Shown: positions 1-64,000 of the stretch, piece after piece
Numbering within the stretch: the stretch's first letter is position 1
Layout: each line of letters opens with the position of its first letter
DNA from: Paramecium tetraurelia
Lineage: Eukaryota; Ciliophora; Oligohymenophorea; Peniculida; Parameciidae
DNA length: 64,000 nucleotides
Assembly: GCF_000165425.1 (NCBI RefSeq)
Contig: NW_001799022.1
Location: forward strand, 372,001 to 436,000
Direction: 5' to 3'
Program-made: the position numbers and the translations under genes
Notes under the pieces: generated by a model
Seen by the model: only the letters and a program-made list of their open reading frames with translations
Database searches by the model: none
Told to the model about the DNA's origin: nothing

Positions 1-577
1 TCTTTATTGCCAAATGGTCTATTGTACACTCCAGCAATAGTTTATGTAGAGGAGAGATGATGTAGGTTCTTAGCAAGTGACTCAAATTCAGTTCTTGCCA
101 ATTGTTCTTGTCTCACTTTCAATTACTAATTTTCATCAACTTCCACTTTCTTCAATTCTTCTAAGAAGTCTTGATTTTTTGTTTTTAAGAATTCCAAATA
201 GGCTTTCCTGGTAGACCAATTGATATAATATTTTCTGTAATGATAACCTCTGAAATGTCTTTGGATCTGAGTTGCATGATAACTGAAATATTTAATATTC
301 CTTTCATTGTATCTAGAGTCGTTGTTTCGTTTCATTAGCATTCTAGCTATATATCCACGAGCAAACTTCTATATAATAACAGTTGACTATTTAATCAATT
401 TAATACATATCTGATTTTTATGTAATGAACTCTTAATTTATGCATTTTATGCCAAGCTTAAATCTTGGTCGAAGCCTTGATTTCAGTCACTCTATTCTCA
501 CCACTCAACTTGGCCTAATGGTAATACAATTCCACGATTGACTGGAAATTGTTTTGGATTTGCTATTGGTATTGCAT
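1..577 (-). CDS. SPATA17: SPATA17-like IQ-motif protein, 3' end beyond window
   Basis: Runs off the left edge. Decoded with TAA/TAG=Gln it begins MQYQQQIQNNFQ at 577 and has three IQ calmodulin-binding motifs in a row: STKIQAWHKMHKLRVHY, STVIIQKFARGYIARML and ATQIQRHFRGYHYRKYY. Near the window edge it reads TIAGVYNRPFGNK, which matches the conserved segment that follows the IQ block in animal SPATA17. A 20-nt intron (387-406) is needed to join IQ1 to IQ2. SPATA17 is known as a sperm/ciliary protein, and I recall it being linked to the axonemal central apparatus; a ciliary role here is inferred. Diverges from the gene at 730 across a 152-bp spacer. Confidence 0.85.
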
Positions 578-729
578 TTTCAATTATTATAATTAATAAT
601 AAATGTTTATGCGTCTTACATTAAGGACTTTAGTTAAATCCGACTGAAAATCTAAGATACACAAATGTAAATTATTTTAAGGACTTTCATCTCTATAACT
701 TAGAATCCAAATTAAGACACTAATTATTA

Positions 730-1225
730 ATGTTTAATATCAAAAAGTCATCAAACTCAGAAGAGGAATACATTGCCAAAGTGTTAGCAACCTTCCTCAA
801 GATTCGGCAATAAGAGGAGAAATCAGTCACTCTACAAACAGGAGGAAATCAACCATTTACACAGTCTTAAATTGGAATAACAAAAAATGGAAAAGCAGAT
901 CTATGTTAATCTAAAAAAGGAAAACTAACAACCTAAGACTAATGAAAAGAGAGAAGAACCAGTTAAACCAGTTAAATCTTCGACAACTGCCAAGATCAAA
1001 GGAGACAAGTATTCAGAATATGGACTCTTCGAGAACGGGGCATTCACTTGTTTGAAGTGTTAAAGCAGAGTTAAAAGAACATAAGATTTACTCAAACATT
1101 GGACTATGTAGCATGGAAGATAGGCAATACCAAGAAGAAAGAGGAACTTCGTTAATGAGGATACTTAATGCGTCAAAAAGATATCTTAGGAGACTCTCAA
1201 ATCAGAGGCTTAATCTGACTTATGA
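730..1225 (+). CDS. C2H2-like zinc-finger protein with coiled coil
   Basis: Small basic protein of about 155 residues. It starts MFNIKKSSNSEEEYIAK, passes through a charged helical stretch (QEEINHLHSLKLEQQKMEKQ) and ends with one possible zinc finger, FTCLKCQSRVKRTQDLLKHW, followed by H about five residues on, giving a Cys-x2-Cys...His...His spacing. The first exon and the rest are in different frames. Removal of either a 34-nt (GTGTTAGC...) or a 16-nt (GTCACTCT...) segment restores one frame; both give totals divisible by three. The finger is a motif reading only. Function unknown. Confidence 0.6.
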
Positions 1226-1274
1226 ATTGTATATAAATAATATAAAATATATCATAAATTTAAATTAATAACAG

Positions 1275-3180
1275 ATGTCAGCTACCTAAACTCTTTATAA
1301 CTACTAATGTACCAACATGGAACATAAGGCACCAATTACTAATTTTTGTGCTTGTATTGACTGTCTAAAACCTCTGTGTCCTGAGTGCATCCAAGATCAT
1401 TACTAATATCACATTTCAGCCAAGACACCAGCTGCCGTCTAAAGCATCCTTAATACTAGAACCAATTGTGAAAGAAAGATTGCAAAAGCAATTGAATAAT
1501 TGAAAAAAGTAACTTTATTAGATTTCATAAAAGGAATATGAATAATATGACATTCAATACATTTTCAACCCTGATGAAATACTTACTCAAGAAATCTCCA
1601 GGATGAATGATGTCAAGTTGCAGATGTTTGAAATTATCAACATCTTTTTTAAATAGTAAGAGAATCTTCTCGAAAACAAAGTGAAAGAAAACCAATTAAA
1701 AGTAAATTCATTTATGATCTTTCCAGGTTAGAAACATCGGAGGCATATTCCAAAAGATAGATTCAGTTATTCAATAACTGGAAATGTTAAGAAATAATCT
1801 TCTGACTAGCCCCGATCCATTCACTCACTTTCATAAAGCGTGTAGACTAGACGTTAAATCTTTGCTTGATAGATATAAATCTGATTTGAAGAAATCTATC
1901 AAATCCAAAGAATTAGGCAATTAAATTTATCTATTTCTTAGATCCCATCAATGTTCACATCGATGAACACAAACTATTCAATCTTAAAAGTGAATTAAAT
2001 AAAATTGTCATTATTCAAACTGTCGATCATGAAGACGCAGCTGAAAATCAATCTGTTGTATCCAAAAATAATAAGGATTAAAGCATCAATTACAGTGCAC
2101 ATGGCCTATATGGATAGTAAATGAATACTGCTTAGAATGAACCGCTACATTTTTAGTAAAAACAAACCAAACCATAAATGTACAATGTAGGAGATCTTGA
2201 TGATCCCTTATATGGTACAATGGCAAATTATGACTTTTCAATTGTAAGTCCTAATTATTTTGCTGGCCAATCTGCATTCCTGCACTTCTTTATTAATTAA
2301 GCTAAAATAATAAAGATCTGTAATTTAGAAACCAAGCAATGGCTGACTCGTTAAATTGACTATCAAGTTCCAGGGTTTCATAAATCTATAGTTGCTCCTA
2401 ATGGTGATGTCTATATATCTGGAGGAGTGATCAATTCTAAAGACAATAGAAAAGATCCTATTGTTAGAAAATACACATTAGATGGCAAGATTCAATAAGT
2501 TGGACAATTGACTCATCCAAGGTCATCTCATTCTATGGTTTATTGCAATTAAGCCATTTACATATTGTGTGGCTTTGATGAACATAGCAATCTCACGTCA
2601 AGCGTAGAAAAGTACAACATTAGTACATAAAAAATGGAACAATGCGCTCCTTGCAATAAACCAGCTAATCAACCAGCTTGTTGTACTTTCAATGACAGGT
2701 ATATTTATAAGTTTGGTGGAAATGATGAAAATGGATAAATACTATTAATTATAGAAAGGTATGATACTTTTACAAAAAAATGGGAATATATCAATCCTGA
2801 AATTGATTCTTTGGAATCTTCCAAATTTCAAACTACCTTTCAATCTGCTTCTTGTGTCCAAATCAATTAAACTAACATATTTGTCTTTGGTGGCTACGAC
2901 AATGAGGATAGGGGAGTCCAATTCTCATTCCTTTTGAATTTTGAATAAGATATACATAAAATCCGCTAAGTAGACACCAGACCCTTATTATATCCAGAAG
3001 GGTTTTGGAACAACTAAGTAAATCAATATATTCTATAATTAGGTGATCATCCATGATCACAAATTGTATGTTTTATAGAACATAGAAATTGAAGGCAATC
3101 ATATTGATGAGAATAATAGATGCTTATTATGTTTTGATGGATATAGATGGAGCGAACTATAATATTAAAATTCTATTTGA
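1275..3180 (+). CDS. B-box zinc finger / coiled coil / kelch-repeat protein
   Basis: About 601 residues after removing four 25-nt introns. Residues ~12-50 form a B-box-like zinc-binding domain (CTNMEHKAP...CACIDCLKPLCPECIQDH...H). A helical coiled coil follows, then a C-terminal series of kelch-type blades with recurring hydrophobic-GG turns and W/Y residues (VYISGGVINSK, IYILCGFDEHS, IYKFGGNDENG, IFVFGGYDNED). Kelch propellers usually bind partner proteins, and B-boxes often accompany TRIM-like ubiquitin ligases, but no RING is visible N-terminally. One intron (1917-1941) appears to start with GC rather than GT. Ligase activity should not be assumed. Confidence 0.85.
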
Positions 3181-3379
3181 ATTATTTAAATTTTTCATAA
3201 ATACATATAATATAATACCTATCCTATTCATATTTTCATTAGTTTTGTATATTTAGCCAATCTCTTTAAAGTTAGATGTAAATCATGTTGTCAAAATAAG
3301 ATAAGTTACAAAATATTATTTACTCAAGTAGATATTCATAAAAAACGATTATATGGATTTATAATTAAAATGATGATTA

Positions 3380-4139
3380 TCATGGACTTTCCCATTGATG
3401 TGAACTTTTTGCTGATCCACTTATAAATTTGGACTCGAATTCTTTTGGGGGAAGACTCTAAGCTAAATTGACTTTTTCTTTTGTTTAATTTTCTCTCAGC
3501 ATCGTCTACTGTAAATAGGAAAGTTCAAGCTATTCAATTTATTCTAATTCTCTTATTCTCTAATCTTAATCAATTTTCTCCTTGATAACTTTATCCTTTT
3601 CCAGTTCTACATCATATCTGATTTTATCTCGTCTATCTTTCAACTTATTCAACGTATTTTAGTTCGCTTGCTTCTCCTCCCATTTCCATTAAATAACTTT
3701 GTTCCTAAATGTATCATGATCCATATTTCTCTATAATTTTGTTTCTTTGAGATCATGTTTATGCCAATCTCTGAATTCTTTGACTTCAGTTTTTTTTCTA
3801 AATAGCATTTCTGACTTTATTTTTTTCAATGTCTCTCTCTAAGCTCTTGAGACACTCAATGAGAAAGGTGGAGGAGCCTCTACTTTTTATCTTATTTTTT
3901 CCTCTTTCTAAAATATTGAAAATCTAATTTTGTACTTTTATCTGCAATTCTAATCTATGTCTGTAGATATGCTCTGCTTTTTAATCTTCTGATTATATTT
4001 TTTTAAGTATTTTCTCTCGTTCTTATCTGATTTGATCGATTCTATTTTTTATTTTCATTGCTTCTTCTTCTGCATTCTTTTTCTCAACATAAGTAGTAAA
4101 CAAACTCTTATTACCAATTTTTGGTAATTCTCCTGACAT
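3380..4139 (-). CDS. Coiled-coil protein, unknown function
   Basis: About 243 residues from ATG at 4139 to TGA at 3380, with one 28-nt intron. It starts MSGELPKIGNKSLFTTYVEKK and is almost wholly charged helix, rich in Glu, Lys, Arg and Gln (AMKIKNRIDQIRQEREKILK; VELEKDKVIKEKIDQDQRIR), with a short proline patch VEAPPPFSL in the middle. No enzymatic motif is seen. The composition resembles ciliary or cytoskeletal CCDC-type proteins, which is only a guess. It sits tail to tail with the kelch gene and 82 bp downstream of the next minus-strand gene. Confidence 0.65.
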
Positions 4140-4221
4140 TTAAATATTATTATTATTATTTCTATAAAATTTGGTTATGCAAGTGGGTTTTGCATTACAA
4201 ATAAAACACACAAAATAAATA

Positions 4222-5369
4222 TCACATGAGTCTTTATATTTAGAGTGGTAATTCTAAAGAGGTTTCTAAACTGCATATTTCTGACTTTACTGAATGTTTA
4301 CGAAAGTTTTTGTCATCAAATTACTTATCAAATGGGATATGTTGATAATTTTTTTAATGGGATAATTTTCTACTTTGTATCGTTGTTTAACTGTTCTAAG
4401 AGCTGAGCTTCTTTCCTAGACTTAAGAACAACGGGCAATCAGATATAATTTTATCTTATGATCCCTTCAATGCCATCAACATCGATTTTAATTACCTATT
4501 CTTGGTTCCTTCTTAAGCTGTTTATAAGATATCTTTTCTTTCCTTTTGTCTTTGCAATTTTTTCAATTTGAATTCCCGATCAAATTCCAATTGATCTTAA
4601 TCGAATTCCTTCATCAAGGTCTATTAAGTGTTTCTAATCATGCGAATCATTTGGGAAGCATACTTTTTATACTCTTTATTTTATTGGTTAAATTTCAAAA
4701 CAATCTAAAATATGGCGATTTTATTTACATTCAGTTTATTTGGAGACTAAGATTTAGATTAAGCATTTTCTGAAATTTCTTTAAAATTATTCTATAAAAT
4801 TGGAGAGATAATTAATTAATCTTAGACTCTCAATGAATTCTTCTGATCTCCTTCTTCTAGTCCTTGATCCAATTCAAGTATACAATTATTATGGGTTGAA
4901 CCCTGAGATTTGTGTTTCGTATTTATTTCTGGTTAAGTATGATTAATATCGAAAAGTTCTAAAAGGGATTATGAATTTTAATACTTTTTACACTCAATGT
5001 CTCCTCGATTTTACTTAGTTGCCTCAAAGGGGATATAGAGTATTTAGTGTCCACGTTTGTATCTTTCTATTCAGTTATAGAAATATGTTGTGAAATTTTC
5101 GAATGGGACATATTTGAATCTCCCTGTGCAAAAGAATTAACTTGAAGGTACTTTCTAATTGAATATGCCTGTTCTAGCTATAATTCCTTGTTTCTTTTCA
5201 CCTTTCTGTTATTGACTTTATTCTATAAGTGTTGTGAAAAGAGATAATTCGTGTTTGTAATTGATCCTTTTTAAGGGGATTCCGTGGTTTTTAAACAAAT
5301 AGTTGGAAAATATTATTGCTGTTTTTTCTGGGGAGATAAAGATATTTGTGAATTTTAGGATTAACTCAT
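4222..5369 (-). CDS. Hypothetical Gln/Ser-rich protein with C-terminal coiled coil
   Basis: Begins MSQSQNSQISLSPQKKQQQ and gives 365-373 residues. A 26-nt intron joins ...IEETLSVK to KLFDINHTQPE; a second 24-nt GTAAAT...TTTTAG segment in the middle keeps frame and is probably also an intron. The N-terminal half is low complexity (Ser/Gln/Asn). The second half contains a charged helix (MKEFDQDQLEFDREFKLKKL). No known domain recognised. The standard-code ORF on the plus strand at 4546-4773 is an antisense shadow of this gene. Confidence 0.6.
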
Positions 5370-5845
5370 TTTTAATTCTTAATTGAATTAAATTATAAAT
5401 AATTACTGTGAGAATATAAAGATATCATTTACATTATTTTATAGTCTCTTAATCTACATTTTACAATTTCTAAAATTTAGTGTTATTTCAATTAATACTT
5501 TAATAATGAAATAATACCCTCGTATTTTATTAAAATACATAAAACACATATAATGTATTCTACTTTATTGATAATATCAAATTAGAACGTCTTGTAATTT
5601 TTCTTTGTTTTAATTTTAGGGATTCATCACTAAATTGATGTACTACATTACATCAATAATCTTAACTATTTTTATTGCATCATCACTTCCTTTTTATCAT
5701 TTTATAATATTACTTTTTATACTAATTAAACTAATTGGTTACTTCAAAATGAATGAACTTTTATAAAATTTCTAATTTTAGTAAGAATAATAACATTGAA
5801 TACACTTTGTCTATTTATCTATGTATATTTACTTAATTAACTGAA
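5370..5845. other. Intergenic A+T-rich spacer
   Basis: Very A+T-rich sequence with no reading frame of convincing composition. Nothing further is seen in it. Confidence 0.5.
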
Positions 5846-6331
5846 TCAATATATCCTTAAGTATATCTTTTGTATTATCTTTTATTTTATTATTTTATCC
5901 TAACACTATTCATCTATATATCTGCTGATATTTCAATTCATTTTCTATTCTCACCTTATTAGTATCTAATTTTAGCCATAATTCTATAATTCTTTCATAT
6001 GAAATTATAGTAGTAATTTTATCTAGAATTCTCTTTCTTTTTTAATTGAATAATATTATTCTTTCATTTTGCTCTCTTATATCTAGATTATGCTGATTGC
6101 ATTCTATTCAAATAGTCTTTTAATAAGATTTTATCTATAATAGATTCTATTAATGTAAGATGTCTACTATACTAAGTAATAATATTTTAAATTCAATGAT
6201 GAATTACCTTGCAAAATACATAGCGCTAGTTTTCTAACAATATTTCTTAAAATCCCACAGAAATGCGATTATTACTTATTTTAATTAAATGATAAATATA
6301 AATAAACAAATTGACAAAGAATATTTTACAT
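5846..6331 (-). CDS. Weak helical ORF, uncertain gene model
   Basis: A minus-strand frame open from a possible ATG at 6331 gives about 126-151 residues of basic, helical sequence (for example ILRNIVRKLALCILQG and KMKEQYYSIKKEREFQIKLL). Neighbouring frames are also open here because only TGA stops translation, and they also look protein-like (YERIIELWLKLDTNKVRIEN), so the exon structure is unresolved. The proposed start overlaps the F-box gene start at 6289 on the other strand, which argues that the true start is elsewhere. No family recognised. Confidence 0.3.
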
Positions 6332-6885
6332 ACCTCAAGATTGTAAAGGAGACATTGACATTTATTCTTCCAAGTTCTACAAAATATGAAGAAAACTTTC
6401 AATAATTAAAGGTGATGATTGGAGATATACATATTGTGATTTTATAATTGACAAATTGGTTGATCTTCTATTACTCCGATGCAAAGGGAGAACCAAATTA
6501 ATTTAGTTTAAATATTAGCAATACATTATAACCTTAAGTACAAAATTACTTCATTCGTAAGAGTAATTTGTAAGGGATGCAGATTTATTATAAGGAAAAG
6601 TAATTAAATAAATTAGAGATTTTAATCAGAAACAGGATATTTTAGGAGTAGAAAGAAAATGTTTTAGTTAAACTAGTGAAGAATAGGGATATTTCAATTC
6701 TGATATATGGTTATTTGAAGCGAATAGACATGATGAATTTGGAATTGAGTTGTTTCAATGTTAGAGAGTTCTTTGTTGAGAATAGTTATTGGTATTTGTT
6801 GTATGAGTGGAAATATGGATTAACTGGATTCAAATTGGATGCTTTTAGTTGGAAGAATAAATTTATTTTGTTAATGAGATGTTGA
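6289..6885 (+). CDS. F-box-like protein
   Basis: Intronless 198-residue frame from ATG 6289 to TGA 6883. The N-terminal two thirds is helical and unfamiliar. Near residue 130 a Leu-rich F-box-like block appears (NRDISILIYGYLKRIDMMN, then LELSCFNVREFFVEN, then YWYLLYEWKYG), followed by WKNKFILLMRC, which resembles the Trp/Leu helix that ends many FBXO F-boxes. F-boxes bind Skp1 in SCF ubiquitin ligases. The substrate domain would have to be the N-terminal part, because the protein stops right after the motif, an unusual arrangement. An RCC1-repeat gene starts 157 bp downstream on the same strand. Confidence 0.55.
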
Positions 6886-7042
6886 TTTAAATATTAATAT
6901 TATATTATTATAAATACATCTGAGAAGGGTTATTTTAATACTGATAGGATGAATGTATGTATGATGTAGTGATAAATGGAACGAATTTCAATTTATATTT
7001 ATATATAATAGTGAATTATTAGATCTTGTAATAAATATTTTA

Positions 7043-8378
7043 ATGAATTGCTTAACACATAGCGGTGTTTTTAAATCATTATGGACTCGTCCATTGTATA
7101 GAGCAGGCAATTTGTATACTTGGGGTGCTCACAGTTTAGGATGTGGAATCAATCATGATTCATAGAGTGATCAATTAAGACCAAGGAGAATTGATGCTTT
7201 CAATGGCAATGTTTAAAAAGTATACCCAAGTGAATACTTTACAGCTGTGATTACAGGTATTGATATTTAAATAGATGATAAGATAATGGTGATTTGTATA
7301 CATTTGGTAACAACAATTATGGATAATTGGGATTGGGCAACACTGAAGAACAATAAACACCATAACTTGTGAAATACTTTAGAGATAAGGGATTAAAGGT
7401 TGTAGATGTAGCATTGGGATCAAATCACGGAGTAGCTTTGGCTTGTAATAAATATAAATAATATGACAGCTGATGGGAATGTTTATACTTGGGGAAGTGC
7501 AAATAATTCATTTTTAGATTAATTATTATGCAGACCTAATGGATTAGGCGATAATTACGCCAATAATCTCCTTTAACCATAAGTTGTAGAGAAATTGGCT
7601 GGATCACCTAAAGGTAAATTTGTGAGTGCTGGCATTAACTACTCAATTGTGGTGAATGAAAACAACCAAGTCTATGTATGGGGAGCTGGTAAAAGAGGAG
7701 AACTTGGTAATGGATGCAGTTTGAACTTCAAATATCCTGAGTTGAATCCCATTTTTGAATAATTAGCTAAATCTGGCTGACACAATCTAAAAAGATTAAG
7801 TCATGCTTTGCTGGAACATTGGCATTATTAAGTAATAGCATATTATTACAGATCTATTTTCAGATGAAGGAATTGTAGTAGGATGGGGAAGAAGTTATTA
7901 TGGTTCTTTGGGAGTCAGATAATAAGAATATGTTGTCACAGATTTAGTAATAATAATCTTTAATCATTAGGAAAATTACTCTCCCACACCAGTGAATTTG
8001 AAGTATTTCCAACCCAACGAAAAGGTTGTGGATTTCGATTTAGGATATAATCTTTCTCTCTTCTTGACTGATTAGAATAGAATCTATCTGTCAGGCTATG
8101 ATGAGACCTATGTACCAAGACCTATTGACCTTCCAAAAGACGAGAAGATTCTTAAATTCTCTGCTTCTAATAACAGCTTTGCCATTTTAACTGGTATGTG
8201 AAGGGATCTATTAATGTTAGATAAAAACTTCTATACTTCCAACGAGTATGTAATTCCTCAATAGAAAAGGAATTTGGGATTCTTGTTCAAAAGTCAACCA
8301 AGAGAATTGTTTGAGTCTACTAATATTGAACAATTTGGAGGAGGATATAGAGTCAGATATGCAGTCGTAAATAATTGA
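7043..8378 (+). CDS. RCC1-repeat beta-propeller protein, apparent frameshift
   Basis: About 404 residues with five short introns (20-27 nt). RCC1-type repeats are clear: GNLYTWGAHSLGCG, GDLYTFGNNNYGQLGLGNTE, GNVYTWGSANN, QVYVWGAGKRGELGNG and GIVVGWGRSYYGSLG. The N-terminus (MNCLTHSGVFKSLWTRPLYRAG) is basic and hydroxylated and could be a mitochondrial presequence, as in RCC1L-type proteins; that is inference. Between FEQLAKSG and KKIKSCFAGTLAL (about 7758-7800) the frame shifts by one base with no GT...AG segment available, so one nucleotide seems to be missing in this copy or in the assembly. Confidence 0.8.
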
Positions 8379-8491
8379 TATAATGCCTACATCTTACAGC
8401 AATATAAAATAAAACATTATTCTGATTGTCACAGTATTATTACGAATAAATTTGAAAAAAAAATCAAATAAATTAAAAAGGATATAATTTA

Positions 8492-9106
8492 ATGGGTAAA
8501 TAATATGCAAGAGAGCCTGCTGTTGCAAAAAATTCAGCCAAAGCCAAAGCAAGTGATTTGAGAACTCATTTCAAGAATACTTATGAAGTGGCTAGAGCAA
8601 TCAAAGGATAAACCCTTGCCTAAGCCCTTAAATACATGCAAGACGTTCTTTAACATAAGAGATGCGTTCCTTTCACCAGATTTAATGGTGGAGTCGGAAG
8701 AACAGGTTAAGCTAAAGAATTCGGCAGATCTCAAGGTATTTGGATTGATTAATTGATTCATAGGTAGATGGCCAGAAAAGAGTGTTAGAATTGTGTTGTC
8801 CCTTTTATAAAACTTGGCAGCCAATGCTCAAGTCAAAAATTTGAGCAATGAAAAATTGATCATCAATCATGTCTAAGTCAATAGAGCTTAAAAGGGAAGA
8901 CGTAGAACCTACAGAGCTCACGGAAGAATCAATCGTATTTTAATTATTATTATATATTTTCAAAAGCTTTCCTATCATCAAATGCTCACATTGAAATTTG
9001 GGCTGCTTAAAAAGATGAAAATGTTAAAAAAGAAGCCAACAATAAGGTTGTTGCTCGTTAATCAAGAAAACAAGCTGCAAGATCTAAATTAGCTATTGGA
9101 GCATGA
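8492..9106 (+). CDS. RPL17: 60S ribosomal protein uL22 (L17)
   Basis: 184 residues, introns of 28 and 32 nt. It matches eukaryotic L17 from end to end: [54 protein letters not shown], then [20 protein letters not shown], and the signature [13 protein letters not shown] split by the second intron. uL22 lines the nascent-peptide exit tunnel of the large subunit. The C-terminal tail ([20 protein letters not shown]) is basic, as in the family. Codon use is enriched for C-ending codons, fitting a highly expressed gene. Confidence 0.97.
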
Positions 9107-9179
9107 GCATATATTAGTATAAGTATATTAAAATAAACAAATCGAACAATTAATGAATCTCTTTATTTATTCATACTAC

Positions 9180-10260
9180 TCAATTCTATAATGCACCCAA
9201 AGTTGGGAAATCATTTTAATCGATTGGGTCCTACTTAACTTATTGCTTTGGTGTTTTGTGGACTGTGCTTTTCGGAACCAATTGATATTGCTATTGAGAC
9301 TCCCCTTTTTAATAGTATTGCTAACATATATCAATTCGAATCCTTACATTATTTTATCTACTCCCATTGTTCCCATGTTTTCTATCAAATCTGCCCTTCC
9401 CTCTTGAATTTTTGTAATCTTCATTATCTTGCGAGTCCTATTATCCATAATTCTATCTTCCTCTCCCTTTTGAGTAACTGGAAGTTTGATAACCTTTATC
9501 ATGTCTCTCAATCTCCTCATCATAATTATCATGCTAATGAGGTTTCTTATTCTATATCATTGCACACTTCTTCAAGTTTATTTACTTATGGAATTCATCC
9601 AAGTAATCAACACTTTGCATCATGACAGAATCTATTTGCAATTTCGATTTGTTGGACATCAAATAAGTGAAAATCTCATCTGCACACTATTCACTCTGAC
9701 ATGTCAATGTCAATTTAATTAAGCTTTTATCAGCCTAATATATTTCTTCTTCAAACTATAATTATTCTCTATTCTATCCGGCACTTCGAAGTGATTCCTT
9801 TATATTACCAATATTGGATGCACTTGATTTTATTAGAATTCTCTTCCTTTCACTACGGAAATAGGGTCTAATAAGTAGAAGTCCGTGATCAAAGTTCCAC
9901 AATTAATTATTATACTTCTTCAGTATCTAAATTTATGCATTACATCATATTCATACAGCTGTTAAGATCAGATGATATTGTTTCCTATCATTCTATTCAT
10001 TTTGCACATATTGATTCTTAATTGAATTTTCCCTTTACACCACCACATATTATAACAAATAATGATCTGGTTTTGCAATGTCTGTTTCGAACTTCCTCAC
10101 CAAATATTCATTATTCAGCAAGTTCTCATATTTGAATAGCTCGATCATCTATAAAATTTAGTATCAATCATTACAGCTTTTTCCAGTCTTGAGAATTGAT
10201 CTTCGTACTAAAATATTTACACTATCTTACCTTGTCAGATAAATGTTCAGGGGAAATCAT
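9180..10260 (-). CDS. Putative La-motif-like RNA-binding protein with FPTLG tail
   Basis: 324-333 residues with three or four introns (23, 26, 30 and probably 27 nt). The N-terminal segment (EKAMIELFKYENLLNNEYLV, then RKF, later HLILTAILKKYNNQLWNFDH) has the spacing of a divergent La motif. The C-terminal half is low complexity, rich in Gly, Arg, Asn and Gln (YSKGRGRQNYGQQD; GKGRFDRKHGNNG), and ends NDFPTLGALQN, a short FPTL-type motif common in mRNA-binding proteins. RNA binding is therefore likely, but LARP membership is unproven. The antisense and off-frame ORFs at 9248-9722 are shadows. Confidence 0.5.
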
Positions 10261-10394
10261 CCTATGTTGATAATAAATTTTAATTTATTTTTCTAAGAAT
10301 ATATCATTATTTGAGAGACATCTCACATTGACATTCTCATTATATTAAAGAGATAATAAAAAAGAAATAAAAAATAAACCAAAACATAAAGTTT

Positions 10395-10976
10395 TCATTT
10401 CTTCTTTTTCTTGGCTTTAAGTTTGGCAGCCTTAGCCTTAGCCACTTATAAGTCCTCATACTTTTTTTTAACATAATCCACATATTTGCACATTCCACTG
10501 TCATCAGGGTCCATCTCTTTTAAAATATCCTTAACATCTTAAGCAGTCATCTTTTCTCCCATTTCCATTAAAATATATCTCATTTCAGCTGTTTGTACAG
10601 TTCCAGTATTATCCAAATCAAAAACACGAAATGACTATGTTCATATATATATGCATTTATGTACAGCCATTAACTCATCAATTGTATCATCGTCTTTGAC
10701 TGCTTTAGTTAATATTTTCATCATTTTCATGAAATCGATAGTGCCTGTGGATTCAGGATCCAATTCTCTCATGTAATTGTCCAACTCTTCGTCTGTAGGG
10801 TCTTGACCCAAATATTTCAAAATGTTAGCTAGAAAAGGTAACTTGTGATGTATAGTACCTAATTCCTTTGTTGATACAGTGCCCTTGTTATCTGTATCAA
10901 ACTAATCGAATGCTTCTTTAATGTCTTTCATTCTCTTTTCAGCAGGATCTATCGTAGTGATGTGTGTTTAAAGCAT
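10395..10976 (-). CDS. Calmodulin-like four-EF-hand protein with lysine-rich tail
   Basis: 173 residues, two 30-nt introns. Four EF-hand loops are seen: DTDNKGTVSTKE (canonical), DPESTGTIDFMK (position 12 is Lys, weak), DLDNTGTVQTAE (canonical) and DPDDSGMCKYVD (position 8 Cys, position 12 Asp, weak). Calcium binding is therefore best supported for sites 1 and 3. After the last loop the protein continues about 25 residues and ends AKAAKLKAKKKKK, a polybasic tail absent from calmodulin and centrin that might direct it to membranes, RNA or the nucleus. Calmodulin-superfamily sensor; the partner is unknown. Confidence 0.85.
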
Positions 10977-11099
10977 GAATTAATAATAACTACAACCAAA
11001 ATAATTAGAGAATTAGAAATATTTCATATAAAATAGTCTTCTTATTATAAATTCTAGAATATTTCGAACACATCACTAATATTAAAATTAAGAATCTAT

Positions 11100-12370
11100 A
11101 TGAAAGGCATTTGCTGTTTACTTATTTTTGCTTTGGCAGCTACTTAATGCTTTGGTCTGTATGAAGCAGATTCAAAGGTCGTGAAATTGACAAAGGACAA
11201 TTTCAAGACATTAGTACTTGAATCGAATGAACCCTGGTTGGTTGAATTCTATGCCCCATGGTGTGGTCATTGCAAAGCCCTTGCTCCAGAGTATAATAAG
11301 GCAGCAAAGGCCTTGGATGGCATCGTGCATATCGGAGCCTTGGATATGACTACAGACGGTGAAGCTGGATAGCCTTATGGTGTTAATGGATATCCAACAA
11401 TCAAGTATTTCGGAGTAAACAAGGGTGACCCAATTGCCTACGAAGGGGAAAGAAAGAGGAATGCAATAGTTGATTACCTTTTGGATAAAGCAAGAGAATT
11501 TGCATTAAATAGATTGGGTGTGGAGATCAAACCAGAACCTTCAAATGATGATACAAAAGTCGTTGTTTTGACAGATGCCAACTTCGATGAATAAGTGCTC
11601 ACTAGTTAGGAGGCCTGGTTTGTTGAGTTCTATGCTCCTTGGTGTGGTCATTGTAAATAACTCTAACCTGAATGGAATAAACTATCTCATTAAGCAGACA
11701 TCCCCATTGCTAAAGTCGATGCAACTGTCTAGACTGAATTGGCGAAGAGATTTAACATTGAATCATATCCAACCATCTATTTCTTCCCAGCTGGAAACAA
11801 ACAAAACACCCATAAAAAGTATGAAGGAGAAAGAAATGCAGCTGCCCTCTTGAAATACATCAAAGAATAGAAACCAGTAGATGGATAATCACAAAAGGCT
11901 GGCTCTGATGTCGTTAACATCAAATCAGATGAAAGCTTAAATGAAGTTTGCAAATGTATCAATATTCTCCATAATAAAAGAACTCTGCGTCTTGGGATTC
12001 TTACCAGCTGACAAAGTCGAATAAGAAGATGCTGTCTAAGTCTTAAAGAAGGTATCATAATCTCTTTATTATGTTAGACTGCCTTGTCTCTCACAGGAAG
12101 AGCTAATGTTGGTTGGTTTGTTGGTGAAAAATTCGATGATTTCGAAGCTGAACTCAATGTAATTGGTGAAGGGTAATATCATCTATTAAATTGTTTAGAT
12201 ATCCTTAAGTCGTTGTCTTGGATTTGAGTGCTAAAAAGCATTATAGATTTAGAAGACAATTGACTGTTGAAAATTTGAATGAATTTGTTAAGGGAGTCAT
12301 CAAGAAAACCGAAACTGGACAATCATTCTCTAATTTACCTAAATTGAATGCTCAAAAAACAGATCTGTGA
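11100..12370 (+). CDS. Protein disulfide isomerase, PDIA6/P5-like
   Basis: 397 residues, three introns (25, 26, 26 nt). Signal peptide [19 protein letters not shown]; two thioredoxin domains each with an intact active site ([19 protein letters not shown] near residue 50 and [19 protein letters not shown] near 177); then a non-catalytic C-terminal thioredoxin-like domain. The a-a'-b order is that of P5/PDIA6, not of classical a-b-b'-a' PDI. The C-terminus QKTDL provides a KDEL-like ER retrieval signal. It forms and rearranges disulfides in ER cargo, which fits the Cys-rich secreted proteins encoded nearby, although adjacency need not be functional. Confidence 0.95.
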
Positions 12371-12436
12371 TGTATATTATTAAGTAAACAATATTTAGTC
12401 ATTCTTAAACCATTTCATCATTTTATATAATTTATT

Positions 12437-13023
12437 ATGTTACTTCTAATTTCTCTACTCCTGCTACATCAACCTGTTTTTTCAAATTTTGTGACTTGTC
12501 CACAACTCTATACTAGTAGACAGTCATGCGAATCTCAGAAGGGGTGCATTTTCTATGATTGGAAACAATCGAGTATTAAATACATATTAAATTTAGCATG
12601 TTATTATGATTGTCCATCCTATCCACAATAAGAATGTATTCTATTGTTTAATTGCAAGTGGGTGGATCAACAATGTCAATTCAAGGCTTGTTTGGATTAT
12701 TCAGAATAGGGTATATCATTAGATTTTTAACTATAGGACCTAAGACTTGTTCCAATACTCCTGGATGCAATTGGTACTGGAATAAATGTAGATAATAAGA
12801 TTGTCAAGATATTGGAGCATCTACTTAAGCTGCTTGTTCCAAAACTTATTGTGTGTGGGATGAAATTGGAACTAAATGTGTCAATAAAGCTTGCGCTGAT
12901 TATACAAAACCTATTTGCCAGTAATTAACTCAGTGCACTTGGAGTTCTGAAACTTGCACAGATGCCGTTTTCTCTAATTATGGCCAACTTTTAATGACTT
13001 TATTGATAATATTATTATCTTGA
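12437..13023 (+). CDS. Secreted or GPI-anchored cysteine-rich protein
   Basis: 186 residues, one 26-nt intron. Signal peptide MLLLISLLLLHQPVFSNF, then repeated Cys-rich units with Trp between cysteines (CPQLYTSRQSCESQKGC, CSNTPGCNWYWNKC, ACSKTYCVWDEIGTKC, CQQLTQCTWSSETC). It ends in a hydrophobic stretch (LLMTLLIILLS) with no charged tail, which looks like a GPI-attachment signal. Ciliate surface proteins (immobilisation antigens and small Cys-rich coat proteins) share this plan, but this is far smaller than an i-antigen. Function not assigned. Confidence 0.8.
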
Positions 13024-13103
13024 ATTAAATGTCACTCTGTGCTCATTTGTTCTAATTTGCACAACCATTTTTCTTCAATTATTTGAAATGAAAAATAAAA
13101 ATA

Positions 13104-13490
13104 ATGCAAAATATTGATATTTACAGCACTAGAAATAGAAAATCAGAAGTAAGCGATGTTAGTGCTCTACAGGCTTCAACTCACAAGACTATGTTGCTTG
13201 AATTGTCGTTACCCAAAATTAATATTATTGTTCATTCATTTGAACCTAAGTTAAAGAATTTGATTAAAGCAGATGGGGATTAAACTGATATCAATCCTGA
13301 AACAGAGAGAATTTCTAAAAGATAAAATCATAGATTAGACATGTTCAAAAATGAAATTGTCAAAGGTTAGAAAACTCACAGGATTACATTTAGAGATCAA
13401 ATTGATGGACAATCTCTTCAATAAATCAAGTACTTTCATAAAGAACCCTAAGAAGATCTTGATGAATGTTGTCCTTGCAATATTTTTTGA
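13104..13490 (+). CDS. Small protein with RVxF-like motif and C-terminal CaaX box
   Basis: Intronless, 128 residues. Acidic/basic and probably disordered N-terminal part, then KTHRITFRDQIDGQSLQQIK, where RITF fits the RVxF-type docking motif for protein phosphatase 1. The C-terminus is DECCPCNIF: a Cys-aliphatic-aliphatic-Phe CaaX box (CNIF, predicted geranylgeranyl or farnesyl acceptor) preceded by three cysteines that could be palmitoylated. Together this suggests a membrane-tethered phosphatase regulator, which is inference from two short motifs. No known family recognised. Confidence 0.65.
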
Positions 13491-13587
13491 TTAAAGACAT
13501 TGTTCTTTTTTGTGTTTAAGTCTTGAATAATTAATTTACTTTTATCGAATTTTTGATATTCTGAATTCAACATCTAATAAAATTGCA

Positions 13588-13611
13588 TATTATATATATA
13601 TATATATATAA
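13588..13611. repeat. (TA)n microsatellite
   Basis: An uninterrupted run of alternating T and A of about 22 bp lies in the spacer between two convergent stop codons (13490 and 13612). Confidence 0.9.
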
Positions 13612-14861
13612 TCAAGATTATAAAAAATTGTTACACATCAATAATCCTAACTAATCGCCCTTCTCTTTGACAAAGTGCTTATTATTAGAATCATTGTAAT
13701 AATCTCCAAAACTCCTCTATCCTTCACTTGATTAAATTCCACTTATAAACAATAAAATTTATTGAGATGAGTATTCTGGATGAGATTACATTCCAAATAT
13801 TCTCAAATCCTCAGAAATGAATATTTCATTTTCAGCTGTTTTAGATGATCCATAATTTATAAATCTCTCTGGTAATTTAGTTACTAAGTCGCCATGAGCT
13901 TTATTAATTATTATACTATCAATCTAAGCCAATTCTTAGAAACATCCAATCTTAAACAAATCATTCTTAATCCTAATTTTCTCATTTCCATAATAGTAAA
14001 ATCCTTTATGTTTGATTCTATTCTTGCAAGGTGCCACAATCCCTCCAAATGCTTAAGCAAGTAATTAAAATCCAAAGCAAATGCCCATCATTTTTATATG
14101 ATTGTAATTCTCATATACATTCAATATAAAATTTTGCAAACTGCGAATCCAAGCTTTTTCATCATAAGCAGAACTTGTGCTGCCTGGTATTATTATAACA
14201 TTAGTTTGCTTAAGAACATCCCCATCAGGATAGTTTCCCTAAGTAACATTGTAACATAACCATCTTTCTTATCTCCTTCTATATATTCCATTAAATAACC
14301 CAATTGTATCGATGTACATTTTTGGAGCGTGATATCTACCTTAATCGAAGTCTTTCACGCATAGAAATACGATTGTTCGATGATATTTTAGATGTTAACC
14401 CTCTAATATAACTTATTCGATTGCATGTTTTTTATTTAATTCTCTTCTGTTGCTGAAACTAAAGTAGTTCAAATCCTAATCTATTAATTCAATTATGTAA
14501 TATGTATGATCCTCGATCTCCCATATTGGTGCAGTAGTAAAGAAACGAGTCCAAAGGTAAAAATGGGGATTTCTATATATTTCTAGTTCCTAAGATATTT
14601 AAGAAAGAATTTTACTCGAATATAAATATAACTGTCCCTAGCTTATTAATAAGCCTCCCAATTTATTATTTTCTCAAATTTATGAGTATTTAAGCTAGTT
14701 TTTGTTATATCTATTGATCCAAATTACTTTATTATTAACTTTGCAGCTGCTATTGCACACGAATTTCCATCTGATTCCAATACTCCACAGTTTAAATTTT
14801 ATTGAGAGTTTATCAATAATTGCTGGCCTATATGGAATATCAGACTGACTTTTGTTTACAT
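13612..14861 (-). CDS. Class I glutamine amidotransferase-like protein with N-terminal extension
   Basis: 407 residues from ATG 14861, one 26-nt intron near 14600. The C-terminal 230 residues form a GATase1 domain: GSTSSAYDEKAWI, the nucleophile elbow MMGICFGFQLLAQAFGG (catalytic Cys in GICFG), and FGMQSHPEYSS with the His and Glu of the triad. It resembles the stand-alone GATase group (yeast YLR126C type) rather than GMP synthetase or carbamoyl phosphate synthetase; substrate unknown. The first ~165 residues (ESDGNSCAIAAAKLIIKQFG and following) have no domain I recognise. The start is chosen because frame and intron length then agree; a separate upstream gene cannot be excluded. Confidence 0.75.
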
Positions 14862-15430
14862 TTCACAGTATTATTAATGATTTTGGGTAAAGTCAAATAA
14901 GTTTAGAAATCAATATTTCAAGTTAATTGCTTACGAAATACATTTTGACAATTATCAAATGATTAAATATTATTTGCGTATTTCGTTACGAATTAAATTA
15001 CAATAATTTATATCATTCTTATAAATAATATATTATCAATAGTATTTTCCAACATAGTACAATAATTGAGATTTTTGTTTAACTAAAATATTACAACTAT
15101 ACATCTATAAGATAATATTTATTGAATCTATCATATGCTTTATTTTAAATATATTTAACGATTTTATATTCAATCTCGTAATAAGACCCTTTATGCGAAA
15201 GAACAATTTAATTAATTCCTTTTAATTTTAGAAAGTGATTAATTTGTGAAATAAATCAATCAACAGTCAATTTCAATAAATAAATAATATCAAAAAAATT
15301 TTATAGATAAGGAGGATTAAAACAATTGTAATAATATTATTTAAAAAATAAATTAATTTTTTCTATGAAATTTTGATAAAGGTTAAATATATTCTATTGA
15401 ACAAAAACATATGATAATTAATTTAAAGTA
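14862..15430. other. Intergenic A+T-rich spacer
   Basis: Divergent promoter region between the amidotransferase and a secreted-protein gene. Very A+T rich; no gene or clear motif seen. Confidence 0.5.
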
Positions 15431-17079
15431 ATGAAATATAAGTTATTAGTTTTATTTTTCATAAGCTTGGATATGGCATAAGAGTGGGAAATTATTTATG
15501 AAAGTTTTAAAGACTCAAATTCAAAAGATGCAATAGGTACCTTTTCTTCTTCAATTAATTAGGGTGGACAGTAAAAAATAATTACAATCAAAATTTATTC
15601 ACCAGCTGTAATGGTATTAAATTGTTTGGAGGGTATGGTGTTTTTGCATAGAATACTTTAGTATCTAAGTACTTTTCCTTGCCTCCTCATTTTAAAGTCA
15701 AAGTTGATTTCGACTTTTGGAAGTATTTCTCATCTAAAAAGTAGAATTGATAGTTGGGATAATGAGGGTGTCTATATATTTGTGGATGATAAATTATGGG
15801 CAAAAGGTTATTCTTGGTGGCAAGGGAGTCAAATTTGTGGAGTAGGAGATGGTTGGAATGAAGTAATTGAGCCAATTTCAATTATAATAAGTCATAATTC
15901 AGAATCATTAGTGTTCATCATCACTTCAAGTTTAGATTAGCCCCCTTCTGATGTAAAATTTTAATTAATATTAAAGGAAAGTTGGGGATTTAGAAGTTTT
16001 ACTTTGTCAATATTAAGATGTCCTTAGGGTTGCTTATTTTGTTAAGATACTGATTATAATAATTGTTTTTATTGGATTAGTTTTATATCATTGTGGCACT
16101 ATTCAATAGAAGTTGATGGATGGATGAAAAATAGTGATATCTAACCTGCAATAGGTTAATGTGCCAGTATTGGTCTTGTTGGAGGATCTATTAATCTAGC
16201 ACCAAACGATAAATTAGAAAAGATTTTCACAAATTTACATCCTCATTATAAAATGGTTCTGAAATTATAACTTTGGAAAATTGATTCATGGGATAATGAA
16301 AACTTTGTTTTAGAAGTAGATGGTTAAATTTATAACTAAACCATTTTGAGAAGTGCAGGTAGTTATTAGATTTGTGGATCCAGTGGATAAGAACAGATTA
16401 TTAATATTGAAATTACTTTATCTCATCATTAATCAGAATGCAAAATAACTATGAGAACCAATAATAATTCTATTACTAAAAATGCTTATTGGGGAATAAG
16501 AGCATTTAATTTATACCTTGCAAAATGCATTACTGGTTGTGATCAATGTTTAGGTCCATTAATAACACAGTGTACTGAATGCTCAAAGGAATGGGTCATT
16601 TACCAGAACTTTTGCACTTATCGTATTCATAAATCCTAATAAAAGCCCCTCCTATGTTATTTTTATAAATCTCAATTACTCAATTAAAAGTTCCATAGTT
16701 AAATTGGATTCCTATATAGATCCATCTACTAGAAGTCGATTAAAAGATAGTTTCGTAAGGAAATTTTACACTTTTATTTAAGAATACTTAATAAATTTTG
16801 ACTTTTCAGGTGGATATAAAATGCATTCCAAAAAAAGCAATTAAAAGTTTATTTTATAGCAATTCATTTTAAAATTTATAATAATATTAATATCGAAAAA
16901 ATTGTTTAGGAAATTTCAATACAGCAATCTATAATGTTAAATACGATTTAAAAATAATTGCTGAATAACAGTTGATAATTCACACATCTGATACCCAATG
17001 TTTAATATATTAAGTAGTTAGAGTTGCTGATGAATTAGCTTATATAAGAATTTTAGAAATCTTCTTAGAAGATTTTTGA
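15431..17079 (+). CDS. Secreted cysteine-containing protein with two SWDNE repeats
   Basis: 526 residues, introns of 26, 19 and 23 nt. Signal peptide MKYKLLVLFFISLDMAQ. Two homologous units follow, each with RIDSWDNEGVYIFVDDKLW / KIDSWDNENFVLEVDGQIY and an ICG motif about 25 residues later (SQICGVGDGWNE; SYQICGSSGQEQ), then a short Cys-rich stretch (CITGCDQCLGPLITQCTECS). This is the layout of ciliate surface proteins of the lectin-like plus furin-like-Cys type. The C-terminal third is unassigned and has no transmembrane segment. One intron (15723-15741) is only 19 nt. Confidence 0.75.
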
Positions 17080-17929
17080 ATATTTAATTATAATCATTAT
17101 CAATATAATTAAAAATAGAATTCTATTATTTAATAATGGTTAATGTAATAATTAACAATAGAGACTTTTTCTGATTCATTCCTGAATTTGCAAAATAAAA
17201 TTAAAGCCTTGCCCATTTCAGAATAGGAGTTATGAGAAGTATTCTTTTCAATATCATAAGAAATTAAATAAACTACATAAGACCAACTAATGTTGATATA
17301 CGATATTCAAAGTTATGTTTTAGATGTTCTAGATATTAAACTATAACTTTGATATTAACCACTTTTTATAATTAATATTTGTTAATCAAAATTAGCTAGA
17401 TAAAATTAAACAGATCTATTCAAAAGTGATAAATTTTTTCGACTTTCAAATTTTTCTTAATTATATATAATTTTTGTTATCCTCAATATTATAAATAATT
17501 AAATTTAGTTCTTTTTTATTTCCATTTAAAAAAAAAAAATAAAACAAAAAAAAATAAATTTTAGAACCTGAAAAATAAGCTAAGTTAAAATCTCCGTTGA
17601 AAATTTGATCCTATCAAGATTATTGATATGTGCTAGTAAATATTCAAACTGCTGTTTAAAACAGTTATATTTAAATAATCTCAATTTCAAAAGCTTATCA
17701 GTCTATTATAATATTCATTTTTAATATGTCTTGACAAATAACCAAATAGATCCTTATCTAAAATGAATAATAATTGATGAATGTTTCAAAAATTAGACTA
17801 ATAAAAACAAAAGATATTGAAATTTATTTGATTTAATCTCAATTAGGATTTTATTACAATATTTCTCGATATGATATAAGTTTCTTAAATTTTATAACTT
17901 CTAGATGCCTTGTCATAGTAGCCTTTACT
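17080..17929. other. Long spacer without a supported gene
   Basis: 850 bp of A+T-rich sequence between convergent genes. Contains A-rich runs around 17528-17558. Frames are open in places, as expected when only TGA stops translation, but none has a convincing composition, start or intron pattern. A decayed gene is possible but not shown. Confidence 0.45.
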
Positions 17930-18880
17930 TCATAAAAGCTAAAATTTAGTTATGAAATACTTATGTAAGAATTATAATTATGAATCGTCAGTTGTAATTT
18001 TTGATATACCGTCAATAGTTTAAAGATATTAACTTCCTGGTGTGGTCTTTAATTCTATATTCTAGAAAAACACAATTTAATAAGGAGTGAATTTATGTTC
18101 TAAAAATGTATTCCATAATGTAATGGAGTCTAATTATCCATCTTAATCCATAACCTCAACTTTAATAAAATCAAAAAATCGCCCCTTTTGTTAACTCCAG
18201 ATTTATTTTTTATCAAATTATTAAATAACAATTGCTAAAATATTAAAATATGTCTTTATTGTAGAGTTTTGTGAAGGGAATTCAATTTATTAAAATTGAT
18301 TGATAATTGAATAATTCTGAGTAGAAGAGTTGATCTCTAGATTATTGTCTTTTTGTTCTTATTCTATAGGTTTGGTTTACTACACTTATTCATCTGGAGG
18401 GTATTATGTGATTTTACCTTTCTGTATCATAATCTAGAAATCTTTATTTTGTTTTAAAGATTCCTTGATTTGCACTCCAGAGAGATAGTAAACTTCATTA
18501 TTTTAGAATTAAGGATATTCAACTTCATTTCCTATTAGACAAGTGCAGCATTACCCAAAAATATCTTTGAATTCTACTAGTTTTTGATTTAATATAAAAT
18601 TTTCCTTTGTTATCTTCTTGAACTTTAAACCTATTTGATATAATTAATTTTATCGTTTAAGATCTTTTAAACTTTTAGCTTTTTCTATATTATTATTATT
18701 TGTATTGATCTTATTTACTTATTGATTTCGATCGTTATGATTTTTTTATAAAAATTCTGAAATTCTATTATTTTTGGATTAGTAATTTTAAGAGTTATTT
18801 TTCGAGATTAAAGAGTGATATTAGAATTAAGCAAACTCCTCATCTTGATCTAAGAAATTAGAATACCTTCTTTGTTTCAT
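17930..18880 (-). CDS. Protein with RPA70-like OB-fold candidate
   Basis: Intronless 316-residue frame, ATG 18880 to TGA 17930. The N-terminal third is Asn/Gln-rich and probably disordered. After a CCTCLIGNEVEYP segment, residues ~210-300 read IVIQQFDKKQIWSQQKGRFF, FIKVEVMDQDGQLDSITLWN, KFTPYQIVFFQNIELK. The order (Trp-Ser, Gly-hydrophobic-Phe, acidic-Gly turn, Trp-Asn, Lys-Phe, Tyr/Phe strand) follows the OB-fold DNA-binding domains of RPA70 and of RPA-like telomerase factors. ssDNA binding is an inference from this pattern alone; a structure-based search would settle it. Confidence 0.5.
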
Positions 18881-19121
18881 TTATTATCTAATAATTTATA
18901 AATTATTATCTTATTAATTTCATAAACACTTCGATTTGAATTATAACTTTTTCTATTATTTCTCAAACCAATTAAGTCAATGATAAGGATTAGTTTAAAT
19001 TTTGTTTAGATTGAAATTAATAATACAGAATAAAATGAGAAAAACAAATAATAGACAGTTTATTATTAATAGAATCAAATTGTTAATAAAATAATATATA
19101 TAAACCCAAATTAACCTAAAT

Positions 19122-20086
19122 TCATTGTTTGTGTTTTTTTTTATTCTTTTTCTTGTGAGGTTGATCTTTATTCTAATCGGATTATTATTATTGCTATTAT
19201 TAATCTTGTAATTCTTATTTTTGTATTCTGTATTACTTTTGTTCTTACTATAGGATGTTTGATTCTACGGATTAAACGATAGGTTATGTAATAATGTGAT
19301 TGTATTACAATTATTAGTCATATTTCTTTATTTTACTACCTTATTTGCCTGCAATTTTGAATCCAAACAATGTTGGTTAAAAATCAACTTAGATCTAAGT
19401 GTCAGGCAATAACTAAAATTTAGGATGTAGATCTGGATAGGTCTAGATCTAATATTTAAATTAATAACCATTAATAAGAATTGAGGAAATGATTTTCCAA
19501 AATACGCTCCATCTATATCAGCACATTTCTTCTTAGGCATGTAAACTTCTTCACATCTTGGACAAAATACCTAATTAGATAATGATGGAAAACTTTGATT
19601 CTGGCAGTTTTAAGATCTTCACATAGTCCTATGGGGATCACATTCTGTTTTTCACAATATATACGAGGACAATGACCAAATTTTCCTTATAAAAATCGTT
19701 CGCGCATGATTGCAGATCCTTTGGATGTAAATATGAATCGAGCATGAAGTAAACCATAAATGTCAGATGCCTCCTAATAAACTTCTAAAAATCTTTTGTG
19801 ATGTAAAATAAGAAAACCTTTCATCTTCCAAGTCTTAATCTTCAGGAGAAGTAGGCTATAAAATCATGCTGATGGCTTCACTAGAATTATTAGGCATCGT
19901 CGATACTTAAAGAAATTGAATTTTCCTTTGATTCCAACTTAATGAAAAGGATCACGAATAAATTCATCATCAACTTCGCATAAAAATTGATGATCCTCAT
20001 GTGCGCAAAACCATTCTATCCAACCTCCTGGATGTTCTGAATATTATGATTCCTCTTCCTATAAACTTTGATGATTTACCAGACAT
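19122..20086 (-). CDS. CSNK2B: Casein kinase II regulatory subunit beta
   Basis: 281 residues, five introns of 20-26 nt, the first directly after MS. Clear CK2 beta: HPGGWIEWFCAHEDHQFLCE, VDDEFIRDPFHQVGIKG, acidic loop SPEDQDLEDE, EASDIYGLLHARFIFT, GKFGHCPRIYCEKQNVIPIG, FCPRCEEVYMPKKK (four zinc-ligand cysteines in CPRIYC and CPRC) and DIDGAYFGKSFP. CK2 beta dimerises through this zinc finger and assembles the CK2 tetramer. About 55 residues beyond the usual end are Gln-rich and close with KDQPHKKKNKKKHKQ, an extension not found in animal or yeast CK2 beta as I know them. Confidence 0.95.
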
Positions 20087-20229
20087 CTTCTAAATATTTA
20101 GTTAAAATAAAAGATTTTTATAAATGTTAATTTTTCAATAAAATAAACACTACTCTATCTGATAGGTATTTAAATGACTTTAAAATTACAAATTATTAAC
20201 ATATATATAGATATAGAAATAATTGCCCA

Positions 20230-21249
20230 TCAGATATGTTTCATCTATCTAAATTTCTCTGATAGTACTAAGATCTTTTGATACTTTTTTCTATTCTAAA
20301 AATATTGGTTAGCCTCTAATTGATTATAAAATGTATTACAATCTTCATAGTCCTCAGATTATGAGGTTTCCAATAGTTTGTCTGCTAATTCATCATATTA
20401 TTCACACATTTATTAGAATAAGAAATTCACCTTTGAGTTTTAGAACCTTTCACTCAATGCCCTACTTCTATTTGATAATTATAGATAATTATTTTTCTCT
20501 TCTTCAAATTAATTATTTCTAGTAAGTAATCTCTCTACTCTAGTTTTAATTTCTGAATCATTGGCTTCAATCAAACCTAAATTTTCATCGTTTTCTATTT
20601 ATACCAGCAATGATCTCATTCTATTAAACATATTTTAGCATTTTCTCCTTTAAATTTCTCAATTCTTGAATTTAAGGTAATAGATTCATTAGAACTTATT
20701 GTTTTTCATCAGAATTCAACCAAACCTGGTATTCTTACTATGAAAGGCCTGGTAACATTTAAGCAACTGGCATATTTTTAATTTTATTAACACAATCATC
20801 TACATGAAGAGAAGTAACAAAATCACAATACTCTTATACAATTGGACTGCACTTATATTAATAAATAGTACTTTGATAGAAGCTTCGAATGCAGTTCAAA
20901 TTAATCTTAAATAGCGTGGACTAAAGCCAGATGATTTGAACCATTATTCCACTGATAAAATTTTGTGTAGTCATATGGAGCATTGTTGAGTGAACAAGTT
21001 GGTGGTATACCAATATTATAATTCTGATCACTAGAATAGTGGATTAATATACATTCTTATCTAGCAATTCTTTAGTGTTACAATTGCAGATTATGTATAA
21101 TCATTGGGTGCTTTGATTATTTGATACTAAAATTCTTTCTATAGTGTTTAAAATAGATCCTTAATTTATGGGTTCACCTGCTATTATCCATAAATATTTC
21201 CTTAATAAGGGCCTCCCATATATCCTTTTGGATTGCTCTAATTATTCAT
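20230..21249 (-). CDS. Hypothetical protein with long coiled coil
   Basis: 314 residues, introns of 22, 25 and 28 nt. N-terminus Gly/Pro/Gln/Asn-rich (GYMGGPYQGNIYGQQQVNP); a globular-looking middle (IPPTCSLNNAPYDYTKFYQW, SNPIVQEYCDFVTSLHVDDC); then about 150 residues of helix (PQIQELRNLKEKMLKYVQQN; NNQFEEEKNNYLQLSNRSRA). The plan recalls tethering or ESCRT-I/nucleoporin-type coiled-coil proteins, but no diagnostic motif is present, so no family is assigned. Confidence 0.65.
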
Positions 21250-21530
21250 TTAATTATTTATATTCAAAATTTTAAAGAATTTAAGTTTTCTATAAATATT
21301 TTTTTCTATTCTAAAGTAATATAAAAATGTTATTTATAATTGAAATCCATAAAAATTAATTGAAGAACTCAATTTATATTTAAATGTTAATTAAATTTTA
21401 TTTAATGAAAGATTTTATTAATTAAGAGGTTTAAAAAATAATTTATTCCATAAATTTTAGTCAGTTATTATCGGAGAATATTTTGTGTTTATACTGACTT
21501 ATTTAATTGGAACATTATAATCATAAAGAA
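21250..21530. other. A+T-rich spacer, possibly with upstream exons
   Basis: No convincing frame. The region from about 21530 to 21914 holds scattered protein-like stretches (for example YNHKELAMFEMKNNDIQELM near 21540) that may be 5' exons of the gene at 21915. Confidence 0.35.
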
Positions 21531-21914
21531 TTGGCTATGTTTGAGATGAAAAACAATGATATCTAAGGTATATTTTCCTTTTCAATATATTTTTTAATTA
21601 TAGAATTAATGCGAAACACACATTTTCAAATAATCATAATTTTAGTATTTCATGACAATTGAAAAATATTTATCATAACTATTAAAGAAAATTATAAATG
21701 ATTCAAAAGATTATTCTCCAAAAGTCTATTTTAGATTCGCTTTTATCCATTCATATATTTAAAACTAAAGTAATAAATATATTATTTATAATAAATAATT
21801 GAGATCAATTAAAGTCCATTTATGAAGCAAAGAGGTTAAATTATAGTAGCCATCATAATTTTGTTAGACTTTTCTTTAATTACTCATTAATAATGCTTGA
21901 AAAGATAAACAACT

Positions 21915-22376
21915 ATGAGATCAATTACTAGAGGAAAGTACAAGAATTCTTTACATATATCAAATGGGGCATTAATATCGTCCACAAAAGAGAATTTTTT
22001 TTATAAAAATAATTCTGGAAATTGCTTAAGAGATACGATATATGAAGTAAGTGGCTAAACTGGTTTCATGTATTGTATGCCAGGATTTTCAATTTAGTTG
22101 AAATTGTTGTAGAAATATGAACTAAACACTTTAAAATTATGGATTTGGGATAGAGATAATAGGCTTCAAACATTGTAATTATATGTGAAAGTTGGTAATC
22201 TGGAAACTAAAGTTTATGAAACCACTATGGCTTAAAGTGTAGTTACAATAACATTCCCAGACTAATTTGTAGAAGAATTTAGAATATTTAACATTGCTGG
22301 TAATACTAATAATCCAGGATTGCATTTGATTAAAGTTGAAGCTTACTATAAATTATAAATAACTTTGTTATAATGA
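21915..22376 (+). CDS. BTBD9/F5-8-like beta-sandwich domain protein, 5' end uncertain
   Basis: A 153-residue frame from ATG 21915. It reads HISNGALISSTKENFFYKNN, SGQTGFMYCMPGFSIQLKLL, NTLKLWIWDRDNRLQTLQLY and TITFPDQFVEEFRIFNIAGN. The order (hydrophobic strand, LWIWDRDNR turn, VxV strand, FxEFRIFNIAGNT with Asn) matches the discoidin-like domain at the C-terminus of BTBD9-type BTB proteins. A BTB domain is not readable upstream, but the 21530-21914 region has protein-like pieces that would need several introns. The gene is likely longer than drawn. Confidence 0.5.
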
Positions 22377-22634
22377 TATATTAATTGTATATATTGTAAT
22401 TTGTTAATAATTAATTAGTTTATTAAGATAATGCTTGGAATTCCTTAACTCTTATAGATCAAATATTAAATGAAATTGAATAAAAATTCCAATATATATT
22501 ATACTGAATTTGATAAATTTCTTTAGCTTGCTAAATTTATTTTACTAATATAAATGTTTATTTAGTTATTAATAAAGGGTGCAAATAATCAATTAAATTT
22601 GCTAAAACAAACTGAACCAAATAGTTTATAAATT

Positions 22635-23737
22635 ATGGAAAATAATTGGTTTCTCAAGTTGCATTATAAATAAAATAAATATTTATGTTTAGGAAAATAA
22701 TTTAAGGCTTTTCAAAATACTCCCATAGGTCAACAATTCCTAGTCTTCTTAAGGATCCTAAATATACAAAACGTGGGATATTGAAACCTAAGGGGGAAAC
22801 CAAAATGCTAAGAAAACCTTCAATACCAGAGGATATTCCTAATGCTCATCTTTATTATGATCATTCGAAGTTTATTGAAATTCAAAAAAACAATCCTCCT
22901 CATAAATTAGTACTTATTGAAATAATAATAAGAAATATGAATCAACAGATTTAGATTTCATTTTGAGTATACTTAATAATGATACCTTTATTCACACTTA
23001 AGATTTCAAGCTTTGGAAAGCCATTAAATAATTAAATATTCATCATCCAAATGAAGTTAAGAAGAATTGGGAAGTTTTTGATAGAGCATATAGAGTAATA
23101 TTAGACAATGCGAGATATTTGGATATTTACAATTTCAGATCATTTACTCAAGTTTCTTAGCAATATTATTCAGACGATGAAAAAGTTTGGACAGTGTTAT
23201 ACAGAATTTCAATTTAATTTTTTGTTGGTTGGGAACATTAACAAACTCCCTTATTAAGCAAAATAATTGAAAAGTAAAATATCAATAAATATTATAGGAC
23301 ACATTAGCAATCATTTTTATTCTGCTTTCATATTATAATGCAACAGGTTAGAAGATTCAATATTGATGTGTCTAATATTATAATTCATTTGGATTATTTG
23401 ATGAGAAACCATTTAAGATTTTATAAAATTGTATTCATCAATATTTTTAGTATAGCATAGTGAAGAAACATACAATAAAGTTGAGAATGTTGAGGATAAG
23501 AATCAACTAGGAAATTTCTTAGCTCATTTTGCATTTTGTGTTTAACAGAGAAAAGACATTTTTAACGATGTGGACAAAGAGGTTAAAGAAAAACAAGTGG
23601 AAGAATTTTTACATTAAGGACAAAAGCTGTGTTTAGAATCATTTGATAAGCTCACTGCAGGGACCAAGAAAAATCTATAAAATTCAATAGCTTATGGCAG
23701 ATATTAGTATAAGCCATTATTTGACAATTTTAAATGA
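22635..23737 (+). CDS. Conserved-looking hypothetical protein
   Basis: 344 residues, introns of 20, 23 and 25 nt; exon sum is an exact multiple of three. Composition is that of a folded cytosolic protein with many aromatic residues (YYDHSKFIEIQKNN, DTFIHTQDFKLWKAIKQLN, KVWTVLYRISIQFFVGWEHQ). The last 90 residues are helical (DIFNDVDKEVKEKQVEEFLH). No signal peptide, TM segment or catalytic motif. Family not recognised. Confidence 0.65.
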
Positions 23738-23887
23738 GAATATCTATAAATATAATTTTATAATTATATAGTTATCTGATAGATGTAAACTATTAATTAA
23801 TTATAAAAGTGATTTAGTCATTTCATAAACAACAATTTGATAAAATAACGAAATAATAAATCTTATTATTGAGTATTTTATAAATAA

Positions 23888-25558
23888 TCATTATTAGTAA
23901 TTTAAAAATTATTTTTCAATCATTTAAATAAATGGTTTCAACATATCATCAATTTATAAAGTAGTTAGAATTTTCATTTTTATTAGATCTAGTTCCTTCA
24001 AATACTTTTAAACATATGGACCATCTGCTGATGCATAACTAAAATGTTTTAGATTTACATTTATAACTCCTGATTATAAGGTTCTTAAAAATAGTTCAAG
24101 AAAAATTAATGTGACAGAATTAATTAATTCATTATCTGCATCTATTTTTAATTAGCCAAATAATTCTTTGGCTTTAATAAATAACCCATAAAAGATAATA
24201 TTTTTAATGAGAACCAATTCAATAAAGACAATCTTTTTACATTCTCTCAATAAGTATGAAAAGTATTTTGATATCTAAAATCTTGCTTTTATAATGTCAC
24301 TATGATAATTTTATAGTGGATAAAAGCCTTCTTCCGAAATAGAATTTAAGAAAATATAAAATTAATTTGAAAACTTCTAATTTGTCATTTTCTACAGAAT
24401 TTCTCTGACAATTTCCTCTGCTATCAATGGGATCATCATTTTGTGCTGTTTTTTTTCAGCTTTTTAAAGTTATTACAATCTACTAAATTTGAACAAAATC
24501 TATTTAGCTATTACATTGTTAACAAAAAATATCAGTTCTTAATTAACTTTTTAATAATTATTTTAATGATATGAATAACTAATTAACTGATATCTCTATT
24601 GAGATATCTTCGTTTACTTAATTAAACAAAAACAAAAAAAAACAGCAGCAAATCCATACTTTATGTTCTTAATTCTCTTATGTGTTAAGGATAGTTTTTA
24701 TCCATAATTAATATTCATTTAGATGTGAGGTTATTTATATAAATATTTTTCATACTATGCTAATCTAAATTATTTTAATGCTTCTTTATGAGGCTGTAAT
24801 TTATCATTCTTTATAACAAATTGATCCAATTAACTAATTATTTATTCTAAAGTTGGCAATTATTTTTATTTCATTTTTATTACTCTTGTTCTAGGTCGTA
24901 AATCTTAATCTTCGTCACTTTCTAGCAAATCAATCAAATTTGAATCATTTGTATTATTTAACATTTTAACATCTGAATGAAATGCTTTAGGTTAAGTGTA
25001 CATTGGACTTTCCTAATTTAATATTTTAGGGAGCTTAGAAGGAGTAGGAATCTTTTTCTCGATTGTGACTAATTCACTCAATAACACAGATTAGTTAGTA
25101 GCTATTTTTTTTGAAGTATAAGTATCTGATTGATTCTCTAAGAAGAAGAGTTCTTTTTTAATTTGTTTAATTTACTCAGAGAGTTTAGATTTTTATTCTT
25201 CCCAAATGTGAATCTATTGTTCAATTTAAAAAAAATGTTATTCAAAACTTGTTTTTGGATTTTTTATTTATGTTCTGAAAGATTAATGTTTATTCAATTC
25301 AACATTTATTTTATCATACTCTTACCTTAAATAGGCCAACTTCTTAGCCAGATTATTAATTTGTAATTGTTTGGGAATCGGTTTCTCTGGAATAGATTGT
25401 GCTCTAATTCTTTATTTCAATTAAGGTATTAATTCTTCAATAACTTTTCTCTCTTTTTCTTCGAATCCAAGAGATTTCTTTATTTTTTGTATATGATCTG
25501 GTAGCTTATGAAGGCCATCGCTTTTTCCAACAAATTAATATGCTAAATATTTATTCAT
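23888..25558 (-). CDS. Large coiled-coil protein, unknown function
   Basis: 547-556 residues from ATG 25558. The first half is long charged helix (LAKKLAYLRQEYDKINVELN; QQIHIWEEQKSKLSEQIKQI). A short acidic patch (NLIDLLESDEDQDLRPRTR) follows, and then a mostly helical C-terminal half (MIPLIAEEIVREILQKMTNQ, YFSYLLRECKKIVFIELVLI). A 27-nt GTTTTT...TTAAG segment near 24620, very T-rich, is probably an intron but keeps frame either way. No known domain identified. Confidence 0.6.
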
Positions 25559-25775
25559 ATTATTACATTTTAAAAATATTCAAAAATACTTGATTTGAAC
25601 TTAGATCTCAAATCTTATTATTTGTAACTTTGTGTTTTTAAGACTAAACAATTAACGGTTGTTATGTATGACAAGAATAAGAAACAAATACAATTAGAGA
25701 TTGAAATAAGGGTGAAACAAAATAATTTCATATTAATTTATTTTATATATAGAATATTATAAAATTTAACTGTTA

Positions 25776-26577
25776 ATGCAACTTCGTTAAAGCAAGAGTA
25801 GGAAAAGCATAGACGATTAAGATATAGGATAAAAGAAGCAACAAAGTACTCGAAAATCTGTTGGACAAACCAAGCAGAAACGAAGTGTTTCCAAGGATAA
25901 AGAAAATAATAAAAAATCGACTTAATTGAATAACAAAGTGAAAAATATAAGTGAAACATTCAAATTAAAGGACATATTGAAACTTAAAGAATTTTATAAA
26001 GGCAATGAAGAATATGAAGAAAATACTGCTACTCGATCAACTCCTTAAAAAACAGAGTGTTAAACAAGCAATTCTCGATTCAGCAATTGCAATTGCAAAT
26101 AAGAAATAATCGAAGACAATCAAAAGTAAATTATTTAGAAATTAATTCAGCTTAAAATAAGAAATATTAGAGCATCTTGAGAAAATATAATTTATAGTTC
26201 AAAAAAACGAAAGATTTATGACTCACAGATCTTAATAAGAAATAAAGGCCGAGAGTTTTTTAAGTTAGGATAAATCCTCAAGGAAATGCATTAATAAGGT
26301 TCAAGAATAATAAGACTAATAAGAAGATGTTTTAAACAATAGCAACATTTATAATTTAAATTATATCATACAACAACAACAACTTTAAATATCGAATTTA
26401 AAAACTAAATTATTTTGTTAGGAATAGAAATTCTTAGAAAAACAGTCATAGTATGAGCAAGAAGTGTTACAATTAAAAAATCAAATACTATAATTAACAA
26501 GTGGGATGGAAATGCTGAAAGAACAAATTCATTAACAGCAATTCTAAAGGCAAGTAAATGTTCAGACCAAAAAGTGA
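25776..26577 (+). CDS. Basic, coiled-coil protein
   Basis: About 258 residues; one 25-nt intron. N-terminal third strongly basic (RQSKSRKSIDDQDIGQKKQQ; KQKRSVSKDKENNKKST), then long coiled coil (QKFLEKQSQYEQEVLQLKNQ). The start is uncertain: an upstream ATG at 25664 could be joined through an intron-like segment ending near 25752. A standard-code ORF on the opposite strand (25738-25959) is the complement of this basic region and is not a gene. Function unknown. Confidence 0.55.
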
Positions 26578-26720
26578 AATTTAGTTATATATAAGACATT
26601 ATCATTATATCGAGGAAACTATCCTGTCTAAATTTTGATTTCAACCAGAATTTATACGAGTATTTGTTATCATCTATTCTTAATAATTATAAAATAATAT
26701 TCTTTAATTTTTAAAGCGCA

Positions 26721-28530
26721 ATGGAATAGTCTAATGTCAACACGGGAGATCGAATTAATGATAATTCATCTTCAGAAGAAATTGATCTAGAATTATAAGA
26801 TGATGAAGTAAAATAAATGGTAATAAAGTATAGACATAGGTCAATTAGGAATGCCCTTAGGAACAGTAAGTCTTGAGTCACTTATTGGAAATAGGAGAAT
26901 TCATCGATTATTTAGATTCAAATACAAATAAATGGATAACTATGAAGATTGTGGATATTTAAAACTCAAATATAAGACTTTAATCTCCTTACTCCTCAAA
27001 TACTTTCTGGATACAATTTTCATATGAAATTATTCGTAAATAGTGGATTCCTGGAGTCCCTCTATAGAACACAAGAGTCGAAGTCTATAATTCCAACAAG
27101 GGATGGTTAATTGGTATGGTCCTACAGGTAGATAAGGACTCAGTACTAATCCATCATTAGGGATATAAGAGAATATACGATCAGAATTATCAACTCAAGG
27201 ACATTCATCCTCTTGGTTAAAACTCAAATGAGCCTGGAATAGGAAAATTATTAAAATAACAGCCTTAATCAATTCTAAGATTGTAGCATCGATTTAACCT
27301 TTATCTACAATTATAAAATCTTTTATCCATGCGAAAAAAATATAAGGAAATGGAAACATCCTTACAATCTATTTTGAGTGAGTAGGGAATGCTTATAAGG
27401 GAAGTATAAGGCGATGGTAATTGTATGTTTAGAGCCATAAGCGATCAATTATATGGCAATGAAATTTATCACAAGGAATTACGTAAATTTGCTATGCAGT
27501 ACATTCTATAAGAGAAGGACTATTTCTAAGATTACATAATAAATGGGAATGTTGAAGAATATGTCGAATACAAATCAAAAGATGGTGTTTGGGGAGACAA
27601 TATAGAACTATAAGCCTTTCGAGAACTCTATGATATTCCTATTGAGATTTATGTTTGCAGCAAAGAACCATTAAAAACTGGATTAGAAGCCAATCCATTT
27701 AATAAAGAGTAATAATTTATTCTTATTTCTTAGACCAATCAGATTATCATATCATGGGAGATCTCATTACAACTCAATAAAATTAAAGGACAAACAACAT
27801 TCAGCCTTATTAGGAAGTCTAGAAATTAGTTAATATGAAAAACAAATGTTCGAGAAATTGCAAGAATAGAAAAACAAGCAAAATGCAAATAATAATAATA
27901 GATATGGACAATAATTGTCAAGAGCTTAATTTGAGAATTGTATTAGCAACGAATTAGACATAATTTTTAATGAATCCAAAAGATTATTCTAGGATCAATA
28001 ACTAAAAAAGTAATATTTTTTAACATTTATATAGTGAGTAAACTGCCATTAAGGAATCGTTGCAATAGCTCGAATACGAAGAAGAAGAGGAATAACTCAT
28101 GGATATGGTAATTAAGGAGAGTGTTCAAGAAGCTTAATTTAATTAATAATATCCAGATTAATAGCAGGAAAAATAAACTTAAAAATTATAGCAATTTTAA
28201 TAACAATAATAATAGTAATAGTAATAATAATAATAATAATAACAATAATAATAATAACCTAATTTAGAGAGTGAAATATTAAGGAAGATTATGGAATAAA
28301 GCAAATAGGAGTAGGAATAATAATTTATACAATAATTTGAAGATACACAATTTTAAAATGCTTTGAAGGAAAGTGAAAAAACAATTTATGAAGACCCCAT
28401 GAATAATCCTGTTATTGCCTAAGTTATGGCAATGGGGTTCTTTACACTTGAATAAGTGATCGAAGGTTATGCAATTCATAGGGATGACCCAGATATGATC
28501 ATTAATTATCTTTATGAAAATTTCTAATGA
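26721..28530 (+). CDS. OTU-family deubiquitinase with C-terminal UBA domain
   Basis: 579 residues, introns of 20, 25 and 25 nt. N-terminus (to ~residue 170) contains two beta-rich segments (KWITMKIVDIQNSNIRLQS; GWLIGMVLQVDKDSVLI) that look Tudor/SH3-like. The OTU domain spans ~210-345: catalytic REVQGDGNCMFRAISDQLYG (Asp and Cys), VWGDNIELQAF, and IRLSYHGRSHYNS with the catalytic His. After a helical linker and a pure polyglutamine run comes a UBA domain (PVIAQVMAMGFFTLEQVIEG, DDPDMIINYLYENF). OTU enzymes cleave ubiquitin chains; UBA binds ubiquitin. Closest known architecture is OTUD5/yeast OTU-like. Confidence 0.93.
28198..28257 (+). repeat. Polyglutamine-coding trinucleotide tract
   Basis: Twenty consecutive Gln codons inside the OTU-UBA gene, made almost entirely of TAA with some TAG and CAA. 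At DNA level it is a near-perfect TAA/TAG microsatellite, which in a standard-code organism would be a wall of stops. Confidence 0.9.
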
Positions 28531-28558
28531 TATTATAAATATTTTTATTTGAATATAA

Positions 28559-29223
28559 ATGGATGATTAAGATAAAATTCAGGAAGATGAATGTATGAAT
28601 TAATATTGTACCATTGAATCATAAAATGTTTATCCTGCTAAATTTAGTGATTAAATTCTATTTTTTTGTAAAGAATGTCTTGAATTATACACTGAGAAAA
28701 AGTGCTGTTATTTCTGTGCTTAAGTAATTATGCTTATATTCTAGGTTTACAGTGATTAAAATGAAAATTTTTTGGATGGTCAAAAATGGATTGCTTGTGA
28801 TTAGGAAAAGTGTGACAAATGGGTATTAAAATTATAATAAATTTATTTAAGACACATTTATCATGCGAAGCTAAAAATGGAATTCAGGGGATTGAATGTT
28901 TAGTAGAAGATATGAAATTTAAATACACTTGTCCATGGTGTAGGATTGAGGATCAAAAACAAAGAAATATGAAGCCTCTACCAAGATCCATCAACAGAAA
29001 AGGATTTAAATTTTTGGAGAAAATTCATAAAAGGAAGGGTAGTACCTATGAACCTCCTGCAAATAATAATAATAATGGTACCTCATATTTTAGTTCGTCT
29101 TATTCAAGTAAATCAAGTTATTTAGATGAACTCTTGAAAAAGAATGGAGGGTTTAGCTAGTAAATAACTTAAGAAGAGATGCAAATAGATTTATAGAAAA
29201 TGTTTTCATTAGTTAAATAATGA
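28559..29223 (+). CDS. PHD-finger-like zinc-binding protein
   Basis: 204 residues, introns of 21 and 29 nt. The N-terminal half carries Cys/His pairs spaced like an extended PHD finger: FFCKECLELYTEKKCCYFC, WIACDQEKCDKWTHLSC, YTCPWCR. The CDKWTH box (Trp two residues before the His) is typical of PHD fingers that read histone tails. The remaining ~100 residues are basic then Asn/Ser-rich and end in a short helix (QEEMQIDLQKMFSLVKQ). Chromatin reading is the family expectation; no enzyme domain is attached. Confidence 0.75.
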
Positions 29224-29626
29224 TACTACAATCAAAAATTAAAATTATAGATATCTTGATTCTCATAAATGACATCAATATCATTTAACATCAAAGTGTT
29301 ATACTAAAGCTATAATTAATTATAATTAAAGTATATTATAAGTGATTTGTATTATGAGAAGACATGTGTTTATCTACCGATTTATTAAAGGGGAATTAGT
29401 GATTAAGACCAGCTAACTTAACGAATCAAAATTTATCTGAAATCCAACGATAATAAGAAATTGAAATCATCTATAAATTATAAAATATAATTTATTTATT
29501 ATAAGAATGAAATCATCTTATGCTTCTCTTAAAGATCTACTACCCTTGATGCAAAATAAACAGGCAAAGATAAAAATAAAACTTTAAGCTAGTCAAAATT
29601 ATGAAGAATCTTGTACATGTAATTAA
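29224..29626. other. Intergenic spacer
   Basis: A+T-rich region between the PHD-like gene and a kinase gene on the same strand. No supported frame or motif. Confidence 0.45.
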
Positions 29627-31019
29627 ATGAGTTGTGTAATATGTTCTCGAAAAAGATCATCATCAATGATTTCTTTAAAACCATTAAAACACTCAATAAT
29701 AATAGATTAAGGAAAAATAGAAAAATAAGGAGTAGCTTAACTTTAAGGTCTGATATCCAGAAAATTATCAAAATAATCATCAAATTAATTGTTGTAGCAA
29801 ACATATTATGGTGGGAAGTTGAATTATGATTAAAAAGATTCGTCTACTAACTCTTCGACATGGTTATTGTCAAAATCTCATTCAAGAAAAATATCATTAG
29901 ACAATTATTCCTAAAAGGAAACTATTTAACTTAAAACGTCATAATAATAAATTACTACGATAAGTAGATTAACATTTCGATTTATTTATGTGATCGGTAA
30001 GGGAGGCTTCGGAAAAGTGTGGAGAGTTGAAATGAAACAAACAAAAAAAGAGTTTGCATTGAAAGAAATGATCAAGGCAAAGTATATTTACTTATATCTT
30101 AGAATTATTTCTAAAAGATCAGTCAATTCAGTTATGAATGAAAAGTTCTTATTGGAACATCTTCGTCATCCATTTATTGTGAACATGCATTTTGCATTTT
30201 AAGATAAAGAAAATCTTTATCTCGTGTTGGATTTATTAAGAGGTGGAGATTTAAGATTCCATATTTGTAAATTGAAAAGATTTACTGAAGATCAAGCAAG
30301 TACGAAATTAATATAATGAGAATTTTTCGCTTGTTGTATGCTACTTGCATTGCAGTATTTGCATTCGAACGGTATCATTCATCGAGATCTTAAACCAGAA
30401 AATTTAGTATTCGACAAAGATGGTTTTTTGCATTTAACTGATTTGGGAGTTGCTAGATTAAATAAGGATAGCATTGCAAATGATACTTCTGGGACACCAG
30501 GTTATATGGCACCAGAAGTTATGTGTAGATTGGAGCATTCCTATCCTGTTGATTATTATGCACTAGGAGTTATTCTATATGAAATTTTAATTGGTAAAAG
30601 GCCCTATAATGGAAAAAATAGATAAGAAATTAGAGAACAAATATTAGCCAAGTAAGCATCGATAAAAGAAGGGACTCCTAATATTAGTAGCAAAGCCATC
30701 GATTTTATTAATAGGGTATATTATCATTTAAATTAGTTACTCATTCGTAAACCATAATAAAGATTAGGCTTCAGCGGAATTGAAGAGATAATTCATCATT
30801 CTTGGTTGAAAGGAGTCTAATGGGCTAAATTGCTAAATAAAGAGATGAAATCTTTATACATACCAGGAGTAACTTATATTTCTTAATAAAAAGTGTATTG
30901 ATGGTAATAGTGATTTTTAAAATCAGATATCAGCAGATAGTGAAATAGAAGAAGACTGTCAGAGTTTATTAAGAAGAAAAAGTGTATAAAGTTTATTCGA
31001 TGGGTATAAGTTTTAATGA
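29627..31019 (+). CDS. AGC-type Ser/Thr protein kinase, STK32/YANK-like
   Basis: 434 residues, introns of 21, 21, 21 and 25 nt. A ~125-residue N-terminal Ser/Gln-rich region starts MSCVICSRKRSSS. The kinase domain has the glycine loop VIGKGGFGKVWRV, catalytic Lys in FALKEM, HPFIVNMHFAFQD, LLRGGDLRFH (as in STK32), HRDLKPENLVF, a DLG in place of DFG (LTDLGVARL), GTPGYMAPEVM and the alpha-F DYYALGVILYEIL. Catalytic Asp residues are intact, so it should be active; DLG is tolerated in some kinases. The C-terminal tail is short and acidic (SADSEIEEDC). The start at 29627 gives an unbroken frame but could be internal. Confidence 0.88.
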
Positions 31020-31208
31020 TATGTTAATGTTGATTAATTATTATTTAAATAGTCATAAATATCAATTCAATCTTATTCTTAGGGTAATTTTACATTCAAT
31101 TCTCAGATTCAACATTCGTTCAAAAACATATTATGTGTATGAAGTGCTTTGTGAATAATTTATAAAAAAGTATTTATTATTATTAATTACCTTAAATTTT
31201 CAATCAAT

Positions 31209-33129
31209 ATGAGTAGAAAACCCATTTTTCTATAAGACAAGTAGGCATAATAAGGCTATATGTATAACTAACCTAATCAAATATAAACTGGTAGATAGGC
31301 TGATACAAGGATTGCTAATATGAAAAGCACTGAACACCTTCTAATGGGTATTTTTTATATGTTATTCAGCACCTTAACATAATTCTCCTTTTTCTGCATT
31401 GAGCACTGCAATGTAATCATAAGATGCTTCCTTCTTGAGTAACAGGGTAGATGAGAGTAATGTTGGATTTTAACAAATTGTGAAACATGTCAATCAAATG
31501 ATAATGGAAAAATCATAAGCACAAGAACTAAAGATTAAAGAATTATAAAATCAAATAGATTCAAACAGAACTATTATTTTTGATATTAGAGGACAAAATC
31601 CAATAAATGCTGAATAGTTAAGCATAAAATTTAAATAGTTTGAAGAATCTGTAATTTTTATTTTCAATTTTTATAGATCAGAACATAAATAAAAAAGGCT
31701 TAAGAGGAATTAATGAGTTAATAGGTTAATTTTTAAAACGATTATTAAAATAAGTTCAAAGAATTACAAGATTAGACTGATAATAAATTAAAATTGATAT
31801 AAAAAGACAACTAGTAAAATTTAGTTAAATTAAAAGAAGACTCTTAATTGAGAATTGCTCCTTAAAATAATCTAAGTGAAGATAAAACAATTAAGGATAT
31901 TCAATAAAAAATTAAAGATCTTCAATTATTATTTGATTCTTAACATAATGAATTCACATTGTATGATTAAAAGACCAAGTAAAAATTCCATTATATTTGA
32001 ATTAGATAACAATTAGCAAAATTAGAAAAGAATTTGTTTGAACAATCCTAAAAAATTAGTGTTTAAGAGGAATAGACCATTGCTTAATTTAAGACATTTT
32101 AAAATAATTAATAAAACAATATTGCTTAAGCAAGTAAAAAACTGTCCGATGATATTGAAATCAAATTATAGTAGGTTTAGAATATAATCCAGTAAAAAAC
32201 ATTTTCTTAATCTGATAAGTAATGGATAACATATAAATTAGATTGACAGAATTAACACTTCAATAGGCGGATTTAAATAAAATTACTCAAGGAGTGTTTG
32301 ATCTACAGAATTCATAAAAGTTACTCTCTTAGCAGTATCAAGAATTAACTCTCAGAATTGATTAACATCTTTCGTAAAATTCTAAGCAAGAAATATATCT
32401 GAAATAATTAGAATAAAAGGTCGATTAGGTATTTATAGGATATTAATATGTTTTAGAATAAAGACGAAAATGACAATGGAATTACATAATTAAAATTAGA
32501 ACTTTCTAGTTTAACCAAATAATTTGAAAGAATTAAATAAGAATATAAAAATTAGTTTGAATACCTTTAAGATTTATAAAATAAATCAAATGAAGAGATC
32601 AGAAAGTCGCATTAAGAATTACTATTTTCATTTAAGCAGACAGAGTAGACCAATTGGATTGATGAATATAATAAGAAAAAGCCTGAGATACAATAAGCAT
32701 AGGTCTAAGTGTTTAATTATGAAGAAGATTCCGAGAGTAAGAGCGACTAGCAATTAAATGAATTATCTGAATAAAACAATATTGTATTAGATTTGTTTAA
32801 AATAATAGGAATAAATAGAACATGAGTTTGAGAAGGAAGCTTTTATGGACAAATTGAAGGCATTGAGTCCTTCTAAGAATAGCTAATTTTAGGAAGAGAA
32901 GATAGTTGAAGTGAAAGAGGAGGATTAGCATTAGAAAAATGATTAAAAAGGAGAAGACGAAGATGATGATGAAGAAAATGAAGCTACATATTAACTGGAC
33001 GAAAATGGTTTCTTATTAGATGACGAGGGCAATTATTTATTGGATGAAAATGGTTAGATGATTCAATTAAATGAAACCTAAATAGAGTATTTAAGAAAGT
33101 AAGACATGGTTTAAGAGGAAGATAATTGA
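31209..33129 (+). CDS. Long coiled-coil protein with acidic LDENG repeats
   Basis: 589 residues after removing six introns (22, 26, 27, 23, 28, 25 nt). Most of the protein is heptad-like helix rich in Gln, Lys, Asp (KSQAQELKIKELQNQIDSN; YQNKFKELQDQTDNKLKLIQ). The last 60 residues are very acidic and contain three tandem copies of a DENG unit: YQLDENGFLL, DDEGNYLL, DENGQMIQLN. Such DENG/DEDG repeats occur in some ciliary and chaperone-like proteins, but I cannot name a family. Filament or scaffold role is inferred from composition. Confidence 0.7.
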
Positions 33130-33469
33130 TAATCATAATGACTTTATCATTTAAATTAAATGAAAAAGAATATATATATATATATAAGTATATAAAAAAT
33201 GCTTAAAACTCTCAAAACTTGAACTTTACGTTCAAAGCTGATAACATATTTAAATTTACTTGATTTGTGATTAAATTTAGTGAATGACATCTAAAATTGG
33301 TAGAAATAAGTAATATTAATTATAATAAAATGTAATAGAAAAAAGAAGCTTGAAAAATTTGTACTTGGTTATAAATTTTGTTGAGCAAAATTAAAATAAA
33401 ACTGAGAATATCACTTCAATTCAATACAATTTTTTTTCATTAATTAAAGAGTTTAGCATTTTTTCCAAT
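33130..33469. other. Convergent intergenic spacer with short hairpin
   Basis: Between two 3' ends. Holds a (TA)n run at about 33171-33187 and a small inverted repeat TTGAAC-TTTAC-GTTCAA at about 33219-33235. Its position between convergent genes would suit 3'-end processing or termination, but the stem is only 6 bp. Confidence 0.4.
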
Positions 33470-34036
33470 TCAAGGTTCTTTTATGAAATAGAAATCATTT
33501 CTAATTTAGCTTTATTTTAAGATTCTGTTAAAATAGATTAGCTTTATTAATACTTAAATAATTTAATGAAATACAGAGGAGGCGAAAAAATTAAATTAGT
33601 CTAATTCTTTTGAAAAAGAGTTTAGCTCTGATTTTAATGCTAAGAATTGTGATATTATTTTTATTTTTTCTTGTTTCTTTTTCATGACTAAGTGAATCAA
33701 ATTTCTAAGCGCGATATTATAAAAGGAATACTTATTATTTTTCTAGAAGTATGGATTTTTAAATTCATACTTCCCTTAATGATTCTTCACGCGTTTAAAT
33801 CCATAGTTATTCATTTAGCGAGTAAATGAGTCAATATGATTATGCTTAAAATAGTTTAAGAGTATCTAATTTTCAAATAGTTCTTATTGATGGATTATAA
33901 TACCATCACCTTTTTAATCGAAACTAATAATTTCTTAATAAGATTAATTCTATATTAAATAATTTAATTGGATTACATCTAATATTTCAATCAATTTGGT
34001 CACAAATTTTGGGATTCTCTAATTTTTAGTATTCAT
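33470..34036 (-). CDS. Heat-shock-factor-type DNA-binding protein, short
   Basis: 179 residues, one 27-nt intron. Starts MNTKNQRIPKFVTKLIEILD and has a full HSF winged helix: FDQKGDGIIIHQQELFENQI, LLNYFKHNHIDSFTRQMNNY, GFKRVKNHQGKYEFKNPYF. YFKH...SF-RQ...YGF is the HSF recognition-helix signature. After the domain only about 75 residues remain: a short helix (LVMKKKQEKIKIISQFLAL) that could serve as a trimerisation coil, and no obvious activation domain, so it is much shorter than typical HSFs. It should bind nGAAn arrays; its target genes are not visible here. Confidence 0.9.
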
Positions 34037-34428
34037 TAATTTTTATATCGAATTTTCTGTAAAAATTCTCAATAATAAGTAGGTAACTCTGTGAAATACA
34101 AAAAGTTAATGGTTCCATTAATTGATTAGGATGTATTCACTAAAGTATAAATCAAAATCATAACTTAATGGATAATTATCAAGTTTTTAAATTGTATATT
34201 TAATATCCTTAGTTAATATAATATTTCCAAAAATTTCATAATAATTAAAGTTTATGAAAATCTGCAACTTAGAAGAATGATAGGTGAGATTAAAAGTGGA
34301 AGTGATGATAGTAAATGAGCTTGATGAATTATTCGAGTTTATAGTTTGAAAACCAATCAAATTTAAGTTTTGAGATTCTTAAACTAGATATAAAAAATAA
34401 TTTTCTAGTATATTAAAATAACAAATAT
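34037..34428. other. Divergent spacer between HSF-like and H2A.Z genes
   Basis: About 390 bp shared upstream region of two nuclear-protein genes. A+T rich; no motif such as a clean nGAAnnTTCn array was recognised. Confidence 0.45.
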
Positions 34429-34942
34429 ATGGTAATATATTTATTTTATTCTTTAGTCAGGAATTGCTAAGAGTGCAAAGGGTGGAAAAGGTGGAAAAGG
34501 AGGAAAAGGAGGAAAGTTTGGATCTGGAAAAAATAAGAAGACTCCTCAATCTAGGTCTTTGAAGGCAGGGCTTTAAGTATGTATTTTTGTAAATTTTAGT
34601 TCCCTGTTGGTCGTATTCATCGATATCTTAAGCAAAGAGTATCTGCTAAAAACAGAGTAGGAACTACATCAGCAGTATACGCATCAGCAATTTTGGAATA
34701 TTTAACTGCAGAGGTGCTTGAGTTAGCAGGGAATGCTTCTAAGGACTTTAAAGGTGAGAAAAAATCAATATAATTTTTTAGTCAGAAGAATAACTCCAAG
34801 ACATTTACAATTAGCTATTAGAGGAGATGAAGAGCTTGATATCCTTATCAGAGCAACAATAGCTGGCGGTGGTGTCATTCCTCATATTCACAAAGCTTTA
34901 TTAGGAAAGTAAACACCTGAAGGTGGTTAACCAAAGGAATGA
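34429..34942 (+). CDS. H2AZ: Histone H2A.Z variant
   Basis: 145 residues, introns of 25, 23 and 28 nt. The first intron (34432-34456) follows immediately after the ATG, so exon 1 codes only for Met. The N-tail is [19 protein letters not shown], as in ciliate H2A.Z (hv1). The body reads [108 protein letters not shown] and HIHKALL are H2A.Z hallmarks. Known role: transcription-associated variant nucleosomes; in ciliates it marks the active macronucleus. Confidence 0.97.
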
Positions 34943-35331
34943 AATATATATATAATAATATTGATTCATTTTGCAATTTAATTATGATACAATGTATAAT
35001 TATTGGATATGGAAAATAAATCAAATTTTATAAAATGATTTAGATGCGTCTTGTTGAAATAAAATTCGATCATATTATTTATCGTTAAAAAAACAATTAA
35101 TTTAATAATATAAATGGATTTTAAAGTATATGAATTTGAAATCCAAAGAAATTTTAGAAATAACACTTAACAATCATTAAGGCTGTTTTAAGAATGAGTT
35201 CTATGATTTAATTAATATATCACTTCAAAAATCAATTCTTTTTTTAATTTTAACTCCCCTTTTGATATGATTCGATTGAAAATGAAATTTATTATTTTTC
35301 AATTATCTTATCCTTACTCATATTATAATTC
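34943..35331. other. Intergenic spacer
   Basis: A+T-rich 3' region between convergent genes. The minus-strand standard-code ORF at 34978-35166 lacks Gln and looks like chance. Confidence 0.5.
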
Positions 35332-35716
35332 TCAAATCTTAAGTCTAATTATTATATCTTCTAACACCAATTCAGAGATCTCATGCTTAACAGAGTAATT
35401 ATCTATAAATTTGGATTCAAGTTATCTGTTTTAGACTATTAAATCTACAACTTTAAAAATCTTCATAATCAATAGATATCATAGCATTTAAATTAGACAT
35501 TTATTTCCCAAGCTAATAAACCTTCATTTCTAAATTAATGGAGTTAAATTCATTAGTTGGAAATATATTTGATTACAAATGAAATTCATAAATAGCCTTC
35601 TTAAAAATTGAATATCCTTCTAAATATGAAATTTTTCTGGAATAAATTATATATCTTTCATCTGATTTCTTATCACATTTTACATAATTTCTAAAGAAAT
35701 AGTTTAATTGAATCAT
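35332..35716 (-). CDS. Small hypothetical protein
   Basis: 116 residues with one possible 34-nt intron; starts MIQLNYFFRNYVKCDKKSDE and continues ISYLEGYSIFKKAIYEFHLQ and NLNAMISIDYEDFQSCRF. Composition is protein-like and the frame sum is exact, but there is no motif and the intron is long for this locus. The gene diverges from a secreted-protein gene 135 bp away. Confidence 0.4.
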
Positions 35717-35851
35717 CGTTCTTAATGGATATCAAAGTGATAAGGAATCTCCATTTAATTATTAAGTTTTGATCTGAATCAAGTAATAATTCTATGAGAC
35801 AAATACAAACAATTATTGAATGCAAGTTGATTTTTTTATTATAATTACATA

Positions 35852-36582
35852 ATGATATTAATCACAACTTTAATAACTTTAATATATGCAGCCTATGATG
35901 GAACTGATTATTTGAAAGGCGAAGGGAATTTTGGAGTTGAATAAAATTGGATCATGAATTAGACTGAAGAATATATGGAAACCGAATTTGTTACTGAGGG
36001 GGATGGAAAAGTATGTTAAATTATGAATTACTGAAAGTTCTTGAAATTAAAGAAAAAGGAAGAATCGGAACTAAGTTTCAAGGATGGATTCTATCATCTG
36101 TTTGAAGAATCACAACCTTAGCATATTCGATTTTGGTTTGCGTCAGGAAATAAGGAGATTGAGGACACGAACTTGAGATTGAAGGATACTGCGACTGATA
36201 AAACTGCCATTTCATTTAGATGTGGATATGCTGGGTTCGTCAGAGTGAATGACAATTAAATGATCACATTTTATAATAGTTCAGTTTCAAGTGATGCTAA
36301 AATCATTTGGACATAAGCAGATATCTTATTGAATTGGGATACACAAGAGGTGTTGGTGTTTATGAATGAATCGTATATGGGCTCTACCATTTTTTACCAT
36401 TCAGAAGTATGTTGAATATATTTAGATAGGTGACCAAAGTGAATGAAGTGATGCTCTATAATTTAAAGCCAAACACTACAAGTTGGTGGAAGAATATTAA
36501 AATATGCAAAGAGAGATGTGATAATTTCGAATTTACTCAAATAGTTGTGATTTGCTTTGCATTATTCATATTATTATTGTGA
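35852..36582 (+). CDS. Small secretory-pathway type I membrane or GPI protein
   Basis: 226 residues, introns of 27 and 23 nt. Signal peptide MILITTLITLIYAAYDG; luminal domain with few cysteines (FRCGYAGFVRVNDNQMITFY; TSWWKNIKICKERC); C-terminal hydrophobic segment IVVICFALFILLL ending at the stop codon without a cytosolic tail. This fits a GPI signal or a very short tail anchor. A p24/emp24 cargo receptor was considered because of its size, but the cytosolic tail motif is missing. Function unknown. Confidence 0.65.
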
Positions 36583-36613
36583 ATAACTGATGATACTTTG
36601 TTAATTTTAATAA

Positions 36614-37314
36614 TCAGCATTTGCAATCGTCTTCTTATTTTTTTGTATTTTATTATTTATAGTAATTACCTAATTTAACGCCACTATCCTATTAATGTTC
36701 ACAATGTAATTTATACTTCTGTAGCGAACTCAATTTGTTTCTTTTCGATTTTATCAACAATTTCCATGGCTGTATTCTCAAACAATTAGTCAATATTATA
36801 ATTGGTTTTAGCTGAAGTTTCAATGTATTGCATTTTGTGTTGATCAGCAAATGCCTTCGCTTGAATGGTCGATATTTTACGACTATGATAATTAATGTGT
36901 AATATGTACTGGGATTCCAAATCAACTTTATTGCCTACCAAGACTATTTAGCAATTCTAGGCAGCTGAATCATTGACTTCATTATACCACTTTAATACAT
37001 TGTGGAATGATTCCTCGTTTGTGATGTCAAAAACAAGCAAAACCCCAATGGATCTAAACTTCATTCTCAATTAGATACCCTTTATAATAGGATCTCGTTA
37101 TTGACTTGAAGGAATCCTATCCTGCAGTATCCCAAATTTATATTTTTATTGTCTTCTCATTCTTTACAAAAACCTAAGATCCAAATTCCACTCCGATTGT
37201 AGTGTCATGTTCATCTCGAAATTATTTCTCTGTGTATCTCAACAAAATGCAAGACTTCCCCACACTTCCATCTCCAACTATGATAAATTTGAATAAATAA
37301 TGGTATTATGACAT
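36614..37314 (-). CDS. Rab-family small GTPase
   Basis: 206 residues, introns of 25, 27 and 28 nt. Starts MSQYHYLFKFIIVGDGSVGK. All GTPase boxes are present: G1 GDGSVGKS, switch I TTIGVEFGS, G3 WDTAGQDSFKSITRSYYKG (switch II), G4 NKVDLE, G5 ETSAKTN. IGVEFG and the SITRSYY segment place it near Rab2/Rab4/Rab14. After the last intron the protein ends KKQEDDCKC, a C-x-C double-prenylation motif. If that 28-nt intron is retained, translation stops at an in-frame TGA and the cysteines are lost. Expected role: vesicle targeting in the endomembrane system. Confidence 0.95.
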
Positions 37315-37385
37315 CTAAATATTTATTATTTATTTTAAGCATTCCCAAATTATCACATTTCTATATTAAATATATCTGTAAAGTT

Positions 37386-38677
37386 ATGGACAATCCCGAA
37401 ACCCTCAAAATCCTCAAGGAAACAATAGACAAATTAAAGATCACCAAAGAGAACCTAAGAGAGATAAGGAAAACCAATTAAACCTTCCCTCGTCAAACCA
37501 ATACCAGACTCTTAGATGCGTTTTAATCGTTTGCTTAATTTGATCGTGCTCCAATCTGGATGATGAGGTATCGAATCCTTTGAACTCAGATAAGCAGGGA
37601 GATACCTTCCTGAATTCAAAGAAATCATGAAAAACAGAGATTTCTTTGATGCATGTTAAGATCCATTCATTGCAGCTGAAATCACCTTACAACCATTGAA
37701 ACAATTCGAAATCGATGCTGCTATCATATTCTCGGATATTCTAACACTTCCAAAAGCAATGGGAATGGAAGTATTTAAATGTAAATAACAACAATAGATT
37801 GTCATGGATAAAGAAAAAGGACCCATCATCAAAAATAAATTAGAAACCGTTGATGATATCAATAGAATCAAATCTCCAGATCCAGAGAGTCTAGAACATG
37901 TTTATGATGCATTATATCTAACAAGATAAGCTTTATAAGGAAAGTAGACTCTCATTGGCTTTTGTGGAGCTCCATTCACTGTTTTTTCTTATATGGTTGA
38001 AGGTGAGACATCCAAAATGTTTCTAAAAACTAAGAAATGGTTGTATTAATACACTTAAGAAACCAGAAAAGTCATGGATTTAATTGCTAGGGAGAGTGCT
38101 CAATATTTAATTAATTAAGTCAAAGAAGGAGGAGCCCAAGTTATTTAGATCTTCGATTCCTTTGCAGGGTATTACTCAAACTTAAACTTTAGATAAATTC
38201 CACCTATTGATTATATTGAATTTGTTATTCCCTCATTAAGAATCTTATTAGAAGGATTCAAATAAGAGTGTCCAAACACTCCATTAATAATGTTTGCTAA
38301 GGATCAAAATGGAGTTGAAGTTATCTTGGCTTTTCTCAAAATGTGCTTGGGGGAAACTCCTTTGATTGACGGGTTCTAGTTGGATTCCAATGTTAGTGAT
38401 GATGTCCTAATCAAAATTATTGAAAGTGATAGAACTATCCAAGGAAATCTTGAACCTGGAGTATTTAAATCATATTTTCTAGGTTTTGTATGGTACTTAA
38501 TAAATCATAAAAAAGAGAGTATCTTAAATGATTGAAAAATTATAAACAACCAGAAGATATATTATGAATTTATCGCATGGATTGACTCCTGATCATGAAG
38601 TTGAAAAAGTTAGGTAATTCATTTAGGAGTCTATACGATAATCAAAGTTATATAAAGTAAGAGAGATATTAGAATGA
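37386..38677 (+). CDS. UROD: Uroporphyrinogen decarboxylase
   Basis: 415 residues, two 22-nt introns. Conserved segments: [17 protein letters not shown] (substrate-binding Arg), [15 protein letters not shown] (catalytic Asp), [27 protein letters not shown] (active-site region), [12 protein letters not shown] and [12 protein letters not shown] (His near the pocket). The enzyme converts uroporphyrinogen III to coproporphyrinogen III in cytosolic heme synthesis. About 50 N-terminal residues precede the usual start and look unstructured, without a clear targeting peptide. The 3' intron must be removed to restore GNLEPGVLYG; without it the frame ends early. Confidence 0.97.
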
Positions 38678-38849
38678 CGTATAATATCAATATTAAAAAT
38701 AATATAATACTATATATACTGAAAATTACTTAAAAACCCCCTTCAAATGCGATTCAAAACATGCAACAATTCACAAATTAAAAATAACTTGAAAAACAAA
38801 TTTGCACATAAGTGTTTCCCCTTAAAGCAAAGAACTTGGAACAGCTGAA

Positions 38850-39116
38850 ATGAAATAGAAAAATGGTTTAAGAATCAAGAAAAAAATAAAAAAAATTATT
38901 CACATCATTGTATTGGAAGAACATTAACTCAGTTCTCCTCATAATACTAACTAGTATTTGCTTACTAAGCACGAATATTAGATGATAAACTAGGATAAGG
39001 AATGCCCACCTCCAGGAAGTATGTTACAATTCCTTTTGAAATCGGACAAGATCATATAGTCATAATCCGATGCTAACATTTATGAATAAATTAAAAAAAT
39101 ACTTCAAACTAATTGA
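38850..39116 (+). CDS. Small protein with PHNTNQYLL motif, start uncertain
   Basis: An 88-residue frame (MKQKNGLRIKKKIKK...) with a basic N-terminus followed by QLSSPHNTNQYLLTKHEYQ and DKECPPPGSML, ending in a short helix (NIYEQIKKILQTN). The P-H/Y-N-T-x-Q-h-L pattern resembles a short conserved motif of HEXIM-like regulators, but one motif is weak evidence. Another ATG at 38764 could add an upstream exon through a ~20-nt intron. Composition supports coding; identity does not rise above hypothetical. Confidence 0.45.
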
Positions 39117-39581
39117 TATCTAGGCAAATATTTTTACAGTAACAAAATAACTAATTATATTAATATATATATGTGTTAATGATATATTATAAATTCTTCA
39201 TTGAATGTATAAATATTATAATAGAAAATAATAATTAATTTAAATTAGTACAACTTAGAAACCCCAAAAGGTTGAAAGACGTGGTGAATAGATTTGATTG
39301 TTGTTATTTTAGTATTGATTTTTCATTAAGATCAGAGGGAATACAGATTCTTTTATAAAACAAATTTTCTTAATTTGATATTTTCGTTTATTTGTGATTA
39401 ATATATTATAACACAACATGTTTCATAATAAATAGAATTTGTTTGCTTAGAATATTTGGTTATTTTACTGTATTTCTTTCGGTTTTATAACTAAATAACA
39501 GAATTTTGAGCTTCGGACTGGGAATCATAATTGCAAATCTTACACCAAGAAGTGATTATTTTATTTATCGTTTTTGAAATT
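39117..39581. other. Intergenic A+T-rich spacer
   Basis: About 465 bp upstream of the tandem tetraspan genes. No frame or motif supported. Confidence 0.5.
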
Positions 39582-40177
39582 ATGAATACCGACGAATTGG
39601 AAAATCTCGCACAAATCATGAACTTAGAAAATGACAGGTTTGCTGTATTATCATACTTTTAGGCTGTAAAAGTAATAGAACGCTTCGGTATGGAGTTAAT
39701 AGGTTTGTACCATTATTTTCTAATCAATATACGGATTGTTGTTTTATCTGTTTTCTACCACTCCTGGATATTATGGTAATATCTTTATAAGAATTTTAGG
39801 TGATGAGAGCAGCTGCATTTAGTTGAAAAAGTTTTCTTATATTTTAGGTGCCGCTACTTTAATACTTGTTGTAATTCATACGTAAATAAATATACATTAT
39901 ATAGTCTCTTGTTAATTTATTCTTGCAGCTCAAAAAGCATTAGTTTCCTTTTGTCAGCAGAGGGAGTAATGAACACAGTATATGGAATCTTTTCATTAGT
40001 AATTTGGATAATGTTATGGGTAAAGGATTTATAATACAAAAGATTGCCTTGGCACAAAAAGAGGAATGTGGAAGTTTGACTACGTTAGTTTGGGTTTTCA
40101 CAATTTTAATTATTCTTGGAGTTTTCTTGAGTTGTTGTTTAGTATGCCTTGCTGCAGTAGCTACATCCCAAAAATGA
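39582..40177 (+). CDS. Four-TM membrane protein, copy 1 of tandem pair
   Basis: 158 residues, introns of 25, 24, 47 and 23 nt. N-terminal cytosolic segment MNTDELENLAQIMNLEND, then hydrophobic segments VCTIIFQSIYGLLFYLF, FSYILGAATLILVVI, VYGIFSLVIWIMLW and LVWVFTILIILGVFLSCCLV, with an extracytosolic loop carrying Cys (GDESSCIQL) and the loop ALAQKEECGSL between TM3 and TM4. The last helix is rich in Cys. Same plan and loop Cys as the next gene, so the two are paralogues. Tetraspan topology only; the CCG motif of true tetraspanins is absent. Confidence 0.65.
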
Positions 40178-40297
40178 TTAAAAAACATTAATACAATCAA
40201 TAAAATAACAAGATTTTGGTTTGGTCTCGCCCTTATTAGAAGAACTTTTATATACAATATATCTTGCTTATCGTTTTTTAATTAAATATTATTTAAA

Positions 40298-40808
40298 ATG
40301 GATTCTAAAACTAGATAATAAGCTGCCTGGTTAACATTAATAACATCTGCTGTTGTTGGAGGATCTTTTTATTATTTTTCATCCCACGAAGAATTATACG
40401 GTAAACAAGTGTTATGAAAATATTAAATAGAGAGCGATGACTGCTTTAAATTGAGAAATTATACTCATAACTACTCCATTTTTTGCATTACTTTTGCTAT
40501 ATTTATAATGTTAATTTTCAAATGAAACCTATTTAGTTTAATATGGATGGTATCAAGGTTGATAAAAGATGAAGGATGTAATTCAGGCATCGATTGTATT
40601 TAACTGCTCTCTGGAATAGTGGGAGTTATTTTCATTATTTTGTTCGCCGTAAGTATTCTATTATTTAGAAATCAAGTATGCACTCTACTTAAAAGAACCC
40701 TGCGGTAACTTAAGAACATTCACAGTAATATATCTAATAATAACATCAATTTTATTTTGTTGTGGGTGTTGTGGAATGTGTTGTGCTTTGAGTACATTAA
40801 AATAATGA
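40298..40808 (+). CDS. Four-TM membrane protein, copy 2 of tandem pair
   Basis: 141 residues, introns of 30, 27 and 28 nt. It reads AAWLTLITSAVVGGSFYYF, a loop with ESDDCFKLRN, SIFCITFAIFIILIWMV, a loop EGCNSGIDCIQ, LLSGIVGVIFIILFAYALYL, and KEPCGNLRTFTVIYLI...FCCGCCGMCCALST. The TM3-loop-TM4 block (ALYLKEPCGNLRTF) aligns with ALAQKEECGSLTTL of the upstream copy. The final helix has seven cysteines within ten or so residues, likely palmitoylated. Function unknown; starts 120 bp after copy 1. Confidence 0.65.
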
Positions 40809-40856
40809 AAATCATTATATAATTATTAAATTATATTATTATTAATCCTCCAAATA

Positions 40857-41460
40857 ATGAGTTTTTAAAGAGGAGACCGTCGCCATGACTTCGAAGTCTA
40901 ATGTCCATATAATAAGAAACATTAAATGCCCTTCAGTAAATTATGGTTCCACATTTCCAAAGGATGCAAGGACAAGAGAGAAAAGGGTATTCTTTACAAT
41001 CTACTTAGGTCATAAATATGATACTTGTCCATATAATTGTTTACACATTGTTATTAAATCAGGAATGGAGAGACATATCGCTCAATGTAGATATAACTAA
41101 TTGGATTCAAAGAAGGCAGAGGAAGCTGATCTCTTCAAAGAAATGCAACTGGTTGCTGCTCAATAATTCGGGAATAATCCTCCAGAGAAGAATGTTCCTC
41201 AAATTTAATAACAATAACAGAATAAGTATAATAATAAACCTCAAAATGAAATCCCAGATTGGAGAAAGGTTTTTGAGGGAGACAGCGAACTTGAAGATGA
41301 CATTAAAGAAATTAATGAAATAAGCTATTAAAATTACGATGACGAATTTGATGATTCTTTTAAATTTAATAAAGCATCGTCAGTATTCTCCAAAAGTTTC
41401 TAGTCATCGGCTGCAAAAGAAAAGTCACAAAATGACGACAATGATAGTTATTATTATTGA
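40857..41460 (+). CDS. Two-finger CHHC zinc protein, GTSF1/U11-48K type
   Basis: 193 residues, one 22-nt intron between the two fingers. Finger 1: VQCPYNKKHQMPFSKLWFHI then SKGCKD (Cys, His, His, Cys). Finger 2: DTCPYNCLHIVIKSGMERHI then AQC. The CP[YF]N-x-x-H-x(8-9)-H-x3-C spacing, in a tandem pair at the N-terminus followed by an acidic, disordered tail (FEGDSELEDDIKEINE; NYDDEFDDSF), is the architecture of gametocyte-specific factor 1. In animals and in ciliates GTSF1 proteins are cofactors of Piwi clade Argonautes. A U11-48K-like spliceosomal protein is the alternative, but that family normally has one such finger. Confidence 0.85.
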
Positions 41461-41503
41461 AACCTTACAACTATCATTTAAATATATAGATATATATATT
41501 AAA

Positions 41504-43603
41504 TCAAAAATCATCTTATATTTAGTTTACTATGTTGTTAAAGTTTACTTCTTCTTTGTTTGTTATCTCCTTATAAGATTGATAACGAAACAATTAAATT
41601 AAATTCGTATTTTATGGGTTTTTCATAATTCCTAATTGTTTAGATACCTTCACTGCACCATCACTTTAAGTTATTCTTTCCAACAAATAGATAATCTATT
41701 AATCAGATCAATATTACTTTCTGTTCATTATCATTCACATTATTGTAGATTAAAATAGCAATTACACTTATGGCTTCAACAAACTAGTGTTTATCAATTG
41801 TATCAGTGTTATTTAGAGATGCAATTGCTTTGAAAACATGCATAAGCTATCCTTTAGATACCATTGAATTTGCCAATTCGAAATCTTAACAAAATTTCAT
41901 AAAGCCTGATAGGGTCATTAAATCTTTTGTATAATGATTATAGTATGGTTCAAAATGCTCCTGCATGATTTCATACAGTCTAATCTAAAAATGAAGTAAT
42001 TATTATGTAATACTATTTTTGGATCATCTAAAATCAACATCAAAATCTGTAAAATATGCTCTTGCTTTTCTATTCTTAACTAATTTTCATGGGGTATAAA
42101 ATATTGCTCAATCAATCCTGCAATATCATTACCATTGAACTTTTCTGCTATCAACTATAAAGAGTTAAAGAAGTTTATAAAATCCATTTTACCATTTTAA
42201 TTATCATTGTCATACAATTTATTAACTTTAAATTTTGGAGTTTTAGTTGAATCCAATCTCTTTTTAGGTGTTGATTAAATATAAAACATATCTGCATCCA
42301 CTTGAGTGATCAAAGTTCCAATTATACCACAATTTTAGAGTAGCTTTTTATATTTTATGCTTTTTAAATTTACTAGATTTAGAGGTTCTCCTATTTATGA
42401 ATAATATTCGAATACATTTCTTAACTCTTTTTCATAAGGTATTTATGAACCATATTATAATTATTTACTTTCCTCAACTATTTATTAGGATTATTTTAGA
42501 TTTGAATTTTACTATTATTATTAACCTTGATAAACTGTAGAGACTCTACTCTACTTTACAGAATTTACTCTGCTCAATGCCATTACTAATTGAGTTTATT
42601 CATTCTTTGTTTAATTATTCTATTTTGAAAAATTTTGAAATCCTGAAGAGTTCTCCAATTTCTCAAGTAATTAATAAAACAAATCCAATCCATTTTAGTT
42701 GTCTTCTTAAATTTAATGAAAAGAGATAATGAGTAAGCTTTCGACAAATTTAGAAAAATTAAATAAATACTTCCCATCATTCTTTAAATTTAAGATTGAA
42801 TCCCGATGAAACAAATCAAAAAATATCATTTAACCCTTAGTCTGTGTAATAATTAAAGGAATTATGTCAAATTATTATAAAAAATGCATGTATTAACTCT
42901 AAATTTAAGAAATCTTTTAACTTTAATCTTGAAATATGAACCCATGTATTTTACTCAATAATCCTTATACTTGAGAAATGATTTCCAAAAATTATTCATC
43001 TATTAAACTACGACATGCTTCAATTCTCTTTAAATCTTAACCAAAATCTGTTTGATCGTTTATTTTTTCATATAACTTTGATAAATGATTTTTATAAAGT
43101 AAAACAAAAGACTTTGATTGTTCAGGAATCCTATATAATTTAGTTGCTATTTTTAAAAGTAAATCTTTGAATTGGTCTAAAGTTAGGGTTTCTGTATTTT
43201 TTGTTGTTTAGAAATACAAAATATCAAGATCTTTGCTAGTTATTTCTAATTTAAATTATGTATAGATACCCTGTGTAATTATTTCAGCATCTGCCATTGC
43301 TTTTATAAATTTGCTTGATTTTAAATATTAAATGCTTGTTTTATTGCCAAATTACACATAAAACATAAAAATAATCCGAATATGCTAAACAATTACTGAT
43401 TCTTGCTGTCCTTTTTATTTTTGAACTTAGGATTGACTTAACTTTTTATCTTGATGCTAAAAGTAAGGTTTGTCTTTTATTTATTGAGAATTCGAAGGTG
43501 CAATTGAAGGACCTATTCTGATGTCCTCGTATTTTAGAATTGGATTATAGCCTTTTTGATTACTAGCAGCCAAAGGTACAGATTGTTTTAGAGAATTGGA
43601 CAT
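41504..43603 (-). CDS. Large helical protein, EF-hand-like C-terminus
   Basis: About 682 residues; introns of 29 and 22 nt (others that keep frame are possible). N-terminal 70 residues disordered (MSNSLKQSVPLAASNQKGYN). The rest is helical, with calponin/EF-hand-like units such as DNDNQNGKMDFINFFNSLQL (loop D-D-N-N-K-D) and FELANSMVSKGQLMHVFKAI...TIDKHQFVEAISVIAI. Calcium binding is uncertain because loops are degenerate. No enzyme motif. Its stop lies 43 bp from the stop of the convergent CHHC gene. Possibly cytoskeletal; not assigned. Confidence 0.6.
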
Positions 43604-44006
43604 TGTTATTAACTGCAATAAAAATAATATTTAAATATTTATGTAAATAAAATTATTGCTATTTTCAAAGTATCTTAAAAGAAACTAGATTAATTTGTAA
43701 TCTTACTCAATATATAGTTTTTTCTTTATGTGATAAATAAACTTAGACTATTTTTAATTTAAAATCATACAATTTAATGGTAATTTAAGTGAGAAATATT
43801 TTCTATTAAGTTTTATTTTTGTTTTCAAAATACTTATTCAACAAATTAACGGTTTCAAACTAATCATTAATGCATATGTATGAATGTAAATGATATTTAT
43901 TCCTAAATGGAATCGTAGTTTATTCTTACTTTTAAAATATTTCTATATTATTGAATTAAAAAGCAATATTATAGAAAATTAATATATTATTATTTTTATA
44001 AAGAAG
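43604..44006. other. Divergent promoter spacer
   Basis: About 400 bp between divergently transcribed genes (starts at 43603 and 44007). A+T rich, no clear element. Confidence 0.45.
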
Positions 44007-46016
44007 ATGTTGTTTGAACTAAACCAGAATGAATTGCGTTCTTATTAAGAAAAGTATGATAAAGTGGTAAAGGCGAAAGTGAATTTAGATTTTAAAAAAA
44101 CTAAAAAAATAATAATAGGTTAGTTTTCGATTACAGAAGCTCAAGCTGATTTAATTTTAAAAAAGGTATTCTCTCGTTAAAACTCTGATGAGTTGGATAG
44201 GGAAGGGTTCTTTACAACACTCAGGTATATATAATGTTTGCAAAATAAAGTGGACATTGAAACTTGTGATATAAAAACAATCAAACTGCAATTCCCACTT
44301 AGAGTAAATAGCAAATAGAGCTTGAAAAAGTCATTTTAGCCTCCAAACCCAGAAGAGCTGTTGGATAAGTCGATGATTGCTCTCAAGAATTTATAAAACT
44401 TAGTAAAAGAACCACCAAATTTAGAAAAAAAGTAGAGTTCTACTTCATAAGAAATAAAGGATAATCCAAATCAAGAAATCTAAAAAGAAAAAGAAGGAAT
44501 AACTGAAAACAAGGAGAAAGTACAATTGGAAGTAGTAAATGAGATTGAATAATGCAATGAACACATAAATTAAATCTAAGCACAAAATAATACAAATTAG
44601 TAATCTGAAGATGATTAATAAATAATTTAAAATAACTTGGAAGATGTAACTTAATTCAAAGAGCAAAATAAATATCATGTAATAACTGAGTTTGGTAACA
44701 TAGATATAAATGAAAGTAATGATATTTAATAAAATGACATGAATTTTACATTTGGGGATTCTAAACCTATTCTTTAGTAGTCATCAAATAATTTATAACT
44801 ATAGATAACTGAATCTTATGAAGTACCTCCAAAGACAGAGGAAATCAAACCTGATTTTATTGAAATAAGTGAAGATGAAGAGGACCTTCCTAAGAAGGAT
44901 GAGTCAAAAGATATTTATGTTTGGATTTCAGGTTATTAATCATTTAAAGATGGTGCATTTTCTTAAACTTATTACACTTACACTGTTTGTTCAGAAATTC
45001 GTACTGACCCACTTTAAGGAACATATACTAAATATTAAGTTAACAGAAGATATACTGATTTTTAGATGCTTCAATAGTATTTTACAAAGTCAAAATTGGG
45101 AGATATAATTCCTAGTTTACCAGAGAAGGAGGGTGTTATTTCTAGCATAAAGAGTATGGTTGTGGAGAATGCTGAGTTCATATCATAAAGGTAAGAATAG
45201 TTATAGTTGTTTTTGTAATATTTAAGCAAGTATAAGGAGGATTAGATATTATTGTCTTTTTTAAGTAATGATAAGAAGTTTGATTTAATATTAAAGGAAC
45301 TGAGATATTGCAAGGGAGATAATTAAGATGAGGATACTTTTTTGCCTGATCCTGATGAATATACTAGAAAATAGAAGTTAAAGGAAATGATTGCGGGAAA
45401 ATCTATTATGGACATTGTCGACTATTTTAAAGGGGAAAAAGAAATAGAAGCCAAGTTTCAGGAAGAATACCGATAGGTTTAGCAGCATTATAAGAACCTT
45501 GAGAATAAGAAGCTTGAATTAAGCAAATTCAAATAGTGTTTAAATTAGTTTTATGAACCAATTGAGAAATTCAGCTCTGGTTCTTAGTTATAGGTATCAT
45601 CATTCATTACTGAAGAGAATATTAAGTATGCTTAAGAAACTTAAAAACTGTTCTAATCAAATTGTAAATATCAAATATATATTTAGATTCTAAACACTAG
45701 AATTCGATAATGAATTAAGTAATGTAAATTGAATTTTAATTAAACAGTTTGACTTATAGTTTTGAATAGATATAGAAGTAAATCTACAAATGGTTTGCTG
45801 AAAAGAAAAGACTAAGGGAGGAGAAGAGTTCTAATAAGTAATATACTTAATTCTATGTTGATTAGGGCTGATCTTCAAAAAAATGATTCTGAAGAAGGAA
45901 GATTGCAATTTGTTATCTCCAAAACTAATGAAACTTTGATTAAGCTAGTTAGTTAAATTACTGAGGATTTGAAGGGTTTATTAAAGGACTTTGTAGAAGA
46001 ATTAACTTAGAATTGA
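44007..46016 (+). CDS. Sorting nexin with EH-like, PX and BAR-like domains
   Basis: 652 residues, introns of 23 and 28 nt. Residues ~1-95 form an EH-like helical domain (FKKTKKIIIGQFSITEAQAD; ELDREGFFTTLRYIQCLQN). A 200-residue Gln/Glu/Asn-rich linker follows. The PX domain (~300-420) has QTYYTYTVCSEIRTDP, YQVNRRYTDFQMLQQYF (the RRYxDF phosphoinositide-binding Arg/Tyr) and IIPSLPEKEG (the PxxP loop). The C-terminal 230 residues are long helices typical of a Vps5-like BAR domain. Expected role: endosomal coat/retromer-type sorting on PI3P membranes. The EH-plus-PX combination is unusual. Confidence 0.88.
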
Positions 46017-46398
46017 AATTAAACATTTTAATTTGGTTTTATTATCCAACTATAAAATATCAAAATTACACAAATAAGAATTTCTTATAATATTTAAATA
46101 AATAAGGATAATGAACAATATTATGAATAAAACAAAAGCATTCTATTCATTCATTACCACTATACGAGAATGTTTAATAATCTCGAGATAGACCAGTTAA
46201 ATATTAATTATTCTATTTCGTATTTTGGCCTACTCAATATTCATGAAATCAATTACAAATATCGAAGAATTGGGGATTCAAATAAATAGCAAAAAAATTA
46301 TGAAATACTAATGGCTGCTTGTTCATGTTAGGATTTTTAACATTTACAGGTATTAACACAAACTGAATAAAAAACAATTAAAATTTTAAAATAATATT
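46017..46398 (+). other. Spacer with a short unassigned ORF
   Basis: A frame from ATG 46170 reads MFNNLEIDQLNINYSISYFG then LLNIHEINYKYRRIGDSNKQ and stays open into the next gene in a different phase. It may be a small gene, a 5' exon or chance; no family is recognised. Confidence 0.3.
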
Positions 46399-49300
46399 AA
46401 TGTTACTTCTTCTTACTATTACCCTAATTTAGCTTGTGCCAACTGCGAGAAACCAGATAATCTCGTAAAATATTACACTTATTCATAGATAGTAAATAGA
46501 AATGGGGTGTAAAACATCACGAAATGGAGTCTGTCAGGAATTATGTTCATTGGGATAATTTAATTGTGAAAACTAATAGATTTAATGTGAGTACGGATAT
46601 TTCCTGTACTTAGGAAATGCCTGTGTGTAATGGTAAAAAAAGTTAGTTATGTAGTCCTTATTAATAGGTCATAGATAGCTTCACCTTATATTGTATGGAT
46701 TGTGTGGAGCATCCTTATACCTGGTCGAGCAACAGAACTTGTTCATATGAATACACTATCGAAAGCGGAGATTTTATGAAGGGAACATATGTACGTAAAT
46801 CAAAGCAGTATACTGAATTATATTATCTTGGTCCTTCTACTTCAAGTGGGGTTAATTTGGATTCAATAACAAGAGATGTAAATGCATAGTGTAACGTATA
46901 TAGGTTCAATATTAATATGAAACTTATATTTGTTCAGGTTGTAAGAGATTTTGTGTTCCAGGAGTAAGTGGAAATTGTAATAGTATCACTTCCCCATATG
47001 CTGAGGATAGTGGAATAATGGGCGTAGAATGCCTATTAACCTACGAATTCAAAAATTAATTGTGTATAAGTTGTCCATCAGATTGCTTGAAATGTTCAAA
47101 TGGGTAATGCACCTTATGTAATGATGGCTATATGATATAGAATGGTTAATGTAAGAAATGTGGTAATGGCTGTTTGAATTGCTTCATCGTATAATTATAG
47201 ACAGTTTGCACAAAATGTAGAGAAGGTATGGTGGCTTCTTTGGATTAAAAAAATTGTGAAGAGTGTGGCAATGAATGTTAAAGATGTGAGTATGTAACCT
47301 ATGCTTCAAATGCTCAGTATCGTTATCCAACAAGAACTATGATAAAGATTTAAGATAGAATGAAATAAAAAGATTACATTAAAAGATGTAGACAATGTTC
47401 AACAAAGAGTTTTGTAAGTCATAATGGAATAGATTGTGTGACATGTCAAATACCAAAATGCGATTTGTGTTATTACAATATACGAGGGGATGTTACAACT
47501 ATGGATTATGATTTTGAACCTAGTAAAGGCAATGATCTTGTATCAAATTTATTGTGTTTCAAATGCATTAGTGGCTACACTGTTAGTGCTAATAAATAAA
47601 GTTGTGTAGCTTCAGCGTTATCTCCAGATTAATGTGATCGGAAATATTAAGATACGACTTTAAAATGTAGATAGTGTGTAAATAATGTAATATTGAATTA
47701 ATAAAGTAATATTTGTTCTAGTTCGTGCACTTCCTATATAAGTTAATGTTCCAGTTGCTTTTCTTATAAGAGTTTGGATTAAACTTAATACACGGATGGT
47801 ACAGGTTAGATATTTATAAGAGCAGCACAAACACTCTATTAATGTATTTAATGCAGCAATGGGTATTATCCGAATATCTTTACTGGCTTTTGTGATCCTT
47901 GTCCTAATAATTGTCAAAAATGTTGGCAATACTCATAGACCTATAATTTTACAGATTACTTATATAAAATGTAACCAATTAGTAATTCATTAAAGGAGAC
48001 TTTCTTAAATGATATTCCTATCAAAGTTTAATGTACATCCTGTAATTTTGGCTATTAACTATATGGGAACGAATGCTTAGGTTGCAGTAGCAATTGCTAA
48101 GTTGAGAATCAAATTGTGAGTGATGACTCAATTAATAGTTGTATTTTTAAATCAACTTATGCCTTCTGCGGAGAATGTTATGATACTTTCAATGATAGAT
48201 CTTTAGTCTCGGATAAATCTGAATGCATCGATTGTCCTTTGAATTGCTTAGCATGCAGAGACAGAGAACCATATGAAATAACAAACCTTTATTTTAATCC
48301 AGACAATTCCAACTTACTCCAATATGGAAGATTATGTTACAAGGCTTAGACTATGACTATGTCGAACTTTTAAAGTGTTTCATATAATTCTTATTTGAAT
48401 TTACCTATTTTGTGTATCTATTAACATGCAGATTCAACTAATACCAAAAGATGTCGTCATACAGCTCAAATTACTGTTCATGTGTATTGCAATGAGGATG
48501 AATATAATTCTATTTATAATACCTTGAATTCCGCTTAAAAATTCTATCACTACAATCTGAATGATTATTATTCATTAGATTTCGAAGATATTGCCTCCAT
48601 TGAGTTTTAATATTTAGAGACTTTTCAATCATATTCAACTAAGAATTAAGCAACATTAGAAGAATTAACTTTAGACATACTATTTACTAATTCTATTGAT
48701 TTTAAATGCACATTTCAAAAGTCTACATAGCTCATAACAGAGTTCCATAAAAATGTTTATGCATTGAGTAAGTTCTAAGTTAATATTCAGAGTGCTCACA
48801 GTTAACCAATTACTTTTTACATTACAGACAATTTCTACTTACAGGATTTCCCTTTTGTGATGATCAAAAACATTAATATCTATTCCAATTTATAGAATGA
48901 CTTTGGATTAGTAATAACTAATAATATTTCATCTACATACTTGTAAATATAGAATTGTAAACTGGGATATGATTAAAATAAATATAAGGATTCATAAATA
49001 TTTACTCTGAATCTTACAAACCTTAATTAATTAGAATTGAAGGATGTCTACATTTAAAATTTATAACATTCAGATCAAATTACTGTTAATCAACTAAAAA
49101 TCAATAACTACGTATTTGAATTCTCTAATGTGTATTTAAAAAGTAGTTAATTTATACATAATACAATATTTCCTTTAACACCTTATAGTATAGTAAATAT
49201 TAACAATTTAGTAATTCAAGATTGTATATTCACTAATTCATCATTGTTCAATAATCAGCAGGAGTATTAGATATTTGTTTCTAAGTTTTCAATCAACCAA

Positions 49301-52300
49301 TTGATTATCAAATAGACACAATTTTATTAAGCATCAAGCATTATAAAATCTAGTTATATTTCCACATTGTCCATAAATTAATTAGATATAATTGGAAATA
49401 GATTTAATGATACAGAATTATTTAAATGTAACACCTATTAAATATAGAATGTTTACATCTATATGAATGTTTTTACTAACTATTCACTAATCTTTACAAC
49501 TGCAGACTAAGTTCCAGATACTGAAACATTTTATAATCAAATCAAAAATCAGGGATTTGAAATATCAAATCTTAAATTTGTAGAAAATACTTGTTACAAT
49601 ATCAATTGTCTTATGCTCTTATAAACACCATACAACTCAGAAGAAATATATTCAGATTTAGTAATGTAGAATTTTTATATATTTAATAACTACGTTGAAT
49701 TATCATTAATACAAAGGCAATCAGTTTCTTCTGCGATCACCAGAGTTACTGAAATGAAGTAAGTCAAACTAACTAATATTGTAATTGATACTCAATTATC
49801 CATAACTGTGATTTCATTCTAAGAAATAGCCTCCTTAGAAGTATCCAAATTCTTATGTGATTTCTCGAAAAACATCATCGGCAAGAAAGACACAAGTCCT
49901 CGTACTAAGATTGAGAACAGTTCAATCATCTAATATCCTTTTAATAACAAATTACCTAGCAATACTACGTGTTCCTATTAGAAATAATCATTCGGCAGTT
50001 ATAACTCATATTGTTTGGATGTCTAGGATTTCATATACGGAGTAAAGATATCTGATGCTTCTCTGAAGGGTCTTCTAGGAATTGATAATGGATTCATTTA
50101 CATTCAATCATATGAATCATTGATGAAGCAAACTAGTAATTTCATTATTTAAAGTGCGACTAAAAATAAATTGGATTTTTACTATGGATATAACAATGAA
50201 GTCATAATCTTAGAAAATATCAATATTTTTAATACATCTATTGCAATTTCAAATCCAGTAACTATTATTGGAAGTGTCATTATTGAATCTGATTAAATTC
50301 AAACTATCCTTATAGATAATGTCCAATTAATCGGCAATCACCTACATTAATTAGTTGAGTCTATCACTATGGAAATATCTACTTGCTTTACAATTTTGAG
50401 TCCGAACAGCATGATTAGTATCAAACATTTAGTTGCTTAGAATAATAGAGCTACTTAATCACAATATGGCATAAATATCATAAAGAGTCAATCATTAAGA
50501 GTATTTTCAGCTTTGTTTAACTATACAAATATAATGGAATCAAATTGGCTTGATAGATTCGATGAATATTAAATCAATAATTATTCTTAGTTCCTTGGAT
50601 AATTCAACATAGAGTCTGAGGGTTCAAATATATATATCTAATGTAAGAACTTGGAACTTGACTAAACCCAATTTCTGAATGGCAAATCTCTTATGGGAAC
50701 TGCCTTTTATTTTCTAGGTCAGGACCTAGTATCTATTGCCATTAACAATACTGAGTTTACAAATCTATCAACGTCACTGGAATATGTTGATTAGGCTTAT
50801 GGAGGATCATTATATTTAAATTTATAGAAGTCTAGTTATGAAATTAAATTAAACAAGGTCACTATGAATCATAGTGTATCACGAATAGCTGGTGGATGCA
50901 TTTATGTGCAAACATCCATATATGAATAAATTATCTCCATTGATAATAGTCAATTTATTTAATGTTAATCCATATAAAGTTCTTTAATAGATATATAGTT
51001 TTCTGTATCTTCTTTAATTTTGCCAGCCTTAAGTATTAGGAATACAAATATAATGAATAACAATTTTGAAGGATTTCTAAGATAACTAAGTGATATCAGT
51101 GTTGAAGAAGAGTAATTGATAATATCTGGGATAAGTTTGATAAAATAGAATTATGGCATATTTGAAATCCAATAAAGTTAATTTAATGATATACAGATTC
51201 AAGGATTAATGGAACTTAAAAATATGTTTATGGTAATCCTGCAAGATTTAGTGATTAAAGATACTACTGTATTTAGTCAATCTTTAATAGAAATTACTCA
51301 CTACACAAAGTATTCGACAGTAGAACTTTAGAATGTTGTTATTGACAATATTACAGAATAAAAAGTGTTAACAAAAGAATAGTTTATTTATAAATTCAAT
51401 AGTCGATGCCAATCAATTTCTTCAATGTTCGAACTAGCAAACACTTAAACCTGTACAGAATAAGAGGATTTAAGATAGTTCTATAAGGATATCTACGATT
51501 ACAGACAAATATCACAAACTAAGTTGGATAATAGTACATTGTACGATTATTATGACTCCTTATCATACTCAGACAAATATGCCCTCGATGAAATTAAATT
51601 AAGTACTTCTAGAGAAATTAAATCTTTATATTCTTATAGAAATGTAAATTTTGTAGAAAATGTAATAACACAATAGGATTTTAGTTTGTGTTATTTTACA
51701 AATCTATAATTCACCTATTAAATCGACAGCATTCCTCATTATATTAAATTAAGCCATATTAAATCGACTAACAATATTAACATGAATTCAGTTACAATTA
51801 AAAATTCTTTCTGTGATCGATGTAAATAAGGGCTAATTCTAATTAATAACTATGATTTATCAGCTCACAATACTACTAGCATCTTTGAATTGACTTGTTA
51901 AAATAACATAATTGGCTACTTTGGTTGTTTGGTCATAACGACTCAAACTATCCCTTAATTAAATATTACTTACAGTAATAGAATCCTATAGAGTTCAACT
52001 GCAACCTAAAAATATCATATTAATTTATAGCAAAGTCTATTTTAAAGTAATTCTGCTCAAATAGGGGCTGGTGTTTCAATAATCGGAGTGAGCATAAAGA
52101 TAATAGATAGTCAATTTATGGATAACAAAGCAACTTTGGTTGGAGGAGGAATGGCCTTCGTTTATGATTCAGAAAGTAAGAATATCTTAGATCAATTTAA
52201 CAACAACTACATCAATAATGATGCCCAATTAGGTAGTGCAATTTATATGATGAATAATAATCTTAACAATCTTGAAAATTCGCAGATCTTCATTCATCAT

Positions 52301-54949
52301 AACAGCAATACATAAATTGAACAGATGCCAGAAGGGTTGGGATTGATGATGTTAGAAGGTTAAATGATGGACATCTCAACATTTTAAGAGAATGATGGAG
52401 ACTTGAATGATGATAATATCATTGATAACTCGAATCTCCAAATAATTGATATTGTAAGTGTTCAGTCTACCAGCATACCTAATTTTAAAAGCAATTACTT
52501 ATTGCTTCCTTCTGGTTAATAGATATCATAATACAAATACTATTATGAGGATACTTAAGAACAAATACCATACAATTGGATATTTAGAATTTACAATTTG
52601 GATAAGAATAAAAATATCATAAAATCAGTTTCCTCTACTGAAACTTGCACTGTTTCAGGTCGTCTGATGGATGAATTAAATTTAGATTTCACTAAGTCGT
52701 TTCTGCTTAATTTCACTTCTTATTCGGCTACATTTTTTGATGAATCCAGCAACTCTTTTAATTTTGACAAATTATAGATATACTTCGACCCATTCTTAGC
52801 AGATAACTTATTCTTATAACTCAAATGTAATCACTTTATAATATACATTAGTCTAATGCACCTCCATATAGATCCCAATCTACAATCAACAACCTCCTTA
52901 CAATGTCCTTTCTTATAATAAAAACTACGCTCTATATCTGAATCTAAAAACCATTCCTTGCCAAATTGGAGAAGCCTACCTAGAATAAAAATGTACCGCA
53001 TGTAGCTAAGCAAATACTTATTCTGTTCAAGAGAATAGTGTTCAATGTAAAGGCATCAATTCAATTTAAATGGATATGGTTACTCCTGTTAGAATTAAAT
53101 TGAAAGAACAATATTGGCGGCCTTTTCCAAAAAACGATAATATTGAAGAATGCTATAACTTGAAGTCCAATTGTCTTGGAGGATGGGTTCCAGGTGATAC
53201 CTCCTGTTTTGATGGTCATGTAGGTGCTTTATGTGAATAATGTGACATCTATGGAATCAGAGGACCCTAATATTCAGTAAGTAAGAAATATACTTGTGGA
53301 GCTTGTTAAGATACTATTCAATCCAACATTCTCATCATAATTGCCATTTCGATTTTCACTCTGGTCACAATGATTATGTCCGTTAAAGGGAACTATGAAT
53401 TTATTGAGAACTTAATCCATCAGTAAGTTTTGTAATCCATTGGAGCCAGAATTAACATATAATAAAGTATATCAGTATTTATTAACTAGATAATGCATCC
53501 ATAATTATGAAGTAATTAACCAATTATTTATAAATCATTGCATCTTTAACTACTTTTAGAATTTCGATACCTGCTGCTTTTGTTTCGTCTATGGAAGTAT
53601 TGGGAAATCCAACTCAATCTATGGCCTACTCTCTAGATTGTTTTTTGGTGACTTTTGCAACTATGGATTTATTGTACTTCAGAATGGCTTGGGCATTATT
53701 GATGCCACTATTCTATATGATTGTATTCTTTTTTGGCTATTTTTCTGTTGTATTAATGAGAATAGCTCCATTTAAAATTGGAATCATTTACACTACATTT
53801 ATTTACATGTTCATCTATTTGTAGCCTACTTTAGTTGGAGGGTTCATTTCTTTATTGAGTTCGAGAACTGTCAGTGGAATAGAATGGGTCTAGAGCAATG
53901 TCAGTTATTAATATTATACTGATATGCATCAATATTATATTTACATCTTTATTGGTCCCAATTTATTTGTCTGGAGTCTCATGTTACCATTTATATTCAT
54001 GCATTTGATCAGAAGAAATAAGCATTAATTGGAGAGTATGGAAGTACGCAAGAGATGGGGTTTCTTCTATCATGAATATACCAATTAAGCCTATTTATGG
54101 GAATTTGTAAAAATCTTTGAGAAGGAACTTGTGATAATTTCCTTAACATTTTATGAGAATAAAATTGTTATTAAGGGATTAATGATATTTCTAATAGTAT
54201 TTTTGTATGGAGCATTTTCATTTACTTTTATACCTTACAAATAAAAGAAGTTGAATTTTATAGATTAGATGTCAACAGCAGCCTGTTCTTGCTCACTATG
54301 TTTAGGTGTTCTCATTTATGCCAGTATGAATGAAAATTTAGACTATTTATAATACATTATGTTCTTAATCATAATTATAATCAATGCTTGTTTGATTGCT
54401 TTGATCCTCTTTCATTTACTTGAAGGCTATATTAATAAATTCGACGATAAACTTGACATTGTAAGGGCCAAAATTAAATTAAAATTTCCAAACATTGAAT
54501 TCTAATACCCCTGTCTAAAAAAACTATTAATAAATAAGAAGGAAATGAAAGAGAAAGTGATTAATTATTGGGCAATCCTGAGATATGAGACTAGAGAGGG
54601 TATTAAAAGAAGAAGAAATGATAAAAATTCACCTTTATTAATCGAAAGAACTAAGAGATCTGGCTAGCTTTCTTAAGATTCATCTGAAAAGGATATAGAT
54701 ATTAAGCAAGGAAATTCATTAGATCAACAAGTAGAATTGAAGAGCCCAGATATTGAAAATAACGATGACGTCAAGTTACTCAAAAGACCAAGTTCGAATT
54801 ATTAAGGATTAATGATCTAATAGTAGCACTCTTTAGATTCATCTTAAATTCATTTAGGGAAAGTTTATCCAGAAACAAATTCTGATGTCCCTACTACTCG
54901 AAAAGTAGAAAATAGCTTGGAGAAAATAATAATCAAGAAGCCAATATGA
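46399..54949 (+). CDS. Giant cysteine-rich, beta-helix-like multipass surface protein
   Basis: One gene of about 8.5 kb coding roughly 2,800 residues, with at least five introns (24, 22, 47, 25, 23 nt recognised). Signal peptide MLLLLTITLIQLVPTA. Furin/EGF-like Cys repeats (CPSDCLKCSNGQCTLC; CKKCGNGCLNCF) to ~residue 640. About 1,500 residues of Ser/Thr/Asn/Ile-rich repeats of parallel-beta-helix (pectin-lyase-like) character follow, including NKATLVGGGMAFVYDSES and AQLGSAIYMMNNN. Then a juxtamembrane Cys module (CLGGWVPGDTSCFDGHVGAL) and about seven TM segments (ILIIIAISIFTLVTMIM, LMPLFYMIVFFFGYF). The Ser/Lys-rich tail is cytosolic. Typical of large ciliate surface or adhesion-type proteins; ligand unknown. 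The exact intron set is incomplete (exon sum off by one base). Confidence 0.85.
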
Positions 54950-55293
54950 ATATTGAAAAATTTTTACAATTTTTTATTTTCCTTATGTTCCTCTTAGAGA
55001 TGGTTCATTATCAAATAATATCAAATTTATTTTAATCAAAAGTGTTCTCTTCTGTTTTCTGCATTTTTTATTAAAATATAATAGACTGATAAATTACTGG
55101 TTCATAATTATAATAACTTAATTGGCTAATTTAAACAAGTATATGTATCTATTACTTTACAATATATCAAGACAATCCATTTATTTTCTAAACCCTTCTC
55201 TATGATTTACTATATCTTGTCTTCATATACCATTTGATAATCCTTATTAAATCATTCTTAATTTAAATATACTAAATAAACAAAATAAGCAAA
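54950..55293. other. Intergenic spacer
   Basis: About 340 bp, A+T rich, between genes on the same strand. Nothing recognised. Confidence 0.45.
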
Positions 55294-55962
55294 ATGGGTT
55301 GTTCAAATTAAAAACCAATTACGAGAAAATAAATCAATGTTTTAGAAGGAAATCCAATAAAACATGTATCCAATCAGTCTTAAGTAAACTATGGTTAAGA
55401 GTAAAGATTTATAATATCTTCCATTAATCAAAGAAAAAGATTTTGGTTTCATGCCATCCCTAAACTTAACCTATCTTCAAATGCTCTATACAATAAAAGA
55501 AAATTACGGTAAACAGTCCCAAGATTTTGATTGTTCTTAATGTGTATTTTTATATAATACTTATGAACAAAAAATAATCATTTTTTTAAAGCCAAGCCAA
55601 AAGAAATATTCTTCTATGATACTCATTCATCAAGAGTATTCATTTATGTGAAATCTAAGTCAAGCAATCCTAGAGTAGGCATAAATAAATTCATTGATTA
55701 CTTTATCAAACTGGTTTAAAAGTATATTTGCTTACGATTAGAATAAATTAAGGGTCTTATCCTAAATGTATTTTAAGTGAGTTTACAATATATATAAAAA
55801 AAGATAACATAGTATGAAAAATAAATATATATTCCTTTTTTTTAGTGTAGTTTATAAATTAAAATTTTTTTAATTATTAATTTTTATAAACATCTGATAA
55901 TTAAATTAGTTTATATCATATTAGTTTTACATTAAATAAAATTTAACACAGGTTGGTTTTGA
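55294..55962 (+). CDS. Small protein with N-terminal MGC acylation signal
   Basis: About 200 residues if a 16-nt and a ~50-nt intron are removed, which gives an exact frame. It starts MGCSNQKPITRKQ: Gly2 and Cys3 form a classic N-myristoylation plus palmitoylation site. It continues LPLIKEKDFGFMPSLNLTYL and KPKEIFFYDTHSSRVFIYVK. Both introns are at the edges of the size range for this locus, so the model is uncertain; the C-terminus may stop earlier than drawn. No domain recognised; membrane association is inferred from the MGC start. Confidence 0.5.
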
Positions 55963-56294
55963 ATAAAAAATATAAAATATCTAATTATTATATATACATT
56001 TTGGTATTAATTTCCTTAGATAGAGAATCAGTTATGGATTTTCTGTTAATAATTCTATCTTTTTGAAACAGGGGTTAATAAATAAAATTTGCTCGTTCTT
56101 ATATGTAAAATAAAACAAGATAATTTTAGATCAGTAACTAACTTCTTCTTTGGTTGTATATTAATTATTTGCAGATTTAATTTATTTTATCTAATTCGTG
56201 AGAATACTAGGGTGATGCATTTAATTTTTGTTTAAATTAGTAATTATGTTTAAGGAATAAAGTATTCAAATCTATTATTATTATTAAAATTATT
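55963..56294. other. Intergenic spacer
   Basis: About 330 bp of A+T-rich sequence; no supported frame. Confidence 0.45.
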
Positions 56295-59200
56295 ATGAAA
56301 TCACTTAATCTATAATTTGGAGACAATCGATAGAATCAGAGAGAAGACATGTTTCTTGCTAACATAGTTGAAAAAGTATAATAAGGAAAAATTGGGTTGA
56401 TATCTTTTGTTGATCAAGCCTAATTCATTGATTTGATGACTTAGAAACACAAAAAGAAAGCAAAAGTATAACCTGCGTTTAATAAAATATTTGCAGCAAT
56501 TTAAATAAACTTGGCAAAGCATTAACAATCATAATAAAAGATTCAAGAAGTAAGTTATGAGATAAAAACAATATCGTCAACTCGATAATTAGGCTATAGA
56601 GGATCCTTTAATATCTCTAATAAAAGTGGTGCTCTGCTGTTACACAAGGATAGTAATCTAAAGGAACATCAAACAAATGAATTTAGTGATAAGGAGATTT
56701 TGGATTAGTAAATATTAGATGAAGCAACAAAAACAGAAAGAAGCAAGCGGAATTTAAGATTGTCTTAGATTACTTCAGAAAAAAATGAAATTAAAGGGGT
56801 TAGAACAATTCAAACTAGTCGTGATAATACTCAGGATTAGTTTTTGAAGTAAGATAATTTGTCAACAGCAAGGAATGAAAAATTAAATTATAATTTGTTG
56901 ACCCAAGAATAATCTGACCAATCTTAATCTTAAATCAAAATGGAATCCTAATAATCCTGCTTGATTCCAACTGAAAAATTGAGGTATGGTTTAAATACAA
57001 ACTTCACTTCTGAAATATCAAATGGATAAGTATAAAATTAATCTGCAACATTTAATAATTAATAAGAATCTAATTAACAATAGCCTTTAACATCTAGAAA
57101 ATAATCTGATGTCTTATTAAAGTCAATTAAAGGCAGTTATCCTTAAAAGGCATATTTAATAAGCTAACAAGAAAACAGCTCAAGGAAAACTTTAACACCA
57201 ATCCAACAAACAAAATTACCTCCCGTACTCGATCCAAATTAAAGACATAATGAAACTAATTAATAAACAAAATCTGTCAGCAAGGCTGAAAAATAGTAAA
57301 ATGTGATTAAAAATTAAAAAGCCACTCATCGACAGCAATAATCTTAATAAGAATTTAAATAATAGAAAAGAATATAGCATAAGCCTTAACAATCTTTAGC
57401 TGCAAAACAAAAGCCATTATTAGAGCAAGGAAAATAATAGTAATAATAATAACTATTAACATAAGAAACCAGTTTTTGTGGTAATATTAATAATTCATAA
57501 AAACCATCAAGAAGGGACATAGATGAAAGACAATAAGAAAGTCCCTAATTTTTAAGGACAGATCTCATAGAAGATATGGTTATAACAAATTCTCCTTAAT
57601 AATCACAACCTAAGGACACTCGATAAACAACTCATTTTAAACAAGATATAAATGCCTTAAATATAAGTGAACATTCATTTCAGTCTAAGAAACATACAAT
57701 AGACTAATATGATATTAATTCATTGATGCCTCCATAATCTTCAAGGACTTTAACTTCAGCATAGAAAGATAAGATAGATTAAAGAAATCATGATAGCAAT
57801 AATTCTGAGACTGACCAAAAGCAACACAAGAATTAGTTGACAGTTACTTTTAAGAGAGGATCAAAGCGAATGAAATCTCACAATGTTTAAGGGAATGAAA
57901 ATGAATATGATCAATAGGAAGATGAAAAAAAGAGAAGATACTCATAAGAAAGATTATTCAAAAGTGACAATAGATTTGAAAAGCTTGAAGAAGATAGATA
58001 TTAATATACCATAAATAATTTAGAACAAAGTGGTAGTTCTTCTGACTTAAATAATTATGAAAATGAAAATAATAATAATTAAATAAATATCTAAGTAAGT
58101 AGATGTGATAATCGTGAAAATATCATAGAGGAGGAATCCTTAGACGGTTCTATGAGACAACATCAAGCAATACTATTTTCAACTTAGGATAGAATGCATT
58201 TAAAGATTGGGGACAATTCATATCTTCCTTAGTCTTCTTCAAGAAGTGTAGCCAAATCTATTACACCAAATACTCCTGTGGGTTCTGTTTATACTGCTTA
58301 GCATAGTACTAATGGCACTGTTCAAAATACCTAGGTTTAAAGGAAGAGGAAGTAGGCTAATTAGCATAAACGACCTCAACTTTCAAATGAGTATTCTCAA
58401 ACCAAAATTTCCATACAGAAATAAAAGTCTGAAGATAGCTATTATGAAAAGGAATACACAAATGAATCTTCCCAAGAGCCAGAACGATCTAGCAGATTGA
58501 AACCAAAGAAACTATAATAGAAATTGTAACCACCTTTGACCTAAATTTAATAATAAAGAAGAAAATCATCTACTCAAGTTTCTCCAATGGATGTAATTCA
58601 TATTTTATGATTTTATCATTAGCCCAGAAAAGCTGAATAAATGGAGAGGGAAAAATAAAAGTAGTTGGATTACTAGAAATAAATTGAAAGGATGAAATTA
58701 GAAAGGGAATTAATGGAATAGTATAAGATTCCTGAAGATATGCCTCTCCCTTAAAAGAAACAAATTATCGAATCCCTCATTGGCGAATTGAGTCATCAAC
58801 ATGACCAAGAAATTCATTATTAAGTCTCTCTATGTAAAGTTTATTTTATACTTTAGATAATGAAAGATAAGATTAAATTTCAAATATCTAAAGAAATTAT
58901 GAAGAAAAGATAGATTTTAGATATAATATTGTGAATAGTTGTTATTATGAGATGGATTATTTGTGCGACCACAAGTTGAAATTAAAATAAAAAGATCAGG
59001 AAGCTCAAAAAATTATACACTTGAAATTTCAAGATCAAAATTATAATAATCAACCTAAATTAAATTAAAATGGAGATAAAGAGGAAGAAGAAGAGGGCTC
59101 TCCTTTTAAAAAATAAAGTAAGTTGGTATGCAATTTTGATCCAGTGGAAATAGAAAACCAATTAAAACGAAGAGGTGAATTTATGAATGAAACTGAACTT

Positions 59201-59467
59201 CTCAAATTTCTTAAATAATTTTAATCTGAATTCGACAAAAAAGTTTATTAATGCAATCTCGATCATCCTATATAAGATAATAGATAAGATGATAAACAAT
59301 TCACTAGAGGGCTCATAGCTCGCAATTTCAGAAGAAAACAGACTAAAAATATCACATCCAAAATCGAATTTAACAATTATTAAATGGATATGAATAAAAT
59401 TTAATATGTTAAGGAAAAAGCTACTAAAATATAAAAACTAGGGTTATATCTTTTAATGAACTCTTGA
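56295..59467 (+). CDS. Large Gln/Ser-rich disordered protein with terminal coiled coil
   Basis: About 1,039 residues; introns of 30 and 23 nt near the 3' end. The first 750 residues are low complexity, rich in Gln (mostly TAA/TAG), Ser, Asn and Lys, with many S/T-P sites (SITPNTPVGS; STQVSPMD). A helical coil (RKAEQMEREKQKQLDYQKQI, ERMKLERELMEQYKIP) and a helical C-terminal domain (VEIENQLKRRGEFMNETELL, TRGLIARNFRRKQTK) follow. Composition suits a scaffold or cytoskeletal linker. Opposite-strand and off-frame ORFs at 56310 and 58312 are shadows. Confidence 0.65.
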
Positions 59468-59676
59468 TATAATAAAAATATTGCCAATTATTTTTATTAA
59501 ATAATTATTAATTACAATAATCTTAGAAATCTTTTTAAGCATAGTCAATTATATTAATTAGAGAGGTGGGTATTATTCTTGTCATTTTTCTTAAGAAACA
59601 ATCAATTTGATTCTTAAAATTAATATTTTTTGAGCCCATTTATATAAAATTTAATCTTAATTATTAATATAATTAT
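59468..59676. other. Short intergenic spacer
   Basis: A+T-rich 209-bp gap between same-strand genes; nothing recognised. Confidence 0.4.
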
Positions 59677-60319
59677 ATGACCAATAGAGTTTATTAAAAT
59701 TAGTCATAGTAGATAGAAGAAGATTGTTTATTTGTTTCACAGTAAAATTTATTTCCATTAAAGAATTCATGATGAATCTTAAGCTTAAAAGACTCTTAGT
59801 TATCAAATGCCCAATGTAAAATAGTACAAATCAGATACTCAAATATCTCATATGAGCACTTTTACCATTCTTTGTAAAATAAATCCCATTAATCCTCCTG
59901 ATACTCCAAAGGAAATTAAAACTTTTAAATTAAATAAGGATCAATAAAATCAAATATAAGTAAAACAATGCTCAAAACAATCTTTCAAACAGGATGACTC
60001 CTTCATAAAATAAAATGAAAATCAATATTCAGAGAAATATAAAAGAAGAAGACCTATTTTAGTTGCCAGGCATTCAAAAAGTTTGTCATGTATCAAAAAA
60101 GAAAAATCAGTCCGTTTTCATCTGGAAAAAGATGAAAGTAGCTTTTAATTTTACATTTTCTAAAATTGGATTCAAAAAGTAAAAAAAACTAACGAATAGA
60201 TTTGTTCCTTAAAGAGATTCGATGAAGATGTATCATTAAATAGTAATGGAGCAAAGAAAATATTCGAAAAAATTCATAAAAAATATGAATCTAAATTACA
60301 TTTCTAATTTCCTTTTTGA
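59677..60319 (+). CDS. Small basic protein with SVRFHL (RVxF-like) motif
   Basis: 206 residues, one 22-nt intron early on (after CLFVS). Basic, Ser/Lys-rich and probably mostly disordered (KDQQNQIQVKQCSKQSFKQD; KYKRRRPILVARHSKSL). The segment CIKKEKSVRFHLEKDE contains SVRF, which fits the PP1-docking RVxF consensus with basic residues upstream and acidic downstream. It ends with a helix (NGAKKIFEKIHKKYESKLH). PP1 binding is inferred from one short motif; identity unknown. Confidence 0.5.
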
Positions 60320-61687
60320 ATTTACTTGTTTTTTTATATTTGGGTATTTATGATTATTTATTTATTTCCAATGTTATACTGAAATATTTTTCTTTTTATT
60401 GAACTATTTTGAGCACTAATAAATAATTAATATAAAAAGAAATTTATGATATTATTCAATTATTTTATTAACTTTATTTGATCAGAATAATTAAATTTTT
60501 CAAATAAGTTGTGAAATGTCATCTTTAGTTGAGCTTTATTAACAAATAAACTATGACTTACAATGTTAAATTTGAGTTTATTTATTACCCATGACCATGA
60601 AAATACTTATTAGATTAATTTTCTTATTATGGCCATATATTCTCTTCATTTTTTAAAGATATTAATTAAGTTTAATGCACAAATATATACTTATTTTAAA
60701 TTAAAAGTGAATAAATACAATTATTTTGAAAATGATGAAAATTTCAATTCTCACAAAAAAAGTAAGCAAAATAATTTTGTTGTTCTTTTATTGTATTCTT
60801 CCTTTATATTTAAATTAAAAAAATTTTGATTGTAATACCCTGAAATTAAAACTTCGTTTTTAGCGTTGATAGAACTCTATTGATTATATAAACTGATTAA
60901 GGTATATATAATTATTTTAAATTTTACTTAATAGTAAGAAAGAGTAAGAACAATAAATTTAAAATTATGAGATTTATGAAATTAGTTATGAATATTTAAA
61001 TTTAATTATGGGATGGCATCATAAACTTAGATTCAGGAGCCTGCATCAGAATTATAATAAGTATAACTTAGTCTATCCGATTTTTAAGTAAAACTAATGT
61101 GTTGAATTCAAAGTTTTGACAGAATATATTATATATAAATCATAATTAATCAATATCTAGTAAAATTATTGGTTTGTTTTAAATAACTAGCAAAAGATTT
61201 GTGGTAAAATTTGTTTTTGTTTTTAACCAAGATATTTTAACTCACAAATTAATTATCCTATTCTAAATAGTCTGCCAAGTTACTGCAAAATAAATCAAAT
61301 ACTTAATATGCAAATAATAGTTATAGCGTATTGAAATTGATTTTGAGAGATTATATAATTACTTTTTAGCATTTTTAATCTTAATTCTATTTATTGAATT
61401 ACTAGAATGATATTTACAAAATTTATAATATCTTAGATTATAAGAAGATAGCCAACATATTTTCAAAGGTTATAATTTATAGGCTATTAATATTACAGGA
61501 GTCCATGGTAATTTCAATTTAGGAATGAACTTATATTTTAAAGAAATTAGGATATTATTTCATTCAAAAATGAATGTTTTAAATGCTCTATAGTAGAATA
61601 ATTCCTTTACATTAGAGAAGGAATGAGAATGTTTAATTAGTGGAAAATTTGTATTAAATAATTAAAAGATTTATTTAGTATTTTGAA
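60320..61687. other. Longest gene-free stretch of the window
   Basis: 1.37 kb, extremely A+T rich. The standard-code ORF at 60629-60829 lacks Gln codons, has no intron pattern and is rejected. Around 61410-61550 there are short protein-like pieces (FIISQIIRRQPTYFQ in one frame, KIANIFSKVIIYRLLILQES in another) in mutually inconsistent frames, which might be a decayed gene. No RNA gene was recognised. Confidence 0.4.
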
Positions 61688-62221
61688 ATGGGAAAATTGT
61701 AAGTATTAGACTAATGTTAAGCTTAAAACCAGGACGTTTAGTAGTAATGTTGGCAGGCAGATAAGCAGGAAAGAAAGCCATTTTGATAAAGGCAAATGAA
61801 GAGACAACAAAAGTATATAATAGGAAAATTAATTAGGATTGCAAATTCCCAAATGGTTTGGTTGTTGGAATTTAAAGATACCCAAGAAAGGTAACAAAGA
61901 GAATGGGTTAAAAACAAATTAGAAAGCGAACAACTTTAAAGGTTTTCATTAAGCAATTAAATCTGAATCACATTATGCCAACAAGGTTAGGAATGGCTAT
62001 ATAATTATATTAGATATAGATTAGAAGAATCAACTTTGAAAGAAGTGAGAGATAGAATTGAAAGAGTGAAAGAGTCAGAATTGAAGAACGTTGAAAAGAG
62101 AAAAGACTTGAGAAAGAATTTGAGAAGATACTTGGCTGAGAAATACAGAACATTACCAGCAGGAAGTTTGGCTGATAAGAAGGCATAATCAAGATTCCTA
62201 TTTTCAAAATTGAGGTTCTGA
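61688..62221 (+). CDS. RPL27: 60S ribosomal protein eL27
   Basis: 152 residues, introns of 23, 24 and 28 nt, the first right after codon 3. Family segments: MGKFLKPGRLVVMLAGRQAG, KKAILIKANEET, VVGIQRYPRKVTKRMG, FIKQLNLNHIMPTRY and the C-terminal SRFLFSKLRF. All line up with eukaryotic L27 over the full length. The third intron falls in MPTR|Y, a conserved spot. Structural protein of the large ribosomal subunit. It lies tail to tail with uL3, with only 87 bp between stop codons. Confidence 0.97.
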
Positions 62222-62308
62222 TTTATTACATAAGTATAATTGCATTAAGAAATGTATTTAGTATAAATTGTCTTGTTTATAATGTTCTTAAATGAGGGTA
62301 ATTATATA

Positions 62309-63547
62309 TCATTATTGTTACTATTGCTTTAATTTTCTTTGGGTTCTAGTGAAATAAAACTTGGCCTTCTCTTCTTGAGTTTAGAAACGTCCTAATAAAA
62401 TAGAATTGAGATAATACCATGTCCAATTTTGGATGATGTATCAACAAATTTGAGAGTGATTTCTTCCAAAGCCTTTCTGCTAGTTTATGGAACAAGAGAC
62501 TTTCTCAACAAGACGACTCTCTTCTTGGGTCCAACAATACCTCCCTTGAGCATGAGGAAATCGTTTCTGATTTCACCATAGTGTGGGAAACCACCCAATG
62601 GAGTGATTGCCTTTGAAGTCAAATCGGCTTCGGTAGATGCAGTGTTCTTATCTCCAGCAGCACCAATTCTGTAGATCTTCTTGTTCATTTCAGTTCTGTG
62701 ATGGTAACCCAATTGACCAGTTCTGGCAACACTGTATCTGACATTGGCTGGATGCCATCCTCCGATACAACCAACTCTTCTCCAACCTCTATGGGTCTTC
62801 TTTTGTAAATGCTTAACACCAAATCTCTTGATGACACCAGCAACTCCCTTACCCTTGGTGACACCGAGAACGTCAATTTATTCGTTTTATTTGAAGACTT
62901 AATCTACTTTGACTTCCTTTTCTAATAATCCCTTGGCATAGTTAACTTTTTATTCTGTTGTGCCTCCATTGACTTGAACTTCAAAGACGTGATTCTTCTT
63001 TTATCTCAAGTTCAATTTGCTCATTTGAGTGTGAACAATGACTCTGACAACTTAGCAATATCTAAAGAGTTTAATTAATATTTTTACTTAACGATTCTCT
63101 TTAATTGAGTTTCCAAATTCTTTGGCTCAGCATTAGCCTTGTTATAATTGGTGAAAGCCTTCTTCTTTGAGTTGATCCAATTCTTATAGAATCTTCTCAA
63201 TGTGTCCTTGGCAATTTTAGTACTCCAAACAGTGGTCAAAGCTCTTAATCCTCTTGGTGTTTCGATATATCCAACAATACCGACGACAGCCAAAGGTGGG
63301 GTTTCAACGATGGTGACGGCTTCAACAACTTCCTTTCCATTCAATTTTGATCCTGGTCTTTCAACAGTTCTCAAGATGTGGGTCATACCAGCCTTGAATC
63401 CTGCAAAGGCTGTCAAGTGAACTGGAGATGATTTGTTGTCTTTTAAAGGGAGAAGTCTCGGATTCTTCCTCTGTGATGCTTTGTTCTCTTTCTTGGTGTA
63501 AATCCAAGATTTCCATGTCTGGGTGCCTCAAACTTTCTGTGGGACAT
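62309..63547 (-). CDS. RPL3: 60S ribosomal protein uL3, with apparent N-terminal frameshift
   Basis: Full-length eukaryotic L3, about 395 residues, two 26-nt introns. It starts [20 protein letters not shown] and continues [115 protein letters not shown], ending [15 protein letters not shown]. Frame breaks near 63445-63455: the start exon reads [11 protein letters not shown] and the next conserved piece ([13 protein letters not shown]) is one base out of phase, with no GT...AG segment between. Either one base is missing in the assembly or the copy is defective; the rest is well conserved. Confidence 0.95.
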
Positions 63548-63848
63548 TTAATATATAAAAAAATCTTTAAAATTTTTTAAATCCCTTTTCAAATTTAATG
63601 CTTAATTATTTATGTTTTATTATTAATCTTATATACATTCAATAATGGTTTACTACTACTCTTCTAGAATCTCTCAAATCTTCTCTAAATGAAAATTCAA
63701 TTAGAGAAGATATAAGAGATTCTTAACCTTTCTAATCAGCATCATCAATATTGTCATCCTACTTTCATCTTAGAAGTAGATGTAGAATAGTTGATTCTCT
63801 TCAAACAAACTTAATCATTATATTTATTTATTGAATTAATATAAAATT
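63548..63848. other. Divergent spacer upstream of uL3 and CCCH genes
   Basis: About 300 bp shared upstream region. Contains a partly self-complementary stretch around 63664-63722 (AGAATCTCTCAAATCTTCTCTA / TTAGAGAAGATATAAGAGATTC arms), which could form a long imperfect hairpin. Confidence 0.45.
63664..63723. repeat. Imperfect inverted repeat
   Basis: The left arm AGAATCTCTCAAATCTTCTC and the right arm GAGAAGATATAAGAGATTCT are near reverse complements (about 17 of 20 positions pair) around a ~20-nt centre. It lies in the promoter-side spacer between the uL3 and CCCH genes. Confidence 0.6.
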
Positions 63849-64000
63849 ATGTAAGCCAATCAAGTTCAATTTCCCAACCAAAAGTACAAAACGCAGCTTT
63901 GCAGACACTTCAGTAAATTATAATGTGAATTTTAGTAACAAATGGAAATTGTGCTTTAGGAGCAAGATGTTAATTTGCTCATGGAAGACAGGAGCTTAGA
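63849..64000 (+). CDS. CCCH zinc-finger protein, tristetraprolin type, 5' part
   Basis: Runs off the right edge. Starts MQANQVQFPNQKYKTQLCRH; a 23-nt intron splits the first finger. After splicing, the finger reads KTQLCRHFITNGNCALGARC then QFAHGRQELR: Cys-x8-Cys-x5-Cys-x3-His with the (R/K)YKTxxC lead-in, as in TTP/ZFP36 tandem fingers that bind AU-rich mRNA elements. A second finger would be expected about 18 residues downstream, outside the window. Role in mRNA turnover is the family expectation. Confidence 0.85.

Follow-up and report, generated by a model that had tools for sequence, protein, structure and literature searches.

The gene at positions 40857-41460 (+) of the window, a stretch of 64,000 nucleotides of Paramecium tetraurelia DNA, raises the question of whether it encodes the Gtsf1 of scnRNA selection, another protein of the same family, or a protein of a different kind. 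The initial annotation had proposed that it may act in the scnRNA pathway. A Gtsf1 that acts in scnRNA selection in Paramecium has already been published (PMC11724296), and, judged from what that account says of it, the window gene is probably its sister gene. The window corresponds to 372001-436000 of contig C69, and the genome searches covered 231 contigs totalling 69.07 Mb; the paralogues are named below by their contigs. The setting is a Paramecium-like genome rich in Piwi genes: Piwi domains give 20 matches in the genome, which we count as about 15 loci on 15 contigs. Besides these Piwi genes, the use of the ciliate code, the 22-nt introns and a gene for a piggyBac-type transposase agree with a Paramecium.

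The window gene contains two exons and one intron of 22 nt. Exon 1 (40857-40986, +) is open from the ATG under table 6, encodes the N-terminus, finger 1 and the start of the linker, and ends at a GT donor. The intron (40987-41008, +; GTATTC...TTAG) has to be spliced out for the full frame, and the unspliced reading runs into a TGA after 54 residues. Exon 2 (41009-41460, +) encodes the remaining linker, finger 2 and the acidic tail, and ends with a TGA stop. Once the intron is removed, the gene reads through under table 6 at the location originally given for it, and the spliced coding sequence of 582 nt specifies, in the ciliate code, a protein of 193 residues and 23.0 kDa. The intron has the same position, phase and length as that of paralogue C80. 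In the finger region, pS is 0.67 and pN is 0.31 compared with paralogue C218, while pS is 0.82, a saturated value, and pN is again 0.31 compared with C80. The intron common to C80 and the excess of synonymous over non-synonymous differences in the finger region support the view that the window gene is real and constrained.

The two tandem CHHC fingers read from the letters by the initial annotation, which had proposed a search with a CHHC profile, are recovered by Pfam PF05253. Specifically, PF05253 matches the window protein twice, both times near the N-terminus, with E 7.9e-18 and 64.4 bits, where the cut-off is 21.1, far beyond chance. Finger 1 (residues 16-37, CPYNKKHQMPFSKLWFHISKGC; 40902-40967, +) has the spacing C-x5-H-x9-H-x4-C, with residues 14-35 as the best PF05253 stretch, and finger 2 (residues 50-70, CPYNCLHIVIKSGMERHIAQC; 41026-41088, +) has the spacing C-x5-H-x9-H-x3-C. 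Compared with finger 1 of mouse GTSF1, finger 1 of the window protein has one more residue before the last cysteine (H-x4-C). No Pfam family other than PF05253 exceeds its cut-off in the 193 residues, and an NCBIfam scan of the protein gives nothing above cut-off. The closest solved chain is mouse GTSF1 (6x46; E 5e-9, 39.7 bits), matched over both fingers, followed by the GTSF1 of 9nhb (E 0.015, 18.6 bits). Both its domain plan and its sequence place the window protein in the GTSF1 family. A review gives all GTSF1 homologues as smaller than 20 kDa (PMC9539491); the window protein exceeds this figure with its 23.0 kDa, and we take the figure, as worded there, to be descriptive rather than defining. 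Two other identities were considered and set aside. TRM13, which combines a CCCH finger, one CHHC finger and a methyltransferase domain, was rejected because the window protein matches PF05253 alone and because this genome has its TRM13 on C176; the whole window protein and the paralogue profile are also closer to GTSF1 than to TRM13. The PRC2 cofactors Rf2/Rf4 were dropped because the corresponding Rnf2/Rnf1 are described, where the source mentions them, as RING-finger proteins.

The PF05253 matches and the closeness to mouse GTSF1 also bear out the earlier assignment of the protein to the GTSF1 type rather than to U11-48K, the spliceosomal protein from which the finger takes its Pfam name. 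U11-48K carries one CHHC finger, and its solved chain has only 37 residues, whereas the window protein has two fingers in tandem. The U11-48K chain is matched over one finger at E 0.07 (16.4 bits), and for the whole window protein against solved chains GTSF1 outscores U11-48K by 23 bits. A profile made from the four paralogues gives E 2.4e-12 for 6x46, 9.4e-5 for 9nhb and 0.0016 for U11-48K. Single fingers, in contrast, do not separate the two families, finger 2 alone reaching a score of 57 with U11-48K and of 53 with its mouse counterpart, and the two other Paramecium CHHC proteins mentioned in PMC11724296 are called U11-48K-like there. The RNAs of the minor spliceosome were also sought in the genome. 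U6 RNA, the positive control, gives 8 matches, three of them above cut-off; U11 and U12 give no match at E<=1, and U6atac gives two matches, both below cut-off. Because each of these RNA searches, that for U6 included, scored the 39-48 best of several thousand first-look candidates, absence from them is not proof. With U6 found and nothing above cut-off for U11, U12 and U6atac, a spliceosomal identity is unlikely, and we give very little credence to a U11-48K-type protein at this locus.

Four intact double-CHHC genes were found in the genome, encoding the window protein (23.0 kDa), C218 (24.0 kDa), C80 (14.0 kDa) and C157 (18.2 kDa), together with one broken copy. The PF05253 search gave 6 matches in five places (C218, C80, C176, C69 with both window fingers, and C58; 14 of 14 candidates scored), and the search with the window protein gave 6 matches, at C69, C218, C80 and C157 (6 of 6 candidates scored). 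With C157 as the query (E<=1), C218, C58 and C80 were recovered and C69 was not. No single search recovered every CHHC gene, so the list of paralogues may be incomplete. C218 (158756-159364) encodes 202 residues without an intron (PF05253 E 1.1e-13), C80 (from 126949) encodes 115 residues and has its intron at the position of that in the window gene (E 4e-14), and C157 (from 164859; coding sequence 453 nt, gene 474 nt) encodes 150 residues and has an intron inside finger 2 (E 1.4e-8). Each of the three carries the same two fingers as the window protein, with identities to it of 48% for C80, 38% for C218 and 27% for C157, and C218 also has the N-terminus MSFxxGDxRHDFxV in common with it. In a tree of six double-finger regions from animals and Paramecium (58 columns), animal and Paramecium proteins separate with support of 99, C218, C157 and C80 group without the window protein with support of 91, and C218 joins C157 with support of 52. 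The grouping at 91 runs against C80 as the closest relative of the window protein, which identity and intron position suggest, and the tree is too short to settle the point. The broken copy, on C58 near 463.6 kb (L032:1624-2052), is a decayed duplicate of the C157 gene in which finger 1 is readable and finger 2 is not; the neighbouring open frames of C58 and C157 match at 92% over 358 residues. C80 is located directly upstream of a NOWA-type GW-repeat gene, an adjacency of two small-RNA cofactor genes that may be due to chance.

With a minimal 3xFLAG-HA tag, which we take to be 3.9 kDa, the four proteins would have masses of 26.9 kDa (window), 27.9 kDa (C218), 22.1 kDa (C157) and 17.9 kDa (C80). 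Charmant et al. 2024 identify Gtsf1 with PTET.51.1.G0490019, an 18-kDa partner of Ptiwi09 that acts in scnRNA selection and is needed in P. tetraurelia for the selective degradation of scnRNAs matching the somatic genome; the 3xFLAG-HA fusion has a predicted mass of 23.6 kDa (PMC11724296). The tagged window protein is heavier than this fusion, while tagged C157 is lighter by about 1.5 kDa, which linkers could make up. Of the four proteins, C157 comes closest to the published mass, and the window gene is thus probably a different paralogue. Judged by mass, C157 is probably the orthologue of the published Gtsf1, and the window protein is probably another CHHC protein. That the window gene in particular is the scnRNA-pathway gene is therefore not upheld, as the 18-kDa Gtsf1 described there is closer in mass to C157 (18.2 kDa) than to the window protein (23.0 kDa). 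PMC11724296 states that Gtsf1 is distinct from two other CHHC proteins reported earlier, the U11-48K-like ones mentioned above, and the window gene may be one of these.

If the window gene were nevertheless the orthologue of the published Gtsf1, and the initial annotation simply right, its product would bind Ptiwi09 in the maternal macronucleus and be the proposed trigger of the selective loss of scnRNAs that match the soma, as described for Gtsf1 in PMC11724296. Two N-terminal CHHC fingers followed by a low-complexity or unstructured tail are described for Gtsf1 in that paper, and the window protein has a similar plan. Of the three paralogues searched, it also matches mouse GTSF1 best, at 39.7 bits compared with 31.2 for C218 and 20.9 for C157. 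The published constructs, as given in PMC11724296, use gene positions 249-479 and coding-sequence positions 247-480; base 480 lies inside the coding sequence of the window gene (582 nt) and outside that of C157 (453 nt, with 474 nt for the whole gene), which makes C157 an imperfect fit in length. Against orthology stand the published masses, the two further CHHC proteins named as distinct from Gtsf1, and C157 itself, which has three tail tryptophans, the number reported for PIWI binding in mouse GTSF1. On balance, we consider it improbable that the window gene is this orthologue. Among the literature matches listed, there is no functional account of the window gene.

Chromosomal position was also considered as a guide to the published gene, and did not point to any one of the paralogues. 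The gene numbers in PMC11724296 place PGM together with GTSF1 on P. tetraurelia scaffold 49. C164, which has the best PF13843 match (a piggyBac-type transposase gene), was taken as carrying PGM on that match alone, and none of the 8 PF13843 matches in the genome shares a contig with a double-CHHC gene. In C164 1-60000, 114000-120000 and 431001-501613, the CHHC pattern is seen just twice, each time as a single match of the kind expected by chance. The duplicate of the PGM neighbour on C164 is on C178; for a gene near the end of C164, no duplicate was found. No neighbours of the window gene (window 30001-52000) are shared with the 4-5 kb loci of C218, C80, C157 and C58.

The gene at 41915-43828 (-) faces the GTSF1-like gene and has a weak p25-alpha match below cut-off. 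Its duplicates are on C177 (79 and 69% identity, in two pieces), on C164, C178 and C159 (37-38%), and on C22 and C216 (27 and 34%); on C177, neither the PF05253 search nor the window-protein search of the genome gives a CHHC match. Other genes nearby include a histone H2A gene at 34346-34942 (+; PF16211 E 1.7e-13, searched with its C-terminal part), whose Gly/Lys-rich N-terminus may suit an H2A variant, a uroporphyrinogen decarboxylase gene at 37627-38535 (+; PF01208 E 1.3e-63 for the part searched) and a gene for a PX-domain protein at 43884-45713 (+; PF00787 E 2.3e-11). An open frame of 2085 codons at 46889-53146 (+) is rich in cysteine in its N-terminal part and in this resembles a large surface protein.

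The tail of the window protein is 123 residues long, with N, Q, D, E and K abundant and a net charge of -10, in line with its first description as acidic. Two patterns stand out in it: P-x-W (PDW, residues 126-128; 41254-41262, +), which is found in 3.9% of shuffled tails and is weak alone, and the acidic-aromatic DDEFDDSF (residues 154-161; 41338-41361, +), a candidate Piwi-binding pair whose pattern is found in 2.7% of shuffled tails. DDEFDDSF was aligned by eye with DDIWDQLW in C157 and with DEDWDKDLW in mouse GTSF1, and the tail patterns were chosen after the sequences had been seen; with these shuffle rates, the motifs are thus suggestive only. In mouse GTSF1, W98, W107 and W112 are reported to bind PIWI (PMC9385479). 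The candidate aromatics in the tail of the window protein are W128 in PDW and F157 and F161 in DDEFDDSF, and the comparison is suggestive of a possible Piwi-binding role for these three residues; if the motifs correspond, the window protein has phenylalanines where mouse GTSF1 has W107 and W112. The C157 tail contains W91, W132 and W136, with PNWG and DDIWDQLW, and the program's own alignment of C157 with mouse GTSF1 is not significant. The C218 tail contains W149 in PVWG and W184 in DDEWD, and the C80 tail contains no tryptophan.

The basic residues R26, R29, K36 and K39 of mouse GTSF1 are reported to bind RNA (PMC9385479). The corresponding residues of the window protein are P25, K28, K35 and D39, two of the four being basic and K35 depending on the placement of a gap. 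The same positions are A, R, R and Q in C157, P, K, Q and D in C218, and P, Q, S and D in C80. If the additional residue of finger 1 is given a different place, the third position becomes G (G36) in the window protein, E in C157 and G in both C218 and C80. Finger 1 of the window protein has a net charge of +4. Together with the linker, the charge is +6 in the window protein and in C157, +5 in mouse GTSF1, +4 in 9nhb, and 0 in C218 and C80.

On our preferred reading, to which we assign a probability of about 55%, the product of the window gene is a cofactor of the GTSF1 family, encoded by one of the four intact double-CHHC genes found in this genome; orthology to the 18-kDa Gtsf1 is improbable. 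Finger 1, with its net charge of +4 and with K28 and K35 matching two of the four residues that bind RNA in mouse, would touch RNA; the acidic tail would dock on a Ptiwi Argonaute through W128 and F157/F161; and the protein would steady or activate that Ptiwi on its target RNA, as GTSF1 does in animals, or mark it. The C-terminal domains of mouse GTSF paralogues are reported to restrict them to particular PIWI proteins (PMC9385479), and by analogy the divergent tail of the window protein suggests that it serves a different Ptiwi, or a different stage, from the published Gtsf1. The paralogues may even form a set, each matched by its tail to a different Ptiwi, with the 18-kDa form serving Ptiwi09 in the maternal macronucleus. 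The window protein, with Phe for Trp in the docking motif, would then serve another, for example the Ptiwis of the iesRNA pathway in the new macronucleus or those of the vegetative siRNA pathway; we put this forward tentatively, as a possibility below even odds.

A GTSF-like paralogue could also have left the Piwi pathways and act as a general RNA-binding adaptor for tRNA or mRNA. The net +6 of finger 1 and linker and the lack of a W..W pair in the window tail are in keeping with such an adaptor, as are the reports that finger 1 of mouse GTSF1 binds RNA and that mouse GTSF1 binds tRNA (PMC9539491). The P-x-W and the acidic-aromatic motif in the tail, weak as they are, and the roughly 15 Piwi loci of the genome point the other way. 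So do the GTSF proteins described in PMC11724296, PMC9539491 and PMC9385479, which act in small-RNA pathways, an argument qualified by the fertility of mouse Gtsf1l/Gtsf2 knock-outs reported in PMC9385479. We regard the adaptor as rather doubtful and prefer the GTSF1-family cofactor.

In PMC11724296, a single Paramecium GTSF1 gene is described as acting at one step, the selection of scnRNAs in the maternal macronucleus. The presence of at least four intact GTSF-like genes beside about 15 Piwi loci would allow a test of whether each Piwi pathway (scnRNA, iesRNA and siRNA) has its own GTSF cofactor; pathway-specific GTSF cofactors have already been suggested for the animal paralogues. It also carries a warning, in that naming a Paramecium double-CHHC gene GTSF1 requires checking which paralogue is meant.

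Compared with the animal proteins, the window protein resembles both mouse GTSF1 (6x46) and the GTSF1 of 9nhb in that both fingers align, finger 1 is basic and the tail contains aromatic residues, and its tail is longer. Compared with the P. tetraurelia Gtsf1 described in PMC11724296, it is alike in its two N-terminal CHHC fingers, its low-complexity tail and its origin in a ciliate that eliminates DNA under the guidance of scnRNAs, and differs in mass, 23.0 kDa as against 18 kDa.
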